From positions 1-37,073 of the forward strand of contig JAJFJS010000117.1 of NCBI GenBank assembly GCA_021773815.1: a DNA stretch of 37,073 nt, read 5' to 3'. Made by a program: the position numbers and the translations under genes. Positions within the stretch are counted from its first letter, which is position 1; each line of letters opens with the position of its first letter. The stretch comes from Gammaproteobacteria bacterium (GTDB lineage Bacteria > Pseudomonadota > Gammaproteobacteria > Steroidobacterales > GCA-2729495). This document shows, one piece after another, positions 1-37,073 of the stretch. The notes under the pieces are model-generated. The model had not been told where the DNA came from. It did not search any database and saw nothing but the letters and a program-made list of their open reading frames with translations.

Positions 1-372
1 GAAGGACCGAAGGGCGGGCCCGGCATGCGCGAGATGCTGAGTCCGACGAGCGCGATCATGGGCAAGGGGCTCGGTGACAAGGTGGCGCTGATCACCGACG
101 GTCGATTCTCCGGCGGCAGCCATGGCTTCGTCGTCGGTCACGTCACGCCCGAGGCCGCCGTCGGCGGACCGATCGCTCTGATCGAGGACGGTGACCGGAT
201 CACGATCGATGCGGAGACGCGTGTGATCGACGTCGATCTTTCGGCCGACGAACTCGCGCGCCGCCGGGCGGCCTGGCAGGCGCCTGTGAAGAATGAGAAG
301 TCCGGTACGCTGCGCAAGTACGCCGCGCTGGTCAGCTCCGCTTCGGAAGGCGCCGTGACGACCAAATTCTGA
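1..372 (+). CDS. ilvD: Dihydroxy-acid dehydratase, C-terminal fragment
   Basis: This is the last 123 codons of a gene cut by the left edge of the window. IlvD is the Fe-S dehydratase that makes 2-keto acids from dihydroxy acids in valine, isoleucine and leucine synthesis. The visible part has the family's C-terminal signature: GPGMREML, then [22 protein letters not shown], here read as the stretch around residues 20-50 of the fragment, and a LIEDGD/TID segment before the end. The reading frame is open from base 1, so the start lies outside. It precedes the lysine-pathway gene on the same strand but is separated from it by a promoter and terminator, so the two are probably not one transcript. 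Call is from motif recognition; the alternative 6-phosphogluconate dehydratase (Edd) is less likely in a branched-chain context. Confidence 0.93.
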
Positions 373-394
373 GTAAGACGGTCGCCATGTGATC

Positions 395-423
395 TTGACT
401 TGACGGCCGGCATTCGGTCTACT
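395..423 (+). promoter_or_regulatory. Probable sigma-70 promoter of the lysine fusion gene
   Basis: TTGACT at 395-400 (5 of 6 to consensus) and TCTACT at 418-423 (4 of 6) are separated by exactly 17 bases. The expected transcription start is at about 430-431, directly at an ATG that opens a short frame. The promoter lies upstream of an intrinsic terminator that stands before the structural gene, which is the layout of a transcription attenuator. Confidence 0.55.
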
Positions 424-430
424 CTCGCGC

Positions 431-520
431 ATGTGTCATTCTCCGCAGCACAAAGGCGAAAGCATGAAGCGCAAGACGGACAGCGTCGGGCGAGGTGCTG
501 CGGGTGTGAGTGACTGTTAG
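431..520 (+). CDS. Candidate attenuator leader peptide (Lys-containing, 29 aa)
   Basis: A short frame runs from ATG 431 to TAG 518-520. An in-frame internal ATG at 464 (giving 18 residues, beginning MKRKTD) has an AAAGG at 452-456 seven bases upstream, so initiation may be at either ATG. Lysine codons are residues 8, 13 and 15 of the long form. A ribosome stalled there would leave bases 500-504 (GCGGG) free to pair with the 5' arm of the downstream terminator (GCCCGC, 548-553); a ribosome reaching the stop would cover 500-504 and let the terminator form. The gene controlled makes lysine, which fits. The lysine content is modest, so this is an inference, not a certain leader. Confidence 0.4.
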   Translation: MCHSPQHKGESMKRKTDSVGRGAAGVSDC

Positions 521-544
521 CCGACAGCACACCTGAAACAACCG

Positions 545-580
545 AAAGCCCGCGACGGTCGGACCGAAGCGGGCTTTTTT
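545..580 (+). terminator. Intrinsic terminator / attenuator stem before the lysine gene
   Basis: AAAGCCCGC (545-553) pairs with GCGGGCTTT (569-577); an inner CGGT/ACCG stem (556-559, 563-566) closes the loop, and the stem ends in six T residues (575-580). A competing pairing of GCGGG (500-504) with GCCCGC (548-553) would act as antiterminator. TCCGCAGC (442-449) can also pair with GCTGCGGG (497-504), which would favour termination when the leader is not translated. It could instead be only the end of the ilvD transcript, but the promoter at 395-423 lies upstream of it. Confidence 0.75.
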
Positions 581-622
581 GTGTCGGGCCGCCATCACGG
601 CGCAATCGGGTCGAAAATCAGC

Positions 623-3253
623 ATGATGAAAACCATACACGAAGGGACTTTTCCGCCGGTTACGGCGACGGGCGACGACGGTCACCGCTGGCTCGTCATG
701 AAGTTCGGCGGCACGAGCGTTGCCTCGGCCGAACGATGGGCGACGATCCGTGACCTGGTCTGCGAGCGACAGGCAGCAGGGTATCGGCCGGTGGTCGTGC
801 ATTCGGCGCTCGCGACGGTGTCGAATCGTTTGCAGACGGCGCTCGATGCGGCGGTTGCCGGCGATTTTCGCCAGCCTTATGACGACATCGTCGCGGCGCA
901 TGCGCGGTTGGCATCCGAACTCGGGCTCGATGCCACGGAACTGCTGGGCGACGATCTCGGCGATCTGGAGCAGATGCTGGCCGGCATTCGCCTGATCCGG
1001 GAGGTCAGCCCGCGCATCCAGGTCAAGGTCATGGCGCTCGGCGAATTGATGGCGACGAAGCTCGGCGCTGCCTACCTGCGTTCCCAGGGCATCCCGGTCG
1101 CGTGGACCGATGCCCGCGACGTGCTGCAGAGTGTCGACGTGCCGCAGGAACGCGAGCGCTCGCGATACCTGTCGGCATCCTGCGCTTTCGATGCCGATCC
1201 CGATATCCGCGCGCGCTTCGCGGCCACCGACGAGGTGATCCTGACGCAGGGATTCATTGCGCGGAACCCGCACGGGGAGAGTGTGCTGCTCGGCCGCGGC
1301 GGGTCGGATACGTCTGCGGCGTATATCGCGGCGAAGCTCGGTGCCGCCGGCCTCGAAATCTGGACGGACGTACCCGGGATGTTCAGCGCGAATCCGCGCA
1401 CCGTGAGCGGGGCGCGGTTGCTCAAGGTGCTGAGCTACGAAGAAGCGCAGGAAATCGCGTCGACCGGCGGCTCGGTGCTGCATCCGCGATGCATTCGGCC
1501 GGTGCGGATGCACGGCATCCCGCTGCGGGTGCGTTGCACGTCGCAGCCGGAGCTGGATGGGACGTTGATCAGCGATTATCCGGGCGGCGATGCGCCCGCG
1601 GTCAAGGCGATTTCGAGTCGCAAGGGCATCTCGGTCGTGTCGATGGAAACGGTCGGTATGTGGCGTGAGGTCGGGTTCCTGACCGAGGCGTTCCGCTGTT
1701 TCAGCGACATGGGCCTGTCGATCGACCTCGTGTCCACGGCGGAGAGCAATGTAACCGTGACGCTGGATACGGGGCTGGAGGCCATTGACAGCGGCACGCT
1801 GGCCCGCCTGCGCCAATCGCTGGAACGGATGTGTCGGGTCCGGATCATCGAGAATGCCGAGGTCGTCAGCCTCGTCGGCCAGAAGATTCGGGCGATGCTG
1901 CACGAGATCGGGCCGGCACTCGCTGTTTTTGCCGAACAGCGGATTCACCTGGTCAGCCAGGCGGCCAGCGACCTGAACCTGAGTTTTGTCGTTGACGAAG
2001 GGCAGGCGCATCGGTTGATCAAGCAGCTGCACGGCGACCTCGTGCGGCCGGCGGCCTTCGACACCGTGTTCGGGCCGACCTGGACCGAACTGCAGGCCGC
2101 GGATGCGCCGGCGCCGGTCGTCGTTGATCCGTGGTGGGTCCGCAAGCGCGACCAATTGCTGCAAATCGCCGGCGAAGAGCGGTCATCCTATGTCTACGAT
2201 CTCGATTCGGTGCGCGGCGCCTGCGAGCGGCTGCGCGCGATGGAGAATATCGACCGGGTGTTCTATGCGATCAAGGCCAACAGCCATCCCGATGTGCTGC
2301 ACACGGTCGAGGCCTCGGGCATCAATTTCGAATGCGTATCGCCGGGGGAGGTTGCGCGTGTCCTGACGCTGTTCCCCGAAGTGGACCGGCAGCGCATCTT
2401 GTTCACGCCGAATTTTGCGCCGCGCGCCGAATACGAACAGGCGCTGGTGCAGGGGATCTGGGTCACACTCGACAACCTGCATCCGCTGAAGGAATGGGGC
2501 GAGATATTCCGCGGTCACGAGGTCTTCCTGCGGCTCGATACCGGCCAGGGCAGGGGGCATCACGAACATGTGCGCACGGCCGGCGTGCACTCGAAGTTCG
2601 GCATCCCGCTGTTTGAACTCGATGAGGTTCGCGAATTGGCGGCACGCCACGGCGTGCGGATCGTCGGTCTGCACGCGCATACCGGCAGCGGTATTCTGCA
2701 GGCCGATAACTGGCGGGACGTGGCCGCGCGGTTGGTCGAAGTGGCGCAGTCATTCCCGGACGTTGCCCGGCTCGACCTCGGCGGTGGGCTGGGTGTGCCC
2801 GAAAAACCCGGCCAGGACGTGCTGGATATCGCGGCGCTGAATGCCAGCGTCGCCGAGTTGAAGGCCGAGTACCCGCAGTACGAATTGTGGCTGGAGCCGG
2901 GACGCTACATCGTGGCCCAGGCCGGCGTTCTGTTGACCGCGGTAACGCAGATCAAGGGCAAGACCGGCGTCCAGTATGTCGGCGTCAGCACGGGTATGAA
3001 CTCGCTGATCCGGCCCGCGTTGTACGGGGCCTACCACGAGATCGCGAACCTGACGCGTCTCGGTGCGGTGCCGGACCAGGTCGTCAATGTTGTCGGGCCC
3101 ATCTGCGAGACCGGCGACAAGCTCGGTACCGACCGGTTGTTGCCGACGTGCAGCGAGGGCGATGTCCTGCTGGTCGCCAATGCCGGCGCCTACGGTCATG
3201 TCATGAGTTCCAACTACAACCTCCGCGAACCCGCCCGGGAGGTGACGATTTAG
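623..3253 (+). CDS. Bifunctional aspartate kinase / diaminopimelate decarboxylase
   Basis: A single 876-residue chain carries the first and last enzymes of lysine synthesis. The N-terminal half is a monofunctional-type aspartate kinase: KFGGTSVAS near residue 27, LGRGGSDTSA for the nucleotide site, followed by ACT-type regulatory segments around residues 310-460, so feedback inhibition is likely. The C-terminal half, from about residue 500, is a PLP decarboxylase of the LysA/alanine-racemase fold: FYAIKANSHP with the Schiff-base lysine, GLHAHTGSG, DLGGGLGVPE, LEPGRY and PICETGD with the partner-active-site cysteine. The frame extends to GTG 581, but that codon abuts the terminator T-tract and has no Shine-Dalgarno; I chose ATG 623 (ATG 626 is equally possible). 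The same fusion is known from Xanthomonadales. Located behind an apparent Lys attenuator. Confidence 0.95.
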   Translation: MMKTIHEGTFPPVTATGDDGHRWLVMKFGGTSVASAERWATIRDLVCERQAAGYRPVVVHSALATVSNRLQTALDAAVAGDFRQPYDDIVAAHARLASELGLDATELLGDDLGDLEQMLAGIRLIREVSPRIQVKVMALGELMATKLGAAYLRSQGIPVAWTDARDVLQSVDVPQERERSRYLSASCAFDADPDIRARFAATDEVILTQGFIARNPHGESVLLGRGGSDTSAAYIAAKLGAAGLEIWTDVPGMFSANPRTVSGARLLKVLSYEEAQEIASTGGSVLHPRCIRPVRMHGIPLRVRCTSQPELDGTLISDYPGGDAPAVKAISSRKGISVVSMETVGMWREVGFLTEAFRCFSDMGLSIDLVSTAESNVTVTLDTGLEAIDSGTLARLRQSLERMCRVRIIENAEVVSLVGQKIRAMLHEIGPALAVFAEQRIHLVSQAASDLNLSFVVDEGQAHRLIKQLHGDLVRPAAFDTVFGPTWTELQAADAPAPVVVDPWWVRKRDQLLQIAGEERSSYVYDLDSVRGACERLRAMENIDRVFYAIKANSHPDVLHTVEASGINFECVSPGEVARVLTLFPEVDRQRILFTPNFAPRAEYEQALVQGIWVTLDNLHPLKEWGEIFRGHEVFLRLDTGQGRGHHEHVRTAGVHSKFGIPLFELDEVRELAARHGVRIVGLHAHTGSGILQADNWRDVAARLVEVAQSFPDVARLDLGGGLGVPEKPGQDVLDIAALNASVAELKAEYPQYELWLEPGRYIVAQAGVLLTAVTQIKGKTGVQYVGVSTGMNSLIRPALYGAYHEIANLTRLGAVPDQVVNVVGPICETGDKLGTDRLLPTCSEGDVLLVANAGAYGHVMSSNYNLREPAREVTI

Positions 3254-3322
3254 AGCCGGCTGACGGCGCTCGGCCGGGCGACCGGCGCGGGTGCCGGATT
3301 ACCCGACCGGTATGCGGCCGGG

Positions 3323-3351
3323 GCGTCCCGGCGGGCCGAGCGTCCCGGCGG
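3323..3351. repeat. Short direct repeat, 12 bp x 2
   Basis: GCGTCCCGGCGG occurs at 3323-3334 and again at 3340-3351, in the 228-base GC-rich gap between the lysine gene and the RRM gene. No function is apparent; the rest of the gap holds the RRM promoter and leader. Confidence 0.6.
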
Positions 3352-3364
3352 AGGGGCGGCCGGG

Positions 3365-3393
3365 TTATGTTGCGCCCCGGAACAATGTATAAT
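3365..3393 (+). promoter_or_regulatory. Probable promoter of the RRM gene
   Basis: A perfect TATAAT stands at 3388-3393, with a weak TTATGT 17 bases upstream (3365-3370). The -10 is followed by CCGGGCGCC, a GC-rich discriminator also seen at other promoters in the window. It would give an 80-base untranslated leader before the strong AGGAGGT ribosome site at 3471-3477, a length typical of cold-shock-type RRM genes. Confidence 0.55.
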
Positions 3394-3481
3394 CCGGGCG
3401 CCTTTCATATCACGTCTATCGAGTCTGCCGGCATTCCGCCTACATCCTCTTTAGCGGTTATTAAACCTTCAGGAGGTCATC

Positions 3482-3805
3482 ATGGGCAGAAAACTTTATG
3501 TCGGAAACTTGCCGTACTCGGCAACTCAGGAATCATTGCAGGAGACGTTCAGCCAGTGTGGCACCGTCGATTCCGTCAACGTGATCACGGATCGCGACAC
3601 GGGGCAGAGCAAGGGTTTCGGCTTCGTAGAAATGTCGAGCGACAGCGAGGCACAGAAGGCGATTCAGGAACTCAACGGCACGAGCATCGACGGCCGCGAA
3701 ATCAAGGTCAATGAAGCCAAGCCGAAAGCACCGCGCGATAGCCGCGGCGGCGGCGGTGGCGGCGGCGGTGGTGGCGGCGGCTACGGTCGCGGCAACCGCT
3801 GGTAG
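3482..3805 (+). CDS. Small glycine-rich RRM RNA-binding protein
   Basis: The 107-residue protein is one RNA-recognition motif followed by a glycine tail. RNP2 is LYVGNL (residues 5-10) and RNP1 is KGFGFVEM (44-51), with the aromatic residues that stack on RNA. After residue 80 comes a basic linker (KPKAPRDSRGG), an uninterrupted run of glycines coded by GGC/GGT triplets (about 3744-3780), and a YGRGNRW end. Such proteins in proteobacteria and cyanobacteria are often cold-induced RNA chaperones; that role is inferred. The start has a near-perfect AGGAGGT four bases before the ATG. It is a single-gene unit, ending at a bidirectional hairpin it shares with the convergent his operon. The codon-repetitive glycine tract may vary in length between strains. 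Confidence 0.93.
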   Translation: MGRKLYVGNLPYSATQESLQETFSQCGTVDSVNVITDRDTGQSKGFGFVEMSSDSEAQKAIQELNGTSIDGREIKVNEAKPKAPRDSRGGGGGGGGGGGGYGRGNRW

Positions 3806-3871
3806 CGTTCCCGGTTTTGCGGCGGGCGGATGGATTTCCGGTCGCCGCTGATCCGGAACCCGATGCCTGAA

Positions 3872-3898
3872 AGAAGCCCGGCCTTGTGCCGGGCTTCT
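3872..3898. terminator. Bidirectional terminator hairpin
   Basis: AGAAGCCCGGC (3872-3882) and GCCGGGCTTCT (3888-3898) form a perfect 11-bp stem with a five-base loop CTTGT. It lies between the converging RRM gene and the end of the his operon. Trailing T residues are few (TTT on the minus strand), so efficiency is uncertain. Confidence 0.75.
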
Positions 3899-3964
3899 GC
3901 TTTCTGCAGCCGTTCCGGCCGCGGTTGATTCGACACGCGATCGTGGTGCGCGCGCATCCGGCGC

Positions 3965-4261
3965 TCAGTCGTGGCGTGCCTCGAGTTCGCGGACAACATC
4001 GGCGAGCGACAGGTCATGGTGATGGAGCATCACGAGCAGGTGGTAGACAAGGTCGGAGGCCTCGAGCAGGATCTCTTCCTTCTGACCCTGAACGCTCGCG
4101 AGCGCCAATTCGACACCTTCCTCGCCGACCTTCTGGGCGATGCGCGAGGTGCCCGCGGCAAACAGCCGGGCCGTGTAGCTCTCGTCGGCACGCGCACCCC
4201 GTCGTGACGCGATCACCGTCTCCAGCGTCAGCAGGAATTCGATATCTTTCTTGTTACTCAT
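3965..4261 (-). CDS. hisE: Phosphoribosyl-ATP pyrophosphatase
   Basis: HisE hydrolyses phosphoribosyl-ATP to phosphoribosyl-AMP, the second step of histidine synthesis. The 98-residue protein is the stand-alone form: an all-helical MazG-like fold with [13 protein letters not shown] (around residues 43-55) and the [13 protein letters not shown] helix, which supply the metal-binding acidic residues. Its ATG overlaps the hisF stop by four bases (ATGA), so it is the last gene of the operon. In many relatives HisE is fused behind HisI, or hisI lies between hisF and hisE. Neither is the case here. Confidence 0.96.
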
Positions 4262-5025
4262 AGTCGTACCTCAACGGACTGCTCGCGCAGGAAAATCTTC
4301 AACTCCCGGATATTAATCGCGGCGCTGTGAAACACGGTGGCGGCGAGGCCGCCGTCCACGTGCGCTGATCTGAATACATCGGCGAAATGCTGCATCGTCC
4401 CCGCACCGCCGGATGCGATCAACGGGACCTGGCATCGAGCACGGACCTGCCGCAATTGTTCGAGATCGTAGCCCTCGCGAACGCCGTCCTGATTCATGCA
4501 ATTGAGGACGATTTCTCCGGCGCCGCGGTCCTGTACCTCGGCGACCCAGTCGAGCGTGAAGCGCCCGCTGTGGCTCGTTTTGTCCGGATCGCCGGTATTC
4601 TGGTACACGCGCCAGGTACCCGCATCCGCATGGCTGTCGATACCGATGACGACACACTGCGAACCGAAGCGCTTCGCCAGCACGTCGATCAGGCCGGGCT
4701 CGGCCAGCGCCGGTGTATTGATCGAGATCTTGTCGGCGCCGAAATTCAGCACTTCCTCGGCATCGGCAACGCTGCGAATGCCGCCGGCCACCGAAAACGG
4801 AATGTTGAGTACTTCGGCGACGCGGTTTATCCATCGGCGGTCGACGGACCGGCCGTCGGGGCTCGCGGTGATATCGTAAAACACGAGTTCGTCGGCGCCT
4901 TCTTCGACATAGCGCGTGGCCAGTTCCATGATGCCGCCCATGACCCGGTGGTCGCGGAAACGGACTCCCTTGACGACCTGGCCGTCACGCACGTCGAGGC
5001 ACGGGATTATGCGTCGCGCGAGAAT
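4258..5025 (-). CDS. hisF: Imidazole glycerol phosphate synthase cyclase subunit, ATT start
   Basis: HisF is the TIM-barrel subunit that joins PRFAR with ammonia delivered by HisH. It gives imidazole glycerol phosphate and AICAR. The protein reads [15 protein letters not shown] at its N-terminus, then [16 protein letters not shown] and SGGAG phosphate-binding motifs, 255 residues in all. The frame has no ATG, GTG or TTG for about 125 codons upstream of this point. The next in-frame GTG lies after the catalytic aspartate (CLD, residue 11 in standard numbering). An ATT at 5025-5023 is preceded eight bases away by AGAGGAG and puts that aspartate exactly at residue 11. I therefore take ATT as the start; it overlaps the hisA 3' end by 19 bases. 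Confidence 0.93.
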
Positions 5026-5765
5026 TGCTCGATCTCCTCTAGTGTCAGCCGCCCGTCCAGCAGGGCCTTGCCGGTCACGACGCGTGAGATGCCGGTACGC
5101 TCCAGCGCCCGGAGATCCGCCAGACCGCCGACGCCACCCGAGGCGATGAATGCGGCTTGCGGATAACGTGTGGCGCAGGTTTCGTAAAGCGGCAGATTCG
5201 GTCCCTGCAGCGTGCCGTCCCTGGCGATATCGGTGCACAGGAATTCGGTGGCGCCGCAGGCCAGGTAGTGATCGACGAGTGGCCACAGCGGCTGACCGGT
5301 GCCGGTCTGCCAGCCGCGCGTCAGCAGTTCGGGTTCGCCGTCCGCGCCGAGGCGGATATCGACGGCGAGAATAACCCGGTCGGGGCCGATTTCCGTGAGC
5401 CATCCGGAGACCACGTCGCGCGCCTCGATTGCGACCGAACCGATGACGGCGCGGGTGACGCCGGCGTCCAGCAGCGAGCGAAGGCGGGCGAGATCGCGAA
5501 TACCGCCGCCGGCCTGTACTTCGATGCCGATGCGAGCCAGTGATTCGATGATCGGCAGGTTCGTCGGCTCACCGGTGCGGGCGCCATCGAGATCGACAAC
5601 ATGTAGTCGCAGAGCGCCGCTGTCTGCATATCGTTGCGCCAGTTCGACCGGGTCCTGTGCGTATTGCGTGACCTGGTCGAAGTCGCCCTGGTAGAGGCGC
5701 ACGACCGCGCCGCCGAGTAGATCGATGGCGGGGATGACTTCGAGTCGATTGCGTAGCGGGTTCAT
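5007..5765 (-). CDS. hisA: Phosphoribosylformimino-5-aminoimidazole carboxamide ribotide isomerase
   Basis: HisA performs the Amadori rearrangement of ProFAR to PRFAR. The 252-residue TIM barrel is of normal length. It shows the first catalytic aspartate in IPAIDLLGG (residues 11-19), the half-barrel repeats VQAGGGIRD and IASGGVGG that bind the two phosphates, and the second acidic centre in [14 protein letters not shown]. Its ATG overlaps the hisH stop (ATGA). Its last codons overlap the start of hisF, and its own sequence (GAGGAGATC) supplies the hisF ribosome site. Translation of hisF is therefore probably coupled to hisA. Confidence 0.97.
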
Positions 5766-6367
5766 GGTGACCTCGCGAGGAAATTTTGCAGCAGCCGGGC
5801 GCCGGCAATCCCCGAGCGCTCCGGGTGAAATTGCGTCGCGGAGAAGTTGGCCCGCTCGGCGATCGCCGTAAACGGCGCGCCGTAATCGGCCGTGGCCAAC
5901 GTATCGTCCGTGACGCCCACGGCGTAGCTGTGCACGAAATAGAAATGTGCGCCGTCCGCGATGCCGGTCAGCAGGTCCGAATCCCGCGACCGGAACACGC
6001 GGTTCCAGCCCATGTGCGGCACCGGTCGGTCGGGCGCAGCGTCAAAACGTCGCGCGGTGCCCGGGAAGATGCCTAGGCAGGCCGTGTCGTCTTCTTCGGA
6101 GGCCTCAAACAGCAGTTGCAGGCCCAGGCAGATACCCAGAAACGGTTGGCGCAGACCCGCTATCAGTTCGAGCAGGCCGGCCTCGCCGAGCCGGCGCATC
6201 GAATCGGCGGCCGCGCCGACGCCGGGCAGGATCACGTGACTGGCGGTCCGAATCACGTCCGGCGCCACCGTTAGTTCAGCGGCGATGCCGAGGCGCGCCA
6301 GCGCAAAACGCAGCGACGCGATATTCGCGCCGCCGCCGTCGATGATCGCGACCGTCGGGGTACTCAT
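5762..6367 (-). CDS. hisH: Imidazole glycerol phosphate synthase glutaminase subunit
   Basis: HisH is the class I glutamine amidotransferase that makes ammonia for HisF. The 201-residue protein has the nucleophile elbow GICLGLQLLF with Cys80 and the oxyanion strand LPGVGA near residue 48. The downstream FHPERSG supplies the catalytic His and Glu. It lies nine bases after hisB and overlaps hisA by four bases. All catalytic residues are present. Confidence 0.97.
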   Translation of the reverse strand: MSTPTVAIIDGGGANIASLRFALARLGIAAELTVAPDVIRTASHVILPGVGAAADSMRRLGEAGLLELIAGLRQPFLGICLGLQLLFEASEEDDTACLGIFPGTARRFDAAPDRPVPHMGWNRVFRSRDSDLLTGIADGAHFYFVHSYAVGVTDDTLATADYGAPFTAIAERANFSATQFHPERSGIAGARLLQNFLARSP

Positions 6368-6376
6368 GGCGGCGTC

Positions 6377-7462
6377 CTACAGCGTGCCCTTCGTGCTCGG
6401 CAGTTCGGTGCCGACGCGCGTCTTGGCCTGACGCAGTGCGCGCCCGGTTGCCTTGAAGCAGGCCTCGACGATGTGGTGCGTGTTGTCGCCGTCGACGGTG
6501 ATGTGCAGTGCGGCCCCGAGGCTGTCGGACAGCGAACGGAAAAAGTGCACGACCATCTCGGTCGGCAGCCCGCCGACCGCATCGCGCGGAAATTGTCCGT
6601 CGAACCGGAACACGGCGCGCCCGGCCAGGTCGAGGGCAACCTGTGCCCGGGCCTCGTCCATCGGCAGCGTAAACCCGTAACGCCCGATGCCGCGCTTGTC
6701 GCCCAGCGCCTCGTTGAAGGCTTTGCCCAGCGCCAGCGCAACGTCTTCGACCGTATGGTGCTCGTCGACCTCCAGGTCGCCGTCACATGACAGCGTCAGC
6801 GCGAAGCCGCCGTGTTTGGCAATCTGCTCGAGCATGTGGTCGAAAAAGCCGATGCCGGTACGGATCTCGATCGGCCCTTCCACGTCCAGGTCGATCGCGA
6901 CGCGGATATCGGTTTCCTTCGTCGTGCGCGTCACCGTCGCGCGCCGGGGCCGGTCGCAGATCTCGTGAGCAATCTGCGACCAGGTCAGGCCACCGTTGCG
7001 GGCATTCTTGTCGGCGAGCCGGAAACCGCGCAGGCCGATGTTGCCGGCAAACTCAAGATCCGAATCGCGATCGCCGGCCACGAAGCTCGCGTCGCGGTCG
7101 ATGGGCGTGCGGCGCATGAAGTCGCCGATATGACCGGGCAGGGGTTTACGGCAGCCGCAGCCGTCGGCGGCGAAATGCGGACAGATGAAGACCTCGCGAA
7201 ACACGATGCCCTGTGACGCGAACAATTCAAGCACGAAGTCCTGACAGGTGCGGAAGTCGTCGGCCGGGAAGCTGTCGGTGCCGAGTCCGTCCTGGTTGGA
7301 GATCATGACGAATTCGTAGCCCGCGTCTTTAATCTGCAACAGCGCGGGAATGACGCCGGGTAACAGGCTGACCTTGTCGAGACGGTCCACCTGCTCGTCC
7401 AGCGGCTCCCAGATCAGGGTGCCGTCGCGGTCCAGGAATGCAATCTTCAGTGATTCGGTCAT
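6377..7462 (-). CDS. hisB: Bifunctional histidinol-phosphatase / imidazoleglycerol-phosphate dehydratase
   Basis: The 361-residue protein carries two activities, as in enteric and xanthomonad HisB. The N-terminal 165 residues are a HAD phosphatase: FLDRDGTLIWEP (residues 9-20) with both aspartates, MISNQDG, and a zinc-binding CPHFAADGCGC loop. The C-terminal half is the manganese dehydratase with GIGFFDHMLEQIAKHG and DEHHTVEDVALALG, and a second HH pair near the end (DNTHHIVEA). It catalyses the sixth and eighth steps of the pathway. It is three bases after hisC. Confidence 0.97.
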   Translation of the reverse strand: MTESLKIAFLDRDGTLIWEPLDEQVDRLDKVSLLPGVIPALLQIKDAGYEFVMISNQDGLGTDSFPADDFRTCQDFVLELFASQGIVFREVFICPHFAADGCGCRKPLPGHIGDFMRRTPIDRDASFVAGDRDSDLEFAGNIGLRGFRLADKNARNGGLTWSQIAHEICDRPRRATVTRTTKETDIRVAIDLDVEGPIEIRTGIGFFDHMLEQIAKHGGFALTLSCDGDLEVDEHHTVEDVALALGKAFNEALGDKRGIGRYGFTLPMDEARAQVALDLAGRAVFRFDGQFPRDAVGGLPTEMVVHFFRSLSDSLGAALHITVDGDNTHHIVEACFKATGRALRQAKTRVGTELPSTKGTL

Positions 7463-7465
7463 CGC

Positions 7466-8524
7466 TCAGTCCCGCTGCGCCAGCGCCTCCAGCAATTGAT
7501 CATTTTGTGCGCGGCTGCCGATTGTGATTCGCAGACAACCCGGGATTGCCGGGTCCCAGCTGAAATCGCGGATCAGCACGCCGCCGCTTTTGGCCGCGTC
7601 GACAAAGCCTGCCGGATCGGTTACGCGCACCAGCAGGAAGTTCGCCTCCGATGGCAATACCTCGGTGACGCCGGGCAGAGCCTGCAGGGACCCTGCGACG
7701 CGACTGCGTTCCGTGCGCAGGGAGTCGATCCGCGTGGCAAGTTCCGGTCCGTCCGCCAGTCCGGCCAGCGCCGCCTCGGCGCACGGTGTCGGGTAGGCGT
7801 AGGGCGGCAGGATACAGCCGAGCAGGTCGACGACGGCCGGCGCCGCCAGCGCGACGCCGCAGCGTATGCCGGCGAGCCCGAGCGCCTTGGACAGCGTGCG
7901 CAGCACGACGATGTTGTCGTGTTGCTCAAGTAATGCGCGGGTCGGATCTGTATCGGCGAACTCGGCATAGGCTGCATCGACGACGATGAGCCCGTTGCCG
8001 CCGAGCGCATCGCACGCGGCCTCGATCTGTGCCGTCGCGATGCGGTTGCCGGTCGGATTGTTCGGCGAACAGATGAACAGCAGCTTCGTGCGTTCGGACG
8101 CGACCGCCGCTATGCCGGCGACATCGAGCTCGTAGCCCGAGTCGGCGCGCAGCGGCACCTCGATGATATCGGCGCCCTGCACCTGCGCGTAGACCGCGTA
8201 CATCCCGAAGGTCGGCGGGCAGATAATGATCGCGTCGCGGTTTGGCCGGCAGAAGCAGCGAATCAGCAGATCGATGGCCTCGCTCGAACCGCGGGTCACG
8301 AGCACCTGCCCGGCGGGGAGGTCGTAGTGCCGGGCCAGCGCGTTCGTCAGTGTAGCCGGGCGGACCTCCGGGTAGTGATGCAGTCCGTCGGTGCTGGTGT
8401 CGCCGACCGGGCGCCATGGTGCCTCATTGGCATTGAGGCGCAGCAGGCCGTCTTCGTACGATGCCGCGCGATAGGGACGCAGATTGCGAATCTCCGGCCG
8501 TGCGAGTTCGATTACGGTGCTCAT
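7466..8524 (-). CDS. hisC: Histidinol-phosphate aminotransferase
   Basis: A fold-type I PLP aminotransferase of 352 residues that converts imidazole acetol phosphate to histidinol phosphate. Visible motifs are LNANEAPW near the N-terminus, CSPNNPTGN for PLP contacts and VVDAAYAEF with the pyridine-nitrogen aspartate. RTLSKALGLAGIRCG carries the Schiff-base lysine, and LRITIG the substrate carboxylate arginine. It overlaps hisD by four bases (ATGA) and is part of the his operon, so the histidine role is secure by context as well as motif. Confidence 0.97.
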   Translation of the reverse strand: MSTVIELARPEIRNLRPYRAASYEDGLLRLNANEAPWRPVGDTSTDGLHHYPEVRPATLTNALARHYDLPAGQVLVTRGSSEAIDLLIRCFCRPNRDAIIICPPTFGMYAVYAQVQGADIIEVPLRADSGYELDVAGIAAVASERTKLLFICSPNNPTGNRIATAQIEAACDALGGNGLIVVDAAYAEFADTDPTRALLEQHDNIVVLRTLSKALGLAGIRCGVALAAPAVVDLLGCILPPYAYPTPCAEAALAGLADGPELATRIDSLRTERSRVAGSLQALPGVTEVLPSEANFLLVRVTDPAGFVDAAKSGGVLIRDFSWDPAIPGCLRITIGSRAQNDQLLEALAQRD

Positions 8525-9837
8525 GGCGTGTCGTCGCCCGTGAGCCGGACCGCGACCGCCTGCGCGTGCGCGTCCAGGCCCTCGAGCCCGGCGAGTGTCA
8601 ACACGGTAGGCGCGAGTCCGGCCAGCCCGGGTCGGGTGAGTTCCTGCACGGTCAGTTGTTTCTGGAAATCACGGACCGACAAGCCGCTGTAGTTGCGCGC
8701 AAAGCCGTAGGTCGGCAAGACGTGATTCGTGCCGCTGCAGTAATCGCCGACGGCCTCAGGTGTCCAGGGACCCAGAAAAATTGATCCGGCATTATTAATT
8801 AAATCAATATATTGCCTTGCATTCTTTAATTGAATTATCAAGTGCTCGGCTGCGTACTGGTTGGCCACGTCAATGCCTTCGGCCGCATCGGCAACCAGGA
8901 AACAGACGCTGTGCCGCAATGACTGCTCGATAATCGCCCGCCGTGGCAGCCCCGGCAGGGCGGCGGAAATTTCGGCGTCGACCGCATCGGCGAAGCCTGC
9001 CTCCGTGCAAACGAGTACGGCCTGCGAATCGGGGCCGTGTTCGGCCTGCGACAGCAGGTCGAGGGCGACGTAGCGCGGATCGGTCGACCCGTCGGCGACG
9101 ACCATGACCTCTGAAGGGCCGGCCGGCATATCCAGGGCCGCGCCGGCCGGATCACCGGCGACGAGGGTCTTGGCGGCCGTGACCCACGCGTTGCCGGGGC
9201 CGAAAATCTTGTCGACCTTCGGGATTGTTTCGGTGCCGTACGCCATCGCTGCGACGGCCTGTGCGCCGCCAACCTTGAAGATGGCGTCAACGCCGCAGCG
9301 CCGGGCCGCGACCACGACGGCCGGATCGGCCCGACCGTCGGCGCGCGGCGGCGTGCAAATGATCCGGGTCGGACATCGGGCCAGCCCGGCCGGCACGGCC
9401 AGCATGATCGCCGTCGACGGCAGCGGGGCGCTGCCTGCCGGTACGTACAGGCCGACGGCGCCGATCGGCCGGTTGATGCGTTCGCAGACGACGCCCGGCG
9501 CCGTTTCGACGCGGATCGGTGCGGTCAGCTGTGCCGCGTGAAATGCTTCGATATTGCCGATGGCGATGTCCATGGCGTCGCGCGCGGCCTGATCGACCAG
9601 GCGTCCGGCGCGCTCGAACTCGTCCGCGCCGACCCGTAGCTCATCGATCTCGACGCCGTCGAATCGGGCCGTCAACTCGCGCAGCGCCGCATCGCCGTCC
9701 GTCCGCACGCGCGCGACGATCTCCGCGACGCGGCGGCCAAGGTCCGGTTGCTCGGTTACGGCAGGGCGGGACAGGGCGGCACGCCGGGCCGCTGCGTCCA
9801 GTGTCGCCCATGTGAGTCTGTTCAGACGCGGCGTCAT
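8521..9837 (-). CDS. hisD: Histidinol dehydrogenase
   Basis: HisD oxidises histidinol to histidine in two NAD-dependent steps. At 438 residues it has usual length. It shows GPGNAWVTAAK, PAGPSEVMVVAD, the zinc-site QAEHGPDSQ and the conserved SGTNHVLPTYG near residue 370. Starts and stops overlap both neighbours by four bases. Oddity: bases 8775-8842 are only about one quarter G+C although they encode a conserved protein stretch; codons there are ATA, TTA, ATT, AAT, AGG and TCA, unlike the rest of the gene. This patch also contains promoter-like elements (see separate entry). Confidence 0.97.
   Translation of the reverse strand: MTPRLNRLTWATLDAAARRAALSRPAVTEQPDLGRRVAEIVARVRTDGDAALRELTARFDGVEIDELRVGADEFERAGRLVDQAARDAMDIAIGNIEAFHAAQLTAPIRVETAPGVVCERINRPIGAVGLYVPAGSAPLPSTAIMLAVPAGLARCPTRIICTPPRADGRADPAVVVAARRCGVDAIFKVGGAQAVAAMAYGTETIPKVDKIFGPGNAWVTAAKTLVAGDPAGAALDMPAGPSEVMVVADGSTDPRYVALDLLSQAEHGPDSQAVLVCTEAGFADAVDAEISAALPGLPRRAIIEQSLRHSVCFLVADAAEGIDVANQYAAEHLIIQLKNARQYIDLINNAGSIFLGPWTPEAVGDYCSGTNHVLPTYGFARNYSGLSVRDFQKQLTVQELTRPGLAGLAPTVLTLAGLEGLDAHAQAVAVRLTGDDTP
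8775..8842 (-). promoter_or_regulatory. AT-rich patch in hisD with candidate internal promoter
   Basis: In this GC-rich operon a 68-base stretch falls to about 25% G+C. On the minus strand it holds TTCAAT (8834-8829), a 17-base gap and TATATT (8811-8806, 5 of 6 to the -10 consensus), directed toward hisC-hisE. An internal promoter for the distal his genes is possible, as known in the enteric his operon. Alternatively it is only a run of unusual codons. Confidence 0.3.
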
Positions 9838-10736
9838 GCGAGCATCTTCTCGACCGGGACGACGAGGATCGAACTCGCGCCGACATCCTTGAGCGCCTCG
9901 AGGGTCTCCCAGAACACGTTTTCACGGCAGACAACATGGATGGCGACACGGCCGTCGACGCCCTCGAGCGGCAGCACCGTCGGGGACTCCGCACCCGGCA
10001 GCAAGGCCCGGATCTCGGCCAGCGCCGATTTGGGGGCATGCATCATGATGTACTTGCTTTCGCGTACCTGCATGACCCCTTCAATCCGCTGGAGCAATCG
10101 GTTGACCCAGGCGGTCTTCTCTTCCGGTATGGCGACGGGGGTCCGGATCAGCATGCACTGACTCTCGAGGATCGTCTCGCCTTCGCGAATCTTGTTGGCA
10201 ATCATCGTCGTGCCGGTCGAAACGAGATCGCAGATTACGTCGGCGCGGCCGAGACTCGGGGCGATCTCCACGGCGCCGGAAAACTCCACGACATCGGCGC
10301 TGATGTCGTTGCGTTTCAGGTAGTCGCGCACCGTGAACGGATAGCTCGTGGCGATCGTCGCCCCGTCGAGTTCGGTGATGGCCTGCCTGGCACCGGTCTC
10401 CGGGTAGCCGAACGCAAGCCGGCAGTGCCCGTAGTCGAGCCGACAGACCTCGGTGTACGGCGCCATGATGCCGTCGCAGCCGTACTCGAGGCGCTTTTCC
10501 TCGATAATATTAAGCCCGGCGATGCCAAGATCGCAGACATCGTCGCGCACCAGGCCCGGAATATCGTCGTCGCGCACGAACAGCAGATCGATCGGCATGT
10601 TTTCGCCATAACCGATCAGCTGGTCGCGGCCGCGGGTGTATTTCAGGCCGCAGCGTTCCAGCAGGTCGAGTGAGTGCTCGGTCAGGCGGCCCGATTTCTG
10701 GATCGCAATCTTGATTCGGGTCTGTTTGTCGATCAT
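9834..10736 (-). CDS. hisG: ATP phosphoribosyltransferase, long form
   Basis: HisG condenses ATP with PRPP and commits carbon to histidine. The 300-residue protein is the long type with its own C-terminal regulatory domain. The N-terminal catalytic part begins IKIAIQKSGRL and includes DLVSTGTTM, the PRPP loop. The last 80 residues (from about MMHAPKSALAEI to the VVPVEKMLA end) form the ACT-like histidine-binding domain, so no HisZ is needed and feedback inhibition by histidine is expected. The frame is open further upstream. I choose ATG 10736 because it overlaps the upstream gene's TGA in an ATGA junction and matches the family's N-terminus. Confidence 0.97.
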   Translation of the reverse strand: MIDKQTRIKIAIQKSGRLTEHSLDLLERCGLKYTRGRDQLIGYGENMPIDLLFVRDDDIPGLVRDDVCDLGIAGLNIIEEKRLEYGCDGIMAPYTEVCRLDYGHCRLAFGYPETGARQAITELDGATIATSYPFTVRDYLKRNDISADVVEFSGAVEIAPSLGRADVICDLVSTGTTMIANKIREGETILESQCMLIRTPVAIPEEKTAWVNRLLQRIEGVMQVRESKYIMMHAPKSALAEIRALLPGAESPTVLPLEGVDGRVAIHVVCRENVFWETLEALKDVGASSILVVPVEKMLA

Positions 10737-11047
10737 TCGTTCGTTTTCCTGAGTCTGGCCAGCGCTGTTCGATAGCCGCCGGTGCCGTCCGTGAGACAAC
10801 GCGCGACCCGGCCGATCGTCGTGACGCTCACGCCGGTCTGCTCGTGTATCGCCCGATAGGTCAGACCCTCGGCCAGCAGTTCGACGACGGCCCAGCGGTC
10901 TTTCATGGCCTGCAATTCAGCAGGCGTGCACAAATCATGAAAAAACCCACGGAGTTCGGCCGTGGTTTCCAGGCTGAGCAGTGCGCTGAACAGCTCGTCT
11001 TCGGCGGCGACTTCCTGCCGCTGATTCAATATCCGGTGATCTTTCAT
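10733..11047 (-). CDS. TrpR/YerC-family regulator heading the his operon
   Basis: A 104-residue all-helical protein of the TrpR/YerC-YecD family. The helix-turn-helix is in the middle to C-terminal part: TPAELQAMKDRWAVV, then LTYRAIHEQTGVSVTTIGRV (about residues 63-82), which resembles the TrpR reading head. It is the first gene of the his operon and overlaps hisG by four bases. Family members next to his genes have been proposed as histidine-responsive repressors (called HisR in some comparative studies). That function is inference here. A palindrome close to the TrpR operator consensus sits just upstream of its own start, so autoregulation of the whole operon is likely. No histidine-rich leader peptide is visible, which fits repression rather than attenuation. 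Confidence 0.88.
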   Translation of the reverse strand: MKDHRILNQRQEVAAEDELFSALLSLETTAELRGFFHDLCTPAELQAMKDRWAVVELLAEGLTYRAIHEQTGVSVTTIGRVARCLTDGTGGYRTALARLRKTNE

Positions 11048-11050
11048 AGT

Positions 11051-11068
11051 GTATTAATGCGCTAGTAC
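11051..11068 (-). promoter_or_regulatory. Candidate TrpR-family operator for the his operon
   Basis: On the minus strand the bases read GTACTAGCGCATTAATAC. The halves match as an inverted repeat in six of nine positions, and the left half GTACTAG is identical to the left half of the Trp-box consensus GTACTAGTTAACTAGTAC. It covers the predicted transcription start, 3 bases upstream of the regulator's ATG. Confidence 0.6.
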
Positions 11069-11074
11069 GATGGA

Positions 11075-11103
11075 ACGATACGCGCGGCCCGGTCCGAATG
11101 CAA
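11075..11103 (-). promoter_or_regulatory. Probable his operon promoter
   Basis: Minus-strand TTGCAT (11103-11098) and TATCGT (11080-11075) are 17 bases apart. The start would fall near 11068, the first base of the TrpR-box-like palindrome, leaving a 21-base leader. Consensus match is moderate. Confidence 0.45.
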
Positions 11104-11133
11104 GCGGGCCGGTCGCGCCCGGCGCCGCCCGAA

Positions 11134-11164
11134 TTGGATTCGGCCCCGGCAATCGGGCTACACT
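11134..11164 (+). promoter_or_regulatory. Candidate metB promoter
   Basis: TACACT at 11159-11164 is followed by CCGCGCC, and TTGGAT lies at 11134-11139 (19-base gap, longer than ideal). It is divergent from the his promoter, and the region between the two is only about 30 bases, so the two units share a control region. No Met-type riboswitch is visible in the short leader. Confidence 0.35.
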
Positions 11165-11207
11165 CCGCGCCCTTTGACGACGCGGGGTTCCCCCGGGACG
11201 ACGGGAC

Positions 11208-12371
11208 ATGGACAAAGATACGACAAGACGAACCCGGGCGGTCCGGGCGGGCGTGGACACGGACGAGCAATTTGGCGCCGTGATGCCGCCGGTGTACCTG
11301 ACGACCAATTTCAGTTTCGCCGGTTTCGACGAGCCGCGACGCTACGATTACACGCGCACCGGCAACCCGACGCGCGACGCGCTGGCCGAAACGCTGGCGG
11401 CTCTCGAGGGCGGTCACGGCGCCACGGTGACCGGTTCGGGCATGGGCGCCGTGACGCTGGCCTGCCAGATGCTCGATCCGGGTGATCTCGTCGTCGGTCC
11501 GCAGGATTGTTACGGTGGCACGTTTCGTTTGTTGCACGGGCTCGCGGCCCGCGGCCTGTTCCGTGTGCGCCTCGTCGATCAGACGGACCCCGAGGCGTTT
11601 GCCGCCGCGCTGGCCGACGGCGCCAAGATGATCTGGATCGAGAGTCCGACCAACCCGTTGCTGCGCATCGTCGATCTGGCGCGCGCCAGGCGCCTCGCCG
11701 ACGAACAGGGCAGCCTGATGGTCGTCGACAACACCTTCCTGTCGCCGGCGCTGCAACGCCCGATCGAACACGGCGCGAATTTGGTCGTCCATTCGACGAC
11801 GAAATACCTGAACGGTCACAGCGACATGGTCGGCGGCGCGGTCGTGGCCGCGAGCGCGGCCCTGCACGAAAAGATGCAGTGGTGGGCCAACGCACTCGGA
11901 CTGTCCGGATCGCCGTTCGACAGCTTCCTGACCATGCGCGGCCTGCGGACGCTGTATGTGCGCATGCAGCAGCACGAAAAAAATGCGACGACACTGGCCG
12001 CGGTGCTCGACGAGCATGATGCCGTTCACCGGGTGTATTACCCGGGCCTCGAGACGCATCCGGGGCATGCGGTGGCCGTGCGGCAGCAGACCGGTTTCGG
12101 TGGCATGCTGAGTTTCGAGTTGCGCGGCGGCGCGGCCGCGGCGCGCGCGTTTCTGGAGACGGTCAAACTGTTTACGCTGGCCGAGTCACTCGGTGGCGTC
12201 GAGAGCCTGGCGGCGCACCCGGCGACGATGACCCATGCCACCTTCGATGCCGACAGTCGGGCCAAGGCGGGCATTACGGACGGTCTGGTCCGGTTATCGG
12301 TCGGCATTGAGGCAGGCGAGGACCTCGTCCGCGATGTGCTGACCGGGCTGGAGGCGGCCGCTAGCGTCTAG
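11208..12371 (+). CDS. metB: Cystathionine gamma-synthase
   Basis: A 387-residue PLP enzyme of the Cys/Met family that joins an activated homoserine to cysteine to give cystathionine, on the way to methionine. Motifs: YDYTRTGNPTRDALA (residues 46-60), CYGGTFRLL, ESPTNPLLRIVD, and HSTTKYLNGHSDMVGG with the PLP lysine at about 199. FTLAESLGGVESL near the C-terminus is typical of MetB over MetC. The sequence follows enteric MetB closely along its length. O-acetylhomoserine/O-succinylhomoserine sulfhydrylase (MetY/MetZ) is the main alternative. It is a single gene divergent from his and convergent with leuB; its TAG lies only six bases from the leuB stop. Confidence 0.88.
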   Translation: MDKDTTRRTRAVRAGVDTDEQFGAVMPPVYLTTNFSFAGFDEPRRYDYTRTGNPTRDALAETLAALEGGHGATVTGSGMGAVTLACQMLDPGDLVVGPQDCYGGTFRLLHGLAARGLFRVRLVDQTDPEAFAAALADGAKMIWIESPTNPLLRIVDLARARRLADEQGSLMVVDNTFLSPALQRPIEHGANLVVHSTTKYLNGHSDMVGGAVVAASAALHEKMQWWANALGLSGSPFDSFLTMRGLRTLYVRMQQHEKNATTLAAVLDEHDAVHRVYYPGLETHPGHAVAVRQQTGFGGMLSFELRGGAAAARAFLETVKLFTLAESLGGVESLAAHPATMTHATFDADSRAKAGITDGLVRLSVGIEAGEDLVRDVLTGLEAAASV

Positions 12372-12391
12372 CCGGCATTATTCATGCCGGC
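12371..12391. terminator. Hairpin between convergent metB and leuB
   Basis: GCCGGCAT (12371-12378) and ATGCCGGC (12384-12391) form a perfect 8-bp stem with a five-base loop. It begins at the last base of the metB stop and overlaps the leuB stop. There is no T-tract, so it may act as a transcription roadblock or 3'-end stabiliser more than a true intrinsic terminator. Confidence 0.5.
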
Positions 12392-13460
12392 CGGCGAGTC
12401 GCCGGTACTGCGCCACGATCTCGTCGCCCATCGCGGCGGTGCCGATCGCCTGATCGGTTGCCGAGGCGATGTCGCCCGTCCGATGACCGGCCTCGATGGC
12501 CGCATACACGGCCTGTTCGACGAGGTCGGCCTCGTCGCCGAGCCCCAGCGAAAAGCGCAGCATCATGGCGACACTCAGGATAGTCGCGCAGGGATTGGCG
12601 ATGTCACGGCCGGCAATATCCGGCGCCGAGCCGTGGATCGGTTCGTACAGGCCGCGCCGGTCGGCGTTCAGCGATGCGGACGGCAGCATGCCGAGCGAGC
12701 CGCACAGCATCGAGGCCTCATCGGTCAGGATGTCGCCGAACATGTTCTCGGTCACGAGGACATCGAACGCAGCGGGACCTGACAACAAGTGCATCGCGGC
12801 CGCGTCGACGTACAGTGTATCGAGCTGTACATCCGGAAATTCGGTGCGCATCAACTCATCGGTAATGCGTCGCCAGAGGCGTGATGTTTCCAGGACGTTG
12901 GCCTTGTCGATGGAAGTCACCTTGCCGCGTCGCTCGCGGGCAAACTGGGCCGCCATGCGCACGACCCGTTCGATCTCGTGGCGGTGATAAGTACAGACGT
13001 CCGTCGCTTCGTCGGCCGACCGGCGTTTCTCGCCGAAGTAGATGCCGCCGGTCAGTTCGCGCACGAACAGGATGTCGACGTCGGCAAGATACTCGGGGCG
13101 CAGCGGCGATGCCGCATACAGCGCCGGGTGCGTCTTGACCGGGCGCAGATTGGCGTAGACCTTCATCGCGGCGCGCAGGTCGAGCAAGCCCTGTTCGGGC
13201 CGCACGGGCGCGTCCGGAGAACTCCATTTCGGCCCGCCGACGGCGCCGAGCAGGGCGACATCGGCCTCGTCGACAACCGCGCGCGTCTCGGCCGGAAACC
13301 CGTCGCCGGCTGCATCTATCGCTGCACCGCCGATCAGTGCCTCGCGCAGTTCGAAACGATGCCCGCCGCATTCGCCGACGGCATTGAGGACGCGCACGCC
13401 CTCGCGCATGATCTCCGGCCCGATGCCGTCACCGGCCAGAATTGCAATCAGGGCTTCCAT
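12378..13460 (-). CDS. leuB: 3-isopropylmalate dehydrogenase
   Basis: LeuB oxidatively decarboxylates 3-isopropylmalate to 2-ketoisocaproate with NAD and a divalent metal. The 360-residue protein has [11 protein letters not shown] at residues 6-16, [10 protein letters not shown], the substrate-binding ANLRPVKT and [12 protein letters not shown] loops, and [26 protein letters not shown] precedes the nucleotide site. It is last in the leu operon and its start overlaps the end of leuD by 13 bases. Confidence 0.97.
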
Positions 13461-14032
13461 GCGCGTTCCCGTTCGAAAGTGTCGATCTGGTCTGCCTTGC
13501 TCAGCAGGTAGCCGAGTTGGTCAACGCCCTCGAGCAGGCATTGCTGCGAGAAACCGTCCAGCGGGAAGGCCAGTTTGCGTCCGTCCGGCAGCGTCAGTGT
13601 CGCCGTGGCGACGTCGATATCGACTTCGGCGCCCGGGTTGCTGAGCAGCCACGTATGTGTCTCCGCGTCGACGATGATCGGTACCAGCCCGTTCTTCAGC
13701 GAATTGTTACGGAAAATATCGGCAAACTGCGTGCTGATGACGGCGCGAAACCCGAAGTCCACGAGCCCCCACGGTGCGTGTTCACGCGATGATCCGCAGC
13801 CGAAGTTGTTGCCTGCGACGAGCACCTTGCAAGTGGCGGCGCCGGGTTGGTTCAGCGGAAATCCGGGCAGCGGCTCGCCGTTCCCGTCATAACGCCAGTC
13901 GGAGAACAGCGCCTTGCCCAGACCCTCTTTGTCGGTCGTCGTCAGGAAACGTGCCGGCATGATCTGGTCGGTATCGATGTCGGTCTGCGGCAGCACGACG
14001 GTCTGCGAGTGTATGTGTGACAGTTTTTCCAT
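13448..14032 (-). CDS. leuD: 3-isopropylmalate dehydratase small subunit
   Basis: LeuD is the swivel domain of isopropylmalate isomerase and pairs with LeuC. The protein shows [13 protein letters not shown] near residue 18 and the conserved [17 protein letters not shown], which positions the substrate. The open frame runs back into leuC, so the start must be chosen. ATG 14032 gives 194 residues, [12 protein letters not shown] 14047, just five bases after the leuC stop, gives 199. Both are near the family length (about 200), and neither has a strong Shine-Dalgarno; translational coupling to leuC is likely. Confidence 0.95.
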
Positions 14033-14052
14033 GGTTCCGATCTTCATCCGAT

Positions 14053-15456
14053 TCAGAGGAGGGTGCGCGGGTCGGTGATGACCCCGTTGACCGCCGATGC
14101 GGCCGCGGTTTCCGGGCTCGCCAGCACGGTGCGCCCGCCGACGCCCTGGCGGCCCTCGAAATTGCGATTGCTCGTGCTCACGCACAGCTGGCCGGGTTTG
14201 AGCACGTCGCCGTTCATGCCCAGGCACATCGAGCAGCCCGCCTCGCGCCATTCGGCGCCGGCCGCGAGAAAAATCTTGTCCAGGCCTTCCGCCTCGGCCT
14301 GCTGCTTGATGATTTCCGACCCCGGCACGACGAGCATGCGTACGGATTTTGCGATGCTGCGATTACGCAGGATCTGGGCCGCCGCGCGCAGATCGGGCAG
14401 GCGTGAATTCGTGCAGCTGCCGATAAAGACGACGTCGACGCGGGTACCCTGCATCGACTGACCGGGTTCCAGGCCCATGTAGTCGAGCGCCTGGCGGAAA
14501 CTGAGGTTGCCGGTGTCGGCCGGCACGGCCTCGGTGACCGGGACGACCATGCCGGGGTTCGTGCCGAAGGTCACCATCGGCGCGAGTTGTGAGATATCGA
14601 TATCGATCTCGCGATCGAAGGTCGCGTCCGCGTCCGACGGCAGGCTGAGCCAGCGGGTAACGGCCGCATCCCAGGCAGCGCCTTGCGGCGCCTGCGGGCG
14701 GCCGGCGAGGAATTCCACGGTCGTGTCGTCGGGCGCCATCATGCCCGCGCGGGCGCCGGCCTCGATCGTCATGTTACAGATCGTCATGCGCTCTTCCATG
14801 CTCAATCCGCGGATCGTGCTGCCCCGAAACTCGATCACGTGGCCGGTGCCGCCGTCCACGCCGATGCGGCCGATCGTGGCCAGGATAATGTCCTTGGCCG
14901 TGACGCCGGCCGGCAGGCGTCCTTCGATGTTAATCGCCATGGTTTTCGGCTTGCGCTGCAACAGGCATTGCGTGGCGAGCACATGTCCGACCTCGGTGCT
15001 GCCGATGCCGAAGGCCAGCGCCCCGAATGCGCCGTGCGTGCTCGAATGGCTGTCACCGCAGACAATCGTTTTGCCCGGTTGAGTGGCGCCGATTTCCGGA
15101 CCGATAACGTGCACGATGCCGCGCTGGTCGCTGTCGAAGCCGTGCAGCTCGACGCCGAAGTCGGCGCAATTGCTGACCATCTGGCGAATCTGCTTCGCCT
15201 GGGCCGGCGGTGTGACGCGATCCAGGTCGTCCAGGCCGGTGATCGGCACGGTCGGCGTCGAGTGATCGAGCGTCGCGAGCGTCAGGTCGGTGCGGCGCAC
15301 CGGCAGGCCCTGTTCACGCATCAGCGTGAAGGCCTGCGGTGTCGTGACCTCGTGGACCAGGTGCAGATCAATGTACAGGACGGCCGGGTTGGCCGGGCTT
15401 TCCGGGATGACGATGTGGTCGTCCCAGACCTTTTCGAACAGCGATTTACCGCTCAT
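14053..15456 (-). CDS. leuC: 3-isopropylmalate dehydratase large subunit
   Basis: LeuC carries the [4Fe-4S] cluster of isopropylmalate isomerase, an aconitase relative. The 467-residue chain has the cluster cysteines in [16 protein letters not shown] and [11 protein letters not shown], the [13 protein letters not shown] substrate loop, and [11 protein letters not shown]. All three cluster cysteines are present. It is separated from upstream ilvE by about 70 bases of non-coding sequence, the longest gap in this operon, but no promoter is clear there. Confidence 0.97.
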
Positions 15457-15525
15457 TCCGATGAACTCCGTGGCTGATGTTGTGGCAAGCGGCGAGAAGC
15501 GGGCGGCTGCTCATGCTCTTTTTCT

Positions 15526-16482
15526 TCAGGCGCTTTTTTCAATGTTCCGTGCTTTGTCGACGGGTTCGAGCCAGCCCCATTTATCGTCCGTCGTGCCGTC
15601 AAACAGGCCGAAGAACGCATCCTGAAGTTGCCTGGTCACGGCGCCGCGCCGACCGTTACCGATTTCGATGCGGTCCACCGACCGCACGGGGGTAATCTCG
15701 GCGGCCGTGCCCGTCAGGAATATCTCGTCGGCGATATAGAGCATTTCTCGCGGAATCGATTGTTCGATGACTTCGAGGCCGAGGTCGCGCGCCAGCGTCA
15801 TCACGCTCGCCCGGGTGATGCCGGTCAGGATCGATGCCGTCGCCTGTGGCGTCCAGATCACGCCGTCGCGAACCAGGAACAGATTTTCGCCGGCGCCTTC
15901 GCTGACGGTGCCGTCCGACGACAGCGCGATACCTTCGTGGAATCCGCGGTCACGGGCTTCGAGGCTGACGAGGGTGCTCGACAAATAATTTCCGCCGGCC
16001 TTGGCCAGCGCGGGGATCGTGTTTGGCGCGACGCGCTGCCACGACGATATACAGACGTCGACGCCCTCGTGCAGGGCATCGGCGCCCAGGTAGGTACCCC
16101 ATTCCCAGGCCGCGACGGCCACGTCGGTCGGATGATCGGGCTTGGGGGCAAGCCCGATATCTCCGTAGCCGCGAAAGGCGATCGGGCGAATATAGGCGCC
16201 GTTGGCGAGCTCGTTGGCCAGCACGACTTCGCGACAGGCGGCGTCGATTTGCGCGGCCGTGTAGGGGACCGGAATCCGGTGGATCTTGGCCGAGTCGAAC
16301 AGGCGCCGCGTGTGCGCCTGCAACCGGAAAACCTGCGATCCGGTCGGCGTGGCATAAACCCTGATCCCCTCGAAAACCGACGAGCCGTAATGCAGGGCAT
16401 GCGTCAGCACGTGCACCTGCGCCTGATCCCAGGGGACCAGTTTGCCGTTGTGCCAGATCCATTCGTTATGGTTGATCGTCAT
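15526..16482 (-). CDS. ilvE: Branched-chain amino acid aminotransferase
   Basis: A fold-type IV PLP aminotransferase of 318 residues that performs the last step of leucine, isoleucine and valine synthesis. It begins with IWHNGKLVPWDQAQVHVL and HYGSSVFEGIRVY. The PLP lysine lies in AKAGGNYLSS, followed by SEGAGENLFLV and FLTGTAAEITPV; the C-terminal AFFGLFDGTTDDKWGWL matches the enteric IlvE ending. Its ribosome site is AAGGAA, six bases before the ATG, 15 bases after leuA. Its place inside the leu operon, between leuA and leuC, is unusual but functionally sensible, since it aminates the LeuB product. Confidence 0.96.
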   Translation of the reverse strand: MTINHNEWIWHNGKLVPWDQAQVHVLTHALHYGSSVFEGIRVYATPTGSQVFRLQAHTRRLFDSAKIHRIPVPYTAAQIDAACREVVLANELANGAYIRPIAFRGYGDIGLAPKPDHPTDVAVAAWEWGTYLGADALHEGVDVCISSWQRVAPNTIPALAKAGGNYLSSTLVSLEARDRGFHEGIALSSDGTVSEGAGENLFLVRDGVIWTPQATASILTGITRASVMTLARDLGLEVIEQSIPREMLYIADEIFLTGTAAEITPVRSVDRIEIGNGRRGAVTRQLQDAFFGLFDGTTDDKWGWLEPVDKARNIEKSA

Positions 16483-16497
16483 GTGCGTTCCTTCATC

Positions 16498-18075
16498 CTA
16501 AATCGTCGCCACCTTGCCCGCCGGCTTGTCCGGGTCATCCGCCGCACCCGCCGCCTGGCGACGACAGATGCGATTGATCACCTCCAGGAAGGCTCGGGCG
16601 CCGGCCTCGACGATATCGGTGCTGATACCGTTGCCGCGATAACTGCGGCCATTATATTCGAGGGTTACCGTGACCTCACCCTGCGCGTCGTCGCCGACCG
16701 TGACGCCGTGCACCTCGAAATTTTTCAACTCCGGTTCGATGCCGGTGGCTCGTTCGATGGCCTTGAACGCGGCCTCGACCGGACCGTCTCCGACTGCCGC
16801 TTCTTCGACGGCGCGCCCGTCCTCATGGCGCAGGTGCACCGAACCGGTCGCCGGCGCGCCGGTTCCGGTCGACGTGTGCAGCGCTTCCATGATCCACGGT
16901 CCGCGGTCGTCGCCCTCGGCATTCATGATAATGGCCTCGATGTCCGCATCGAAGAGTTCTTTCTTGCGGTCGGCCAACTCCTTGAAGGCCTCGAATGCGC
17001 GGTTCAGTTCAGCGTCGTTTGGCGTGAAGCCCAGTTGGCCGACACGTTCGCGGAATGCATGGCGCCCGCTGTGCTTGCCCAGGATCAGGTTTGACTTGCT
17101 CAGGCCCACGTCCTCGGGACGCATGATTTCGTAGGTCGAGGCGTGCTTGAGCATGCCGTGCTGGTGAATGCCGGCCTCGTGCGCAAACGCGTTTTCCCCG
17201 ACAATCGCCTTGTTGCGCGGTACATGCATGCCGGTGATCTGGGCGACCAGCCGGCTGGTCGGATACAGCTTGCGCGTGTCGATCCCGGTGCCGATGCCGA
17301 AATACTCGGCGCGGGTCTTTAGCGCCATGACGATCTCCTCGAGCGAACAGTTGCCCGCACGCTCGCCGATGCCATTAATCGTGCACTCGACCTGACGTGC
17401 GCCGGCGGAAACGGCGGCCAGGCTATTGGCGACGGCCATGCCCAGATCGTTGTGGCAATGCACGCTCAATACGGTGCGTTCAACGCCCGGCACGTGCTGG
17501 CGCAGGTAGTCGAACAGCTCCGCAAACTCGCCTGGCACCGTGTAGCCGACGGTGTCGGGGATGTTGACGGTCTGTGCGCCGGCCTCGATGACTGCCGCGA
17601 CCACCTCGGCCAGGTAAGCCGGCTCTGTCCGCGAGGCGTCCTCGGGCGAGAACTCGACGTCGTCGCAGACCTCACGGGCCATGCGGACAGCATCGGCGGC
17701 CCGCTTGATGATTTCGTCCTTGGCCATCTCGAGCTTGTACTTGCGATGAATCTCGCTGGTCGCGACGAACACATGCACGCGGCTGCGTCGGGCCGGGGCG
17801 ACAGCCTTCGCGGCTTTCTCGATGTCGTCCGGGTGACATCGCGCGAGGCTGCAGATGACCGGCCCCTCTATTTCTGCGGCAATCGCCGCGACGGCCTCGA
17901 AGTCTCCGGGCGATGCGGCGGCAAATCCCGCCTCGATGACGTCGACTTTCAGGTCACGGAGCGCCGTGGCAACACGCAGTTTTTCCCGGAGCGTCATGCT
18001 GCATCCGGGTGCCTGTTCGCCATCGCGCAAAGTCGTGTCGAAGATTACGACACGGTCATTGGCTCGCTCGTTCAT
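16498..18075 (-). CDS. leuA: 2-isopropylmalate synthase
   Basis: LeuA condenses acetyl-CoA with 2-ketoisovalerate, the committed step to leucine. The 525-residue protein is the proteobacterial long form. The catalytic TIM barrel starts with IFDTTLRDGEQAPGCSM (residues 10-26) and has the metal-binding histidines in SVHCHNDLGMAVANS and NGIGERAGN. The C-terminal domain from about residue 395 is the leucine-binding regulatory domain, so end-product inhibition is expected. The start has GGAGG seven bases upstream. A leader peptide, antiterminator and terminator lie between the promoter and this gene. Confidence 0.97.
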   Translation of the reverse strand: MNERANDRVVIFDTTLRDGEQAPGCSMTLREKLRVATALRDLKVDVIEAGFAAASPGDFEAVAAIAAEIEGPVICSLARCHPDDIEKAAKAVAPARRSRVHVFVATSEIHRKYKLEMAKDEIIKRAADAVRMAREVCDDVEFSPEDASRTEPAYLAEVVAAVIEAGAQTVNIPDTVGYTVPGEFAELFDYLRQHVPGVERTVLSVHCHNDLGMAVANSLAAVSAGARQVECTINGIGERAGNCSLEEIVMALKTRAEYFGIGTGIDTRKLYPTSRLVAQITGMHVPRNKAIVGENAFAHEAGIHQHGMLKHASTYEIMRPEDVGLSKSNLILGKHSGRHAFRERVGQLGFTPNDAELNRAFEAFKELADRKKELFDADIEAIIMNAEGDDRGPWIMEALHTSTGTGAPATGSVHLRHEDGRAVEEAAVGDGPVEAAFKAIERATGIEPELKNFEVHGVTVGDDAQGEVTVTLEYNGRSYRGNGISTDIVEAGARAFLEVINRICRRQAAGAADDPDKPAGKVATI

Positions 18076-18187
18076 TGCTTGCCTCCGTATTTTAGAAATA
18101 TCGCGGTCCGCGGACCGCCGGTCAGTAATGTGCTCAGGTCTCGTTCATTTGGCTCCCCGATATCCCGGGGCGCCGAAAATCCGGCAT

Positions 18188-18222
18188 AAAAAAACCCCGC
18201 GACCGGTTCAGGGTGCGGGGTT
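18188..18222 (-). terminator. leu attenuator terminator
   Basis: On the minus strand AACCCCGC (18222-18215) pairs with GCGGGGTT (18200-18193) and is followed by a run of T (to 18188). Its 5' arm CCCCGC can alternatively pair with GCGGGG at 18269-18264, inside the leader frame just after the leucine codons. This is the classic antiterminator/terminator choice. It stands 110 bases before leuA. Confidence 0.85.
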
Positions 18223-18241
18223 CGTGTGACGTGTAGTTTGA

Positions 18242-18370
18242 TCAGCCGTGCATACGCCCACGTCCCCGCTCGCGGAGGTCCGCCAGCAGGAGGTCGAGGG
18301 CCGCTACGCCCGGAAACGCGATCCGGGCGACAGTCGGTCGATGCGCAGGACTGTCCGACACATTAATCAT
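18242..18370 (-). CDS. leuL: leu operon leader peptide
   Basis: A 42-residue frame beginning ATG at 18370 and ending TGA at 18244-18242. Residues 25-32 read LDLLLADL: five leucines in eight residues (codons CTC, CTC, CTG, CTG, CTC), placed just before the antiterminator arm at 18269-18264. A ribosome short of leucyl-tRNA would stall there, free that arm and prevent termination. The ATG has no Shine-Dalgarno and falls at the predicted transcription start, suggesting a leaderless message. Size is larger than the enteric leuL. Confidence 0.8.
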   Translation of the reverse strand: MINVSDSPAHRPTVARIAFPGVAALDLLLADLRERGRGRMHG

Positions 18371-18376
18371 AGCGCG

Positions 18377-18405
18377 ATGTTCGTGTAAGGCGGCCGCATT
18401 GTCAA
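18377..18405 (-). promoter_or_regulatory. leu operon promoter
   Basis: A perfect TTGACA (18405-18400 on the minus strand) is followed after exactly 17 bases by GAACAT (18382-18377, 3 of 6). The predicted start is at or next to 18370, the A of the leader-peptide ATG. A second isolated TATAAT on the same strand at 18536-18531 has no good -35. Confidence 0.6.
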
Positions 18406-18795
18406 CCGTCGCCGGCGGCGAGTGGCCGGGTCCGGCGCGGTGCCAGGTTCGATGCACGCTCGATGCGAGCCGGTCAATCGACTGCATGACGCCGGGCGGC
18501 AAACGGCGCGTGCGGGATGCGGGATGCGTAATTATACTTAGTCGGCGCGGCGGATGAATCCGCCACGGTGGCGGAGAACGGCGGCTGACGTGCGCATCTG
18601 CGTGTCAGGGTGCAGGGTATGGGGCGCCGCGGGTTGTGCTATTCTCCGGCGCCGGCGGCCACCGTCGATGATAAACGGGGCGCATCTGTAGTAAGGTACC
18701 GATGCTGTAATTATTTTTTTGGGCAGTGGGAAAAAACTATTGCCCGGAAAACGCTTTCTGAAATAATCTTGCTGAATAATTCGAGGGGATCATTC
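18406..18795. other. Intergenic region between divergent leu and TonB-cluster units
   Basis: About 390 bases with no convincing gene. It holds a tandem GCGGGAT x 2 (18512-18525), a minus-strand TATAAT at 18536-18531, the candidate TonB-cluster promoter at 18637-18645, and an AT-rich stretch from 18707. There GGGCA (18721-18725) can pair with TGCCC (18741-18745), with T residues before rather than after the stem, so it is not a terminator in the plus direction. Confidence 0.5.
18637..18645 (+). promoter_or_regulatory. Candidate extended -10 promoter of the TonB cluster
   Basis: TGCTATTCT at 18637-18645 matches an extended -10 element (TGn plus TATTCT) and is followed by CCGGCGCC. No -35 is visible, as expected for extended -10 promoters. 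It would give a leader of about 145 bases before the first gene. Confidence 0.3.
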
Positions 18796-19572
18796 ATGAG
18801 TCCATTCAATTGGAGATCGTGGATCGTGGCCGTTTCGGCCGCGGCGGCGATATCTCTGCCGCTTGCTGGAACCGCCCAGTCGCTGGACCAGATAATCAAC
18901 GCGCAGCAGGGCCGTACGCGCCTTGCCCAGGAATCGCAAGAACGCGTCGATGCGGTCGTCAAGCAGACGCGCAGCCTCGAGGATCGTTACAAGGCCTCCC
19001 TCAAGGAGATCGAGGGACTCAAGGTCTATAACACGTTGCTGGGCCTGCAGGTCGATAACCAGAAATCGAAGATGGGCGACCTGCGCGAATCGATCGATCA
19101 GGTTGAGGTGATCAACCGCCAGATCGTTCCGATCATGACGCAGATGATCGATGGACTCGAACAGTTTGTCGCGCTCGATGTACCGTTTCTTCTGGAAGAA
19201 CGGCAGGAACGCGTGGCCAGGCTCAAGGAGCTTATGGAACGTGACGACGTTACCGTGGCCGAGAAATTCAGAAAAGTGACCGAGGCCTACCAGATCGAAA
19301 ACGATTTCGGTCAAACGATCGAGGCCTACAAAGACACCGTCAACATCGATGGGGCGACACGGGAAGTTGATTTCCTCCGTGTGGGTCGAATTGCGCTGAT
19401 CTATCAGAGTCAGGATGGCCAGGTATCCGGCGCATGGGATCAGGCGTCGGGCCAGTGGCAGGCGCTGGGGAATGAGTCGAAGAGTCAGATCAAGTTCGGT
19501 CTCCAGATCGCAACCAAGCAGAAAGCGCCGGATCTGGTGCTGCTGCCCGTACCTGCGCCGGAGGCAAGCTAA
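18796..19572 (+). CDS. DUF3450 family periplasmic coiled-coil protein
   Basis: A 258-residue exported protein. It starts with a Sec-type signal peptide: basic start, hydrophobic run IVAVSAAAAISLPL, likely cleavage after GTAQ near residue 28. Residues about 35-110 are rich in charged heptad-like helix (coiled coil), and the C-terminal part is mixed strand/helix (VDFLRVGRIALIYQ). The order with the next genes is the one typical for DUF3450 proteins beside TtpC-type TonB systems, so it probably works with that complex in the periplasm. The molecular function is unknown. The frame is open back to 18610, but ATG 18796 has GAGGGG seven bases upstream and gives the signal peptide. It overlaps the next gene by one base (TAATG). 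Confidence 0.88.
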   Translation: MSPFNWRSWIVAVSAAAAISLPLAGTAQSLDQIINAQQGRTRLAQESQERVDAVVKQTRSLEDRYKASLKEIEGLKVYNTLLGLQVDNQKSKMGDLRESIDQVEVINRQIVPIMTQMIDGLEQFVALDVPFLLEERQERVARLKELMERDDVTVAEKFRKVTEAYQIENDFGQTIEAYKDTVNIDGATREVDFLRVGRIALIYQSQDGQVSGAWDQASGQWQALGNESKSQIKFGLQIATKQKAPDLVLLPVPAPEAS

Positions 19573-20990
19573 TGGCACACCGAATCATCAGGATTTCCTG
19601 GCAGTCATCGATCATGGCGGCCTTGCTCGTCGGCCTTACCGGCATGTCAATGTCCGTCGGCGCACAGGAAAACAAGGCCATGTCGATGAGCGAACTGCTC
19701 CGGCAGGTCGAGAAGGGACGGGTCGGCGATAACCAGGAATACAAGGCACGGGAGCAGCGGTTCCGGGCGGCGAAATCCGAGCAGCAAAAACTGCTGAACG
19801 ATGCACAACGCGAGAAGTCTCAGGAAGAATCGCGCAGCCAGAGCCTGGAGAAGGATTTCGAGGCGAACGACGTCGAAATCGCCAAGCTGACCGCAACGCT
19901 GAATGAGCGTCTCGGATCGCTCAAAGAGCTGTTCGGCGTCATGCAGCAGGTTTCCGGTGATTCACAGGTCCGGTTTCACAATTCGCTGACGAATATCCAG
20001 TATCCGGATCGCGAAGTTTTCCTGGAAACACTTGCCAAGAAAATCGGTAGCAGCGCGAAGCTCCCGTCCCTCGAAGAGATCGAGCGCCTGTGGTTCGAGT
20101 TGCAGCGTGAGATGACGGAGACTGGCAAGGTGGTGCGGTTCTCGACAAACGTTATTACGCAGGACGGCACCGAGCAGAAGATCGATGTGGTGCGCGTCGG
20201 CGCCTTCAATATCATCACCGACGGCAAGTACCTTAAATATGAGCCACAGACCGGCAATGTGTCGGAGCTGCCCCGGCAGCCCGAGCAGGGACGGTTTATG
20301 GACAGTACGAGCGCATTGTTTAATGCGCAGTCAGGCCTGGTGCGCTTTGGCCTCGACCCGACGCTCGGCGGCGTACTGAACTCACTGATCGCGCGGCCGA
20401 ACCTGCAGGAGCGGGTGCAACAGGGTGGCCTCGTCGGTTACCTGATCATTGCGCTCGGCTGCATCGGTCTGCTGATTGCCCTCGAGCGCATGGTTGTTCT
20501 CGGCATCGCAAGCCGCAAGGTCACGGCACAGCTCAATAGCGATACGCCAAATCAGAACAACGCGCTGGGGCGGGTTCTGAGCGTGCATAACGAGAATCGT
20601 AATGCGGATACGGAAACACTGGAACTCAAGCTGTCCGAGGCGATATTCAAGGAAACGCCGGCATTGAACAGGGCGTTGCTGTTCCTGAAGATCATTTCCG
20701 TGGTCGCGCCGCTGATGGGTCTTCTGGGTACCGTCACCGGCATGATCAACACCTTCCAGGCTCTCACTCTGTACGGTACCGGCGATCCGAAACTGATGGC
20801 CGGCGGTATTTCACAGGCGCTGGTAACGACGGTGCTCGGCCTGACGGTAGCGATCCCGATGGTCTTGCTGCACACACTCGTCAGCGGGCGCAGCCGGCGT
20901 ATCGTTCAGGTCCTGCAGGAGCAGAGTGCCGGCATTATTGCGACGCATGCGGAGAAGCATTCCTCCGGCGGCGGCGCGTCGCAGGCGTAA
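19572..20990 (+). CDS. MotA/TolQ/ExbB-family protein with long periplasmic domain (TtpC-like)
   Basis: A 472-residue protein with a signal peptide (MAALLVGLTGMSMSVGA), a coiled-coil region (about 35-120) and a soluble domain to about 280. After that comes a C-terminal ExbB-type channel domain with membrane segments near 288-312, 385-405 and 428-450. The last two carry the family signature PLMGLLGTVTGMINTF and VTTVLGLTVAIPMVLLH. This architecture matches TtpC, the extra ExbB-like protein that TonB2 systems of Vibrio and related bacteria need. It is translationally coupled to DUF3450. It probably helps join the inner-membrane motor to the periplasmic partners; the exact role is inferred. Confidence 0.88.
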   Translation: MAHRIIRISWQSSIMAALLVGLTGMSMSVGAQENKAMSMSELLRQVEKGRVGDNQEYKAREQRFRAAKSEQQKLLNDAQREKSQEESRSQSLEKDFEANDVEIAKLTATLNERLGSLKELFGVMQQVSGDSQVRFHNSLTNIQYPDREVFLETLAKKIGSSAKLPSLEEIERLWFELQREMTETGKVVRFSTNVITQDGTEQKIDVVRVGAFNIITDGKYLKYEPQTGNVSELPRQPEQGRFMDSTSALFNAQSGLVRFGLDPTLGGVLNSLIARPNLQERVQQGGLVGYLIIALGCIGLLIALERMVVLGIASRKVTAQLNSDTPNQNNALGRVLSVHNENRNADTETLELKLSEAIFKETPALNRALLFLKIISVVAPLMGLLGTVTGMINTFQALTLYGTGDPKLMAGGISQALVTTVLGLTVAIPMVLLHTLVSGRSRRIVQVLQEQSAGIIATHAEKHSSGGGASQA

Positions 20991-21015
20991 TGTCAACGTT
21001 TGTAGGATCGCGCTG

Positions 21016-21543
21016 ATGCAATGGCTCATCACTGCTTTCGTCGCCGTCCGGGATTTCATGGAACTCGGAGGGCCGGTTCTGGCTCTAATCGGGTGGACGA
21101 TTTTCGGCATGTGGGTGCTGATCGTGGAACGCATGATCTATTTCCAGACCGGCTTGAGGAAACTCCGCACCGACATTCACGATACCTGGGAAAGCCGTTC
21201 GGAGCGTCGTTCGTGGCATGCGCACCAGATCCGCGACGGGATGATCTCGCGTTACTCGATGTCTGCGAGCGTTTCCGTGCCGATTGTGCAGACGCTGGTC
21301 GCACTGTGTCCGTTGCTGGGCCTCATGGGTACCGTGACCGGCATGATCGAAGTTTTCGATGCGATGGCTTACTCGGGTAGCGGCAACGCGCGTTCGATGG
21401 CTTCGGGCGTGTCGAAGGCGACGATTCCGACGATGGCCGGTATGGTCGGCGCGCTGTCCGGGGTGTTTCTCGTCACGATGCTGACCCGGCGGGTCGAGAC
21501 TGAGGTCGAGATACTCGAAGATGACTTGACGATGGATCACTAA
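21016..21543 (+). CDS. exbB: ExbB-type proton channel subunit
   Basis: A 175-residue ExbB, the pentameric proton channel of the TonB motor. Three membrane helices are visible: residues about 18-38 (LALIGWTIFGMWVLIVERM), about 93-113 containing LCPLLGLMGTVTGMIEVF, and about 135-155 (IPTMAGMVGALSGVFLV). It is the short form without an N-terminal extension, like ExbB2. The open frame extends to 20926 in the preceding gene, but ATG 21016 (AGGA nine bases upstream) gives the family's N-terminus. Confidence 0.92.
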   Translation: MQWLITAFVAVRDFMELGGPVLALIGWTIFGMWVLIVERMIYFQTGLRKLRTDIHDTWESRSERRSWHAHQIRDGMISRYSMSASVSVPIVQTLVALCPLLGLMGTVTGMIEVFDAMAYSGSGNARSMASGVSKATIPTMAGMVGALSGVFLVTMLTRRVETEVEILEDDLTMDH

Positions 21544-21599
21544 AGCCGGGTAAATTGGTCGTGCGACGCGATAACGTGACAGCTGAGGAACGATGGTAA

Positions 21600-22028
21600 A
21601 TGGCAAGACGGGTTGACAGCATAAGCCGGATTCTCGGACAGGATCAGGACGAGGCAGAGATCGATCTGACGCCGATGCTCGACGTCGTGTTCATCATGTT
21701 GATCTTCTTCATCGTGACAGCTTCGTTCCTGCGTGAATTCGGTGTCGACGGTACGAATCCACCCGCCGTCCAGCAGACCCAGTCTGATTCGAAGTCGATC
21801 GCCATCAAGATTCGCAGCTCCGGCGATATCATGATTGACGGGCTGAGCGTCGATCCGCGAGCCGTCAGCGCACAAATCACGCGCCGCAAAGCCGAGAACC
21901 CGAATGCGAGCATTGCGGTCCTGGCCGGCAAGCGCGCGAAAGCCGATCTGGTCGTCGGCGTAATCGATGCCGCACGTGAAGCCGGTTTCCGGCGCGACCC
22001 CATTCCGATCAGCGAGTTGCAGGAATAG
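21600..22028 (+). CDS. exbD: ExbD-type motor subunit, first copy
   Basis: A 142-residue single-span protein. The membrane helix near residues 23-43 has the proton-carrying aspartate in DLTPMLDVVFIMLIFF; the C-terminal periplasmic domain is the ExbD/TolR fold. Compared with the second copy it has a longer linker (TNPPAVQQTQSD) and a different end. Its membrane-helix DNA is almost identical to that of the next gene. ExbD dimers sit inside the ExbB pentamer and contact TonB. Confidence 0.92.
   Translation: MARRVDSISRILGQDQDEAEIDLTPMLDVVFIMLIFFIVTASFLREFGVDGTNPPAVQQTQSDSKSIAIKIRSSGDIMIDGLSVDPRAVSAQITRRKAENPNASIAVLAGKRAKADLVVGVIDAAREAGFRRDPIPISELQE
21666..21728 (+). repeat. 63-bp direct repeat shared by the two exbD genes, copy 1
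   Basis: This segment and 22101-22163 differ at only 3 of 63 positions, all silent third-codon bases, while the genes flanking it have diverged widely. It encodes the membrane helix with the proton-carrying aspartate. Confidence 0.9.
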
Positions 22029-22046
22029 ACCTTACAGGTTGAGAGT

Positions 22047-22451
22047 ATGCGTAGATCGATTCTGGACAACCGGCCCGAAGAAGACGAAGAGGGCATCAAC
22101 CTGACGCCGATGCTCGACGTCGTGTTCATCATGCTGATCTTTTTCATCGTGACGGCTTCGTTCGTCAAGGAAGCCGGTATCGAGGTGGAGCGACCGGTCG
22201 CCAAGACGGCTTACAGCAAGAAGAACGCCAATATCATCGTCGCGATCAACGCCAACAACGAGATCTGGATGGACCGGAAACGGATCAAGCCGCAAGGCGT
22301 TCGCGGCCAGATTGAACGCATGCATGCCGAGAATCCCGAGGGTTCGGTGATTATCCAGGCCGACAAGGATTCGCAGAGTGAAGCGCTGCTGACGGTGATG
22401 GCGGCGGCACGCGAGGCCAAGGTCAACGTAGCGATTGCGGCGATCAATTGA
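22047..22451 (+). CDS. exbD: ExbD-type motor subunit, second copy
   Basis: A 134-residue paralogue of the preceding ExbD: short acidic N-terminus (DNRPEEDEEG), NLTPMLDVVFIMLIFF helix with the conserved aspartate at about residue 25, then the periplasmic domain ending in AREAKVNVAIAAIN. Eighteen bases separate it from copy one, and an AGG near 22036 can serve the ribosome. Two ExbDs beside one ExbB also occur in Xanthomonas; they may form a heterodimer, with one copy serving TonB and one the TtpC-like protein. That division of labour is my inference. Confidence 0.92.
   Translation: MRRSILDNRPEEDEEGINLTPMLDVVFIMLIFFIVTASFVKEAGIEVERPVAKTAYSKKNANIIVAINANNEIWMDRKRIKPQGVRGQIERMHAENPEGSVIIQADKDSQSEALLTVMAAAREAKVNVAIAAIN
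22101..22163 (+). repeat. 63-bp direct repeat shared by the two exbD genes, copy 2
   Basis: Second copy of the segment at 21666-21728, with three synonymous differences. The match is stronger than in the rest of the two genes, suggesting gene conversion or very strong constraint. Confidence 0.9.
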
Positions 22452-22517
22452 GCAGATGATGAGTTCGAAATTGCATATGGATATCAAAGCCGGTAAGGCC
22501 GGGCGGAGCGCAAAGCG

Positions 22518-23117
22518 ATGATGGCGCGGCTGGGCATCTCATTCACGACGGGCATCATCGTGACGTTCGCACTACTGTGGCTGATGCAGTTCCTGATCGC
22601 GACGGGCCGGAATGCCCTGAGCGAGCGGACCGATTTCCGGATTATGGATTTCATCCGCGTCAAGCAGGAAGAGACCATCGAGCAGAAAGACCGCAAGCCG
22701 CCCAAACCGCCCGAAGTCGAGGAAAAACCGCCGGAAATGCCGCCGCCGCAGCTCGACGCGCTCGATCCGAATGCCCCGAGGGTGAACCTGGCCAATATCG
22801 ACGTCAATATGGATATGAATATCGGCGGTACGGATTTTGCCGTTGACGGCGAATATCTGCCGATTGTTCGGGTCGAGCCGATATATCCCCGCCGCGCCCA
22901 GTCCCGCGGTATAGAAGGTTTTTGCGATATGGAATTCACGGTCACGAAGTCCGGTGAGGTAACCGATGCCGTCGCGACGGAGTGTTCGAGTTCGGTGTTC
23001 CAGAATGCGTCCGTCAAGGCGGTGCTGAAATGGAAGTACAAACCGCGCGTCGTCAATGGTGAACCCATCGACTCGCCGGGCGTGCGCACACGGCTGACTT
23101 ATCAATTCGAGGAGTAG
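22518..23117 (+). CDS. tonB: TonB energy transducer (short, TonB2-like)
   Basis: A 199-residue inner-membrane-anchored protein that passes motor energy to outer-membrane receptors. It has an N-terminal membrane helix (TTGIIVTFALLWLMQFLIA) and a short proline/glutamate region (KPPKPPEVEEKPPEMPPP, about residues 60-77). The C-terminal TonB domain contains EPIYPRRAQSRGIEGFCDM and KAVLKWKYKPRVVNG. The linker is much shorter than in enteric TonB, as in TonB2-type proteins that depend on TtpC. No TonB-dependent receptor lies in this window, so its substrate is unknown. Starts at ATG 22518 or 22521. Confidence 0.94.
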   Translation: MMARLGISFTTGIIVTFALLWLMQFLIATGRNALSERTDFRIMDFIRVKQEETIEQKDRKPPKPPEVEEKPPEMPPPQLDALDPNAPRVNLANIDVNMDMNIGGTDFAVDGEYLPIVRVEPIYPRRAQSRGIEGFCDMEFTVTKSGEVTDAVATECSSSVFQNASVKAVLKWKYKPRVVNGEPIDSPGVRTRLTYQFEE

Positions 23118-23145
23118 GTACCGGGTCCGGGACTCGGCCAAGTGA

Positions 23146-24504
23146 ATGAATACACGCGCTAGACAGCTTTTTCCGTGGGCGGGCCTCAGGTTTTTATTGC
23201 TGGGGTGCGCGTTGATCCTTGCCGTACCTGTAACGAATGCCCCGTTCTGGTCAGGCTCGGCGTTTGCACAGGAAGGCCAAGAAGAAGAGACGACGAAGGT
23301 CACGGGAATCAGTGAAAAGGTTTACCGTAAATTCGCCGAAGCGCAGGAGTTCATGGAGGTCGAAGACTACCCGGGTGCCATTCGTGTGCTTGACGAGGTC
23401 AAGGGCAACAAGAGGTTGTCGCCGACCGAAGCCGTGCAACTGTATCGGATGTATGGCGTCGTATATTTCAACCAGGAACGCTATCGGGATGCGATCACCG
23501 CGTTTGAAACACAGTTAAAACAGGAGGGGATCAGCGAGCGCGATCGGAACGATACGATGTTTACGCTGGCCCAGCTGCGGTTTCAGATCGAGGACTGGAA
23601 AGGCGCTGTCAAGATCCTCAAGGACTGGCTGGCGATCGTCAATAATCCGCCGCCGGAGCCGTACGTCATGCTCGGATCGGCGTACTACCAGCTCGATCAA
23701 TTTGCGGATGTCATAGAGCCCGTCGAGACGGCGATACGCATCGCCCGCGAGCGCGACAAAGAAGTCAAGGAACGCTGGTGGCTGTTGCTGCGAGCCGGCT
23801 ATTACGAAATCAATAATCTCAAGAAGGTCACCGAAATACTCGAGATTCTCGTCGTCAACTGGCCCAAGAAAGATTACTGGACGATGCTGTCCGGCATGTA
23901 CGGTGAGCTCAACCAGGAAAAGAGACAACTGGCAACCTATGAGGCTGCCTACGATCAGGGGCTGCTGGTCAAGAGCGCCGAGATCGTCACGCTGGCGCAG
24001 TTGTTGATGCAGGCGGAAGCCGGCTACAAGGCCGCGCGCGTTCTCGATAAAGGCTTCAAGCAGGGGCTCGTTGATGAGAACGAAAGTAATTATCGTCTGC
24101 TGTCTCAGGCATGGCAGATGGCTGCGGAATACGAAAAAGCCATCGAGCCGCTGAAGAAGGCGGCAACCATTTCCGGAGACGGGGAACTCGATATCCGACT
24201 GGCCAACAGCTACCTGAACCTGAGTCGCTACAAAGACTGTATCGCTTCCGCGCGCAGCGGGCTGGACAAGGGCGGCCTGAAACGATCGGCCACGGCGCAG
24301 GAACTGCTCGGCATGTGTCTTTTCGAGACTGATCAGTTCGAGGATGCGAAGACGGCATTCCGACAGGCCGCAAAGGACAAGACGATCGAGAAGCGTGCCA
24401 GGAACTGGATTAAATTTATCGAGACCGAGCAGGACCGTATCGACAGGCTCAATGAGTCCCTCAAGGCCGCTCGGCTCGCCCGCGACGAGGCGAATAGCCA
24501 GTAA
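23146..24504 (+). CDS. TPR-repeat periplasmic protein of the TonB cluster
   Basis: A 452-residue exported protein. The N-terminus is basic, then hydrophobic (RFLLLGCALILAVPV), with a probable cleavage near SAFAQ at about residue 42; no clear lipobox is seen, although a Cys (LLGCA) lies in the hydrophobic stretch. The rest is helical repeats of TPR type, for example EDYPGAIRVLDEV, ERYRDAITAFETQL, DQFADVIEPVETAI, AEYEKAIEPLKKA and DQFEDAKTAFRQA. The C-terminal helix is charged and may be coiled coil. TPR proteins regularly end TtpC-type TonB clusters. A scaffold for the periplasmic complex is the likely role, but unproven. Confidence 0.88.
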   Translation: MNTRARQLFPWAGLRFLLLGCALILAVPVTNAPFWSGSAFAQEGQEEETTKVTGISEKVYRKFAEAQEFMEVEDYPGAIRVLDEVKGNKRLSPTEAVQLYRMYGVVYFNQERYRDAITAFETQLKQEGISERDRNDTMFTLAQLRFQIEDWKGAVKILKDWLAIVNNPPPEPYVMLGSAYYQLDQFADVIEPVETAIRIARERDKEVKERWWLLLRAGYYEINNLKKVTEILEILVVNWPKKDYWTMLSGMYGELNQEKRQLATYEAAYDQGLLVKSAEIVTLAQLLMQAEAGYKAARVLDKGFKQGLVDENESNYRLLSQAWQMAAEYEKAIEPLKKAATISGDGELDIRLANSYLNLSRYKDCIASARSGLDKGGLKRSATAQELLGMCLFETDQFEDAKTAFRQAAKDKTIEKRARNWIKFIETEQDRIDRLNESLKAARLARDEANSQ

Positions 24505-24583
24505 TCGCCTGACGCTTCCCGTATGACCCGTGCCGATGTCGCGCGGGCTGAACACACACCATCCTGACGAGGTTTTCGACGCC

Positions 24584-24904
24584 ATGCCGAGAATAGTTTT
24601 TCATGGCTCGGATGGTGAGCGCCGGGAGCTGGATGTGCCGATCGGTCACACCCTGATGGAAGCAGCCGTCGATAACGGCGTTGTCGGCATCGTCGGCGAA
24701 TGTGGTGGTGCCTGCGCCTGTGCCACCTGCCATTCCTACGTTGCCGACGCGTGGCTCGGCAGGCTGCCGGCAATGACCGAGATGGAGGATGCGATGCTCG
24801 ACGCTGCCCTTGACCGCCGAGCGACCAGCCGGTTAGCGTGTCAGATTGAAATGACCGAGGCTCTCGATGGCCTCGAGCTCCACGCGGCCGACAACGAGAT
24901 TTGA
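24584..24904 (+). CDS. Adrenodoxin/putidaredoxin-type [2Fe-2S] ferredoxin
   Basis: A 106-residue plant-fold ferredoxin of the adrenodoxin subgroup. Cluster ligands are Cys40, Cys46 and Cys49 in ECGGACACATCHSYV (C-x5-C-x2-C) and Cys86 in SRLACQIEM. An extra Cys44 lies between. The CGGACACATCH form and the acidic helix after it (MTEMEDAMLDAA) are typical of ferredoxins that serve cytochrome P450s or other oxygenases; no P450 or reductase is in the window. The frame extends to 24530, but ATG 24584 with GAGG 11 bases before it gives the family N-terminus. Iron-sulfur assembly ferredoxin (Fdx/IscFdx) is less likely by motif and context. Confidence 0.93.
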   Translation: MPRIVFHGSDGERRELDVPIGHTLMEAAVDNGVVGIVGECGGACACATCHSYVADAWLGRLPAMTEMEDAMLDAALDRRATSRLACQIEMTEALDGLELHAADNEI

Positions 24905-24933
24905 GTGGTCGCCCCGGACGGGAAGCGTGACCT

Positions 24934-25800
24934 ATGAAGTTACTGACGATCGATTCACGTGAAGTGACCGGTCGCCCCGGCGTTTTACTCGCTAGCGGGG
25001 AGATCCTTGATCTCGCAACGGCACCCAGCACCCTGTCCGAGTCGCAGTGGATTCCGCATTCCATCGTCAGCGTCCTTGCCGCCGGCCGCGATGGCGTAGA
25101 ACGTGTGGCACGCCTGGTCGCTGCTGCCGAGCGCTCCGATGTCTCGGAACTACGCCATGTCGGTGCCCTGTTGCCTTACCATGGGACCGCGTTGCTGGCC
25201 CCGGTGCGCCGTCCGGGACTCGTTCTTATCGTCGACGCAGACGGTTCCGGTCTGATCAAGAGTCCGAATGCGGCGGTCGGCAACGGTGCGGTGGTCAGGC
25301 GCCCGTTTGCCGATGTCGATACGCTCGTTGCCGCACCGATGCTGGCGGTCGTAATCGGCCGTCCGATTTTCGCCGCCACCAAGGCGGAGTCTGCGGAGGC
25401 TATTGCCGGTTATACATTGCTGATGGACTTGTCGCGCGCGCAGCCCGACGGCGGCGATGATGCGGCATGGCGGCGGTATATCGATGGCAAGCAATTCCCC
25501 GGCGCTTGTCCGATCGGCCCGGTGATCGTGACCGGCGATGAGTTGGACGAACCGAGCCACTTACCGGCCAGCGTAAGCATCAATGATGTCGAGGTCGGCG
25601 CCGGACCGCTATGGCCGAACGATCACGACGCAGCGCGCCTGCTGGCTTCGCTGTCGCGACGTTATGCGTTCCGGCCCGGTGATCTTGTTGCATGGGCGCC
25701 GTCGCACGAGAGTGCGGGTGAAAGCCGGACACTGCATCCCGGTGACCGATTCTCCGTCGCCTGCCCGGGTCTTCCCGTACTCGAGGTGACGATCGCCTGA
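24934..25800 (+). CDS. Fumarylacetoacetate hydrolase-fold protein, probable pseudoenzyme
   Basis: A 288-residue protein with the C-terminal FAH fold: LAVVIGRPIF (137-146), AIAGYTLLMDLSRAQ (156-170), then YIDGKQFPGACPIGPVIVT. Active members bind a metal with a Glu-x-Glu before LAVVIG plus an Asp in the GYT..ND motif. Here the two Glu positions are Ala134 and Met136, while the Asp (165) remains. The usual GTPAG loop near the C-terminus reads APSHESAG. The enzyme is therefore probably inactive toward normal FAH substrates, or has a changed mechanism. It follows the ferredoxin by 29 bases on the same strand and converges on the TauE gene, whose stop is six bases away. Confidence 0.82.
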   Translation: MKLLTIDSREVTGRPGVLLASGEILDLATAPSTLSESQWIPHSIVSVLAAGRDGVERVARLVAAAERSDVSELRHVGALLPYHGTALLAPVRRPGLVLIVDADGSGLIKSPNAAVGNGAVVRRPFADVDTLVAAPMLAVVIGRPIFAATKAESAEAIAGYTLLMDLSRAQPDGGDDAAWRRYIDGKQFPGACPIGPVIVTGDELDEPSHLPASVSINDVEVGAGPLWPNDHDAARLLASLSRRYAFRPGDLVAWAPSHESAGESRTLHPGDRFSVACPGLPVLEVTIA

Positions 25801-25806
25801 GGCCGG

Positions 25807-26658
25807 TCAATTCAACTGCAGTGTCACGACATCCCAGATCATCCTGAGCGCCGTCGCGCCGAGAAAAAACGCGAACACCCTGCGCAGCGGTTGCGGGTCC
25901 AGTGCGTGTGCCAGGCGCGCTCCGAGCGGCACCGTGAGCACCGTTGCCGGCACGATCAGGGCAAATCCCAGCCAGTTGACGTAGCCGAAGCTGAACGGTG
26001 GCAACGCACTGCTGCGTAAACCGCCGATGATAAAGCCGACGACGCCCGGGATCGCGATCACCATGCCGAGGCCGGCCGCGGTGCCGACCGCGCGGTGTAT
26101 CGGGATACCGAACAGCGTCATGGTCGGCACGCTCAGCGTGCCCCCGCCGATCCCCATCATTGCCGAGAGCGCGCCGATGATCCCGGTCATGGCGGCGCCG
26201 GCCGGTCCCGTGGGCGGCGCCGGCGCCAGCCGCGCGTCCGGTCTGCCGAAACCCATTTGCAACGACACACCCAGGGCGACGACCGCAAACACCGACGTCA
26301 GCGCGGTGAACGTCACCTGATTGGCAAGCCACGTGCCGAGCAGTACGCCGACGAAAATGCCGGGCGCCCAACGCAGGAACAGGGCGGCGTCAAACGAGCC
26401 CTTGCGATGGTGCGCGAGTGACGAGCGGATACTGGTCGGGACGATCGTTGCCAGCGATGTGCCCACGGCCAGGTGCATGCGTATTTCCGTGTCCACGCCG
26501 AGCGAACCGAATACGTGGTACAGCACGGGCACGATGACAATACCGCCGCCGACGCCGAGCAGCCCGGCGAGAACCCCGGCGATCAGTCCGGTAGCGGCCA
26601 GCAACGGAATATAAACGAGCAGCAGTGATGAGATGTCGTTGGGATCCAACGCGCTCAA
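25807..26658 (-). CDS. TauE/SafE family permease
   Basis: A 283-residue membrane protein with two related halves. Each has the family's glycine-rich loop: AGLLGVGGGIVIVPVL (residues about 30-45) and GIIGALSAMMGIGGGTLSVP (about 158-177). Seven to eight membrane helices are visible. Members move small anions such as sulfite, sulfoacetate, taurine-derived products or organic acids. The direction and substrate cannot be told. Its start overlaps the VOC gene stop (ATGA), so it belongs to the CoA-transferase operon and probably imports or exports a metabolite of that pathway. Confidence 0.88.
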   Translation of the reverse strand: MSALDPNDISSLLLVYIPLLAATGLIAGVLAGLLGVGGGIVIVPVLYHVFGSLGVDTEIRMHLAVGTSLATIVPTSIRSSLAHHRKGSFDAALFLRWAPGIFVGVLLGTWLANQVTFTALTSVFAVVALGVSLQMGFGRPDARLAPAPPTGPAGAAMTGIIGALSAMMGIGGGTLSVPTMTLFGIPIHRAVGTAAGLGMVIAIPGVVGFIIGGLRSSALPPFSFGYVNWLGFALIVPATVLTVPLGARLAHALDPQPLRRVFAFFLGATALRMIWDVVTLQLN

Positions 26659-27569
26659 CCGGATTGCGGTGCGTGTAGTACTTCAATCAACTCGCCGGCG
26701 GTGCCGGTGACGACACGTACCCGGTCGCAGCCGCGATACGGTGGCGCCTGCCAATCATTCGGTCGGGTATCACGCGGGTCGAGATGGTGACCGACAAAAC
26801 TGACGATGGATATGCCGGGCGGCAGGTCGCCGTCGAGACACGGGCGCCGCGTCGCCTGCGCCGGCATCTCATCGACCTCGATGAGTGTCTGACCGGCCAG
26901 GGGCAGGGCTGCGATCGGGTATTTGTGCTCCGGCGAGTTGCCGAAGGCCGCCGACATGCCCTTGACGCGCGACTCTACCGGTTCAGCGCCCGGAACCCCG
27001 AAAGCCCCGGCGAAGAAATCCTGCAGTCCGGACATGGAAGGTCCGCCCAGGATCACGATGAATACCCGGTCAACCGGGCAGCGTGCGACCGGTGTGTCCA
27101 GTCCCGGGATCGGCCGTTTGAATTCCGTCAGGTACAGGAGCTCCCGTCCGGGCCCGAGAATCTGCATCGCGCGTATATCGTCGGTAAATGACAGGTTTTG
27201 CGGTTGCCCGACGATTTCGAACGGCGAGTTGGCCAGGCGCTCGGCCATCGCGTCGACGTTTTCGACCATGATTTCCGCTGCGTTCCAGCCCCAGGTCGAG
27301 AACGGGACGAAATCGCCGTCGCCGGGCGCTTCGATGAAACGAAAGATGCATTCTTCGCCGGCCTCGGGTCCGAGCAGCAGGTAGCGACGGCCGGTCGTGG
27401 CCGGTGCTCGCCACAGTTCTGCGAGAGCGGGTTCGACCGTGCCGCGGCCGATGACGCGATAGCCCAGGAAACGCGTATAAGCGTCCTCGACCTCATTGAG
27501 GTGCGGCGCCGTCACGGTGATGCAGGCGATCGGGCCGAGGCTCTGTAATCGCCTGTTATCGTTTTTCAT
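26655..27569 (-). CDS. VOC (glyoxalase/dioxygenase fold) family protein
   Basis: A 304-residue protein with two vicinal-oxygen-chelate modules. The first begins GPIACITVTAPHLNEVEDAYTRFLGYRV-like at the N-terminus (residues 12-39) and runs through LTEFKRPIPG. The second starts around PVDRVFIVILGG (residue 164) and ends near GELIEVLHAP. The metal-site residues expected at strand starts and ends (His/Glu) are only partly evident: Glu at TLIEVDE and ELIEVLH. A lyase, isomerase or dioxygenase cannot be told apart. Seventeen bases separate it from the CoA-transferase, so a shared pathway is likely. Confidence 0.78.
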   Translation of the reverse strand: MKNDNRRLQSLGPIACITVTAPHLNEVEDAYTRFLGYRVIGRGTVEPALAELWRAPATTGRRYLLLGPEAGEECIFRFIEAPGDGDFVPFSTWGWNAAEIMVENVDAMAERLANSPFEIVGQPQNLSFTDDIRAMQILGPGRELLYLTEFKRPIPGLDTPVARCPVDRVFIVILGGPSMSGLQDFFAGAFGVPGAEPVESRVKGMSAAFGNSPEHKYPIAALPLAGQTLIEVDEMPAQATRRPCLDGDLPPGISIVSFVGHHLDPRDTRPNDWQAPPYRGCDRVRVVTGTAGELIEVLHAPQSG

Positions 27570-27586
27570 GCGGGTCCGATACGCAA

Positions 27587-28801
27587 TCAGATGATGCCGG
27601 CGGCCGATAATGCGGCCAGTCGCTCGTCATCGTATTGCAGGAGTCCGCGATACACCTCGTCGTTGTGTTGACCGAGTTCCGGGCCCGGGCGGCGGATCGA
27701 ACCGGGCGTTACGGACAGCTTCGGCGCAACGTTTTGCATCATCAGTTCGCCGAATTTCGGATGCTGAGTCTTGATGATCGCCTCGCGCGCGCGGAAATGC
27801 GCGTCTTCGAGCATCTCGGGCGCGCGGTAAATCTTGCCGGACGGGATGCCGCATTCCGACATCAGGTTCTCGAGATCTGCGGCATCGATGGTTTTCGTCC
27901 ACTCCGAAATAATCGCGTCGAGTTCGACCTGGTTCGCGCCGCGAGCCGAATGGGTCTTGTATTTCTCGTCCTCGGCCAGATCCGGCCGATTCATCGCCTC
28001 GGTCAGGCGTTTGAACACGGTATCCTGGTTGGCCGCGATCAGGATCATGCTGTCATCCCGCGTCGGGTAAACGTTCGATGGCGCCACGTTCGGCAGAATC
28101 GATCCCTGCCGTTCGCGTATATATCCGGCCTGATCATATTCGGTGATCAGCGATTCCATCATGTTCAGGACCGCCTCGTAGATCGCTGAATCGACCACCT
28201 GACCCTGCCCCGTGCGTTCACGGTGATGCAATGCGGACAGCCCGCCGATACAGGCAAACGTCGCCGCGAGCGAATCGCCGATGCTGATGCCCATGCGGCT
28301 CGGCGGTGCGGACGGATCACCGCAGACGTAACGCAGTCCGCCCATCGACTCGCCGACGGCGCCGAATCCGGCGCGCCTGGAGTAGGGACCGGTCTGACCG
28401 AACCCGGACACGCGAATCATGATCAGTCCCGGGTTGATTTTCCGCAGTTCCTCGTAGGACAGGTTCCATCGTTCCATCGTGCCGGGCCGGAAGTTCTCGA
28501 GCAGGAAGTCCGCCTTCGCGATCAGCTCCCGGACGATTTCCTGACCCTGCTGCTCGCGCAGGTTCAGCGTGACCGATTTTTTGTTGCGCGCAATGACCGG
28601 CCACCACAGCGACATGCCGTGAGACTTCTCCTGGCCCCATTCCCGCATCGGATCGCCCTTGCCCGGCGGCTCGACCTTGATGACTTCCGCCCCAAAATCA
28701 CCCATCAGCTGGCCGCAGAATGGTCCGGCCAGCAGCGTGCCCATCTCGATCACGCGCAGGTCTGCCAGCGGTCCGGTATTGGGTATTTCTTCCGTTGTCA
28801 T
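27587..28801 (-). CDS. Family III (CaiB/BaiF) CoA-transferase
   Basis: A 404-residue enzyme that moves CoA between carboxylic acids through an aspartyl-CoA intermediate. N-terminal LADLRVIEMGTLLAGPFCGQ and LMGDFGAEVIKVEPP are the family signature; LENFRPGTMERW follows near residue 102. The catalytic aspartate is in GISIGDSLAATFA (about residue 175). The RERTGQGQVVDSAIYEA helix comes next. Length is normal. It starts with AAGGAA about eight bases upstream. Divergent from an HMG-CoA-lyase-type gene; together they fit CoA activation of a branched 3-hydroxy acid followed by C-C cleavage, as in succinyl-CoA:hydroxymethylglutarate chemistry. The substrate itself is inference. Confidence 0.93.
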   Translation of the reverse strand: MTTEEIPNTGPLADLRVIEMGTLLAGPFCGQLMGDFGAEVIKVEPPGKGDPMREWGQEKSHGMSLWWPVIARNKKSVTLNLREQQGQEIVRELIAKADFLLENFRPGTMERWNLSYEELRKINPGLIMIRVSGFGQTGPYSRRAGFGAVGESMGGLRYVCGDPSAPPSRMGISIGDSLAATFACIGGLSALHHRERTGQGQVVDSAIYEAVLNMMESLITEYDQAGYIRERQGSILPNVAPSNVYPTRDDSMILIAANQDTVFKRLTEAMNRPDLAEDEKYKTHSARGANQVELDAIISEWTKTIDAADLENLMSECGIPSGKIYRAPEMLEDAHFRAREAIIKTQHPKFGELMMQNVAPKLSVTPGSIRRPGPELGQHNDEVYRGLLQYDDERLAALSAAGII

Positions 28802-28863
28802 GAGGATGTTCCTTTCCGAGAATCAGTCAGTTGCCCGATGGCCTTCCGCATATGCCCGATTCC

Positions 28864-28889
28864 CGGTTCCGGGGTAGTCGGTTCCGAAC
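28864..28889. promoter_or_regulatory. Repeated CGGTTCCG elements in the divergent control region
   Basis: CGGTTCCG occurs at 28864-28871 and 28879-28886, 15 bases apart; the first lies in the palindrome CCCGGTTCCGGG and the second in GTTCCGAAC. They sit between the divergent CoA-transferase and lyase genes and could bind a regulator such as the IclR protein of this locus. No protein evidence links them. Confidence 0.35.
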
Positions 28890-28943
28890 GTGGATCGAGC
28901 GGATACGCATAGTTGCGGGCGGTCTTAAGGGGGTGCGGGGTGT

Positions 28944-28972
28944 TTCGACCCTCGCGCCGTATAGTATAGAAT
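28944..28972 (+). promoter_or_regulatory. Candidate promoter of the HMG-CoA-lyase-like gene
   Basis: TAGAAT at 28967-28972 (5 of 6), with an overlapping TATAGT at 28960-28965, lies in the only AT-rich patch of the divergent region. The best -35 is the weak TTCGAC at 28944-28949, 17 bases upstream. A weak -35 suits activator control. Confidence 0.35.
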
Positions 28973-29002
28973 AAGTTTCTTTAACCTGTCTGCAAGCTAG
29001 TA

Positions 29003-29935
29003 ATGACCGAAGTTTCCCGCACCGTATCCATCGTCGAGGTCGGCCCGCGCGATGGACTGCAGAGTGAGCCGGAGATCCTGTCTACGGCGGCCAAGATCGA
29101 GTTTATCGAGCGGGCCATCGGCGCGGGCATTCGGCGCCTGGAAGTGACGAGTTTCGTCCACCCGAAGCGTGTGCCGCAGATGGCGGATGCCGAGGATGTC
29201 ATCCGGGGCCTGCCGGATCGGGACGACGTGATCTATATCGGCCTCGTGCTGAATCGACGCGGATTCGACCGGGCGCGTGACGTGAATATCGACGAGATTG
29301 GCATGGCGGTCGTTGCCAGCGATACCTACAACCGGCGTAATCAGGGTGTGCCGACGCAAGATTCGATCAATGCGTGGCTCGACATCGCCAGGGACGCGAA
29401 AACCGCCGGAATTCGCGCCAACGTCATGGTGTCGTCCGCCTTCGGCTGTCCGTTCGAGGGCGAAGTGCCGCTGCGCCGGGTGCTGGAGATCGTCGACAGC
29501 ATTGCCGCGGGTGATCCGGTCGAACTCGGCATCGCCGACAGCATCGGCGTGGCCGTGCCGAATCAGGTCACCGAGATGATTGGGGCCATTCGCGAGCGTG
29601 TTCCGCACCTGCCAATCCGGTGCCATTTCCACAATACTCGCAATACCGGCCTGGCCAACGCGCAGGCTGCGCTCGATGCCGGCGCGGCATCGTTTGATGC
29701 CAGTATCGGCGGAATCGGCGGCTGTCCGTTTGCTCCGGCCGCAACGGGAAATATACCCACGGACGATTTGCTTTATTTGTTTGACCGATCCGGCGTACAG
29801 ACCGGCGTATCCTTGGAGAAAATCATAGAAACCAGCATCTGGCTGCAGGGGCAGCTCGGCCGGGACGTCCCGGCCATGTTGCCGAAGGCGGGGATTTTTC
29901 CCCAGGTGATCGAGCAATACAGGGAAGCCAGCTAG
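29003..29935 (+). CDS. Hydroxymethylglutaryl-CoA lyase family enzyme
   Basis: A 310-residue TIM-barrel lyase. Catalytic Arg and Asp are in EVGPRDGLQ (residues about 12-20); the two metal-binding histidines are in CHFHNTRNTGLANA. The catalytic cysteine loop is GGIGGCPFAPAATGN. All key residues of true HMG-CoA lyases are present. It would cleave HMG-CoA to acetyl-CoA and acetoacetate, or an analogous 3-hydroxy-3-alkyl-CoA; citramalyl-CoA-type substrates are possible. There is no clear Shine-Dalgarno before ATG 29003. Context (CoA-transferase opposite, hydantoinase genes downstream) points to a catabolic locus rather than leucine breakdown, whose liu genes are absent here. Confidence 0.92.
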   Translation: MTEVSRTVSIVEVGPRDGLQSEPEILSTAAKIEFIERAIGAGIRRLEVTSFVHPKRVPQMADAEDVIRGLPDRDDVIYIGLVLNRRGFDRARDVNIDEIGMAVVASDTYNRRNQGVPTQDSINAWLDIARDAKTAGIRANVMVSSAFGCPFEGEVPLRRVLEIVDSIAAGDPVELGIADSIGVAVPNQVTEMIGAIRERVPHLPIRCHFHNTRNTGLANAQAALDAGAASFDASIGGIGGCPFAPAATGNIPTDDLLYLFDRSGVQTGVSLEKIIETSIWLQGQLGRDVPAMLPKAGIFPQVIEQYREAS

Positions 29936-30039
29936 CAGCTAGAGAACTGGCGTACGCCGCGAGCGATATGCGGTCGATGGATCGACAGGCGATCTGTCGA
30001 GTACGTAACCAAGCGCTGTCCAGCAAGATTATAGTTAGT

Positions 30040-30068
30040 GGCTGCCGATTTCGGTAAGAGCGGCAGCC
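30040..30068 (+). other. Inverted repeat before hyuA
   Basis: GGCTGCCG (30040-30047) and CGGCAGCC (30061-30068) form a perfect 8-bp stem with a 13-base loop in the 172-base gap between the lyase and hyuA genes. No T-tract follows, so it may be a partial terminator, an mRNA stabiliser or an operator. Confidence 0.45.
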
Positions 30069-30107
30069 GTGTGATTGAATGTGTAGAACGTAGTTTAAGG
30101 TGAAAGC

Positions 30108-32168
30108 ATGAGTTACCGTCTTGGCGTAGATGTCGGTGGTACGTTTACCGACCTGCTGTTGATCAGCGAGGAAACGGGAGAAACGTTTACCGCGAAGGTC
30201 CCGTCAACGCCCGAAGATTCATCGATCGGTGTGTTGAACGGCGTGGCTCGAATCTGTGACGAGTCAGGCGTCGATCCGGCCAAAATCAAACGCGTCATGC
30301 ACGGCACGACCGTGGCAACCAATGCGGTGCTGCAGGGCAAGGGAGCGAAGGTTGGTCTCGTGACGACGCGCGGCTACGAACAGACCCTTCAGGTGGCGCG
30401 GTCGTTCTGTCCGGGCGGACTTGGCGGCTGGGTGACCTTCATCAAGAATCCCCTGCTGGCGCCGCTCGAATACACTATCGGCGCGGACGAGCGCATCGGC
30501 GCAACGGGCGACATCGTCCGCGAACTGGACGAAGAGCAGTTACGCCGGGATCTCGAGAAACTGAAGGCGTCGGGCGCAATTGAGGCGCTGACGATCTGCT
30601 TCATAAACGCCTACATCAATGCGGAGCACGAGAAGAAGGCGGCGGCCATCGCTCGCGAGGTATTCAGCGGTATGCCGATCTCTGTCTCCAGCGAGGTGGT
30701 GCCGGAAATGCAGGAATACGAGCGGACAGAGACGACGGTCATGAACTCGTACGTGCGGCCCGAAATGCAGAGGTACATCGACAACCTGCAGGCGGCGCTC
30801 AATAAACGCATGGGTGACGATTTGCTGCTGTCGCTCCTGCGCAGTGACGGCGGACTGGCGTCTGCCCGGTCAGCGGCAGATTCGCCGGTCAATATGCTGA
30901 TGTCCGGTCCCGCCGGCGGCGTCACGGGGGCAATCTATTTCTGCAGCCGCTCCGGCTTCGACGATATCCTGACGTTCGATATGGGCGGTACGTCGACCGA
31001 TGTCGCCCTGATCCAGAATTCCAAGGCGCGCGTGCGTCGCGAGACCTTTGTCGGTGATGTAAAGGTCCGGGCGCCGTCCGTCGACGTGCGCACGGTCGGT
31101 GCCGGCGGTGGATCTGTTGCGTTCGTGCCGGAGCTCACCGGGGCGCTGCGCGTCGGACCGGAATCGGCCGGGGCCGTGCCGGGGCCGGCTGCGTACATGA
31201 AGGGCGGCGAGAAGCCGACCGTTTGTGACGCGAACGTCGTGCTTGGTTACCTGCCGTCCGATGTGCAACTCGGCGGCAAGATGGAAATCAGCAAGGAAGC
31301 GGCCGAAACCGCCGTGCAGACGATAGCCGACGCGCTCGGCATCGGTTTGCTTGAGGCGGCCGAGGGCATCATCAAGGTCGTCAACGAGTCGATGTTCGGG
31401 GCTCTGCGGCTCGTCTCGGTCGAACAGGGATACGACCCGCGCGATTTCTCGCTCGTCTGCTTCGGCGGCGCCGGGCCGCTGCACGCGAACGCAATGGGTA
31501 TCCTGACCGATTCGTGGCCGGTCATCATTCCGCCCGGTCCGGGTGTTTTGTGCGCCTACGGCGACGCGACAACGACGGTGCAGAACGAGGCAACGCGCAC
31601 CTATATCAGGATGGCCGGGGATACCACGACCGAACAATTGCTCGACGATCTGCGCGAACTTCATGAGCGCGCCGCCGAGTCGCTGATCGAGGATGGAATC
31701 GCCAAGGAAGATTTTGAGGTCGTTTATCAGGCCGACGTCCGTTACGCCGGTCAGGCTTTTGAGCTGACGCTGGATTTCACTGCGGACGAGTTGAAGAGCA
31801 AGGGGATCGCGGCTGTCACCGACCAGTTCGATACCGAGCACGATCAATTGTTCAGCTTCAAACTCGGCGACGGCCACGAGATCCTGATGATTCGTGCTGT
31901 CGTGAAGGCAAAGGCGACAGATGTTGCGCATCGTGAAGTCGGCTCGGCCGGTGCGGCGCTTGCCGATTGCGTTATTCACGAGTCACGATTTCACTACGAG
32001 GGCAATTGGTACGGATCGCCGCTCTACGATCGGACCAAACTGCATGAGGGAATCGTCGTGCCGGGGCCGGCAATCGTCATGGAAATGGATTCGACAACGG
32101 TCATCCTGCCGGGGCATGAAGCCAAGGTCGACAGGATCGGCAACCTGTTGATCAATCCGAGCAAGTAA
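30108..32168 (+). CDS. Hydantoinase/oxoprolinase subunit A
   Basis: The 686-residue ATP-binding subunit of an HyuA-type enzyme. It has an actin-like ATPase fold: GVDVGGTFTDLLL (residues 6-18), HGTTVATNAVL, SDGGLASA, MSGPAGGVTGA, FDMGGTSTDVALI and CFGGAGPLHA. Relatives open hydantoins or 5-oxoproline with ATP, or carboxylate acetone and acetophenone as parts of larger carboxylases. No small extra subunit typical of acetone carboxylase gamma is nearby, which slightly favours an amidohydrolase. AAGG stands seven bases before the ATG. It is 17 bases upstream of its partner B subunit. Confidence 0.9.
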   Translation: MSYRLGVDVGGTFTDLLLISEETGETFTAKVPSTPEDSSIGVLNGVARICDESGVDPAKIKRVMHGTTVATNAVLQGKGAKVGLVTTRGYEQTLQVARSFCPGGLGGWVTFIKNPLLAPLEYTIGADERIGATGDIVRELDEEQLRRDLEKLKASGAIEALTICFINAYINAEHEKKAAAIAREVFSGMPISVSSEVVPEMQEYERTETTVMNSYVRPEMQRYIDNLQAALNKRMGDDLLLSLLRSDGGLASARSAADSPVNMLMSGPAGGVTGAIYFCSRSGFDDILTFDMGGTSTDVALIQNSKARVRRETFVGDVKVRAPSVDVRTVGAGGGSVAFVPELTGALRVGPESAGAVPGPAAYMKGGEKPTVCDANVVLGYLPSDVQLGGKMEISKEAAETAVQTIADALGIGLLEAAEGIIKVVNESMFGALRLVSVEQGYDPRDFSLVCFGGAGPLHANAMGILTDSWPVIIPPGPGVLCAYGDATTTVQNEATRTYIRMAGDTTTEQLLDDLRELHERAAESLIEDGIAKEDFEVVYQADVRYAGQAFELTLDFTADELKSKGIAAVTDQFDTEHDQLFSFKLGDGHEILMIRAVVKAKATDVAHREVGSAGAALADCVIHESRFHYEGNWYGSPLYDRTKLHEGIVVPGPAIVMEMDSTTVILPGHEAKVDRIGNLLINPSK

Positions 32169-32185
32169 GGAAGAGGAGAAGCACA

Positions 32186-34057
32186 ATGCCAGCAAGAATT
32201 ATCGAGACCAACGATGCTCCTCTGAAGAAAGTAGAAGTGGAGGGCGTTACCGCCGACATCATCGAGAATGCCCTGAAGAATGCGCGTATCGAGATGGATG
32301 CCGTTCTGTTTCGTACGGCCATGTCGCCCGGCATCCGCGAGCAGGGCGACTGCTTCCCGATGATTGCCAACCGCGACGGCAAGATGGTGGTCGGACAGTT
32401 CGGTTCGTTCATAGGCCCGTTCATGGAAGCCTACGATGCAGAGATCGAGGAAGGCGACATTATCCTGACCAATGATCCCTACATGTGTAATGCGGCGGTG
32501 TCGCACCTGCCGGACTGGATCGTTCTGATGCCGGTGTTCAAGGACGGTCGGCATATCGCATGGACAGCCATGTTCGGTCACATGTCCGACAACGGTGGCA
32601 TGGTGCCGGGTTCCATTCCGATCAAGGCAACGACGATCTACCAGGAAGGCATCCGCATTCCGCCGACCAAGCTGTACAAGAAAGGGGAGCTGCAGAGCGA
32701 CGTTCTGGAGTTGATACTGCACAACGTGCGAACGTCGCAGTGGAATCGATTCGACCTGAACGCGCTCGTCGCCGCCTGCAGGACGGCCAGCCGTCGCTGT
32801 GTCGAGATGGCGAACCGCTTCGGCGACGATGTCCTGAACAGCGCCATGGACATCATGCTCGAGCGCAACTACAACGCGATGAAATTCATTATCCAGAATT
32901 TTATTCCGGAGGAGCCGCGCACCTTTGAGGACTACCTCTGCGATGACGGCATGGGCATGGGACCCTACAAGATCAAGTGCACTATGTGGCGCGAAGGCGA
33001 CGTCGCGATCTTTGACTTCGACGGAACCGATCCGCAGGCGCAGAGTTCGGTCAATTTCTACCTGAACGAAGACATGTTCAAGATGTTCTTCGGTTCGTTC
33101 ACGATCAATGTTGTCGACCCGCATATCGTATTCAATGACGGGTTCTACGATCTCGTGGATGTTCGCATTCCCGAGGGCACGCTGCTCAAGCCGAAGTTTC
33201 CGGCCGCGCTGTCCGGGCGCACCCATGCGCTGGGGCGCCTGTTTGACGTTTTGCAGGCGCTGCTCGGCTCGGGAGCGCCGGAGCAGATGCTCAATGCGGC
33301 CGGCTTTTCCGACTCGCCGCACCTGTTCTACTCAGGCTATGACAACCGCGAGGGCAAGAACGGTGAGTGGTTCCAGTTGTTTCAGATTGGCTTCGGCGGT
33401 ATACCCGGTCGGCCGATCGGTGACGGTCCGGACGGTCACTCACTGTGGCCTGGCTTTACGAACGTACCGAACGAGTTCATCGAGTCGTATTTTCCGCTGC
33501 GGATCGAACGCTACGAGACGATTCCGGACTCCGGGGGCGCCGGCCTGCATCGGGGCGGCAACGGTCTCAGCGTGGCCTACTGCTTCCTGGCAGACGGCGA
33601 CATCGCGATTCACGACGAACGTTGGCTGATGTATCCGTGGGGCGTCATGGGTGGCCAGGTCGGGCAGCGCTCGACGAAGCGGATCGTGCGCGTCGACGGC
33701 AGCGAGGAATGGCTGCCGTCGAAATGTGACGGCATCCCGGTCAAGACCGGAGACCTGCTGTATTTCAATACCTGGGGCGGCGGTGGCTGGGGCGATCCGC
33801 TCAAGCGCGATTCCGGGCTGGTGCTGGACGACGTCAGGCGCAATCTCGTGACCGTCGCGGGCGCCCGGGATTATGGTGTCGTGATCGTCGCCGGCGCCGT
33901 CGACGAAGCGGCGACCGGCAAACTGCGCGAGCAGATGCGCGCCGAGCGTGGCGACACGATACCGACCTTCAACATCGGCCCGTCGATCGACGAGATCCTG
34001 GCCAGGTGCAAGGAGGAGACCGGGCTGGACGCGCCCGTACCACCGGTATTCCGCTAG
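32186..34057 (+). CDS. Hydantoinase/oxoprolinase subunit B
   Basis: The 623-residue HyuB partner of the preceding gene. Recognisable segments are LFRTAMSPGIREQGDCF, DIILTNDPYMCNAAVSHLPD (about residues 90-110), IYQEGIRIPPTKLY, and a C-terminal LPSKCDGIPVKTGDLLYF followed by TWGGGGWGDPL, typical of the family. The motif that in many members reads NDPY-GG-THLPD here has MCNAAVSHLPD, so the active-site loop differs. Strong purine-rich ribosome site (GGAAGAGGAG). Substrate not inferable; see findings. Confidence 0.9.
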   Translation: MPARIIETNDAPLKKVEVEGVTADIIENALKNARIEMDAVLFRTAMSPGIREQGDCFPMIANRDGKMVVGQFGSFIGPFMEAYDAEIEEGDIILTNDPYMCNAAVSHLPDWIVLMPVFKDGRHIAWTAMFGHMSDNGGMVPGSIPIKATTIYQEGIRIPPTKLYKKGELQSDVLELILHNVRTSQWNRFDLNALVAACRTASRRCVEMANRFGDDVLNSAMDIMLERNYNAMKFIIQNFIPEEPRTFEDYLCDDGMGMGPYKIKCTMWREGDVAIFDFDGTDPQAQSSVNFYLNEDMFKMFFGSFTINVVDPHIVFNDGFYDLVDVRIPEGTLLKPKFPAALSGRTHALGRLFDVLQALLGSGAPEQMLNAAGFSDSPHLFYSGYDNREGKNGEWFQLFQIGFGGIPGRPIGDGPDGHSLWPGFTNVPNEFIESYFPLRIERYETIPDSGGAGLHRGGNGLSVAYCFLADGDIAIHDERWLMYPWGVMGGQVGQRSTKRIVRVDGSEEWLPSKCDGIPVKTGDLLYFNTWGGGGWGDPLKRDSGLVLDDVRRNLVTVAGARDYGVVIVAGAVDEAATGKLREQMRAERGDTIPTFNIGPSIDEILARCKEETGLDAPVPPVFR

Positions 34058-34121
34058 GGTCTCTCGCGGCCGGCGGTCCGGTCAGCGACCCTGACGGCCG
34101 TCGGTCGGCGCGGTCCCCGCG

Positions 34122-34955
34122 TCAGTCCGCGTCCTGGCGTCGGTTGGCGGACGTTGAGGGCGCCGAGACCAGCGCATCCGTGCGGTGCTGATTGACGAAG
34201 TCCTGGCTGATTTTCTGCGCGACGATTTTCAGTTTCGGCACGAATTTCTTGACGGCTTCCGCTTCGGGTACCGCCGTACTCGAACAGCGCAGCGTCAGCG
34301 TGGCCAGCACCCGGTCCTCGGCAAGAATCGGCACCGAGAAACTCAATTCCTCCGAGACCCGTCGCATCCGGTGCGAGACGGCAAAGCCCTGTTTGCGCGT
34401 TTCGACCAGCGCATCGTAAATCTTGTTGCGATTGCGGGCCGGCCGATCGGCTTCGTTACGCGAATTGGCGAGAATATCCAGCAGGCTGTCGCGTTGTTCT
34501 TTCGCACAGAAAGCCAGGTAGCACAATCCGGACGCAGAGGTGAGTACGGGAACGCGGAACCCGGGGCCGCGTTTGTCGACCGCCAGCGGGGTCTGGTGAT
34601 CGGTCGTCTGGCGAATCAGCATCGTCGAACCGGACAACGTCGCGATGGCCACCGGCCAGACGATCTCCCGGCACAGTTCATAGATAAAGGGGCGGGCAAT
34701 CTGTGTGACCCAGGCTTCGTCGTCGAATCCGTCGCTGAGGCCGCGGACCATGATTGTCAGTCGGTAACGATCGTCGGCGGCTGCTCGATAGGCATAACCT
34801 GCGACACACAGAGTTTCGAGAATTCGATAGGTCGTCGTGCGTGGCAGATCGATCGAACTGGCGACCTCGGAAACGGTCGCGCCGTTGTGTTGATTGAGCA
34901 CGTGCAAGACCTCGAGGCCTCGTAGCAGCGCGCGAATAGGTCGGGTGGAACTCAT
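34122..34955 (-). CDS. IclR family transcriptional regulator
   Basis: A 277-residue protein with an N-terminal winged helix (RALLRGLEVLHVLNQ, then VSEVASSIDLPRTTTYRILETL, residues about 27-48) and the C-terminal GAF-like effector domain (from about residue 85). IclR proteins commonly control aromatic and small-acid catabolic genes and act as repressors or activators. It converges on hyuB and probably controls the CoA-transferase/lyase/hydantoinase genes. A perfect 7-bp inverted repeat lies 18 bases upstream of its start and is a likely autoregulatory site. The C-terminus is longer than usual, ending in a Ser/Ala tail. Confidence 0.93.
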   Translation of the reverse strand: MSSTRPIRALLRGLEVLHVLNQHNGATVSEVASSIDLPRTTTYRILETLCVAGYAYRAAADDRYRLTIMVRGLSDGFDDEAWVTQIARPFIYELCREIVWPVAIATLSGSTMLIRQTTDHQTPLAVDKRGPGFRVPVLTSASGLCYLAFCAKEQRDSLLDILANSRNEADRPARNRNKIYDALVETRKQGFAVSHRMRRVSEELSFSVPILAEDRVLATLTLRCSSTAVPEAEAVKKFVPKLKIVAQKISQDFVNQHRTDALVSAPSTSANRRQDAD

Positions 34956-34972
34956 CGGTGTATGAAAACCTG

Positions 34973-34993
34973 ATTGACCAACAGGCGGTCAAT
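34973..34993. promoter_or_regulatory. Inverted repeat, candidate IclR operator
   Basis: ATTGACC (34973-34979) and GGTCAAT (34987-34993) form a perfect inverted repeat with a seven-base spacer, just upstream of the IclR start codon. Size and symmetry suit a dimeric winged-helix regulator. The same motif was not found in the other intergenic regions of the locus. Confidence 0.55.
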
Positions 34994-35048
34994 AGTATCC
35001 GTAAATGCCAAGAAAGCCAACCCAATTTAATGCCGTAAACTCAATATG

Positions 35049-35067
35049 TTGTAACAGTTTGTAACAG
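35049..35067. repeat. Tandem TTGTAACAG repeats, one helical turn apart
   Basis: TTGTAACAG occurs at 35049-35057 and 35059-35067, spaced 10 bases. Direct repeats one DNA turn apart are typical of response-regulator binding; the target could be either the IclR gene or the cytochrome pair. Confidence 0.5.
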
Positions 35068-35263
35068 CATTCGGCATGATGGTCGGTACATCGCGACCCG
35101 CTGCCGGGAGGCTGCACCGGGCGGGTGATTGGCAGCTGCATGCCGAACCGACACCGTGGCGGAGGCGCGTCCCGAGTACTGATGCGCGCTGCCGGCGCGA
35201 AAAGAACGGCAGCACCGCGAAACCTTGCGTTAACATATGCGCTTTCCAGGGGAGGGACCGCAG

Positions 35264-35809
35264 ATGACGGGCGAATCGATGCCAGGCATTCAGAGTCGGG
35301 GAGCGGCTATATTCGGCTGGCTCATGTTCATCGGTTTTTTCGTACTGCTGTGGAACATCCTGCAATTGCCGCGGACGGCGCTGGAATTGCGTGGCGGACT
35401 CAGAATCTTCCACGACAGTCTGGGCCTGATCGTCATGTGCCTGGCCATCGTTCGTTTGATCTGGATGGCGAAAGCGCCGGCCCCGCGGCCGCCGGCGGGC
35501 CTGCCGGAGAATTCATTCGCCTTTAATCGGACCCTGCTGGCGGCGATCTACCTGGCGTTCGCGGCCACGGGCCTTATCGGTTTTCTGTTCGCGTTCGGAG
35601 AATGGGATCGACCGGTCATTCTGTTCGGCGTGCAAATCCCGAATTTGATCGACGAGAGTGATGCGGTGCGCAAGCCGTTCGGCTATCTGCACAGCGCGCT
35701 AGGTTTTTATTACATGATGCTGGCGACTATCTGGCTGGCGTACGGCGTTTTTCAGCACCTGCGATACCGGGTCGGGCTCGCGCGCCTGCTGCCCGGTACC
35801 CGTATCTAG
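35264..35809 (+). CDS. Cytochrome b561-like membrane protein
   Basis: A 181-residue protein with four membrane helices (about 15-33, 48-68, 88-110, 142-165), matching prokaryotic cytochrome b561. That family normally carries two haems held by four histidines, one pair in helices 1 and 4, one in helices 2 and 4. This protein has only three histidines: His50 (FHDSLG), His143 (YLHSALG) and His165 (FQHLRYR); helix 1 has none. It probably holds one haem between His50 and His143. ATG 35264 is preceded by AGGGGAGGG at seven bases; the frame also allows ATG 35237 without a site. A cytochrome c follows 41 bases downstream, suggesting an electron-transfer pair. Confidence 0.82.
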   Translation: MTGESMPGIQSRGAAIFGWLMFIGFFVLLWNILQLPRTALELRGGLRIFHDSLGLIVMCLAIVRLIWMAKAPAPRPPAGLPENSFAFNRTLLAAIYLAFAATGLIGFLFAFGEWDRPVILFGVQIPNLIDESDAVRKPFGYLHSALGFYYMMLATIWLAYGVFQHLRYRVGLARLLPGTRI

Positions 35810-35850
35810 AGCGGACGTGACATGCGATACAGCAAACAGGAGATGAACTG

Positions 35851-36384
35851 GTGAGTGTTACCGCTGGAGTACGGAGCGTGCATATTCTGGTGCTGCTGGG
35901 TTTTCTCGGCCTGGCGCTGTACTTCCCGTACTGGTGGTTCGGTGTCGTGCCGTATACCGCCGATTACAAAATATCGACTGCCGAGATCGAACGCCTGCTG
36001 GCAGGGCGCGACATTCCCGACTTCTACGCCGAACCGCCGGCCGAAGTTTCCGCCGAGGAACTGACGGCCCAGAAAGAAGCGTTTCTGTGGTGCCGTTTCT
36101 GCCATACGCTGGAAGAAGGCGGTGAGCATCGGGTGGGTCCGAACCTGCACCGCATCTTCGGCAAGCCGGCGGCCGTCGTAACGGATTTTGCTTACTCGCA
36201 GGCGCTAATCGACGCGAAGGACAACGGCCTGATCTGGACGCCGGAAACGATGGCGGCCTTCATCGCCGACCCGCATGGCATGATTCCCGGCAATCGAATG
36301 CGCTTTCCGCCGATGGTGATGTATGAAACGAGTCCCGAAAAAGAACGCCGGATGGTCGAATACCTGCTGAGAATGTCGCGGTAA
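35851..36384 (+). CDS. Membrane-anchored class I cytochrome c, GTG start
   Basis: A 177-residue protein with an uncleaved N-terminal helix (VHILVLLGFLGLALYFPYWWF, given as about residues 10-30) and a periplasmic haem domain. The haem motif is CRFCH (Cys81, Cys84, His85). GPNLHRIFGKPAA and the distal-ligand region IPGNRMRF (Met150) match mitochondrial-type cytochrome c. The GTG start has CAGGAG upstream; an ATG at 35843 is out of frame. It probably accepts or donates electrons for the b561-like neighbour. The convergent mscS-like gene lies beyond a long hairpin. Confidence 0.92.
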   Translation: MSVTAGVRSVHILVLLGFLGLALYFPYWWFGVVPYTADYKISTAEIERLLAGRDIPDFYAEPPAEVSAEELTAQKEAFLWCRFCHTLEEGGEHRVGPNLHRIFGKPAAVVTDFAYSQALIDAKDNGLIWTPETMAAFIADPHGMIPGNRMRFPPMVMYETSPEKERRMVEYLLRMSR

Positions 36385-36421
36385 CAGCAACCGGCGGTTA
36401 TTTCCGACCGCCGGTTGCTGT
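36384..36421. terminator. Long inverted repeat between convergent cytochrome c and mscS genes
   Basis: A perfect 15-bp stem (36384-36398 with 36407-36421; arm ACAGCAACCGGCGGT) and an eight-base loop. It starts at the last base of the cytochrome c stop. There is no T-tract on either side, but position and strength suit a shared bidirectional terminator. Confidence 0.65.
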
Positions 36422-36459
36422 CGACCGAACATTGGCAACAGACGATTGGCGTTGGCTGG

Positions 36460-37073
36460 CTACGCGGCCTGGTCGTCGTGTCGGTACAGGTGCACGTCGC
36501 GTTGCGGGAAGGGAATCGAAATCCCCGCGGCATCGAAGCGCTTCTTGATCTGCTCGGTCAGATCGAAATACACGCCCCAGTAATCGGCCGAATTGACCCA
36601 GGGGCGGACGACAAAATTGACACTGGATTCGGCCAATTCTGACACCGCGATCGTCGTGGCCGGTTCATCGAGAATCCGTTCGTCATCGTCGACGATCCCG
36701 GTGAGAATCCTGCGAACCTCGTCCAGATCATCCTGGTACCCGCAGCTGGCCACCAGGTCGACGCGCCGGGTCGGGTTGGCCGAGAAATTCGTGATCTCGC
36801 CGGCCATGATCTGGCTGTTGGGGATGATGATTTTCTTATTGTCCGGCGTCTTCATGATCGTCGTGAAGATCTGGACTTCCTCGACGGTGCCGGTCACGCC
36901 GCCGGCCTGGATCGCATCGCCGACCTTGTAGGGGCGGAAGGCGACGATCATGACGCCGGATGCGAAGTTCGACAGCGACCCCTGCAGGGCCAGGCCGACG
37001 GCGAGGCCTGCGGCGCCGACCACGGCCAGCAATGAGGTTGTCTGAACGCCGAGCTGATTGATTGCAGCGATGA
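36460..37073 (-). CDS. mscS: Small-conductance mechanosensitive channel (MscS), 3' part
   Basis: The coding frame is open to the window's right edge, so the N-terminal helices are missing. The visible part begins in the pore helix region (QLGVQTTSLLAVVGAAGLAV, about the last membrane helix, TM3) and continues ALQGSLSNFASGVMI. The cytoplasmic beta domain follows (RPYKVGDAIQAGGVTGTVEE, IPNSQIMAGEITNFS) and then the alpha/beta vestibule. MscS opens under osmotic downshock to release solutes. Residue pattern and order match canonical MscS; a longer MscK/YnaI-like protein cannot be excluded without the N-terminus. Confidence 0.92.
   Translation of the reverse strand, partial: IAAINQLGVQTTSLLAVVGAAGLAVGLALQGSLSNFASGVMIVAFRPYKVGDAIQAGGVTGTVEEVQIFTTIMKTPDNKKIIIPNSQIMAGEITNFSANPTRRVDLVASCGYQDDLDEVRRILTGIVDDDERILDEPATTIAVSELAESSVNFVVRPWVNSADYWGVYFDLTEQIKKRFDAAGISIPFPQRDVHLYRHDDQAA

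Follow-up and report, generated by a model that had tools for sequence, protein, structure and literature searches.

The region considered here lies at the start of the window, the whole stretch of 37,073 nucleotides of gammaproteobacterial DNA that was analysed. It separates the truncated end of ilvD from a gene that fuses lysC to lysA and that, judged from its position and sequence, is presumably the gene under control. The features are as follows.

1..372, + strand: 3' end of ilvD (dihydroxy-acid dehydratase), the upstream neighbour, truncated by the contig start (NF002068, 204.8 bits over 121 amino acids)
395..423, + strand: promoter, TTGACT (395-400), 17-nt spacer, TCTACT (418-423); read directly, spacing kept in 12 of 12 family leaders
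431..520, + strand: leader frame of 29 codons, MCHSPQHKGESMKRKTDSVGRGAAGVSDC*, from ATG 431; lysine enrichment and Lys-Arg conservation in relatives
443..451, + strand: arm 1, CCGCAGCAC, partner 495-503 (protector helix 1:2); from the minimum free energy fold, family support weak
452..454, + strand: lysine codon 8 (AAA), from the sequence
467..475, + strand: Lys-Arg-Lys codons 13-15 (AAG CGC AAG) with the conserved Lys-Arg motif, from the sequence and relatives
495..504, + strand: arm 2, GTGCTGCGGG, whose GCGGG (500-504) is complementary to CCCGC (549-553) of the terminator (antiterminator 2:3)
518..520, + strand: leader stop codon, from the sequence
545..580, + strand: intrinsic terminator, AAAGCCCGC...GCGGGCTTTTTT, from sequence, fold and relatives
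623..3253, + strand: lysC-lysA fusion, bifunctional aspartate kinase/diaminopimelate decarboxylase, from ATG 623 (NF006515, 1220.1 bits against a cut-off of 802)

Arrangement and folding of the leader region

The first-pass annotation had described a promoter, a lysine-containing frame, an antiterminator arm (GCGGG, 500-504) and a terminator (545-580) standing in the order and spacing of an attenuator, and direct reading finds both the arrangement and the coordinates accurate. Its count of three lysines in 29 codons is also correct, these being codons 8, 13 and 15. The ATG at 431 follows the -10 element by 7 nt, near the expected transcript start, and the frame is on this sequence evidence likely to be leaderless. 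The arms of the terminator are AAAGCCCGC (545-553) and GCGGGCTTT (569-577), with a T-run at 575-580. A consensus scanner reported neither promoter nor terminator in the leader region, the promoter because an A was required at the second position of the -10 element, where a C is found, and the terminator because a loop of 3-8 nt was required and the loop is longer.

The transcript from 430 to 582 is more stable than its shuffled counterparts (z -4.46, with 0 of 200 shuffles as good), and its fold combines a 9-bp helix, 443-451 with 495-503, and the terminator. In the window alone, pairing of arm 2 with the terminator's 5' arm (2:3) is not significant against shuffles (p 0.26), pairing of arms 1 and 2 gives p 0.945 with arms chosen automatically, and a rival stretch at 484-494 scores slightly above arm 2 for terminator pairing. 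The alternative pairings that the first-pass annotation expected to find in relatives are there in part: with sequence kinship ignored, 2:3 pairing recurs with a combined p of 8.2e-5 over 12 leaders of the window's family (f1) and of 1.4e-9 in a second family (f6), whereas the protector helix 1:2 is marginal across the window's family (combined p 0.045). In f6 this helix is unsupported (p 0.16).

None of the known leader RNAs that were searched for accounts for the element. The lack of recognizable L-box features, already remarked upon in the first pass, is borne out by searches with RF00168, which gave no match at the gathering score in the window and none in 60 genomes, its own included, while 4 of 14 control genomes were positive. 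Known Rfam amino-acid leaders and the T-box were likewise absent from the window at gathering scores, Trp_leader (RF00513) reaching 16.1 bits where 41 are needed (E 1.1), and known Rfam leaders were rejected at 14 loci of f6 and f7 too.

Recurrence and lysine codons among relatives

Fusion-bearing genomes of the window's family number 36, of which 34 were examined upstream (G032 and G061 were left out). The element layout precedes the fusion in 14 of these 34, the window's own genome included, as well as in 9 of 19 genomes of f6 and in both examined genomes of a third family, f15. Because the order of the parts recurs before the fusion in relatives, the layout in the window is above chance. 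The gene ilvD is directly upstream in all 34 regions, and the gap between it and the fusion, measured up to the point corresponding to the N terminus of the window's fusion protein, is 229-299 nt with the element and -18 to 75 nt in the 20 genomes without it. The leader set was defined by hairpins that contain CCCG and lie within 150 nt of the matched gene start; hairpins from f11 were excluded, two with CCCG (L197 and L199) and one without (L201). All 12 family leaders that have an ATG frame agree in three respects: TTGAC is placed 17 nt ahead of the -10 element, the ATG follows that element by 7-9 nt, and GCGGG begins at -21 to +13 nt relative to the leader stop codon.

Lysine occupies 31 of the 300 in-frame codons of these 12 leaders (10.3%), compared with 9/312 (2.9%) and 3/312 (1.0%) in the other frames and a baseline of 1.8% in ten fusion proteins. 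This excess has a binomial probability of 1.6e-14 and was equalled in 0 of 3000 draws from a Markov sequence null with a mean of 12.9, kinship being ignored; the zero in-frame stops in the comparison arise by construction and carry no weight. None of the 12 ATG-started leaders is devoid of lysine codons, so that conservation of these codons among relatives, on which the earlier proposal depended, holds with the exception of two mutually identical leaders, L025 and L026, which keep the terminator and have neither a lysine codon nor an ATG at the expected place. The leaders of f6 show a similar distribution, with 20/215 lysine codons in frame versus 2/223 and 3/223 in the other frames.

A Lys-Arg pair is present in 11 of the 12 family leaders (0 of 20,000 residue shuffles) and in 6 of 8 f6 leaders (residue shuffles 0.00065), and across the two families it is encoded by eight distinct codon pairs. 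Retention of the pair through such varied codons points to conservation of the amino acids and therefore to translation. The arginine is conserved beside lysine even though simple sensing of lysine starvation needs lysine only. The leaders of f15 are lysine-rich with no Lys-Arg (KKHKPAK, KHKTKK), and lysine is thus the feature common to the families. A further motif, VPM, is kept near the stop codon in 5 of the 8 f6 leaders.

Codon-position comparisons show a coding pattern in two pairs of leaders, L028/L045 (1, 4 and 11 changes at the three positions; ratio 0.26 versus 2.73 and 0.83) and L029/L031 (0.29 versus 0.88 and 2.57). There is no coding signal in a trio from the window's family designated g4 (0.87 versus 0.93 and 0.79); the f6 pair L185/L186 is negative (1.39 versus 2.04 and 0.23), and five other f6 leaders are weak or negative (0.63 versus 0.99 and 0.78). 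L140, L149, L161, L163 and L176 were removed from this test, which did not include L145. Part of the conservation in f6 may reflect RNA pairing.

A structured RNA at the same site in Woeseiaceae

The sister family Woeseiaceae has a different kind of element upstream of the lysC-lysA fusion or of a stand-alone lysA. There, 55 sequences define a covarying RNA of 89 nt in which 14 of 21 pairs have compensatory changes on both sides, and which is composed of helices P1, P2 and P3 together with a strand rich in A and a CAGAGG that hardly varies; the per-pair shuffles took in 3 of 55 rows that are mis-registered and are not otherwise counted. This RNA is not in Rfam and is, from its sequence and setting, a candidate for a new lysine-sensing RNA. 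A first covariance model (R1) gave 54 strong matches, among which G170, G172, G191, G195, G213, G215 and G614 were left out of inspection. With R1 and a broader model (R2), searches across the class and the phylum yielded one strong match (G042) and four weak ones. Four weak matches from the search within the Woeseiaceae family showed no lysA or fusion and lay within or beside long open frames of other proteins.

A reading of the Woeseiaceae leaders as a conserved peptide (…MARQRCVGA…) was rejected: over the frame as a whole, changes are fewest at the third codon position (1721, 1938 and 1494 at the three positions), the codon ratio of 0.80 is no lower than the 0.75 of a shifted frame, and 14 of the 54 loci scored have no open frame with a start codon. 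This scoring excludes L219, in which the core pattern was not found. A start codon is, even so, kept in the remaining 40 loci (35 ATG, 3 GTG and 2 TTG).

The Woeseiaceae RNA resembles the window element in its site before the fusion, a similar promoter and a CCCGC-type terminator, and differs from it in having a three-helix structure without a coding signal. Membership of the window in this RNA family was rejected, as R1 found no match over the whole window and R2 none in positions 1-700 (locus L046), with filters off and E values up to 10. The alternative allowed for in the first-pass annotation, some other type of RNA sensor, therefore finds no support in the window, yet the Woeseiaceae appear to have such a sensor at that very site.

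Probable attenuation by lysine codons, and its alternatives

The observation with which this analysis began is confirmed, and its interpretation is supported. The element before lysC-lysA is probably a transcription attenuator that is ribosome-mediated, specific for lysine and built on a leaderless leader peptide, a reading suggested by the parts, their recurrence, the in-frame enrichment of lysine, the synonymous conservation of Lys-Arg and the family-wide complementarity of arms 2 and 3. Since LysA makes lysine, the codons concerned are those of the product of the pathway. The transcript would begin at or beside AUG 431, and a ribosome would make the 29-codon peptide with lysine at positions 8, 13 and 15. 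When charged Lys-tRNA is scarce, the ribosome would stall in the first half of the frame and keep arm 1 (443-451) off arm 2 (495-504), so that arm 2 would be free to pair with the terminator's 5' arm and let RNA polymerase proceed into lysC-lysA. With ample lysine, a ribosome of the usual footprint at the stop codon (518-520) would mask arm 2 and allow the terminator (545-580) to form; the terminator would form also in the absence of translation, together with helix 1:2. The gene would accordingly be on when lysine is short. Because arm 1 ends shortly before the Lys-Arg-Lys codons and does not overlap them, a stall at those codons would block it less directly than in trp. Also at odds with this reading are the 20 family genomes devoid of the element, the lysine-free leaders L025 and L026, the weak support for helix 1:2 and the mixed codon-position comparisons.

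A structured RNA sensor, whether a riboswitch or a protein-binding RNA, with an incidental open frame is an unlikely reading of the window. The three-helix RNA before the same gene in Woeseiaceae lends it some plausibility, as do the g4 trio without a coding signal and the two leaders without lysine codons; against it, R1 and R2 give no above-chance match to the window or to the tested f1 and f6 leaders, no Rfam family fits at gathering scores, and eight codon pairs for Lys-Arg indicate conservation of amino acids rather than of RNA. TnaC and SpeFL are nascent-peptide sensors that arrest the ribosome, and by analogy the Lys-Arg peptide might sense lysine or another metabolite from within the exit tunnel. 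The conserved arginine in both families and the VPM of f6 would suit such a sensor, which is nevertheless improbable to a similar degree, as the f15 leaders are lysine-rich with no Lys-Arg, some of the f6 conservation may be RNA pairing, and early arrest by excess lysine would be expected to free arm 2 and activate the genes, which is opposite to what feedback requires.

Even less probable is the absence of any switch, in which the hairpin would only terminate ilvD while expression of the fusion relies on unregulated read-through or on another promoter within 581-622, or in which the 150-nt transcript would be an independent small RNA. The terminator does lie between ilvD and the fusion, and the sole datum against a further promoter 3' of it is the negative consensus scan. 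Transcripts from the promoter at 395-423 must nonetheless cross the terminator to reach the fusion, and the absence of a switch would leave the complementarity of arm 2 and the lysine frame unexplained. Moreover, in 20 of the 34 family genomes ilvD reaches the fusion with no CCCGC-type terminator between them, so that ilvD has no general need of one there, and an ordinary ilvD terminator was rejected on these grounds.

Classical amino-acid leader attenuators serve the thr, his, trp, leu, ilv and phe operons of Proteobacteria. The window element shares with them, as familiar from E. coli, a leader frame carrying codons for the amino acid produced, an antiterminator and a terminator that compete, and a stop codon near the antiterminator arm. 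It differs in its lysine, which is outside the amino acids listed for the mechanism, in a leader that begins at the transcript end or beside it, in the conserved Lys-Arg, and in having fewer regulatory codons than hisL as generally described. The literature consulted in extract describes lysine genes as L-box controlled and lists leader-peptide attenuation for other amino acids (PMC1262725, PMC5584792); the L-box, an RNA aptamer on lysine genes with no match in the window, is there said to control lysine biosynthesis genes, mainly single lysC in Gammaproteobacteria (PMC5584792). An extract of PMC10117765 offers two partial parallels in S. meliloti. The trpL attenuator has a leaderless leader peptide before a biosynthetic gene, as proposed for the window, and differs in its Trp codons and lineage. 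The other, SEP5, precedes an aspartate dehydrogenase gene which the paper connects with the synthesis of threonine and lysine. It has been put forward as a Thr/Lys leader peptide, with three Lys codons beside six for Thr, and its conservation does not extend beyond Sinorhizobium; it resembles the window leader in its lysine codons, its gene is neither lysC nor lysA, and its description in that extract contains no attenuator. No report of a lysine leader-peptide attenuator was found in the open-licence literature, and the word "lysine" is absent from the extract of PMC1183508.

If the attenuator reading is true, lysine codons would add one amino acid to a textbook mechanism. More tentatively, and with somewhat less than an even prospect of being right, the control site before lysC-lysA or lysA may have swapped sensors within one order. 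The window's family and two others would use a leaderless lysine attenuator, and Woeseiaceae the new 89-nt RNA, which stands before unfused lysA as well and would form a second natural class of lysine (or diaminopimelate) riboswitch with the 3' strand of P1 as the antiterminator arm. Exchanges of attenuator sensors are described for hisS in the extract of PMC2965389. Were a peptide sensor to have given way to a structured RNA at one and the same gene in related bacteria, the exchange of attenuator sensors would be directly open to study.

The leader of the lysC-lysA fusion gene

The leader of the lysC-lysA fusion gene (aspartate kinase/diaminopimelate decarboxylase) in the window is a predicted lysine-type attenuator, which we infer to respond to lysine. 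The first-pass annotation had suggested a Lys-type attenuator at 395-623, and that suggestion now stands more firmly than the sequence alone allowed, through Lys enrichment, a Lys-Arg pair and arm pairing in relatives.

Parts of the locus in the window (promoter, GCGGG and hairpin read from the sequence)
1-372: ilvD, 5' part missing (the window, a whole contig, begins inside the gene)
395-400 (TTGACT), 17-nt spacer, 418-423 (TCTACT): promoter
431-520: leader frame, encoding MCHSPQHKGESMKRKTDSVGRGAAGVSDC
500-504: GCGGG
545-580: hairpin and U-run
623-3253: bifunctional aspartate kinase/diaminopimelate decarboxylase, next gene after ilvD (NF006515, 1220.1 bits)

The leader ATG lies 7 nt past the -10 element, so that the transcript would begin at or beside it; the attenuator is probably leaderless. 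The predicted fold of transcript 430-582 has an energy of -65.8 kcal/mol, versus -49.9 for shuffles (z -4.46). A simple scanner called neither promoter nor terminator in the window because of its thresholds.

Elsewhere in the window, the his operon carries, immediately before hisG, a gene for a Trp-repressor-family protein (10733-11047, minus strand; PF01371, 92.3 bits), a likely histidine-gene regulator of the HisR/YerC type. Two genes at 30108-34057 (plus strand) resemble the alpha and beta subunits of caprolactamase (NF050156 at 534 bits and NF050157 at 208, each below its cut-off).

Distribution, coding content and pairing among relatives

Matches to the fusion protein (E 0.001) occur in 58 of 60 genomes, the window's own included, a count that takes in partial matches to other aspartate kinases and decarboxylases; at strict thresholds the fusion is found in 36/40 genomes of the window's family (f1) and 185/246 of the order. 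In all 34 f1 upstream regions examined, ilvD lies directly 5' of the fusion. The gap between the two genes is 229-299 nt in 14 of these, with promoter, leader and CCCGC...GCGGG terminator, and -18 to 75 nt in the other 20, without that terminator. The element is also present in 9 of 19 regions examined of a second family (f6) and in both examined of a third (f15), and a CCCGC...GCGGG element in 42 of 43 regions of Woeseiaceae (f7). The latter was absent from 20 regions examined of families f2, f4, f5, f11, f12 and f13 and from all five class-level outgroups; three f11 regions with other hairpins were left out of the element set.

The f1 codon counts rest on 12 leaders with an ATG-started frame, in all of which TTGAC lies 17 nt 5' of the -10 element and the ATG 7-9 nt 3' of it. 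Lys accounts for 31/300 codons in frame, versus 9/312 and 3/312 in the two other frames and a Lys share of 1.8% in fusion proteins from ten genomes of this set; the f6 counts are 20/215 versus 2/223 and 3/223. A Lys-Arg pair is found in 11/12 f1 and 6/8 f6 leaders, and also in a ninth f6 leader (genome G090); its varied codings across f1 and f6 (AAGCGC, AAACGC, AAACGA, AAGCGA, AAACGG, AAGCGG, AAGCGT, AAGAGG) point to conservation of the amino acids themselves. Codon-position tests gave a coding-frame pattern for the leader pairs L028/L045 (changes by position 1, 4, 11; ratio 0.26) and L029/L031 (4, 2, 6; ratio 0.29), a weak one for five other f6 leaders (0.63), and none for a trio of f1 leaders (0.87) or the f6 pair L185/L186 (1.39). 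The f15 leader sequences MKLIITLIKKHKPAKPVLELF and MINIIKHKTKKPQPLNC hold many Lys without Lys-Arg, and the identical pair L025/L026 has the terminator, with Lys codons and the ATG at the expected place both missing.

The f6 leaders L178, L179, L181, L183-L186 and L191 are rich in Met (11.2%) and Thr (10.7%) besides Lys (for example, MAMTTKGKTTMTMAIGK). Met and Thr are other members of the aspartate family, and this richness possibly reflects joint sensing of aspartate-family amino acids. VPM ahead of the stop codon is kept in 5/8 of these leaders.

The window leader shares its layout of parts with classical attenuation. A ribosome stalled at the Lys codons would leave arm 2 (495-504) free to pair with the terminator 5' arm, and one at the stop codon would cover it; with start site, stalling and lysine response as we infer them, the direction of control has the right sign for lysine feedback. 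All 12 f1 leaders have a GCGGG whose first base falls no more than 21 nt before or 13 nt after the stop codon, and the complementarity of this stretch to the terminator 5' arm exceeds first-order shuffles in these 12 (combined p 8.2e-5) and in eight f6 leaders (combined p 1.4e-9). The upstream helix between arms 1 and 2 is marginal in f1 (p 0.045) and without support against shuffles in f6 (p 0.16). In the window alone neither pairing is significant against shuffles, and 484-494 rivals 495-504 as arm 2. The Arg adjoining Lys finds no explanation in the proposed attenuation mechanism and leaves room for a nascent-peptide variant as a less likely reading.

A structured RNA at the same site in Woeseiaceae

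In Woeseiaceae, a different element occupies the same site before the fusion.

Copies of the covarying three-helix RNA of Woeseiaceae
Locus L158, 352-440, plus strand
Locus L213, 339-427, plus strand
53 further loci

Helices P1 (CACCCACGUA:UGCGUGGGUG) and P2 (GUGCC:GGCGC) and a hairpin P3 of highly variable sequence are supported by 42 aligned sequences, which also share a strand rich in A and an almost invariant GGCGCGCCAGAGG. In the 42-sequence MAFFT alignment, not model-fitted but made of the same sequences from which the structure was drawn, 96.6% of cells are paired, both-side changes occur in 12/21 pairs, and the score is 0.323 versus 0.169 shuffled (0/500) and at most 0.083 when slid. 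With 13 loci added, the 55 sequences, whose alignment is fitted to the model and whose counts are thus biased towards it, give 96.2% and 14/21, two P2 pairs gaining both-side changes from one sequence each. One copy before a stand-alone lysA (L219:324-388, plus strand) lacks the P3 hairpin and retains P1, P2 and CAGAGG, a hint that P3 is dispensable.

The 3' strand of P1 (mostly GUGGGU) can pair with the terminator 5' arm in four or more of six positions in 52 correctly registered sequences, all six being pairable in 44, so that formation of P1 would free the terminator, as would be expected of a sensor whose ligand-bound form shuts off the gene. One of the six pairs has more Watson-Crick matches than shuffles do (0.006), and variation at the remaining five is too low for this test to be informative.

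The model matches 55/71 Woeseiaceae genomes at E <=0.5 (54 of these at <=5.2e-11), with one strong and two weak matches in 369 genomes of the class and two weak in 398 of the phylum. None of the 8/55 loci compared with Rfam reached a gathering score or, at a loose setting, an E better than 1.7. Forty-two of the 55 loci were chosen for lying before the fusion and are hence uninformative on gene association; the 13 from the RNA search, a tally that excludes seven further strong matches, comprise 10 before stand-alone lysA, two before the fusion and one (L216) before neither. The last (G610:C65, 3561-3649, minus strand; 68 bits) has a terminator and no lysA or fusion in ~3.5 kb downstream. An open leader frame with start codon is missing in 7/9 lysA-only loci scored and 6/44 fusion-linked loci; 38/44 fusion-linked copies keep such a frame near the transcript start, although codon-position tests found no coding signal in it. 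The RNA is uncatalogued and a candidate lysine sensor; the window and the f1 and f6 leaders tested gave no match to its models.

Relation to known lysine control

For other bacteria, an Actinobacteria survey assigns lysine control to the L-box and that of histidine, threonine and phenylalanine to attenuators (PMC1262725). The L-box is described before lysC across gammaproteobacterial orders in another report (PMC5584792); against this reach, it was found in 0/60 genomes here. A Sinorhizobium leader-peptide paper describes a leaderless trpL and a small Thr/Lys-codon frame before an aspartate dehydrogenase gene, suggested to be a leader peptide (PMC10117765), and sensor exchange at a single gene is mentioned for hisS (PMC2965389). 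The speF element of Alphaproteobacteria, which precedes COG0019 decarboxylases and for which no lysine binding was seen (PMC1273637), is a different RNA. Leader-peptide attenuators for lysine were not found in the open-licence literature searched, and the predicted attenuator in the window would bring a new amino acid to a known mechanism.
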